Part shown: positions 1-32,198 of the stretch, one piece after another
Position numbering within the stretch: position 1 is the stretch's first letter
Layout: the number at the start of each line of letters is the position of its first letter
Assembly (NCBI GenBank): GCA_021296315.1
Contig: JAGWAO010000010.1
Coordinates: forward strand, 56,973 to 89,170
Source: Acidimicrobiia bacterium
Lineage (GTDB): Bacteria > Actinomycetota > Acidimicrobiia > Acidimicrobiales > Aldehydirespiratoraceae
Length of the DNA: 32,198 nt
Reading direction: 5' to 3'
The notes under the pieces: model-generated
Seen by the model: the letters and a program-made list of their open reading frames with translations, nothing else
What the model was told of the DNA's origin: nothing
Databases searched by the model: none
Translations under genes and position numbers: made by a program

Positions 1-15
1 TTCGCGGGGTGGAGT

Positions 16-61
16 GAGGCCGTGGCCCGAGCGGCCCGTGAGCGCAGCGAGCAAGAGCGGG
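16..61 (+). repeat. dispersed 45-mer repeat, copy A
   Basis: GAGGCCGTGGCCCGAGCGGCCCGTGAGCGCAGCGAGCAAGAGCGGG; related copies at 1364, 8180 and 20485(-). Confidence 0.85.
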
Positions 62-63
62 CA

Positions 64-324
64 TCACGAGGCCGAGCGGTTCTGGGCCCGGCACCACTCC
101 AGCCACACGACGATGTCGGCTGGCGACGGCGGGACCTGAGGATCGCCGTACATGGTCTCCGACCTAAAGCGGGCGAGCTCGGCCGGAGGCAGCGGCACGA
201 ACGGGGGGCGGCGCCACCAGCGGTCGGGGACGAAGCGGGCCAGTTGAACCAGGGCCGTCGGCCACAGTCGCGGTCGTGTTGCCAGGGCGCTGGCCGCCCG
301 CACGACTGACTTGGCCGCGAACAT
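64..324 (-). CDS. small conserved hypothetical protein (RPRLWPTAL...WWRRPPFVPLPP...)
   Basis: C-terminal part of track ORF 64..840(-) from an internal ATG at 324; MFAAKSVVRAASALATRPRLWPTALVQLARFVPDRWWRRPPFVPLPPAELARFRSETMYGDPQVPPSPADIVVWLEWCRAQNRSAS. It resembles small actinobacterial conserved hypotheticals with a WWRRPPF-PLP motif and is divergent from the downstream moxR gene. Confidence 0.65.
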   Translation of the reverse strand: MFAAKSVVRAASALATRPRLWPTALVQLARFVPDRWWRRPPFVPLPPAELARFRSETMYGDPQVPPSPADIVVWLEWCRAQNRSAS

Positions 325-373
325 GGCGCCCACACCCCGAAAGCCTAGAGGCCGAGCGGATATACGCTGGCTC

Positions 374-1327
374 ATGATGGGACGTTTCGACGAGCAGTTC
401 AAGCTCATTCGCAAGAACATCGAGTTCGCCGTCAAAGGCAAGGGCGAAGTCATCGAGCTGCTGATCCTCGCCCTGGTGTGCGGGGGCCACGTACTCATCG
501 AGGACGTTCCCGGTGTGGGAAAGACCACCCTGGGCAAGGCGCTGGCCCGCAGCGTCGATGCCAGCTTCGGCCGGATCCAGTTCACTCCCGACCTCCTTCC
601 GGTCGACATCACCGGAACGTCGATCTTCAACCGGGCCAACGGAGCCTTCGAATTCCGGCCCGGACCGGTGTTCTCGAACATCGTTCTGGCCGATGAGATC
701 AACCGGGCTTCCCCCAAGGCCCAATCGGCACTGCTGGAGGCCATGGGCGAGCAGCAGGTGACGCTCGATGGCGTGACCAGGCGCCTGGAATCCCCGTTCA
801 CGGTCATTGCCACCCAGAACCCGCTGGAGTACGAGGGCACATACCCGCTTCCCGAGAGTCAACTGGACCGCTTCCTCATGCGCCTGCAAGTGGGCTACCC
901 GGATCGCGCCTCCGAGGACTCGATCCTGATGGACAGGGGTGCTCAGGAGCCTGTCGACCTGATCGAACCGGTCGCCGACGCGGCGGTAGTGCGGTGGATG
1001 TCCGACCAGTTGGAGGAGGTTCACGTGTCGGGCCCGCTGCGGGCCTACTTGCTCGAATTGGCCAGCGCCACCCGTCGCCATCCCGGGTTGTCGCTCGGCC
1101 TGTCGCCCCGGGCGGTGCTGGCCGTGCTCAGGGTGGCGCGGGCCAGGGCGGCCTCGGCGAGCCGCGACTACGTCACACCCGACGACATCAAGGCGCTGGC
1201 CCCGGCCATGCTGCCCCACCGGCTCCTACCCAAGCCCGACAGCCGTGCGCGGGGCTTGCGGTCCAGCCACATCGTCACCGAGATAATCGACTCCGTGCCA
1301 GTGCCCCGCAAGAGGCCGAGCGGGTAG
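374..1327 (+). CDS. MoxR family AAA+ ATPase
   Basis: Walker A GVGKTT, Walker B ILADEINRA, ATQNPLEYEGTYPLPESQLDRFL motif; followed by DUF58 and transglutaminase genes as in typical moxR operons. Start chosen at ATG 374 rather than 311. Confidence 0.95.
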   Translation: MMGRFDEQFKLIRKNIEFAVKGKGEVIELLILALVCGGHVLIEDVPGVGKTTLGKALARSVDASFGRIQFTPDLLPVDITGTSIFNRANGAFEFRPGPVFSNIVLADEINRASPKAQSALLEAMGEQQVTLDGVTRRLESPFTVIATQNPLEYEGTYPLPESQLDRFLMRLQVGYPDRASEDSILMDRGAQEPVDLIEPVADAAVVRWMSDQLEEVHVSGPLRAYLLELASATRRHPGLSLGLSPRAVLAVLRVARARAASASRDYVTPDDIKALAPAMLPHRLLPKPDSRARGLRSSHIVTEIIDSVPVPRKRPSG

Positions 1328-1409
1328 GCGGCACCAATGCCGAGAATCCGCGAGACGAGGAGCGAGGCCGTGGCCCGAGCGGCCCGCGAGCGCAGCGAAC
1401 AGGAGCGGG
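1311..1409 (+). repeat. composite dispersed repeat, copy B
   Basis: AGAGGCCGAGCGG (1311-1323) + variable spacer + GAGGCCGTGGCCCGAGCGGCCCGCGAGCGCAGCGAACAGGAGCGGG (1364-1409), between moxR and DUF58. Confidence 0.85.
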
Positions 1410-1471
1410 AGTGAACGCACTGCACCGCGAGGTGCTGGCACCTGTCTGCCCAACTTCCAAGGGGTCTTGAC

Positions 1472-2647
1472 ATGCCGACCCCGGCCGGCTGGAAGCTGCT
1501 GGGGGTAGGGGTCGCCGCGGTCGTCGGCGGGCGGGCCTTTGCGATCGGTGAGCTCCACGTCATCGGCCTCACCGCCGCCGCGGCGGTGGTGATTGCGCTG
1601 GCCGTGCGCCTTGCCCATCCGTCCCGGCTGTCGATCAGGCGCCGAGTCTCGTCGACGATGGTGGCCGTCTCGGATCCGCTGGACGTGCAGTTGGAGATCA
1701 CGAACCCGGCGCGCCTGCCGTCCCCGACCGTGCGAATCTCCGAGACGGTCACTGGCGGAGGTGACGTTCGTTGCAGTGTCGCACCGGTGCCGGGCGGCAC
1801 CGGTACGACGCAGAGCTATCGCCTGCAGCCCGCCCGCCGAGGCGTCCTGGAGATCGGACCCGCGCTGCTTACCGACGTCGATGGACTGGGGCTGGCTCAC
1901 CGGCGACGCATCACCGGTAGCCGCACCCGCGTGGTCGTGCATCCGCTGATCGAGCAGTTGGCCGCGCCGCGCCTTCCGGTTGGCGGCGATCTGTCCTTGC
2001 CCATCGAGTTCCGTGGCCGGCCTCTCGGGCTCTCCAGTGAGGAGTTCGATGTGCTGCGCCCCTACGCCGAGGGCGACGACCTCCGCCACATCCATTGGCG
2101 CTCGACGGCTCGGCTCGACGAGTTCACCGTGCGCCGGTTCCAGCCTTCCCGTCCGGGCCGACTCACGGTGGTGGTCGACACGCGTCCGCCCGGGGATCGG
2201 GCAGCCGTGCAGGATGGCACGACGTCAGTGGCCGCTTCCATCGTCTGCGCGGTGCTCCGCAACGGTGATAGGGCTCGGATACTCACCACCGACGGCCGCG
2301 GCACGCCCATGCTCTCTCACCGCTACGACGTCGGTACTGCACTGGAGTTCCTGGCCGTGCTGGAGGGCGGGCGTCCCACCATCGACGTCGACACCAAGGA
2401 CGGCGCGTCCATTGTGGTGGCGGTCACGGCTTCGCCCGAGGCCATTGACGACGAAGGCTCCCGCCACGGGTTGGCTCAGCGCCTCGGTGCCTGGATGGTC
2501 ATCACCCATGGCGCTGGACATCGCGGTCACACCTCGCCGGCCGCGGACATCGAGGGCGGCTGGATACACCTGACCGGCCCCGGTCAGCTGCCCGGATTAT
2601 GGCGGCTGGCCTCGATGGCGGGCCGCAGGGCGACAGCCCACCCATGA
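1472..2647 (+). CDS. DUF58 domain-containing protein
   Basis: N-terminal hydrophobic segments and motif GDDLRHIHWRSTARLDEFTVRRF characteristic of DUF58; lies between MoxR and transglutaminase genes. Confidence 0.92.
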   Translation: MPTPAGWKLLGVGVAAVVGGRAFAIGELHVIGLTAAAAVVIALAVRLAHPSRLSIRRRVSSTMVAVSDPLDVQLEITNPARLPSPTVRISETVTGGGDVRCSVAPVPGGTGTTQSYRLQPARRGVLEIGPALLTDVDGLGLAHRRRITGSRTRVVVHPLIEQLAAPRLPVGGDLSLPIEFRGRPLGLSSEEFDVLRPYAEGDDLRHIHWRSTARLDEFTVRRFQPSRPGRLTVVVDTRPPGDRAAVQDGTTSVAASIVCAVLRNGDRARILTTDGRGTPMLSHRYDVGTALEFLAVLEGGRPTIDVDTKDGASIVVAVTASPEAIDDEGSRHGLAQRLGAWMVITHGAGHRGHTSPAADIEGGWIHLTGPGQLPGLWRLASMAGRRATAHP

Positions 2648-5118
2648 ACGGCGCGCCAGGACCTGTTGCCCCTCCGCCCGGCGGCGCTCGCGCCTACGAC
2701 TGGTTCTCGGAGGCCGCCCTTGCCTCGGTGAGCGTCGTCGTCGCATTGGGCATGTCGCGGCTGTTCACCGACTCGTCCTTCCTGCGGGACGTTCTTGCGC
2801 TAGCGGTCGTCTCGCACGTGATCGCCGCCGCGGCCCGACGCGCCCACCTGTCCACGCTCTCCGCTGCTCTGCTGTGGGCTGGCGGTCTGGTCATGACCGC
2901 CACCATGCTGCTCTACGCCGAGACGGCGTGGCTCGTGCTGCCCACCCTTGACACCGTAGGTGCGGCCCGCGATCACCTGGTGGACTCATGGAGCGTCATC
3001 AATGCATCCGAGGCTCCGGTCGAGCCGGTACCGGGCCTGGTGCTGTCAGCGGGTACCGCGCTGGGCCTGAGCGCGTTCCTGGCCGACACCGCCGCGTTCC
3101 GCATGCGTGCCGCGGTCTCCGCCGTCCTCCCGGTCTCGGCGGTCTACGGGTTCACGATCGCGGCCGGCACAGGCGACGGGGCCGTCGTTCACGGAGCGCT
3201 CTTCAGCGGGACGCTCGGAGCGAGCATGGTCACCCTGTGGCTGCGCAATCGGCGCGCCGATGCGTGGATCGAGCCCAGACCGGGACAGGGTGCGCTTGCC
3301 ATGGCCCGCGCCGGCGGCGCGGCGTTGATGCTGGCCGTGATGGCGGGCACCGTGGCCGGGCCCCGGCTACCGGGCGCGAGCGCGGAGCCGTGGTTCGATC
3401 TTGCCCGATTCGAGGTCACCGAAGCCGCACCGTGGGTCGACAGTCCCAGCCCGGATCCCGAGCCGTGGGCCGACTTCGCGTTCCGGTCGCCGGCTGACTC
3501 CTCGGCGCCCGACGGCATCACCGACCCTTCCGGTGAGGGTCCGAGGGTTCTCGTCAGCCCCTTCGTCCAGATTCGCAGTCGCCTCACCGAACTCTCCGAC
3601 CGGGAACTGTTCACGGTGGCCGTGCTCCAGGATGAGCGCCAGTACTGGAGGCTCACCTCGCTCGACGAGTTCGACGGGAACGGGTGGAGGGCGCGCTCCA
3701 ACTACGAGGAAGCGGCTGGGCCCCTGCTGCCCACTGTCGATCCGGCGGTGGCCGGGTCTCCTGTCGTCCAGGCCGTGTCGCTGACCGGACTGGGCAACTC
3801 CTACCTGCCGGCGGCCTACGAGCCGCGGAGAGTCATCGACGACGGCGGGGTGAGGTTGGAGTACGAGGCCGCCTCCGGCTCGCTAATCAAGTCGCGCCGC
3901 GCCGCGCTGGAAGGCCCCGGCCGATTCATGTACGCAGTGGAATCGGTCGTGCCGGTGATCGATGACCCCGACAGGCTCCGCAACGTCGACACCTCGATGC
4001 TCGAGCCCGACTTCCTGGCGTTCAACACCTACCTGCCCGACGATGCCCGCGAGGTCGTTGGAGGTGAGGCGCAGCGGGTCACCGCGGACGGCCGTTCGGA
4101 CTATCACCGGGCTCTGCTGCTGCAGGACTACTTCCGGCTGGACGGCGGATTCCGGTACGACTTGGAGGTGCATTCCGGCCACTCCATCGACAGCCTCGAG
4201 GAGTTCCTCTTCGACGTCCGCGCCGGCTACTGCCAGCAGTTCGCGTCGGCCTACGCGGCGATGGCTCGCAGCATCGGCCTGCCTGCCCGCTTGGCCGTCG
4301 GCTTCACTTGGGGCGAGTGGGACTCGGGGCGGGGCGAGCAGGGGGCCTACGTCGTCCGGGGCGAACATGCTCACGCCTGGCCCGAGGTGTACTTCGCGGG
4401 CACCGGCTGGGTCCGCTTCGAGCCGACGCCGGGCAGGGGCGGCCCCCGGGACTTCGCCATCACCGGCCATGTGTCCAATCAGGCCGGCCTCCAGCCGGAG
4501 GCCGCGGTGGACTCCCCCCAACCGGACCTTACGTCGCCGTCGGCTGCGGGCGGCGCGGACGGGTCCGGGTTCGCCGGGCTTTCGAACCCGTCGGACGGGA
4601 GTGAGGAATCGGGTTCGGAGTTTTCCGGGGTGCCGGACGGTGCCGGCGACGCCGGCGCGGCCGGTCCCTTCGGCGGAGGTGTGCCGCGTCTGGCGGCGGT
4701 TGGCGCAGTGGTGCTCTCGGCCGTGGGGTTGATGCTCGGATCTGTCCCTGTGCTGCGGCGGCTCGCTCGTCGCCGGATCCGGACCGGCCTGGCCGGCGAC
4801 CCGGCCGGCCTGATCGAGGAGTGGTGGAGCGACGCCGTTGACGCTCTGGCTCTGGCCCGGCTCGTCCCCAGACCATTCGAGACCCCGCTCGAACTGGCCC
4901 GGCGGGTTACTGCGGTCCTCCCCGCGGTGGGCCCCATCACCGAACTTGCGGTGCTGGCCACGCATGGGCGCTACGCCCGCAGCACGTCCGAGTCGATGGC
5001 CGTGCGGGCCGCCGTGGTCGGCTCGCGGGTGATCGTCGCATGCCGGAGCCAGGCGACCCTGTCGAGCCGGTTGGTCGCGGCGCTCGACCCGTCGACTCTC
5101 TTCAGAGCCAAGAGCTAG
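2599..5118 (+). CDS. transglutaminase-like membrane protein (TgpA/DUF3488 type, transglutaminase core, C-terminal DUF4129-like region)
   Basis: Multiple N-terminal TM segments, transglutaminase core FLFDVRAGYCQQFASAYAAMARSIGLPARLAVGFTWG...GEHAHAWPEVYFAGTGWVRFEPTPG, C-terminal TM and cytoplasmic domain; third gene of the MoxR operon. Real start may be downstream of 2599 (e.g. ATG 2644). Confidence 0.93.
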   Translation: MAAGLDGGPQGDSPPMNGAPGPVAPPPGGARAYDWFSEAALASVSVVVALGMSRLFTDSSFLRDVLALAVVSHVIAAAARRAHLSTLSAALLWAGGLVMTATMLLYAETAWLVLPTLDTVGAARDHLVDSWSVINASEAPVEPVPGLVLSAGTALGLSAFLADTAAFRMRAAVSAVLPVSAVYGFTIAAGTGDGAVVHGALFSGTLGASMVTLWLRNRRADAWIEPRPGQGALAMARAGGAALMLAVMAGTVAGPRLPGASAEPWFDLARFEVTEAAPWVDSPSPDPEPWADFAFRSPADSSAPDGITDPSGEGPRVLVSPFVQIRSRLTELSDRELFTVAVLQDERQYWRLTSLDEFDGNGWRARSNYEEAAGPLLPTVDPAVAGSPVVQAVSLTGLGNSYLPAAYEPRRVIDDGGVRLEYEAASGSLIKSRRAALEGPGRFMYAVESVVPVIDDPDRLRNVDTSMLEPDFLAFNTYLPDDAREVVGGEAQRVTADGRSDYHRALLLQDYFRLDGGFRYDLEVHSGHSIDSLEEFLFDVRAGYCQQFASAYAAMARSIGLPARLAVGFTWGEWDSGRGEQGAYVVRGEHAHAWPEVYFAGTGWVRFEPTPGRGGPRDFAITGHVSNQAGLQPEAAVDSPQPDLTSPSAAGGADGSGFAGLSNPSDGSEESGSEFSGVPDGAGDAGAAGPFGGGVPRLAAVGAVVLSAVGLMLGSVPVLRRLARRRIRTGLAGDPAGLIEEWWSDAVDALALARLVPRPFETPLELARRVTAVLPAVGPITELAVLATHGRYARSTSESMAVRAAVVGSRVIVACRSQATLSSRLVAALDPSTLFRAKS

Positions 5119-5137
5119 GGCAGGTCGCCGCCTGCCC
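5118..5137. terminator. hairpin GGGCAGG-tcgccg-CCTGCCC at the end of the transglutaminase gene
   Basis: Perfect 7-bp inverted repeat with 6-nt loop beginning at the last base of the stop codon, in a convergent intergenic gap; no U-tract, so function is inferred. Confidence 0.5.
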
Positions 5138-5152
5138 GCTCGGCATCTGGGT

Positions 5153-5192
5153 CCCTGTAGCCCGAGAGGCCGAGCAGGCTCCCACTACAGGG
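5153..5192. terminator. inverted repeat CCCTGTAG...CTACAGGG between convergent genes
   Basis: Perfect 8-bp arms 5153-5160 and 5185-5192; the loop holds a variant of the AGAGGCCGAGCGG motif. Lies between convergent genes ending at 5118(+) and 5207(-). Confidence 0.45.
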
Positions 5193-5206
5193 AGTCGCCG
5201 AAGAGG

Positions 5207-5593
5207 TCAGTCGCCGTCGCGGTTGTCGCGGTCGTAGCGCTCCCTCATTCGGGAGCCGGCACCGCCTACTACGTGACGCAGTCTTCCGCCCCGCATGGAC
5301 TGGGTCATCTGCCCGAGTCCGGCTCTTCCGACCCGCCGCGCGTTGCGCTCCAGGAACAGCAGCGACGCCAGCATCACGAGGAACCCACCGAACGACAGAA
5401 GGAAAGAGATCGACAGCAGCCAGACCATCAGCACGACGCCGGCCAGCAGCCCGAGAGCAGCCCACTTGATGTTGCGGAACGCGTGGGTGTAGACGGTGGT
5501 CTCGGCTACCTCGCGGGCCAGTTCCGGGTCGCTCTCATACAGGTGCGACTCGATCTCGCTGAGGATGCGCTGTTCGTCCTCTGACAACGGCAC
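5207..5593 (-). CDS. DUF3040 domain-containing membrane protein
   Basis: N-terminus (V)PLSEDEQRILSEIESHLYESDPELAREV matches the DUF3040 signature, followed by two TM segments. GTG start at 5593 chosen; ATG 5632 possible. Confidence 0.85.
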   Translation of the reverse strand: MPLSEDEQRILSEIESHLYESDPELAREVAETTVYTHAFRNIKWAALGLLAGVVLMVWLLSISFLLSFGGFLVMLASLLFLERNARRVGRAGLGQMTQSMRGGRLRHVVGGAGSRMRERYDRDNRDGD

Positions 5594-5719
5594 GCCATCA
5601 CCTCCGGCACCGTTGGCCTGTGCAGCAGCCATGCATATCTGCCTTGACGATAGCCGGATTCCGGTGCGCCGCGTCGAGCCATCTTCTGGCGGCATCGGCT
5701 GGCCGGCGGAGCGCGCCGC

Positions 5720-7009
5720 CTAGTCGGATCGGGGGTCGGAATCGTCGGGGCCCCAGGGCTGATCGGCATCCAGGGGTGACCGCAGGCCCCTGCCGGCGCG
5801 GATGGCTGCAGCCGGGCCTATGGCGGATGAGCCGAAGCGGTCCCTTATCCGGTCGGCCACTTGCTCGGCTGCGTCGTGAGCCTCCGAGCCGTCCTCGAAG
5901 GACAGCTGCTGGGTGGAGGCGTCGACCAGCCCCGACGCTCCCACGCCCAGGAGGCGGACTCCCGGTGTGGTGTCGACATGGGTGAGCAGATCGCGTGCTG
6001 CGGCTACTACGTCGCGGGCGCCGTCGGTGGGTTCGGGCAGGGTGACCGAGCGGGTGATGGTCTTGAAGTCGCCGAAGCGCACCTTCAACACGATGGTGCG
6101 GGCCACCAGGCTGGACGCTCTCAGCCGGCGGGCCACGGCGTCGCCCATCCGGGTCACCTCGGCTTCGAGTGCCGATTCGGTGTGAAGATCCCGGCTGAAG
6201 GTCTCCTCATGGCTGATCGAGCGGGCCGGGCGGTTCACGACCACCGGCCGGTCGTCGATGCCGTTGGCCAGTTGATGGAGCTGGCGGCCGGCAGCGGCGC
6301 CCAGAGCGGTCGCCAGCGACGACTCCGGCAGGGAGGCCAGGTCGCCGACCGTCTCCACGCCGAGCCGCGTCAAGCGACGCGAGGTGGCCGGCCCAACACC
6401 GAAGAGCGCCGTGACCGGCAGCGGGTGCAGGAAGTCGAGTTCGGTGCCGGCCGCCACGACGTGAACCCCCGGACCCCACACGGGCCCCGAGGGCTCGACA
6501 CGCGGCTTGGCCCGCTCGGTCGCCAGCTTGGCCATGAACTTGCTGGAGGCCACACCGACGGAGCAGGTGAGCTGCTCCTGTTCCAGGATCCGGTCGCGGA
6601 TCCGGGCGGCCAGCTCGTCGGCGGGGCCGAGAAGCCTGGTCGCCCCCCGCATGTCGAGAAAGGCCTCGTCCAGCGACAAGGGCTCCACCAGCGGGGTGAC
6701 GTCGGTAAGGATGGCCATCACCCGCTTCGACACCTCGCCGTAGTGGGCATGGTCGCCGGGCAGGAACACGGCGTGAGGGCACAGCCGGCGAGCCCGGGTC
6801 GAGGGCATGGCCGATCCGATTCCGAAGACCCGTGCCTCGTAGCTGGCTGCGGCCACCACGCCCCGGTTGCCGGTGCCGCCCACGACCACCGGCTTGCCCT
6901 GCAGCTCAGGGCGGCGTCTCACTTCGACCGCGGCATAGAAGGCGTCCATGTCCACGTGAAGGAACCCGACCGTCCCGTCAGGCGGACGACCCCTGATCAC
7001 CGCAGTCAC
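5720..7009 (-). CDS. dinB: DNA polymerase IV (Y-family)
   Basis: FLHVDMDAFYAAVEVRRRPELQGKPVVVGG, ASYEARVFGIGSAMPSTRARRLCP, EPLSLDEAFLDM, KFMAKLATERAKP; C-terminal QLSF clamp-binding-like motif. Confidence 0.96.
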   Translation of the reverse strand: MTAVIRGRPPDGTVGFLHVDMDAFYAAVEVRRRPELQGKPVVVGGTGNRGVVAAASYEARVFGIGSAMPSTRARRLCPHAVFLPGDHAHYGEVSKRVMAILTDVTPLVEPLSLDEAFLDMRGATRLLGPADELAARIRDRILEQEQLTCSVGVASSKFMAKLATERAKPRVEPSGPVWGPGVHVVAAGTELDFLHPLPVTALFGVGPATSRRLTRLGVETVGDLASLPESSLATALGAAAGRQLHQLANGIDDRPVVVNRPARSISHEETFSRDLHTESALEAEVTRMGDAVARRLRASSLVARTIVLKVRFGDFKTITRSVTLPEPTDGARDVVAAARDLLTHVDTTPGVRLLGVGASGLVDASTQQLSFEDGSEAHDAAEQVADRIRDRFGSSAIGPAAAIRAGRGLRSPLDADQPWGPDDSDPRSD

Positions 7010-7135
7010 AAGCCGTCTCGCGCTCCGCTACGCATTGTCACAGTGTGCCAGCACCGGGTGACCGGTTCGGCGAGAATTCCTGAGTCAGGGCTGTTCACCC
7101 TTCCGAGCGGTGCGACCCTTCGGTTAGGCTCTGGT

Positions 7136-7453
7136 GTGGTGCTGGACCAACGCGGCACCGTGCCGCCCGACTCTTCGCCCTCGCTTCTGGCCCGGGTACT
7201 GGCGTTCTCGGCCATCATCGTGGCCGGCGTGTGCGGGGGCCTGATCGGCTTCGCTGTCATGGACCTAGGTTGTGACGGCGGCTGCACCACCACCGCTGGT
7301 CTGGTCGGTCTCGGCGCCGCGGTCGGCGCCGCGGCAGGAACGGGAATCGTGGCGGTGCTGACCCTCAGGGCGGCGGCCGAGTGGCGGTCACAGCAGCTCG
7401 GCAGCACGGTTCGTTCCCGGGTCGGAGTGTCCTGGAGGAATCGAGGCTCGTGA
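7136..7453 (+). CDS. small hypothetical membrane protein
   Basis: VVLDQRGTVPPDSSPSLLARVLAFSAIIVAGVCGGLIGFAVMDLGCDGGCTTTAGLVGLGAAVGAAAGTGIVAVLTLRAAAEW..., two TM segments; in-frame GTG at 7136/7139; stop overlaps the GTG start of the response regulator. The upstream part of track ORF 5861..7453 is antisense to dinB and not counted. Confidence 0.6.
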   Translation: MVLDQRGTVPPDSSPSLLARVLAFSAIIVAGVCGGLIGFAVMDLGCDGGCTTTAGLVGLGAAVGAAAGTGIVAVLTLRAAAEWRSQQLGSTVRSRVGVSWRNRGS

Positions 7454-8130
7454 CCACCCGGATACTCACCGTGGAGGACGACGAGCGCATCCGCACTGCG
7501 CTCCGGCTCGCACTCGAGGACGAGGGTTGGGAAGTGGACGAGGCCGCCTCCGGTGAGGAGGCTCTGGTCGCCTTCGACCGGGTGCCCGCCGACGTGGTCC
7601 TCGTTGACATCATGCTTCCGGGCATCGACGGGTTCGACATCTGCCGAGCCATACGAAAGTCGAGCGATGTTCCCATCGTGATGATCACGGCTCGTTCCGA
7701 TACTCACGACGTGGTGGCGGGCCTCGAAGCCGGCGCCGACGACTATCTCACCAAACCATTCGCTCCCAAGGAGCTCTCAGCCCGGATCCGGGCTCTGCTG
7801 CGGCGAGCGCGGAGTACCGAAGACGGCGGCAGCGAGATCGTCTTCAACGACCTGCAGATCCTCCCCGACGAGGGAGTGGTTCGCGTGTCTGGCATCGAGG
7901 CCCACCTCACCAAGACCGAGTTCCGGCTGCTCGTGGAGTTGGCGTCGGCCCCCGGCCGCATCTTCAGCCGGGAAGTGCTGCTGGAACGGGTGTGGGGTCT
8001 CGGATACTTCGGGGACGGCAGGCTGGTCGATGTCCACGTGCGCAGGCTGCGAACCAAGATCGAGCCCGACCCGGCCAACCCGCGCCATGTTGTGACCGTG
8101 CGCGGGCTCGGCTACAAGCTCCAGCCGTAG
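7450..8130 (+). CDS. OmpR/PhoB-family response regulator (MtrA-like)
   Basis: VTTRILTVEDDERIRTALRLALEDEGWEVDEAASGEEAL, receiver with DIMLPGIDGFDICR, KPF motif, C-terminal winged helix RLVDVHVRRLRTKIEPDPANPRHVVTVRGLGYKL. Confidence 0.95.
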   Translation: MTTRILTVEDDERIRTALRLALEDEGWEVDEAASGEEALVAFDRVPADVVLVDIMLPGIDGFDICRAIRKSSDVPIVMITARSDTHDVVAGLEAGADDYLTKPFAPKELSARIRALLRRARSTEDGGSEIVFNDLQILPDEGVVRVSGIEAHLTKTEFRLLVELASAPGRIFSREVLLERVWGLGYFGDGRLVDVHVRRLRTKIEPDPANPRHVVTVRGLGYKLQP

Positions 8131-8224
8131 AGGCCGAGCGGAGAGGTCGCGGTTGCGATGATCGGCGAGGAGCCGAGCCAGGCCGTGGCCCGAGCGGCCC
8201 GTGAGCGCAGCGAACAGGAGCGGG
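8129..8224 (+). repeat. composite dispersed repeat, copy C
   Basis: AGAGGCCGAGCGG (8129-8141) + spacer + AGGCCGTGGCCCGAGCGGCCCGTGAGCGCAGCGAACAGGAGCGGG (8180-8224), between response regulator and kinase. Confidence 0.85.
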
Positions 8225-8233
8225 GTTGAGGCC

Positions 8234-9691
8234 GTGAGGCTGCGGTTGCCCAGGGTCTCGTTCTCGTACCGGCGCGGGCTACGCCCCCGCATAGCCTTCG
8301 CCTTCGCTATCGGCGGGCTGCTGCTGGCCTCGACGATCTCCCTCGCAACCCTCGCCCTGACCCGCCAGAACCTCCTGGCCGAGCGGGACGAGACCGCCTT
8401 CTCGGTGTTCGCCAACAACGGTCGGCGGGTCCGCAACGAGCTCACGTCCGAGACTGACGACGAGGGCCGGCGGGCGATCGTCGAGCGGCTCAGGCAGACG
8501 TCGGGCACGTTCCCGCTGCTGCGAGTCGGCGACGAGTGGACCTCGGCCGACCCGCTGGTGTTCAACCAGCAGGCGGTGCCGGCCTCATTGCTCCAGCTGG
8601 TGGAGTCGGGAACGCCGGCGAGGATGCGGTCCAGGATCGGCAACAGCACCGCCATCGTCTCGGCTGTCCCCATACCCGGCACCCCTACCGACGCGATCTA
8701 TTTCGAAGCCGCCCCTCTCGACGACATTGAGGAGACTCTGGACACGCTGGCCTTCATCCTTTTCGGTGTTGCCGCGGTGACCACGCTGTTCGCGGCAGCC
8801 TTCGGCTGGTGGGCCGCGGGCCGGCTGCTCAACCCGCTGTTCAAAGTGCGCACCGCGGCGGAGGCCCTGGCCGCGGGGGCGCTGGACACTCGCCTCACAC
8901 CGCCCGAGGACGCCGACCTGGCCTCGCTGACCGCCTCGTTCAACGAGATGGCCCGGGCCCTCGAGGAGAGGATCGCCCGCGATGCCCGTTTCGCGTCGGA
9001 GGTCAGCCACGAGCTGCGGTCCCCGCTGATGACGCTGACGGCCTCGGTGGAGGTTCTCTACAACATGGCCGACGATCTGGGTGAGCGGGGCCGCACCGCT
9101 CTGGATCTCCTCAGCGACGACATTCAACGCTTCCGGCGGTTGGTGGAGGATCTGCTGGAGATCAACCGCTACGACGTGGGAACCGCCGACCTGGAGGCCG
9201 AGGAGGTGCACATCGTCGAGTTCGTGCAGCACGCCATCTTCCAGTTCGGGCTCGACTCGACCGCAGTGGTCGACTTCGAGGCGGCCCCAGGCGTGGAGGA
9301 CACGGTGCTGCTGGCCGACAAGCGCCGCCTCGGCCGGGTGGTGTCGAACCTGGTGGACAATGCCTCCAAGTACGGGGACGGCGAGGTGCGGGTGAGCCTC
9401 GACCGGCATGACGGCCTCGTGCATCTCGGAGTGGAGGACAACGGCCCAGGGGTGACCCCAGGGGAGCGCAGGCTGATCTTCGATCGGTTCCACCGGGGCC
9501 GCGCCGGCGGACGGCGCGGCCGGGATTCGGGGTCGGGCCTGGGTCTGGCCCTGGTGGCCGAGCACGTGGGACTTCACGGCGGGCGAGTCTGGGTGGAGGA
9601 CCGCCCGGGCTCGACTCCAGGCGCCCGCTTCGTCGTCGAACTGCCGGTGACATCCACGGGCGACGCGCCGGAGACGGATCTGGCCCTGTGA
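8234..9691 (+). CDS. HAMP-domain sensor histidine kinase (MtrB-like)
   Basis: Two TM segments flanking a sensor region, HAMP, H-box SEVSHELRSPLMTLTASVEVL, N-box VVSNLVDNASKYG, G boxes VEDNGPGV and GSGLGLALVAEHV. GTG 8234 chosen because 8201 lies inside a dispersed repeat. Confidence 0.93.
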   Translation: MRLRLPRVSFSYRRGLRPRIAFAFAIGGLLLASTISLATLALTRQNLLAERDETAFSVFANNGRRVRNELTSETDDEGRRAIVERLRQTSGTFPLLRVGDEWTSADPLVFNQQAVPASLLQLVESGTPARMRSRIGNSTAIVSAVPIPGTPTDAIYFEAAPLDDIEETLDTLAFILFGVAAVTTLFAAAFGWWAAGRLLNPLFKVRTAAEALAAGALDTRLTPPEDADLASLTASFNEMARALEERIARDARFASEVSHELRSPLMTLTASVEVLYNMADDLGERGRTALDLLSDDIQRFRRLVEDLLEINRYDVGTADLEAEEVHIVEFVQHAIFQFGLDSTAVVDFEAAPGVEDTVLLADKRRLGRVVSNLVDNASKYGDGEVRVSLDRHDGLVHLGVEDNGPGVTPGERRLIFDRFHRGRAGGRRGRDSGSGLGLALVAEHVGLHGGRVWVEDRPGSTPGARFVVELPVTSTGDAPETDLAL

Positions 9692-10410
9692 GGTCGCTGC
9701 TTCGCCCCACCCGTCAGCACGGCATCCGCCGCCTTCTCGGCGGGGCGGCCCTGGTCCTGGCCGCGGCCGCGGCCTCCGGTTGCGGGCTGCCCACCGATCA
9801 GGAGGCGCAAGCCATCGATCCGGAGGACCTGCCCGAGAGCCTCCGGCCCGGATTCACGGCGTCCACCACCACGACCGTTCCCGCTCCCCTGACCGAGTCC
9901 CGCATCGTCTACCTCCTCACCAACCCCCAGGACATCGAGCGCACCATCGTGGTCGACGTGGAGCGCCAAGTGGACCGCAACGCCACTCTGGGTGATGTGC
10001 TGGCGACCCTGTTCGGCGAGGCCACTTCGGCCGAGGAGTCGGATGCCGGCTACTTCAACACCCTCGAGCTGTTCGAGATTCTCAGCGCCACAGTGATCGA
10101 CGGAGTGGCCACCGTGGACATCGTGCACCTGTCGCCGGAGGGCGAGGATCAACCGCCCTCTGCCGATGAGCTGCGCTTCGCGGCGGCTCAGCTCGTGTTC
10201 ACCGCCTCCGAGACGGAGAGTGTCGAGGGGGTCAGGATCCTGCTCGACGGTGAAGAGATTTCTGTTCCCACCAGCGACGCCGACGCCGAGCCCGGCTCGG
10301 TCCTGCGAACGAGCGCCTACGAGCAGTTCCAGCCGGACTTCGCGCCGGCGACCACCACGACTGCGCCCGGCGACGAGGAGGGCGGCGAGGAGGGCGGCGA
10401 GGACGGCTAG
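9688..10410 (+). CDS. GerMN domain-containing lipoprotein (LpqB-like partner of the two-component system)
   Basis: Signal peptide with lipobox-like AAASGC, GerMN-like region (TLGDVLATLF...GVATVDIVHLSP...AAAQLVFTASETESVEGVRILLDGEEISVP); GTGA overlap with the kinase stop. Confidence 0.85.
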   Translation: MRSLLRPTRQHGIRRLLGGAALVLAAAAASGCGLPTDQEAQAIDPEDLPESLRPGFTASTTTTVPAPLTESRIVYLLTNPQDIERTIVVDVERQVDRNATLGDVLATLFGEATSAEESDAGYFNTLELFEILSATVIDGVATVDIVHLSPEGEDQPPSADELRFAAAQLVFTASETESVEGVRILLDGEEISVPTSDADAEPGSVLRTSAYEQFQPDFAPATTTTAPGDEEGGEEGGEDG

Positions 10411-10433
10411 GCGGCTATGCGGGCGCTGCGGGT

Positions 10434-11465
10434 TCAAGCGAAGAAGGTGCGGGCCACGTCCAGCAGGTCGCGGCTCACCGGCTTCAGGCGGACGGTGGCG
10501 TCCTGCAACGACACGAGCTCGATCGCGCCGCCCCGCAGAGCCACCATCTGACCGAAGTTCCCGTCGTGGACAGCGTCGATGGCCGCCACCCCGAACCGGG
10601 TGGCCAGCACCCGATCGAACGGTGTGGGCGAACCTCCCCGCTGCACATGCCCGAGGATGGTGACCCGGGTCTCAAGTCCGGTGCGGGCCTCCACTTCGGC
10701 CGCTATGACGTTGGCGATTCCGCCGAGGCGCTTGTGCCCGTAGGCGTCGACCGGAGGCTCGGCCATCTCGAGCGTGCCCGGGCGGGGCCGGGCGCCCTCA
10801 GCCACCACCACTATGGAGGCGTAACGGCCCCGGGCCCGGCGACGCTTCAGGGCCGCGCAAAGGTCGTCGAGGTCGAAGGGCTCCTCGGGAACGAGGGTGT
10901 AGGTCGCGCCCCCCGCAATCCCTGCCCAAGTAGCGATGTGGCCCACATTGCGGCCCATCACCTCGACGAAGATGACACGGGCGTGACTCTCGGCCGTGGT
11001 GTGCAGCCGGTCGATGGCCTCGGTGGCCACGGTCACCGCGGTGTCGAACCCGAAAGTCCTCTCCGTCATGCCCACGTCGTTGTCGATCGTCTTGGGAACA
11101 CCTATGACACAGAAGCCGCGGTCCGACATCTCGGACGCGCACGACAGGGTGCCCTCGCCTCCTATTGCGATCAGCGCGTCGAGCTCGAGCCCGCGGATCG
11201 TCTCTGTGGCTCGAGACATGCCGTCGGGAAGGCTGAAAGGCGTGTGCCGCGAGGTGCCCAGCATCGTCCCGCCCTTGGGCAGCAGGCCGCGGCAGGCTTC
11301 GACGTCGAGCTGGACCCAGTCGTCGTCCACCACTCCCCGCCAGCCGTCGAGGAACCCGATCACCCGGTCCCCGTAATGCCGCTCCCCCTTGCGCACGACT
11401 GCCCTGATCACCGCATTGAGACCCGGGCAGTCGCCGCCTCCAGTAAGTAACCCGACCCGCATCAA
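10434..11465 (-). CDS. pfkA: 6-phosphofructokinase
   Basis: RVGLLTGGGDCPGLNAVIRAVV, IGGEGTLSCASEM, GVPKTIDNDVGMTERTFGFDTAV, EVMGRNVGHIATWAGIAGGA, LGHVQRGGSPTPFDRVLATRFG. Confidence 0.96.
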   Translation of the reverse strand: MMRVGLLTGGGDCPGLNAVIRAVVRKGERHYGDRVIGFLDGWRGVVDDDWVQLDVEACRGLLPKGGTMLGTSRHTPFSLPDGMSRATETIRGLELDALIAIGGEGTLSCASEMSDRGFCVIGVPKTIDNDVGMTERTFGFDTAVTVATEAIDRLHTTAESHARVIFVEVMGRNVGHIATWAGIAGGATYTLVPEEPFDLDDLCAALKRRRARGRYASIVVVAEGARPRPGTLEMAEPPVDAYGHKRLGGIANVIAAEVEARTGLETRVTILGHVQRGGSPTPFDRVLATRFGVAAIDAVHDGNFGQMVALRGGAIELVSLQDATVRLKPVSRDLLDVARTFFA

Positions 11466-12403
11466 GCGGCCTCAGAGGCAAGCAGGGCGGCGCCGATCGC
11501 TCCAGCCTGGCTTCCAAGCTGGGCTGGGACTACCTGCACCTTTCGCCGGTGGTCGCCCCCGAGCACCAGGCGGTGCGTCCACGCCTCGATGCCCCGCACC
11601 AGTGGCTCGCCGATGTCGATCAGCCCGCCTGCAATGATCACGACCTCCGGGTCGAGAACGTGCACGAGATTGGCCACGCCGACTGCGGCCCACCGGCAGA
11701 ATTCGTCTAGAACGGCCAGGGCGTCTGGATCTCCCTTGGCCACCAGGGCGTGGACATGTTCGCCTCGGATGGCGCTCACCGAGCCGGCCTCGGAGATGGC
11801 ATTGTCCAAGTCGCCCCTCGCCGCGGCCTGGCGGGCCAGACGGCCGAGTCCGGTGCCGGATGCGTAGTACTCCCAAGGGCCGGGCGCGCCGGTGACATGC
11901 TCCGGACCCGACATCTCGATCGTCATGTGGCCCGACTCGCCCGCGAATCCGTTCCAGCCCCGGTACAGCCTCCCGTCGAATACGAACCCGGTGCCCAGCC
12001 CGGTGCCTAGCGCCACCAGAGCAACATGCCGGGAACCGCGGCCTGCTCCGTGGAGCGACTCCGCCCAGACGGCGGCAGTTGCCTCGTTCTCCACCGCAAC
12101 GGGTCGTCGCCACTCCGAGCGCAGGCGACGGCGAACGTCGAGATCCAATACTCCGTCGATGTTGGGCGAGTACTTGAGCACTCCGTTGGCATCGACCAGT
12201 CCGGCGATTCCCACGCCCACCGCCGACAACCGTGCACTGCACTCGTATTCGAGGGCATCGACCATCCGAATGATCGTCTCGATCAGAGCGTCGCTGTCGG
12301 CTGTAGTCGCGTCGCGCCGCACGGCCACGGGCTTCGTGAGGTCGCCGGGGTGGACGGCCACCCCCAGGACCTTGGTGCCACCGATGTCCAAACCGCAGAA
12401 CAT
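11462..12403 (-). CDS. ROK family glucokinase
   Basis: GLDIGGTKVLGVAV, VENEATAAVWAE, ALGTGLGTGFVFDGRLYRGWNGFAGESGHMTIE, PEVVIIAGGLIDIGEPL; 4-bp ATGA overlap with pfkA. Confidence 0.92.
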   Translation of the reverse strand: MFCGLDIGGTKVLGVAVHPGDLTKPVAVRRDATTADSDALIETIIRMVDALEYECSARLSAVGVGIAGLVDANGVLKYSPNIDGVLDLDVRRRLRSEWRRPVAVENEATAAVWAESLHGAGRGSRHVALVALGTGLGTGFVFDGRLYRGWNGFAGESGHMTIEMSGPEHVTGAPGPWEYYASGTGLGRLARQAAARGDLDNAISEAGSVSAIRGEHVHALVAKGDPDALAVLDEFCRWAAVGVANLVHVLDPEVVIIAGGLIDIGEPLVRGIEAWTHRLVLGGDHRRKVQVVPAQLGSQAGAIGAALLASEAA

Positions 12404-12426
12404 TTCGCCTCTCGGGATCCCCGGGG

Positions 12427-12897
12427 TCAGGATCCGGCGCCGGCTTCCACGTAAGCCTTCAACTCGTCGAGCGCGGTTTGCATGATGCGCGACTCTGCCC
12501 GCCGCTTGACGAAGCCGGGCAGGGGCACGGCCAGCTCGACGGCCAGTTGGTACGACACCTCGGTGGTGTCGGACTCACCGGGGACGGCGACGAAGGTGTA
12601 CTCGCCGTCGAGACGGGTGGTGGCGTCGCCCCGCTGGAGTCGCCAGGCGAGACGCAGCGGGTCGGATCCGTAGAAGTACCTGAGTGTGTAGGTCGTGGAG
12701 CGGCCCATGGCGGTGACCCTGTACTTGACGTCGACGGCGCGGCCGTCGCGGTCCCGGGCGATGATCTGCGCTTCCTTGATGTCGCGGGCCCATCGGGGAT
12801 ACTGCTCGAAGTCGACGGCCGCGTTGAAGCATCGCTCCGGTGAAGCCATGATCGTGGTGCGCTGGGTTGCCTGATCGACCACGTTGGGCACCGCCAC
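12427..12897 (-). CDS. SRPBCC family protein (polyketide cyclase/dehydrase-like)
   Basis: TTIMASPERCFNAAVDFEQYPRWARDIKEAQII...VDVKYRVTAMGRSTTYTLRY pattern. Confidence 0.85.
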   Translation of the reverse strand: MAVPNVVDQATQRTTIMASPERCFNAAVDFEQYPRWARDIKEAQIIARDRDGRAVDVKYRVTAMGRSTTYTLRYFYGSDPLRLAWRLQRGDATTRLDGEYTFVAVPGESDTTEVSYQLAVELAVPLPGFVKRRAESRIMQTALDELKAYVEAGAGS

Positions 12898-13009
12898 TTG
12901 GAATCCTCAGAAATTGCGCGGCTGTAGGCGTGTGCCGCGTCGTGACTGACACTAACAACGTTGTCGCTGGTTGCGGCGCAACACCAGCCGGCTGCTTGTT
13001 GCCTGTTGG

Positions 13010-14146
13010 TCAGCCCGGTGGCTGCTTGACCATGGCGTCGAGCGCGCCGCGCAGTTGGCTGGCCAGCACGTCGTAGGAGAAGTCGGCCTCGACCCGCCGG
13101 CGCGCCGCGTCGCCTATCTCCTTGAGGCGATCGGGGTCATCGAGAAGGGCGCCGATGGCCGCGGCCGCGCTCCGCGGCGTGGCCTCATCGAGCACGACTC
13201 CTGTCTCGCCGTCGACCACCGCTTCATGGGCGCCACCGCTGCGACCGGCGACCTGGGGTACGCCGGCCGCGGCCGCCTCGAGGAAGACGATGCCGAAGCC
13301 CTCCTGCTCCAGGCCCCGCCAGCGGGTGCGGCACAGCATGGCGAAGACGTCTGCGCATCCGTAGAGGGAGACCAGGTCGCCGTCGCTGAGGCGACCCGGA
13401 AGCCGGACCGGGGCACCGACCCTGGCCGCCAGGCGGGTCAGGCGGCGTCGGTCACGGCCCCTCCCGGCGATGACAACCTGCAGGTCTTCATGGACACCCG
13501 CCAGCAGGGCAGCTGACCGGATCAGCGTGTCCATCCCCTTGCGGGGCACGAGTCTCGACACGCTCACCACGGTGGGGGCTCCGATCTGGAGCCCCAGCCG
13601 CCTGCGGGCCTCAATTCGTTCGGCGGAGGTCTGATGCTTGAATCGATCGATGTCCACGCCGGGAGGGATCAGGAACGCCGGGAGAGGGTGCCCCAGGGCT
13701 CGTTCGCACTCTCGGGCGGCATAGCCGCCGGCCGCGACCACCCCCACCGCGCCGTCGAGCACCCTTCGCAGCAGCCGCCGCGCGCCGGGGAGCCGGGCGG
13801 GAACGGCCACCTCGGCACCGTGCACGATCACCGCGTACGGGAGGTCCAGGCGTGGTCCGATCAGTCCGGCGGGAAGGGCGGGATCGATCACCACCAGATC
13901 CACGGCGTGGCTACGAGCCAGGCGTCGCACCCGCCTGACGAGGTGCGGTCCCGGCAGCAACCACGGCTCGCGGGATCGGGTCACGGTAAAGGGCTGGGCT
14001 GCGTCGAACGCGTCCGCGCCCTCGTACGGGGTCGTGTGGACCACGACATCCTGCGGAGGCAGCCGCCGCCACAGCTCCCACAGGTAGTTCTGGATGCCTC
14101 CCACCTTGGGCGGGAAGTCATTGGTCACGAGCAGGTGACGGGTCAC
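13010..14146 (-). CDS. glycosyltransferase family 4 (GT-B) protein
   Basis: VTRHLLVTNDFPPKVGGIQNYLWELWRRLP...VVSVSRLVPRKGMDTLIRSAALL...EQEGFGIVFLEAAAAGVPQVAGRSGGAHEAVVDGETG. Start is the GTG at 14146; upstream part of track ORF 13010..15211 is out-of-frame readthrough over queG. Confidence 0.93.
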   Translation of the reverse strand: MTRHLLVTNDFPPKVGGIQNYLWELWRRLPPQDVVVHTTPYEGADAFDAAQPFTVTRSREPWLLPGPHLVRRVRRLARSHAVDLVVIDPALPAGLIGPRLDLPYAVIVHGAEVAVPARLPGARRLLRRVLDGAVGVVAAGGYAARECERALGHPLPAFLIPPGVDIDRFKHQTSAERIEARRRLGLQIGAPTVVSVSRLVPRKGMDTLIRSAALLAGVHEDLQVVIAGRGRDRRRLTRLAARVGAPVRLPGRLSDGDLVSLYGCADVFAMLCRTRWRGLEQEGFGIVFLEAAAAGVPQVAGRSGGAHEAVVDGETGVVLDEATPRSAAAAIGALLDDPDRLKEIGDAARRRVEADFSYDVLASQLRGALDAMVKQPPG

Positions 14147-15261
14147 GCCGCTCGGCCTCTTGGCGGTACGGGCCTGTCCAACTCGGCTCTCACCAGTGGA
14201 TCGTCGCGGTCGGACAGCGCCTCGAGGCTGAGGCCGAGGCGGCGGGCGCACCACACCCCGTGAGCCCGGATGAGCGGATCGGGTTCGCGCAGCGCCCGGT
14301 CCACCGCGGCGCGCACCCGCGGCTCTGCGGGCTCGCCCACGTTGGCCAGCACCACGAGAGCATTGCGGCGCAGGTAGCGGGGCTGTCGCCTGGGTATGTA
14401 CCAGCGCCCGAAGGCGGCCATCAGCTCGGAGTCCGAGGCATCCAGCAAGTCCAGCACCGGCACCCATGTCTGTTGATCCTGCGGCCGGGCGGCGCGGTGA
14501 CGGTGGCGAACGCGCACTCGGTTGGGAGGGCACACCTCTGAGCAGTCGTCGCAGCCATAGATGCGATCTCCTAGCGCGACGCGGTAGTCGGGGTCGAACA
14601 CACCGTCGGCCTGCACCAGCCAGGCCAGGCAGCGGCGGGCGTCCACCGCTCCGGGGGCGACGATGGCATCGGTCGGGCAGCCGTCCAGACACTGGCGGCA
14701 GGATCCGCAGCCGTCGGCCACCGGTTCGGGGTCGGCCGACACGAGGGCGGCGTCTGTCACCACCGCTCCGAGCACGACAAGGCTGCCCAGTCCGGGCAAG
14801 AGGATGTTGGAGTTCTTGCCCCACCAGCCGATAGCGGCCCGATGGGCCGCGGCCCGGTCTACGAGGCCGTTCTCGTCGGCGGACACCACAGCTCGATGGC
14901 CCTCGGCCCGCAGTGCTTCGGCGATGGTTTCGAGGGCGGCTCTCAAAGGGGTGTAGTAGTCGGCCCTCGCGTAGGCAGCCACCCGGGCGTAGGGGCTGCC
15001 GTCGTCGGGTCGATCGCTGGTGGCGGCGCCGAATTCGAGTGCCCCGACGACCAGTGCAGCCGCGCCGGGCACCAGTCGCTCCGGGTCGGCGGAGCGCTCC
15101 GGGTTGCGGTAGGTGAACTGCATCCCGCCGTGCAGCCCGGCCTGCTTGCGTTCCTGCAGGACCTGGGCGGTCTCGGAGAACGGCTCGGCCCGGCAGAAGC
15201 CGACCGCGCACAGGCCGGCCTGCTGGCCTATGGCGGCCAGCGTGGAGGTGTCGAGGCTCAC
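14143..15261 (-). CDS. queG: epoxyqueuosine reductase
   Basis: CAVGFCRAEPF, RADYYTPLR, GWWGKNSNILLPGLGSLVVLGAVVTDA, two 4Fe-4S clusters (CGSCRQCLDGCPTDAI; CDDCSEVCPPN), C-terminal HEAT-like repeat. Confidence 0.94.
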   Translation of the reverse strand: MSLDTSTLAAIGQQAGLCAVGFCRAEPFSETAQVLQERKQAGLHGGMQFTYRNPERSADPERLVPGAAALVVGALEFGAATSDRPDDGSPYARVAAYARADYYTPLRAALETIAEALRAEGHRAVVSADENGLVDRAAAHRAAIGWWGKNSNILLPGLGSLVVLGAVVTDAALVSADPEPVADGCGSCRQCLDGCPTDAIVAPGAVDARRCLAWLVQADGVFDPDYRVALGDRIYGCDDCSEVCPPNRVRVRHRHRAARPQDQQTWVPVLDLLDASDSELMAAFGRWYIPRRQPRYLRRNALVVLANVGEPAEPRVRAAVDRALREPDPLIRAHGVWCARRLGLSLEALSDRDDPLVRAELDRPVPPRGRAA

Positions 15262-15325
15262 GGCCTCATGATGGCAGCCGCGACGCCGGCCGCAGCCCGC
15301 CCGGTCGCGAGTAGGGCCAGCGGGC

Positions 15326-16366
15326 TCATCCGGCTGGCAGCGTGGTCACCTCGTCGAACTTCTTGGCGGCCCGCCCGTCGTCGATGGCGGCTGCGGCTGC
15401 CTCCACGCCGGCCGCGAGGTCGTCGGCCACTCCCGCCACCACCAGGCCCGCAGCTGCGTTGAGCACCACCATGTCGCGCTTGGGTCCATGCTCACCGGCC
15501 AGAATGCCGGCCAGGATCCGCGCGTTGGCCACTGGATCTCCGCCCCGCAGTTCGTCGGGCGTTGCCGGGGACAGCCCCACGTCGGTCGCCTCGATGCGGT
15601 ACTCGGTCACCTTGCCCTCGTTCAGATCAACCACCAGGTTCGGCCCCGTTGTGGTGAACTCGTCGAATCGGCCGTCGCCGTGCACCACCAGCGACCGCAC
15701 GGAACCGGTCGCCTGCAGAACGGCGGCCATGTCGGGGGCCAGTGACCGCTCCAGTACGCCTATGACCTGGCGCTGCACATGGCCCGGATGGGACAGGGGC
15801 CCCAGCAGGTTGAAGATCGTCGATATGCCGACCTGCGATCGCACGGCGGCCACGTGGCGCATGGCCGGATGGAAGGTCTTGGCGAAGGCGAATCCAAGCC
15901 CCGCCGATCGCACCATGTGCTCCACTTCATGGGGTGCAGCGCCGATGGGCACGCCGATGACATCGAGCAGGTCGAAGGCGCCCGATGTGGATGAGGCCTT
16001 GACGCTGCCGTGCTTGCAGACGGTGGCACCCGCACCAGCGGCCACGAAGCAGGCCATGGTTGAGACGTTCAGCGCGTGAGCCTTGCGGCCGGCCGTGCCG
16101 CCGGTACCCACGATGTCGATGGCGTTGCCGGGGATTTCCAGTGGCGTGGCCGCGTCGCGCATGGCTCCTACCAGGCCCAGGAGCTCTCCCACGGCGGGGC
16201 CCTTCAGCCGCAGGGCCACGATGAACGCGGCTACCTGGGCATCGGTCGCCTCGCCCGCGAGAATCGCCCCGAGTGCGGCGCGGGCCTCGCCTGCTCCGAT
16301 GTCCCGGCCCGCGGCGAGAGTGGCGAGCACCGCGGGCCAGCCGCCGTAGTCGTCGAGCGTGGTCAT
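15326..16366 (-). CDS. trpD: anthranilate phosphoribosyltransferase
   Basis: IDIVGTGGTAGRKAHALNVSTMACFVAAGAGATVCKHGSVKASSTSGAFDLLDVIGV, FHPAMRHVAAVRSQVGISTIFNLLGPLSHPG; Shine-Dalgarno GGAGGAAACC before ATG. Confidence 0.95.
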   Translation of the reverse strand: MTTLDDYGGWPAVLATLAAGRDIGAGEARAALGAILAGEATDAQVAAFIVALRLKGPAVGELLGLVGAMRDAATPLEIPGNAIDIVGTGGTAGRKAHALNVSTMACFVAAGAGATVCKHGSVKASSTSGAFDLLDVIGVPIGAAPHEVEHMVRSAGLGFAFAKTFHPAMRHVAAVRSQVGISTIFNLLGPLSHPGHVQRQVIGVLERSLAPDMAAVLQATGSVRSLVVHGDGRFDEFTTTGPNLVVDLNEGKVTEYRIEATDVGLSPATPDELRGGDPVANARILAGILAGEHGPKRDMVVLNAAAGLVVAGVADDLAAGVEAAAAAIDDGRAAKKFDEVTTLPAG

Positions 16367-16442
16367 GGTTTCCTCCGGGCCCGCGCCTGCGGCTTGGGCC
16401 TGCGCCGTCGCGTCGGGTCTTCAGGCTAACTAGCCTTGTAGC

Positions 16443-16801
<359 letters not shown>

Positions 16802-16860
16802 CTCTCCCTCATGACTACTGGTGTCTCGTCGGTTGCCGTGCGCTCGGGACTAACGACGGC

Positions 16861-17019
16861 GTGGGGGCTTGCTTGTTCGTCCTTGTTTGGTTGACCGGCT
16901 GTTCGGGAGCCGCGGTCGAGCCGCCCGAGAGCATCCGCCACGGGCCGCCCACGCACCCGACCCACCGCCAGATCGCCGACCGCCCCAGATCCGTGGGTTG
17001 GCGCGTTCCGAGCCGCTAG
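16861..17019 (+). CDS. possible very short lipoprotein ORF (below the track length cutoff)
   Basis: GTG start; VGACLFVLVWLTGCSGAAVEPPESIRHGPPTHPTHRQIADRPRSVGWRVPSR*, lipobox-like LTGC. No positively charged n-region and no clear SD. Confidence 0.25.
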   Translation: MGACLFVLVWLTGCSGAAVEPPESIRHGPPTHPTHRQIADRPRSVGWRVPSR

Positions 17020-17096
17020 TCACCCTCACCTAGTGCCACCGGTGCCGTGGGCGCGGATTCGTAGTGGAAGCCAGGTCGGCGGGGCCGCAGGGCGGG

Positions 17097-17588
17097 TCAA
17101 GGCGCTGGGCGGGTGAGGCGGCCGGTGGTCAGGAATGCTTGGCGGCGCTCGGGATCTGACAGGCCGAAGCGGCGGGCGGTCCAGGCCAGGGCGGCGATCC
17201 CGGCGAGTTCGAGGATGATCAGGATGATCAGGGGGCGGTCGTACTCGGGGGGGACTCCTTGGCCCACTCCCCCGCTGCCGGATACCGGCCACCAGAACAG
17301 CGCTGTGCGCGACCAGGCTCCACTGGCCACCAGGAACACCAGGGTGCCGATGGGCACACCGATCCAGCGCCGCCGCAGCAGCCGGCGGCCCCGGCCGGCG
17401 GTGAGAACCATTACCGCCACGAGAAGCACCACGCTGCCGGCCAGGGTGTGCAGCACCCAGGGTGACCCGCTGCTGTTCTCAGCCAGGGGCAGCACCGCGC
17501 CCAGCGCCACCACCCGGTAGTCGACGCCGCTGCTGCCGAACACCAGCGCCACAGCTACCACCCCGCACGCTGCGAACCAGAAGAACAC
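17097..17588 (-). CDS. hypothetical integral membrane protein
   Basis: Four hydrophobic segments in MFFWFAACGVVAVALVFGSSGVDYRVVALGAVLPL...; compositionally plausible, no recognised family. Confidence 0.65.
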   Translation of the reverse strand: MFFWFAACGVVAVALVFGSSGVDYRVVALGAVLPLAENSSGSPWVLHTLAGSVVLLVAVMVLTAGRGRRLLRRRWIGVPIGTLVFLVASGAWSRTALFWWPVSGSGGVGQGVPPEYDRPLIILIILELAGIAALAWTARRFGLSDPERRQAFLTTGRLTRPAP

Positions 17589-17700
17589 CTATCCGCTTGG
17601 TCCCTAGTGGTCCGTCGCGGCATTGATCGAGGTACAGCGAACCGCCCCGATCCACCAGTGGGCACTCATGCGCTGCCCCGGCCGCCTGGGCGACACAGCA

Positions 17701-18468
17701 CTAGCGCAGGACAAGCCGCCCGCACTCGGCGCAGTTCTGCACCGCCCCTTCGGCGCAGCGCTTGATGCGGGCTACCTCGATCGCGGGCATCTGTTGGGGG
17801 CATCCGCAGCCCGAGGACGGATCGAACGCCACGGCTGTGCTCGGCCCGAACGTCTCGCGCAGCCGCTCGTAGTCGGCTACCGCCGACGCTTCGATGCGGC
17901 CCGCGACCTCGGTCCTCGTCGTCACGAGTGTCGCGAGTTGCTTGTCAATGGCGGCTCTTGCCGCGGCCAGCTCGGCCTCCAGCACCGTCACCCGCTCGCC
18001 GGCGGCCGCTTGCTGCTCCTCCAGAGCCTCGGCCTGACCGCTCAACTCTTCTGCTTCCATCAGTGCCTCGATGGCCCGCTCCTCCAGCACACCCTGGCGG
18101 GAACGCAGTCCGGCGATCTCGTCCTGCAGCGCCTGAAGGTCTCTGATGGCGGTGATTTCACCGGAGTAGAGACGGTTGTCGTCCTTGTCGGCCCTGGCCT
18201 GGATGATTGCGGCTTCGTCCTCCAGGCGCTTCTGGCGGGTGAGCACCTCGATGCGTTGCAGGCCTACCGTGTCGATCTCGCGCTGCAGCTCTCGCTGCTG
18301 AGACTGGGTCGCAGCGAGGTCCCGGCGCAGCGGGAGGGTGGCCCGCCGGTGCTGGAGTTGCTCCGTCTCGGTGTCGATCTCTTGGATCTCCAAGAGCGGA
18401 TGAACGCTCTCGGTGGCCTGGTCAGGTTCGTCGGAAGTCTCGTCATCGCTTGAGGCAGCTTCGGGCAC
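17701..18468 (-). CDS. coiled-coil protein with C-terminal C4-type zinc-ribbon (zf-RING_7-like)
   Basis: Long heptad-rich region followed by FDPSSGCGCPQQMPAIEVARIKRCAEGAVQNCAECGRLVLR. Proximity to rnpB resembles other actinobacterial loci. Confidence 0.85.
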   Translation of the reverse strand: MPEAASSDDETSDEPDQATESVHPLLEIQEIDTETEQLQHRRATLPLRRDLAATQSQQRELQREIDTVGLQRIEVLTRQKRLEDEAAIIQARADKDDNRLYSGEITAIRDLQALQDEIAGLRSRQGVLEERAIEALMEAEELSGQAEALEEQQAAAGERVTVLEAELAAARAAIDKQLATLVTTRTEVAGRIEASAVADYERLRETFGPSTAVAFDPSSGCGCPQQMPAIEVARIKRCAEGAVQNCAECGRLVLR

Positions 18469-18598
18469 GGCGAGACACTAACGGGTCGAAGTCCTCACCA
18501 CTAGGTAGACGGCAACGGCTCATGAGTTCTCGCAGTCCTGTGAGTTCAGGCTGCCGCCAAGTCCCTCTCTCCGGCAGTGTCTGTGGGACCATTCCCGG

Positions 18599-19609
18599 GT
18601 GACTTCGGTCGGGATAGTCGGCGCGGGCCGGGCCGCCACCCTTCACGCCGAGGCGGTCCGAGCCGCCAGAGGGGCGCGCCTGGCAGGGGTTACAGCCTCC
18701 TCGCCCACATCGCCGCGAGCAGCCGCTCTCGCCGGTGCGCTGGACTGCCCGGTGCTGACGGCGCAGGAGCTGGCCCGTACCTGCGACGTGGCCGTGGTCG
18801 CCACCCCCCCGGCCGCCCGGGCCGACGCCCTGGCCGAGTTGGCCTCATCCCGCCGCTTGCGGGCGGTGCTGGTGGAGTCGCCCGCGGCCACCACCCTCGA
18901 CGGCATCGCCGACCTCACGGCCGCGTTCGCGGACCGGCCGGTCATGGCTGCGGTGAATCTGCTGCACGCGCCGGCCGTGCGCCGGGCACTGGCCGCGGTG
19001 GCGACCATGGACCTGCATCATCTCGAGTTGAGGCTGGCCGCGCCCGATCCGGCGCGGGGCCCGGATTCCGGCCGTGCCTTCGGTGGCGGCGTGACCATGG
19101 ACCCGGCAGGCGGATTCTGGCCCGTGCTGGTCGCGGCCATGGGAGCGGCGGTCCAGTCCATTGCCGTGCCGCAGCTCGAGGTTGTCGAAGGGCTCGACCG
19201 CACCGCAGAGGTCGTGCTTCGAGCCGTGAACGGCCGCACGGCTCGAGCCTCGCTGCGCTGGAGCGCTGGGGTGGCAGAGGCCGCCCTTGAGGCGGCCGAC
19301 TCGTCCCACGTGGCTCGCGTCGATGTGTGGCCCGTGCCCGTCGCCGAGATCGACGGCGCTCCGGCCGGTCCGCCCGCGGACGCAAGCAACCCGCTGGTCG
19401 CCCTCGGGTTCACAGGTCAGATCGAGCGGCTGGTCCGCGCCGGCCGCGGTGAGGCGCAGCCTTGGCCGGGTTTGGCCGTCGCCTCCTCGGCGCTGACGAT
19501 CTCAGCCGCAGCTGCGCTGTCGGTTCTGCGGAACGGCGTTCCCGTAAGCGTCTCCGACGTGCCCCGCGACCTCTCACCGTTTGAGATCCTTGGCAGCACG
19601 TGTTGCTAG
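18599..19609 (+). CDS. Gfo/Idh/MocA family oxidoreductase
   Basis: N-terminal Rossmann VTSVGIVGAGRAATLHAEAVRAARGARLAGVTASS, CDVAVVATPPAARADALAEL; C-terminal domain consistent. Confidence 0.85.
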   Translation: MTSVGIVGAGRAATLHAEAVRAARGARLAGVTASSPTSPRAAALAGALDCPVLTAQELARTCDVAVVATPPAARADALAELASSRRLRAVLVESPAATTLDGIADLTAAFADRPVMAAVNLLHAPAVRRALAAVATMDLHHLELRLAAPDPARGPDSGRAFGGGVTMDPAGGFWPVLVAAMGAAVQSIAVPQLEVVEGLDRTAEVVLRAVNGRTARASLRWSAGVAEAALEAADSSHVARVDVWPVPVAEIDGAPAGPPADASNPLVALGFTGQIERLVRAGRGEAQPWPGLAVASSALTISAAAALSVLRNGVPVSVSDVPRDLSPFEILGSTCC

Positions 19610-19623
19610 CCCGACGTTCACGA

Positions 19624-19675
19624 GAATCTCGGTGCGATTCCTACGCACCTACGCCACAGAACCAACCCGAGATTC
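19624..19675. terminator. inverted repeats between convergent genes (GAATCTCGG/CCGAGATTC and GGTGCG-attccta-CGCACC)
   Basis: 9-bp arms 19624-19632 / 19667-19675; hairpin 19631-19636 / 19644-19649. Lies between stops at 19609(+) and 19734(-). Confidence 0.45.
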
Positions 19676-19733
19676 CGCTGGCCACCACTGCTTCTGAACG
19701 CCGAGGAGTCGGTCGAGGAGCCGTTGATTCTGC

Positions 19734-20417
19734 TCAATCGTCGGTGTCGGGCAGTCGGGACCCTCCTGCGGACCGCCGCAGGGCAAGGCGGTCCGTGCCC
19801 GCGTCGATCCCGGGGAGTTGAGGCTGCACGCCCGCGGCGCCCCGCCAGGCGGTGAATCGCTCCATCACCAGGTGCTCCACCTGCTGCCAGGTGCGGGCCC
19901 TCGGCTCGGCCTCGTGGCGGTTGTAGGGCTGGTCGAACACGATCACGTCGTTGCCGCTGGCTCGCAGCGCGGCGACGTTGTGCGGCGCGTCGTCCACGTA
20001 GCAGTCGGCCTCCACTTCGGGCTTGTTGCCCAGGAAGCAGATGTCGCGATACGGGATGCGCTCAGCGTCGAGCCACTGCACGGTGTCGGCCACCGCCTCG
20101 GCATGGCCCCAGTTGACGTAGAGGCGATGGGTGATCACCCGGATCCAGACGCCCGCGTCCGACAGCCGCCACAGAGCCTCGGCCGCGCCTTCGATGGCGG
20201 GCAGCTTGGCCAGCATGCGGTGCTCGGTGACGGCCGAGCCGTGGTATCGCTCGAATTCGCTGGGACTCAAGTCCCATTCGCGGAAGTCGTAGGAGCGCTC
20301 CTCGGGGAGCGATGCCGGATCTATGCCTCTCAGCTCGGCGACGAAGGCCGCGAATCCCGCCGTGTAGTCGGCGACGACCCCGTCGAGGTCCACGCCGAAG
20401 ACGAACTGCGATGTCAT
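19734..20417 (-). CDS. 5'-nucleotidase, NT5C/deoxyribonucleotidase-like HAD hydrolase
   Basis: FGVDLDGVVADYTAGF, VITHRLYVNWGHAEAVADTVQWLD, CFLGNKPEVEADCYVDDAPHNVAALRASGNDVIVFDQPYN. Confidence 0.87.
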   Translation of the reverse strand: MTSQFVFGVDLDGVVADYTAGFAAFVAELRGIDPASLPEERSYDFREWDLSPSEFERYHGSAVTEHRMLAKLPAIEGAAEALWRLSDAGVWIRVITHRLYVNWGHAEAVADTVQWLDAERIPYRDICFLGNKPEVEADCYVDDAPHNVAALRASGNDVIVFDQPYNRHEAEPRARTWQQVEHLVMERFTAWRGAAGVQPQLPGIDAGTDRLALRRSAGGSRLPDTDD

Positions 20418-20444
20418 TTCGCAGCCCGGCGCGACATTTCTCAC

Positions 20445-20535
20445 TGCTGCTCGCTGCGCTCACGGGCCGCTCGGGCCACGGCCTCGCTCAGCGTCGTGCG
20501 ACTCGCGTGAGACTGCGCCGACCCGCTCGGCCTCT
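20445..20535 (-). repeat. composite dispersed repeat, copy D
   Basis: Minus strand AGAGGCCGAGCGG (20535..20523) + spacer + GAGGCCGTGGCCCGAGCGGCCCGTGAGCGCAGCGAGCAGCAG (20485..20445), between dyp and nucleotidase genes. Confidence 0.85.
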
Positions 20536-21448
20536 AGGGCAAGGCGGCGTCGAGCGCCTCCACGGACGGGGCGAAGTAGAAGGAGCCCGATGCCGGCGTC
20601 GAGTAGTCGGTGATGAAGTCGGGCTCCTGGCCGTTGATGCCGTACATCGCCTCCATGCGCTCCCTCATCGGGGCCTGGGTCTTGCAGAACCCCATGAAGT
20701 ACAGGCCGACGGTGCCGTCGTGGAAGGCGTAGGGAGTGGAGCGCCGCACCATCTCCCCGCGCTTGGCGGTGGACTCGTCGGCGGTCGCGCCCTCGCGCAG
20801 CTCCACGTGCGACAGGTGCGACCTCGGAACCTGCTCGTCAAGCTTGACCGAGTCGGCCTTGGTGCGCCCGAAGGTGTTCTCCTCCTGCTCCAGCGACAGT
20901 GTGGCCCAGTAGTCCAGGTCGTGGACCCAGCGCTGGGCGATGCAGAACGCGCCGCCCTCGCCCGGGTCGCCGTCGTCGATGATGGCCCGGTCGGGCTCGT
21001 CGCTGGGCTCCGGGTTGCCGGTGCCGTCGATGTGGCCGGTGAGGTCGAGGCTGTTCTTGTAGATGAACGTCGGGGTCTCGCGGGCCACCGCCATGTGGCC
21101 GGCCACGGCGCGCCGGAAGGTGTGCTGCACCTCCCAGCACAGGTCCTTCTCGGCGTGGTGGACCCAGATGAGCAGTTCCTCCTGGGTGCCCTTGGCCACC
21201 CGGGTGCCGTCGGGGGACTCGTAGCCGGGGTAGGGCTGGAAGTCGTCGCCGGTCTCGATGCCCAGATCGGCAGCCAGGGTCGGGCCCAGCAGGATGCAGA
21301 GATTGACGCCCTGCGCATCGGCATCGGCTCGGCAGTCGCTCAGCGCCTGACGGATGACGTCGAGGTCGGCGCCGTCGACACGGCTCATGTGCGTGTACCA
21401 CTGGTACTTTTGCAACTCGGTGAGAATCGCCGCCTGCGGTGTTGCCAT
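20534..21448 (-). CDS. Dyp-type heme peroxidase
   Basis: GHIDGTGNP motif (GxxDG), FCIAQRWVHDLDYWATLSLEQEENTFGRTKADSVKL, DGTVGLYFMGFCKTQAPMRERMEAMYG. Confidence 0.92.
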   Translation of the reverse strand: MATPQAAILTELQKYQWYTHMSRVDGADLDVIRQALSDCRADADAQGVNLCILLGPTLAADLGIETGDDFQPYPGYESPDGTRVAKGTQEELLIWVHHAEKDLCWEVQHTFRRAVAGHMAVARETPTFIYKNSLDLTGHIDGTGNPEPSDEPDRAIIDDGDPGEGGAFCIAQRWVHDLDYWATLSLEQEENTFGRTKADSVKLDEQVPRSHLSHVELREGATADESTAKRGEMVRRSTPYAFHDGTVGLYFMGFCKTQAPMRERMEAMYGINGQEPDFITDYSTPASGSFYFAPSVEALDAALP

Positions 21449-21492
21449 CGGTTGGCCCTTCTTTCTTGTGGTGGGGGGTGCCTCTAGTGGCG

Positions 21493-21521
21493 GGCGGAGT
21501 CCGCCAGCCCGGTTGACCGGG
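21493..21521. promoter_or_regulatory. two adjacent palindromes upstream of the dyp gene
   Basis: GGCGGA-G-TCCGCC (21493-21505) and CCCGGT-TG-ACCGGG (21508-21521) within the region upstream of the start at 21448. Confidence 0.35.
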
Positions 21522-21615
21522 GTCCAGCGGTCCCTTGCACTCTAGACATTAGACAGCCGATGTGTCCCGCCCGCAAGCAGGAACAGCGCTTTCTCAAGCA
21601 GGACGCGGGCTGCTC

Positions 21616-23163
21616 TCAGCGGTCCCGCAGCTCGCGGCGCAGGATCTTGCCGGAAGCGCTCTTGGGGATGGCCTCCAGCACCTCGAAGGACCGCACCTGC
21701 TTGTAGCTGGCCAGGTGCTCGCCCACATGGGACTGGAGCTCAGCGAGGGTGGGCGCGTCGGCACCGGGCGCCAGCGTTATGAAGGCTTTGGGCAGCTCTC
21801 CCGCCTCCTCGTCAGGAATGCCGATCACCGCCGCGTCGGCCACCGCCGGATGGGTGACCAGCACCGCCTCCAGCTCGGCGGGGGCCACCTGCCAGGCCTT
21901 GTACTTGATGAGCTCCTTGATGCGGTCGACTATCGAGACATGGTCCTCGTCGTCGATGACGGCCACATCGCCGGTGTAGAGCCAGCCGTCGGAGTCGAGG
22001 GTCTCCGCCGTGGCGTCGGGGTTGTTGAGGTAGCCCTTCATCACTTGGGGTCCTCGGACCAGCAGCTCGCCCCGGCCCCCCACATCCAAATCCGCTCCGG
22101 ATTCGGGGTCGACGATGCGGATCTCGGTGTTGGAGATGGTCACGCCGCTGGTTCCGGGCCGGAACTGTCCCTCCGGCGTGCAGTGGCTCACCGGGCTCAG
22201 CTCCGTCATCCCGTAGCCCTGAACGACCTCGCACCCCACCCGGGTCGCGGCCGCCGCGGCCAGATCGGCTCCCAGCGGGGCCGCCCCCGAGAAGATCTGC
22301 TTGATCGACGACAGGTCGAAGTCGTCCACGGCGGGATGCTTGGCCAGCCCCAGCACCATGGGTGGCACCGCGAAGAACCGGGTGATCCGCTGCTCCTGCA
22401 CCAACTCCAAGGCTCTCACCATGTCGAAGCGGGGCATGGTCACCACCCGAACCCCGAAGGCGAGCAGCATGTTCATGAGCACCTGCATCCCGTAGATGTG
22501 GAAGAAGGGCAGCACGGCCAAGGCCACCTCGCCTGCCGCGGGTGTGAACGTGTGCTCCATCTGGGCGATGTTGGCGACAAGGTTGCGATGGGTGAGCATC
22601 ACGCCCTTGGGCAGCCCCGTCGTGCCCGACGAGTAAGGGAGCACAACCACATGCTCGGCGTAGTCCACCGGCACCTGGTCGATCCGCTTGCCGAAGAGCG
22701 AGGTGAGCGTGGTGGCCCCCTCCGCCTCCCCCATTACCAGGATGTGCTCCACCGCGGTGCCCGCGGCCGCGGCTCGGGCCGTCTCCAGGAACATTGGGAT
22801 CGTCACCAGCCATGACGCCGAGGCGTCGGTCAGCTGGAAGCGGACCTCCTCGGCGCTGTAGGTGGGGTTGATCGTCGTGATGGTGCCGCCGGCGAGCGCG
22901 ATGCCGTGGAAGACGACGGCGTACTCAGGAACATTGGGGGCGAGGATGGCGACCGTGGTGCCGGGGCCCACGCCGCGGGAACTGAGCCCGCCGCCGAGGC
23001 TGCGCACCAGATCGTGCAATTCCGAGAACGTGTACGACGAGGTGCCGTCGGTGATGGCGACCTCGTCGGCGTGATCCGCGACCGACGCGAACACGCACTC
23101 GGTGATCGACTGGTCACTGATCTCCACGTCGGGCAGGGGACTGGTGTGGATGATGGTGCGCAC
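21616..23163 (-). CDS. AMP-dependent acyl-CoA synthetase/ligase (4-coumarate-CoA ligase-like)
   Basis: LPYSSGTTGLPKGVMLTHRN, GYGMTELSPVSH, GWLYTGDVAVIDDEDHVSIVDRIKELIKYKAWQVAPAELEAVL, IPKSASGKILRREL. GTG start at 23163 (VRTIIHTSPLPDVEIS) chosen over longer upstream starts. Confidence 0.93.
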   Translation of the reverse strand: MRTIIHTSPLPDVEISDQSITECVFASVADHADEVAITDGTSSYTFSELHDLVRSLGGGLSSRGVGPGTTVAILAPNVPEYAVVFHGIALAGGTITTINPTYSAEEVRFQLTDASASWLVTIPMFLETARAAAAGTAVEHILVMGEAEGATTLTSLFGKRIDQVPVDYAEHVVVLPYSSGTTGLPKGVMLTHRNLVANIAQMEHTFTPAAGEVALAVLPFFHIYGMQVLMNMLLAFGVRVVTMPRFDMVRALELVQEQRITRFFAVPPMVLGLAKHPAVDDFDLSSIKQIFSGAAPLGADLAAAAATRVGCEVVQGYGMTELSPVSHCTPEGQFRPGTSGVTISNTEIRIVDPESGADLDVGGRGELLVRGPQVMKGYLNNPDATAETLDSDGWLYTGDVAVIDDEDHVSIVDRIKELIKYKAWQVAPAELEAVLVTHPAVADAAVIGIPDEEAGELPKAFITLAPGADAPTLAELQSHVGEHLASYKQVRSFEVLEAIPKSASGKILRRELRDR

Positions 23164-23384
23164 GGCCACCTCGCACGGTCGCTGATGCTGGAAAACGGGT
23201 GGAGCCGAGACTATCCCGGGCTGGGTGGTGGGCGCCTCGCCCGCATCGAGGGCTACCTGAGAATCGGCCTCCCCCGTCCCGCGCCGCCCGAGCCAGGCCA
23301 GTAGCCAGCCCCTGCCCGCCAGCGGAGGGGCTCGCCGGGTGGTCATGGGGAGGCGGTGCGGGGTCGCGCTAGCCTTCTCTATCC

Positions 23385-24566
23385 GTGCGCCTGGGACTGC
23401 TTCGCGAATCCGCGCCTTCCGAGAACCGCGTGGCCCTCGTTCCCGATGGTGTCGAGACGATGGTGCAGCACGGGTGCGACGTTCTGGTCGAGCGGGGCGC
23501 TGGATCGGGTGCGGGGATAGACGACGGCTCCTACAGCCGCGTCGGCGCATCCATTGTCGATGCCACGGAGATCGGCTCGGCCGATGTGATCGTCTCGGTT
23601 CGCGATCTGCCCGCCGGCTTCGGTCCTGACAGCGCCGCCGACCCTGCACTCGCGTTCGTCGGTGTGTTGGATCCTCTGTGGATGCCGCAGAGGGCGCAGC
23701 GCCATGCCGCTGATGGCACCAGCGCGTTCTCAATGGACCTGGTGCCCCGCATCACGCGAGCACAGACCATGGACGTGCTGTCATCGATGGGAACGGTTGC
23801 GGGCTATGAGTCGGTCCTGCTGGCCGCCAGCCGGCTGCCCCAGATGTTCCCGCTGATGATGACCGCGGCCGGAACCCTGGCCCCGGCTCGGGTCTTGGTG
23901 CTGGGCGCGGGGGTGGCCGGACTGCAGGCCATCGCCACCTCGCGGCGGCTCGGCGCGGTGGTCGAGGGCTACGACGTGCGACCCGCCGCGGTCGAGCAGA
24001 TCCGCTCGATGGGGGCCCGCGCGGTGGAGCTGGACCTCGCCGAGGCGGGCGCCGGCGCGGCGGGCGCCGAGGACGCCGGTGGCTACGCCCGCGCTCAGAG
24101 CGACGACGTCGCCAGCAGGCAGCAGGAGCTGCTTGCCCCCTACGTGGCTGGCTCCGATGTCGTCATCACCACCGCGGCCATCCCCGGGCGGGCCTCGCCG
24201 CTGCTGGTCACTGCTGAGATGGTCGACGCCATGGCTCCCGGCTCGGTCGTCATCGATCTGGCCTCGGAGCGGGGCGGCAACTGCGCCCTGTCGCAGTCCG
24301 ACGTCGAGGTCGACCGGGATGGTGTCACCGTTCTGGCCCCCACCGACCTGGTGTCGAGGTGCGCTCGCCACGCCAGCCAGATGTTCTCCCGCAACCTCGT
24401 CGAGTTCCTGTGCCATCTCGCTCCCGACGGTGAGATCGACATTCGCGCCGACGATGAGATCCTCGCGGCAATGCTCGTCGCGCACGGTGGCGATGTAGTC
24501 CATTCGGGGGTCGCGGCTGCGCTCGACAGCCGCGGCGGCACACCAGAACCGGCCGCGGGGGGTTAG
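23385..24566 (+). CDS. pntAA: NAD(P) transhydrogenase subunit alpha part 1
   Basis: RLGLLRESAPSENRVALVPDGVETMV, VLVLGAGVAGLQAIATSRRLGAVVEGYDVRPAAVEQIRSMGA, VITTAAIPGRASPLLVT, GSVVIDLASERGGNC; followed by pntAB and pntB. Confidence 0.95.
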   Translation: MRLGLLRESAPSENRVALVPDGVETMVQHGCDVLVERGAGSGAGIDDGSYSRVGASIVDATEIGSADVIVSVRDLPAGFGPDSAADPALAFVGVLDPLWMPQRAQRHAADGTSAFSMDLVPRITRAQTMDVLSSMGTVAGYESVLLAASRLPQMFPLMMTAAGTLAPARVLVLGAGVAGLQAIATSRRLGAVVEGYDVRPAAVEQIRSMGARAVELDLAEAGAGAAGAEDAGGYARAQSDDVASRQQELLAPYVAGSDVVITTAAIPGRASPLLVTAEMVDAMAPGSVVIDLASERGGNCALSQSDVEVDRDGVTVLAPTDLVSRCARHASQMFSRNLVEFLCHLAPDGEIDIRADDEILAAMLVAHGGDVVHSGVAAALDSRGGTPEPAAGG

Positions 24567-24569
24567 CCG

Positions 24570-24938
24570 ATGGATCTGCTGGTGGCGGTCACGCTGTTCG
24601 TCATGGCCGTGTTCCTCGGGGTCGAGCTGATCACCAAGGTTCCGCCCACGCTGCACACGCCCCTCATGTCCGGTTCGAACGCCATCTCGGGCATCACCGT
24701 CGTGGGTGCGCTGCTGGCGGCCGGCTCCGACCATCGAACCTTCACCGCGGTCCTCGGCTTCGCGGCGGTGACGTTGGCGATGATCAACGTCGTCGGCGGC
24801 TTCCTGGTGACCCACCGGATGCTGCACATGTTCAGTCCCAAGCGTCGAGCTCAGAGGTCGGTCAGCGGGGGCCCGGGGTCCGCGTCCAACAACCCCGCGA
24901 GCCCCGAGACCTCAGCCACCGAGGACGGCGGCCCGTGA
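24570..24938 (+). CDS. pntAB: NAD(P) transhydrogenase subunit alpha part 2
   Basis: GVELITKVPPTLHTPLMSGSNAISGITVVGALL, MINVVGGFLVTHRMLHMF. Confidence 0.95.
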   Translation: MDLLVAVTLFVMAVFLGVELITKVPPTLHTPLMSGSNAISGITVVGALLAAGSDHRTFTAVLGFAAVTLAMINVVGGFLVTHRMLHMFSPKRRAQRSVSGGPGSASNNPASPETSATEDGGP

Positions 24939-26314
24939 TGGACGACTGGACCACCCTCGGTTATCTCGTCGCCGCGGTGCTGTTCATTCTCGGCCTCAAG
25001 CGGCTGAGCCGGCCCCGAACCGCGGTGAGGGGCAATCAGTTCGGCGCGGCCGGGATGCTCATCGCAGTGATGGTCACACTGGCCGACAACGCCATCTTGA
25101 GCTTCGAGTGGATCATCGGCGGCCTGGTCCTGGGAGCGGCCGTGGGGGCGCTGCTGGCCGTTCGGGTGCAGATGACGGCCATGCCCGAGCTGGTGGCGCT
25201 GTTCAACGGCTTCGGCGGCGGCGCCTCGGTGCTGGTCGCGGCTGCCTCGTTCATCGAGGCCGCCGACCTGGCGACCGGCACTACCCGACTGTCGGCCGCG
25301 GCCGCGCTGGCGTCGCTGATCGGCGCGGTGACCCTTACTGGCAGCCTCATCGCCTTCGGCAAGTTGCAGGAGGCTCTGCGATGGTCGGGCTTTCCGGGAA
25401 TGCGCGTCGTGAGCGCGGCCGGCGCGGTGGCCGCGGCGGTGTTCGGGACGCTGATGGTCGTCGACGCGGGAAATGCGCTGTGGCTGTGGCTGCTCATCGC
25501 GGTCGGGGCCGTGCTCGGTGTCATGGTGGTGTCGCCCATCGGCGGCGCCGACATGCCGGTGGTGATCGCGTTGCTGAATTCGCTGTCGGGTATGGCCGCG
25601 GTGGCGGCCGGATTCGTGCTCGACAATTCGCTGCTGATCATTGCGGGCTCGCTGGTGGGCGCCAGCGGCCTGATCCTGACCCAGATCATGTGCGTGGCCA
25701 TGAACCGGTCGCTGCCGGCGGTGATGTTCAGCCCCGCACCTTCGGGCGACGGAGGCCCGAGCGCGGACGACGTCTACGCGGGCAAGGTCCGCTCGACGTC
25801 CCCCGACGATGTGGCCATGCTGCTCGAGTCGGCCGAGCGGGTCGCCATCGTTCCGGGCTACGGGCTGGCTGTCGCCCAGGCCCAGCACGCCGTGCGGGAC
25901 CTGGCCCGGCGCTTGGAGGATCGCGGCGCCGAGGTGGTGTTCGGCATCCATCCGGTTGCGGGACGGATGCCGGGCCACATGAACGTGCTGCTGGCTGAGG
26001 CGGAGATCTCCTACGAGCGCCTGGTGGAGATGGACGACATCAATCCAACCTTCGAGCAGACCGACGTGACCATCGTCATCGGGGCCAACGATGTGGTCAA
26101 CCCGGTCGCCCGCACCGACCCGGCCAGCCCGATCGCGGGGATGCCCATCCTCGACGTCGACAAGAGCGACGTGGTCGTGATCATCAAGCGCAGCCTCAGC
26201 CCGGGCTTCGCCGGCATCCCCAACCCCCTGTTCGCGGCGGACAATTCGCTGATGCTCTTCGGCGACGGCCGCGAGGCCGTGGTCGAGGTGACCAAGGCCC
26301 TCCAGCAGATCTGA
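24935..26314 (+). CDS. pntB: NAD(P) transhydrogenase subunit beta
   Basis: LVALFNGFGGGASVLVAAASF, IALLNSLSGMAAVAAGFVLDN, IVPGYGLAVAQAQHAVRDLARRL, GRMPGHMNVLLAEA, VIGANDVVNPVARTDP; 4-bp overlap with pntAB. Confidence 0.96.
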   Translation: MMDDWTTLGYLVAAVLFILGLKRLSRPRTAVRGNQFGAAGMLIAVMVTLADNAILSFEWIIGGLVLGAAVGALLAVRVQMTAMPELVALFNGFGGGASVLVAAASFIEAADLATGTTRLSAAAALASLIGAVTLTGSLIAFGKLQEALRWSGFPGMRVVSAAGAVAAAVFGTLMVVDAGNALWLWLLIAVGAVLGVMVVSPIGGADMPVVIALLNSLSGMAAVAAGFVLDNSLLIIAGSLVGASGLILTQIMCVAMNRSLPAVMFSPAPSGDGGPSADDVYAGKVRSTSPDDVAMLLESAERVAIVPGYGLAVAQAQHAVRDLARRLEDRGAEVVFGIHPVAGRMPGHMNVLLAEAEISYERLVEMDDINPTFEQTDVTIVIGANDVVNPVARTDPASPIAGMPILDVDKSDVVVIIKRSLSPGFAGIPNPLFAADNSLMLFGDGREAVVEVTKALQQI

Positions 26315-26315
26315 G

Positions 26316-26335
26316 CGCCGCCCCAGGGCGCGGCG
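26316..26335. terminator. hairpin CGCCGC-cccagggc-GCGGCG between convergent pntB and trpB-like genes
   Basis: Perfect 6-bp stem in a 24-bp gap between convergent stops; no U-tract. Confidence 0.5.
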
Positions 26336-26338
26336 ATC

Positions 26339-27703
26339 TCAGGGCAGGGCGGGGATGGCCTGCATCGACTGGGCCAGGGCCTCGGCCGACAGGTCGAGGT
26401 CGGCTATGGCGCCGGAGATGTAGTCCTCGTAGGCGGCGAGGTCGAGGTGGCCGTGGCCGCACAGCGCGGTGAGGATGGTCTTGGACTCGCCGGACTCTTT
26501 GCACGCCAGCGCCTCGCGGATGGCCGCGGCCAGGGCATGGGTCGGCTCGGGCGCGGGCACGATCCCCTCGGTGCGCGCGAACTGCAGCGCGGCCGCGAAG
26601 CACTCCATCTGGCCGATGGCCACCGCCTCGGTGAGCCCCAGCTCGTAGATGTGGGAGATGAGCGGGGACATGCCGTGGTAGCGCAGGCCGCCGGCGTGGA
26701 TCGGCTCGGGGATGAACGCGGACCCCAGGGTGTGCATCTTCAGCAGCGGCGTGGTGCGGGCGGTGTCGCCGAAGTCGTAGCGGTACTCACCGCGGGTGAG
26801 CGACGGGCAGGCCTCCGGCTCCACGCAGCGGATCACCGGCGACATGTTTCCGGCCAGCTTCTCGCGCAGGAACGGCAAGGACAGGCCGCCGAAGTTGGAT
26901 CCGCCTCCGGTGCAGCCCACCAGCACGTCGGGCGTCTCCCCCACCATGGCCAGCTGGCGCAGGGCCTCCTCGCCGATGATCGTCTGGTGCAGGATCACGT
27001 GGTTGAGCACGCTGCCCAGCGAGTAGCGGATCGCGGGGTCGACGGCCGCCACCGAGATCGCCTCGGAGATGGCGATGCCCAGTGAGCCCGGGTGGTCGGG
27101 GTCCTCCGCGAGCAGGCTGCGGCCGTACTCGGTGACCGCCGACGGGCTCGGGTGCACGGTGGCCCCCCACACCTCCATCATCGTCTTGCGGTAGGGCTTC
27201 TGGCGGTACGAGGCGGCCACCTGCCAGACCTCGCACTCCATGTTGTACTGGGCGCAGGCGAAGGCCAGCGCGCTGCCCCACTGGCCCGCACCGGTCTCGG
27301 TGGTGAGCTTGGTCACGCCCTCGGAGTGGTTGTAGAAGGCCTGGGCCACGGCCGTGTTGGGCTTGTGGGAGCCGGCCGGGCTGACGCCCTCGTACTTGTA
27401 GAAGATCTTGGCCGGAGTGTCGAGGGCCTGCTCGAGGCGGCGGGCCCTGAACAGCGGGCTCGGCCGCCACAGGCGCAGCACGTCGATCACCCCTCCGGGG
27501 ATGTCGATGAACGAGTCGCCGGACACCTCCTGCAGGATCAGGCCCATCGGGAACAGCGGGGCCAGGTCGTCGGGCCCGGCCGGCTCGAGGGTGCCGGGAT
27601 GCAGCGGCGGGGGCGGCGGTGCGGGCAGGTCGGGAATCACGTTGTACCACTGGGTCGGCATCTCGGATTCCGGAAGCATCACCCGGTAGTAGTCATCGGC
27701 CAT
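26339..27703 (-). CDS. TrpB2-like PLP-dependent tryptophan synthase beta homolog
   Basis: [87 protein letters not shown]; no trpA nearby. Confidence 0.92.
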
Positions 27704-27746
27704 CGCCAGAGTCCTTTCTCGCGGTCTTGAGACTGGGGCGCCGACA

Positions 27747-28502
27747 TTACCCGAAGTCGGCTTCGCGTCCCTCGGCGAAGGCTTCGCGGGCCTCGGCGGA
27801 GTCGCCCATCAGGTAGGCCTCGAAGGTGAAGCCCTGCTCCCAGCGGTACTTGTCCTCGAGGCTGCCGTCCTCCACTCCGTTGAGCGACCGCTTGGCGATG
27901 CCGATCATCTGGGGAGACTTCGAGGCCATCCGGCCGGCGATCTCCAGGGCTGTCGGCCGCAGCTCGGCCCGCTGCACCACCCGCTCCACCGCTCCGAGCC
28001 GGTGGGCCTCGGCCGCGTCGATAGTGTCGCCGGTGAAGTACATGTAGCGCACCTTCTGGACGCTGAACATGCGCTGCAGGTGGGCGCCCATGCCCATGCC
28101 GCCCCGGTCGATCTCGGGCACTCCGAAGTAGGCGTCGTCGGCGGCCACCACCATGTCGGCCGCGCCCGCGATGCCGATGCCGCCGCCCAGCACGTAGCCG
28201 TGCACCGCCGCGATCACCGGCTTCGGGTTGAGGTGGATGGCCGCGAAGGTGTCGTAGTTGGCCCGGTTGGCGGGGACTATGCGGCTGGGGTCGGCTGCCA
28301 TCTCCTTGATGTCGAGGCCGGCGAAGAAGCCCTTGCCCACCGCCGCGATGATGATCACCCGCACGTCGTCGCGCCGGCCCAGCGCCTCGATCTCCGCGGC
28401 CAGCGCGAACTGGGCGTCCACGCCGAACGCGTTCACCGGAGGGTTGCAGAGCTCCAGCTCGGCAACGCCGTCGGTGACTTCAATTCTGTAGGGACTGGTC
28501 AT
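27747..28502 (-). CDS. enoyl-CoA hydratase/isomerase family protein
   Basis: [76 protein letters not shown]. Track ORF extends upstream through the tRNA-like gene, so ATG 28502 is chosen. Confidence 0.92.
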
Positions 28503-28578
28503 GGTGGGCGCGGAGGGACTTGAACCCCCGGCCTCTTCCTTGTAAGGGAAGCGCTCTGAACCGCCTGAGCACGAGCCT
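28502..28578 (-). tRNA. tRNA-Val(TAC)-like gene with anomalous 5' acceptor strand; encoded CCA
   Basis: Minus strand AGGCTCGTGCTCAGGCGGTTCAGAGCGCTTCCCTTACAAGGAAGAGGCCGGGGGTTCAAGTCCCTCCGCGCCCACCA: intact D arm (GCTC/GAGC), anticodon arm (CTTCC-CTTACAA-GGAAG, anticodon TAC), T arm (GGGGG-TTCAAGT-CCCTC), CCA end. The 5' strand AGGCTCG pairs imperfectly with CGCGCCC and one nt between acceptor and D stem is missing. Confidence 0.7.
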
Positions 28579-28652
28579 AACGCCGACTCTCCTTGCGATA
28601 ATGCGGCTCCAAGTCGCTGACGCTGAAGCGGCGGTGGAGTAGTGTGTCCGCG

Positions 28653-29336
28653 ATGAGCTACCCCACCACCATCACCATCGACCGACCCGAGCGGATGGCC
28701 AACTGGCGTCCCATTGGACAGCTGATCCTCGTGCTCCCCCACTATGTCGTTCTGCACACTGTGCTCAACGTCGCGGCCAGCATCACGGCGATCATCTCAT
28801 GGTTCACGGTTCTCGCCACCGGCAAGCTGCCGCCGGGCATCGCCGCCTTCCATGCGACGTATGTGCGCTACCGGGCCCGCACGTTCTCCTACATGCAGTT
28901 CCTCACCGACAAGTATCCGCCGTTCGACTTCACCGGCTCGACGGAGGACCCCGGCGGGGCCGGAATCTCAGTGAACATCTCGCCGCAGCTCGAGAACCGG
29001 AACCGGCTCAGCGTTCTGTTCCGGTTCATCGTGCCGTTCGCCTGGCTGACCATGATCGGCATGATCGGGCTCATGTTCGGGTTCGACTTGCCCGCGTGGG
29101 TCTGGATAGTCGAACTCGTGCTGGGCGCCGTCCTGATTCCCGGCGCCATCTTCTCCACCATTGCCTGGGTGATATCCGCAGTCGCGTCGATCTTCGGTCT
29201 ATTGGCCGTGATCTTCACCGGCCGGTGGCCGGCCGCGCTGTTCCGGGTGTCGGCCGGCTGGGTGCGCGTCGATGCGCGGCTCTGGGCCTATTCGATGCTG
29301 CTCACCGACGAGTACCCGCCGTTCTCGATGGACTGA
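28653..29336 (+). CDS. DUF4389 domain-containing membrane protein
   Basis: Two copies of a YP-hydrophobic-ATGKLPPGIAAFHATYVRYRARTFSYMQFLTDKYPPF-like unit (second: FTGRWPAALFRVSAGWVRVDARLWAYSMLLTDEYPPF), typical of DUF4389. Confidence 0.87.
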   Translation: MSYPTTITIDRPERMANWRPIGQLILVLPHYVVLHTVLNVAASITAIISWFTVLATGKLPPGIAAFHATYVRYRARTFSYMQFLTDKYPPFDFTGSTEDPGGAGISVNISPQLENRNRLSVLFRFIVPFAWLTMIGMIGLMFGFDLPAWVWIVELVLGAVLIPGAIFSTIAWVISAVASIFGLLAVIFTGRWPAALFRVSAGWVRVDARLWAYSMLLTDEYPPFSMD

Positions 29337-29375
29337 CACCGGTCGACCGACGATCGACGGACGATCGGCGTTCGC

Positions 29376-30140
29376 TCAGAACGAATCGGGCGGCGGACCG
29401 GCGCCGGTAAGCCGGCCGTATGCGTCCAACACTTCCTTGAGCAGCCGCGGCGTCGCGGCCACGGGCGCTCGCCTCGTCTCGTGGTCGATCGTGACCAGTT
29501 GCCGTCCGGGTCCGTCGACGACTTCGACGCCGGCCTCGCGGCACACCAGCAGGCCGCCCAGATAGTCCCACGAGCCCAGGCCGCTGGAGGAGAAGTCGAC
29601 GTAGGCGTCGAGGCGCCCGTCGGCCACGCCGCACAGCTCCAATGCCGCAGCCCCCAGCGTCCGGACCTGGGCCCAGCCGCCCGGCCCGGGTGCCTGCCCG
29701 TTCACTGCTATCACCGCGGAGTGCAGCGGCGACTCCTCCCTCGAGGCCAGCCGGGCGCCGTCGCGCCAGGCGCCGCCTCCCCGCCGCGCCTCGAAGCGCT
29801 CGCCGTTGCCGTGGTCGTGCACCACCGCGGCTACCGGGACGTCCTTGTCGACGACGCAGATGCTGGTCGCGAAGTAGCGGATCCCTCGCGAGGCGTTGGT
29901 GGATCCGTCAACCGGGTCCAGCACCGCCACCGGCCCGTCCCCCGCCCCGAGGCCGCTCTCCTCGCTCAGCACTCGCAGGCCGCCGGAGCGCAGCGCGTCG
30001 GTGGCGGCCGCGTCGGCGGCCAGGTCGAAGCCGAACTGGCCCGCCTTGCGACCGGTTGGACCCCAGTCGGTGCAGCCGGCCAGGGCGGTGACGGCGGCGT
30101 CGGCGGCGTCGTTGAGCACATCGAGAATGTCACGGGGCAT
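29376..30140 (-). CDS. inositol monophosphatase family protein
   Basis: LSEESGLG...VAVLDPVDGSTNASRGIRYFATSICVV, GLGSWDYLGGLLVCREAGVEVVDGPG; ATG at 30140 (MPRDILDVLNDAADAAVTALAG). Confidence 0.92.
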   Translation of the reverse strand: MPRDILDVLNDAADAAVTALAGCTDWGPTGRKAGQFGFDLAADAAATDALRSGGLRVLSEESGLGAGDGPVAVLDPVDGSTNASRGIRYFATSICVVDKDVPVAAVVHDHGNGERFEARRGGGAWRDGARLASREESPLHSAVIAVNGQAPGPGGWAQVRTLGAAALELCGVADGRLDAYVDFSSSGLGSWDYLGGLLVCREAGVEVVDGPGRQLVTIDHETRRAPVAATPRLLKEVLDAYGRLTGAGPPPDSF

Positions 30141-30354
30141 CCTCGCCAGTGAACCAGGCCTGCTGCCCGAGTCACACCTCTCGCAGCCCGTCCGGCAAGA
30201 TGTCCGGCACGATACAGTGCCGCACAGTGCCGCTCCGTCCCCCAGATCGTGTACTTGCGACCGCACGCGTGACAGCAGCGGGAACAGTTTCGCCATGTCT
30301 GGAGGCTGTGGCACGCTGTTGCTGGAGCCATCGTTCGATACAAGGGGGGTCCGA

Positions 30355-30924
30355 GTGTCGCTGATCGATCTGCACGGGTTCGTCGCCAATCTCAAGGACC
30401 ACGTGTCAGAGCACGGCTTCCACGTCCACGGTGACCGGCACTTCGTGGAGACCTACTCCAACCGCCAGACGTGGGAGGTCGACCTGCACCCCGACCACGC
30501 CTGCGGCGGGCCGCTGGACATGGTGCTGTGCGTCGAGGCCGAGTCGCGCACCCTGCTGACGTTCGAGGACGATGTGAACAGCCGCCCCGAGGACGAGGAC
30601 CCCGACGATGCCATCACCGTGCCCATGACTCTGAGCTTCGTGCTGCCGCCTCTGCACCTGGGCCCGGACTTGCTGGTCCTCGCCACCGATCTGGCGGCCG
30701 TCGGAGGAACCGATCTCCCGCTGCAGGTCTCGTCCGTCGACCGGGTGGCGGCCGTGACCGACGCCGCGGAGCGGACGGTGAACATCGAGGGCCGCGTCGA
30801 GTTGGCCCTCAGCCGGATCTATCTCGGGCAGGACCTCGAGGTGCTCTGCGAGATGCTCGACCGGGCCCGCAGCGTTTGCGAGTTCCTGCTCGACCGGGCC
30901 CCGGCGTGGCTCGGAGAGTTCTAG
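30355..30924 (+). CDS. hypothetical protein
   Basis: In-frame GTG 30355 preceded by an AAGGGGGG SD-like sequence; VSLIDLHGFVANLKDHVSEHGFHVHGDRHFVETYSNRQTWEVDLHPDHACGGPLDMVLCVEAESRTLLTFEDDV...; no family recognised with confidence. Confidence 0.75.
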   Translation: MSLIDLHGFVANLKDHVSEHGFHVHGDRHFVETYSNRQTWEVDLHPDHACGGPLDMVLCVEAESRTLLTFEDDVNSRPEDEDPDDAITVPMTLSFVLPPLHLGPDLLVLATDLAAVGGTDLPLQVSSVDRVAAVTDAAERTVNIEGRVELALSRIYLGQDLEVLCEMLDRARSVCEFLLDRAPAWLGEF

Positions 30925-30955
30925 GCAGCCCCGGCGAGCCGTAGACGTCCCGCGG

Positions 30956-31411
30956 TCAGGCGCTGATCGCCTTCCGTAGTGTTTCCAGCGCCTTGTCGGC
31001 GTGGATGCGCATATTCAGTTCGGACCGCACCGTCGTCAGCACCGTGCCGCTCCGGTCGATCACAAGGGTCCTGCGCTTGTTCGGCAGGAGGCCTTGGCGG
31101 ACCACGCCGAAGCTGCGAGCGATGTGGCGGCCCGGGTCCGACAGCAGCGGGAAGCCCAAGGCGTTTGCGTCGGCGAATTCGAGTTGCCGGTCAACCTGAT
31201 CGGCGCTGATTCCCACGACGCTGGCTCCGAGTTCGGCGAACTCTGCCGAAAGGTCGCGGAAATGGCAGCTCTGGCGCGTTCAACCGGCGGTCATCGCCTT
31301 GGGGTAGAAGTACATGACGACGGGGCCGACATCGAGCAGGTCGCGCAGGACGACTGTGTTGCCGTGCTGGTCAGGCGCCTCGAAGTCGGGGGCCCTGTCA
31401 CCGATCTTCAC
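30956..31411 (-). CDS. BCP/AhpC-TSA-type peroxiredoxin, candidate selenoprotein with TGA (Sec) at the peroxidatic position (codon 31282..31280)
   Basis: Manual minus-strand translation from GTG 31411: VKIGDRAPDFEAPDQHGNTVVLRDLLDVGPVVMYFYPKAMTAG[TGA]TRQSCHFRDLSAEFAELGASVVGISADQVDRQLEFADANALGFPLLSDPGRHIARSFGVVRQGLLPNKRRTLVIDRSGTVLTTVRSELNMRIHADKALETLRKAISA*. Same frame on both sides of TGA; AGGAGG SD at 31423..31418. The track only reports the C-terminal 86 aa. Confidence 0.85.
31232..31250 (-). promoter_or_regulatory. candidate bacterial SECIS-like hairpin downstream of the in-frame TGA
   Basis: Minus strand TTCGGC-AGAGTTC-GCCGAA, perfect 6-bp stem; apical loop begins 36 nt after TGA with G as second loop base. 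Distance is at the far end of the range I recall for bacterial SECIS elements. Confidence 0.35.
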
Positions 31412-31478
31412 AAGTGTCCTCCTCTGTTCACAAGATGCGCCGCCTCCCGCTGTCTCAGGGTTCAGTATCGCGCGCTCG

Positions 31479-32198
31479 TCAGATCCCGATCGAGGCGGCG
31501 ACCCGGTCGGCGTGGTAGTCGGCCCCTCCCCAGGAGCGGGCCAGCGCCCACGAGCGCTTCAGGTATAGGTGCAGGTCGTACTCGGTGGTGTAGCCGATGG
31601 CTCCGTGGCACTGGAGGGCGGCCCGGCCGGTGACGGCGGCGGCATTGGTGGCCAGCCACTTGGCCTGAGACACCGAGCGGCTGGTGTCGGTGAGACCGTG
31701 GGCGAGCCCGTACGCGGCGTACAGCACCGCCGGACCGGCGAACTCGATCTGGATCCGGGCGTTGGCCAGGTGATGCTTCACGGCCTGGAAGCTCCCGATC
31801 GGCTTGCCGAACTGGTGGCGCTGGGCCGCGTAGCCCACGGTCAGTTCCAGCATGGCCCGGCTCAGCCCCAGCAGTTCGGCTGCGCTGCCGAGCACGCCCC
31901 GCTCGAAGGCCGCCGCCACGGCTACCGCGTCGTCGGTCACCAGGTCCCCGCGACCGCGGGGGCGCACCCGTGCGCAGTGCCTGGAGGCGTCCACGGTCTC
32001 CACCGGCTCGATCTCCAACTCATCGGGCTCGTAGAGCCGCAGCCCGTCGTCGGAGCGGAGCAGGAAGGCCTCGGCGAACGCAGCCGAGGCAACGACAGGG
32101 CGGGCCCTGCCAGCCTCGGCGGTCACCGCCGGATCCACCGCACCGAGGTCTTCGGTCACCGCCGGATCCACCGCACCGAGGTCTTCGGTCACCGCCGG
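31479..32198 (-). CDS. acyl-CoA dehydrogenase, C-terminal part (truncated by window edge)
   Basis: RGVLGSAAELLGLSRAMLELTVGYAAQRHQFGKPIGSFQAVKHHLANARIQIE...CHGAIGYTTEYDLHLYLKRSWAL; ORF open to the window end. Confidence 0.9.
   Translation of the reverse strand, partial: PAVTEDLGAVDPAVTEDLGAVDPAVTAEAGRARPVVASAAFAEAFLLRSDDGLRLYEPDELEIEPVETVDASRHCARVRPRGRGDLVTDDAVAVAAAFERGVLGSAAELLGLSRAMLELTVGYAAQRHQFGKPIGSFQAVKHHLANARIQIEFAGPAVLYAAYGLAHGLTDTSRSVSQAKWLATNAAAVTGRAALQCHGAIGYTTEYDLHLYLKRSWALARSWGGADYHADRVAASIGI
32121..32198. repeat. 33-bp tandem repeat, two full copies plus 12 nt, running off the window
   Basis: ggtcaccgccggatccaccgcaccgaggtcttc at 32121-32153 and identical at 32154-32186, third copy begins 32187; encodes VTEDLGAVDPA in frame with the acyl-CoA dehydrogenase ORF. 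Confidence 0.9.

Follow-up and report, generated by a model that had tools for sequence, protein, structure and literature searches.

An in-frame TGA at the catalytic site of a BCP-type peroxiredoxin gene from an Acidimicrobiia bacterium very probably encodes selenocysteine

When an otherwise complete peroxiredoxin frame carries a TGA codon exactly where the catalytic cysteine would be expected, is the gene broken, or is the codon read as selenocysteine (Sec)? We addressed this question for a locus near the end of a 32,198-nucleotide stretch of DNA (hereafter the window) from an Acidimicrobiia genome assembly of 2.66 Mb in 83 contigs that is 86% complete. The nearest named relatives of the source genome are Acidimicrobiia/Acidimicrobiaceae metagenome-assembled genomes (MAGs), some of which, going by their bin names, may come from marine sponge metagenomes. 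Elsewhere, the window contains scattered copies of a partly palindromic repeat around GGCCGTGGCCCGAGCGGCCC, located at positions 18, 1366 and 8181 on the plus strand and 20464 on the minus strand, which is exact over 20 bases at these four places, shows longer similarity over about 50 bases and also occurs at loci L017 and L023; from its sequence, it appears to be REP-like.

The peroxiredoxin frame and its TGA codon

A sequence-only reading of the window had proposed a selenoprotein gene on the minus strand that starts from a GTG at 31411, six nucleotides downstream of an AGGAGG, and we obtained the same frame when the sequence was re-read. The gene occupies positions 30956..31411 (minus strand), is preceded by the Shine-Dalgarno sequence at 31418..31423 and encodes 151 residues, ending with a TGA at 30958-30956. 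The frame reads VKIGDRAPDF...VVMYFYPKAMTAG-U-TRQSCHFRDL...ISA*, and the TGA at codon 44 (31280..31282, minus strand) is its only internal stop, as had been claimed; the 86-aa ORF described downstream of it is also present (31216-30956). The Pfam AhpC-TSA model PF00578 matches residues 3-124 and hence spans the TGA (E = 8e-36, 123 bits with a cut-off of 26), and aligned homologues carry either TGA or the Cys codons TGC/TGT at this place. The domain match and the Cys homologues confirm that codon 44 specifies the peroxidatic residue of a BCP-type peroxiredoxin, here presumed to be Sec. This residue closes the PxxxTxxU active-site motif, PKAMTAGU (codons 37-44, 31280..31303, minus strand), and is followed at UxxxxC spacing by Cys49 (31265..31267, minus strand), a putative resolving residue encoded by the sole Cys codon of the gene. 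Both Pro37 and Cys49 are retained in the window protein.

The start codon position is common to seven close relatives, being GTG in six and ATG in L064, and all seven retain a purine-rich GGAGR at equal spacing. Upstream lies a gene that by eye resembles acyl-CoA dehydrogenase genes (31479..32192, minus strand), which is also found in this position in six of the eight relatives examined (L060-L064, L074). It terminates with TGA, indicating that TGA also serves as an ordinary stop here. A composition-filtered list of the other in-frame TGAs in the window, judged by eye, yielded gene ends and antisense frames only. The placement of the codon-44 TGA is more than chance: it hits the one catalytic codon and is retained in seven further, separately assembled genomes.

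Selenocysteine machinery of the source genome

Since the proposal depends on Sec machinery, which the sequence-only reading had suggested looking for, we searched the source genome and found selA, selB and selD. On contig C25, selA (C25:46895-48184) is directly followed by selB (C25:48336-50051). The selD gene has an in-frame TGA at its catalytic position, HGAG-U-GCK (L018:3502-3504, corresponding to contig C30:24001-24003, minus strand), so that SelD is itself a selenoprotein; apart from this Sec codon, all three genes are uninterrupted. The genome also encodes a second Sec-type peroxiredoxin, WWYPKASTAGU-TKEGRGFRD (L121:1184-1654, corresponding to contig C33:8683-9153), which is about 47% identical to the window protein over residues 3-106. 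Like the window gene, this paralogue has an in-frame TGA at the catalytic position and presumably uses the same decoding machinery, but Arg replaces the resolving Cys and, unlike in the window gene, the UGA is immediately followed by a clear SECIS-like hairpin with a 7-bp stem and a 7-nt loop.

For the window peroxiredoxin gene itself, the recommended check 3' of the TGA could not show a SECIS element. Neither RNAalifold nor a search for hairpins nor z-scores from synonymous shuffling gave a signal of a conserved or unusually stable hairpin 3' of the UGA, and an Rfam scan near the gene returned chance-level matches only. Mean shuffle z-scores were above zero for TGA forms and below zero for Cys forms, probably because the pooled codons of the two groups differ in G+C, and the codons directly following the TGA showed no significant drop in synonymous diversity (p 0.27). 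A GAGTTC-GCC-GAACTC hairpin located 37-51 nt after the TGA (31229..31243, minus strand) is not supported as a SECIS element because Cys homologues share similar palindromes, which arise from the codons for E-F-A-E-L.

The search for tRNA-Sec gave a divided answer: two copies with a UCA anticodon are present in the source assembly, on contigs C27 (C27:10824-10904, L110) and C68 (C68:5438-5518, L093), but both are truncated in the T loop. They are identical over 81 nt, match the tRNA-Sec of relatives up to GGCGGGTTCG and then depart at the same T-loop base, after GGTTCG, into unrelated DNA. An intact tRNA-Sec 3' end was not found in the source assembly, an 86%-complete MAG, and a scan of viral contigs for this end gave no match. 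In close relatives bearing the TGA form, an intact tRNA-Sec(UCA) was called by both ARAGORN and Rfam. The C68 copy is flanked by a sigma-factor gene, which shares a contig with tRNA-Sec in two relatives; there the two features are about 6 kb (G207) and about 36 kb (G201) apart, compared with about 0.2 kb on C68, a variation suggestive of a variable island site at tRNA-Sec. Both copies adjoin a yqeC-like gene. The two YqeC-like proteins, which are 82% alike, have different relatives as their nearest matches, and the bin may accordingly be a mixed one. The truncated copies may reflect either a real rearrangement at the island site or assembly or binning trouble. A yqeC-like gene stands beside tRNA-Sec in near relatives as well as in the source genome (L110, L093, L094-L100), and this neighbour, going by gene order, hints at an added selenium-cofactor (molybdenum hydroxylase) trait.

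These copies raise the question of whether the gene was inherited as a selenoprotein gene but resides in a strain that has lost Sec decoding through a broken tRNA-Sec, with the enzyme now being lost. Truncation of both copies at the same T-loop base, together with the missing 3' end, is what such a loss would leave behind. However, the MAG is only 86% complete, selA, selB and selD are uninterrupted but for the SelD Sec codon, two TGA-containing peroxiredoxin genes and the TGA-containing selD are all intact, and the resemblance of the two yqeC/tRNA loci to different relatives hints at a mixed bin. We therefore regard loss of decoding as very improbable, although it is the best-surviving of the alternatives to a functional selenoprotein.

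Codon 44 among homologues

At the codon-44 column of the homologue alignment, 33 sequences have TGA and 46 have a Cys codon (TGC/TGT), whereas L092, a very distant match, was unalignable here. All seven intact relatives (L060-L066), with protein identities of 78-89%, share the TGA of codon 44 and are free of further internal stops. Alignment of homologues had been put forward as a means to tell Sec from decay, and we found that TGA and Cys alternate at this column only, with none of the scattered stops elsewhere that would mark a decaying gene. Flags for an internal 'TAG' or 'TAA' in G145, G196 and G077 proved to be terminal stops reached by the match, with no UAG or UAA at the Sec site; G075 was outside this check.

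Selection acts on both sides of the codon. Mean pairwise dN/dS among eight close sequences (Nei-Gojobori) is 0.16 before the TGA and 0.25 after it, and the latter value indicates that the downstream part is still protein under purifying selection. Presence of the TGA form also tracks the machinery: in a set of 73 further genomes from the order, all of which have a strong homologue, selA is present in 18/18 TGA-form carriers, each TGA having been checked base by base, compared with 21/55 Cys-form carriers (Fisher p 1.2e-6, which is indicative only because the genomes are related).

In two sequences, L074 and L075, a common one-base deletion (GAGTTCGCC to GAGTCGCC) lies downstream of the TGA at about codon 58. 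They derive from bins SB0675_bin_16 and SB0675_bin_25, which share a study prefix, and the deletion is either a frameshifted allele or a sequencing error common to both.

On these grounds, we consider it very unlikely that codon 44 is a Cys codon hit by a recent nonsense mutation or sequencing error, or part of a pseudogene, so that the full-length protein is never made. TGA is a stop in the standard table and L074/L075 do carry a frameshifted allele, but the same TGA is common to 28 main-clade sequences from many genera, no other stops occur, dN/dS is about 0.25 downstream and the TGA form co-occurs exclusively with selA. Its recurrence in independent genomes likewise argues against a read artefact, and the preference of the sequence-only reading for Sec insertion over pseudogenisation is supported by the presence of selA, selB and selD, by the TGA/Cys alternation and by the selection downstream of the TGA. 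Genome-wide reassignment of UGA or ordinary near-cognate suppression would also allow translation across the in-frame TGA, as appears to happen, but the use of TGA as a normal stop in this genome, where it terminates both the peroxiredoxin gene and the gene upstream of it, speaks decisively against reassignment. With the TGA at an established Sec position both in this gene and in SelD, and with Sec machinery present, the probability of either explanation is negligible.

Known relatives, proposed catalysis and history of the site

Collectively, our data make it very probable that the gene product is a Sec-containing peroxiredoxin of the BCP type (COG1225) in which UGA-44 is read as Sec, Sec insertion and peroxidase activity being inferred. 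SelB carrying Sec-tRNA-Sec, itself made by SelA and SelD, would decode UGA-44. The Sec44 selenolate would then attack peroxide and become a selenenic acid, Cys49 would form an intrasubunit Sec-Cys bond in the putative resolving step, and thioredoxin or a similar reductant would open this bond.

That Sec peroxiredoxins exist in other bacteria had been noted in the sequence-only reading and is borne out by the literature. Both PMC9312934 and PMC13188914 list the Bcp-type Sec peroxiredoxin (TxxU), an established family of selenoproteins, and both cite the work on an experimental member, PrxU of Eubacterium acidaminophilum (Soehling 2001). The family has been counted at 91 sequences from 78 organisms (PMC5029168) and at 253 in ocean samples (PMC2398784), and was reported from Symbiobacterium and others (PMC1794560). 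We found no paper in the open-licence literature linking it to Acidimicrobiia. As the family has long been known, the window gene represents a further member, in Acidimicrobiia. It shares with the family (COG1225 (Bcp)/PF00578) the fold family, the peroxidatic U, the PxxxTxxU motif, the existence of Cys homologues and the use of UGA, and differs in its Acidimicrobiia host and in having Cys49 as the only possible resolving residue. In sequence, it is well apart from PrxU, scoring 35 bits with the NCBIfam PrxU equivalog NF040737, below the cut-off of 270. The best NCBIfam model is thioredoxin-dependent thiol peroxidase (BCP) NF006960 (104 bits, cut-off 140), and judged by these scores the protein is close to BCP but outside that equivalog. 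The best solved relative by sequence, the Cys-type BCP-like peroxiredoxin PDB 5epf (residues 2-147, E 7e-42), resembles it in active-site layout and in having a Cys at +5, but carries Cys where the window protein has Sec.

On a maximum-likelihood tree of 70 homologues, two TGA/Cys changes suffice, a number that by itself gives no direction to the switch. One of the two changes falls within genus g29, between Cys forms (L044, L053, L122) and TGA forms (L038, L042), all accompanied by selA; because the Cys-form genomes still have selA, a recent switch from Sec to Cys is its most likely reading. The proline of the PxxxT motif has given way to another residue in 11 of the 33 TGA forms and in none of the 46 Cys forms. 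Cys at +5 is absent from 12 TGA forms, of which 7 belong to the main clade and 5 to the paralogue group, and is kept by every main-clade Cys form, while four distant gammaproteobacterial Cys forms have Gln. Each loss takes three changes on the main-clade tree, so few that their independence is limited. Tentatively, and with slightly less than even confidence, we suggest that a peroxidatic Sec has been a long-lived state across this order and has relaxed the PxxxT proline and the main-clade resolving Cys that are fixed in Cys forms. If this is true, some lineages would have 1-Sec enzymes with a different recycling route.

While Sec use at this catalytic site was already known elsewhere, the lineage itself is little charted, and since standard gene callers truncate such genes, many genome annotations probably lack or mislabel a widespread Acidimicrobiia selenoprotein. 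Because the order contains one enzyme in both its Sec and its Cys form, the benefit of selenocysteine to a peroxidase becomes directly testable, and the g29 Cys and TGA orthologues, all accompanied by selA, offer a good natural pair for studying the Sec/Cys switch.
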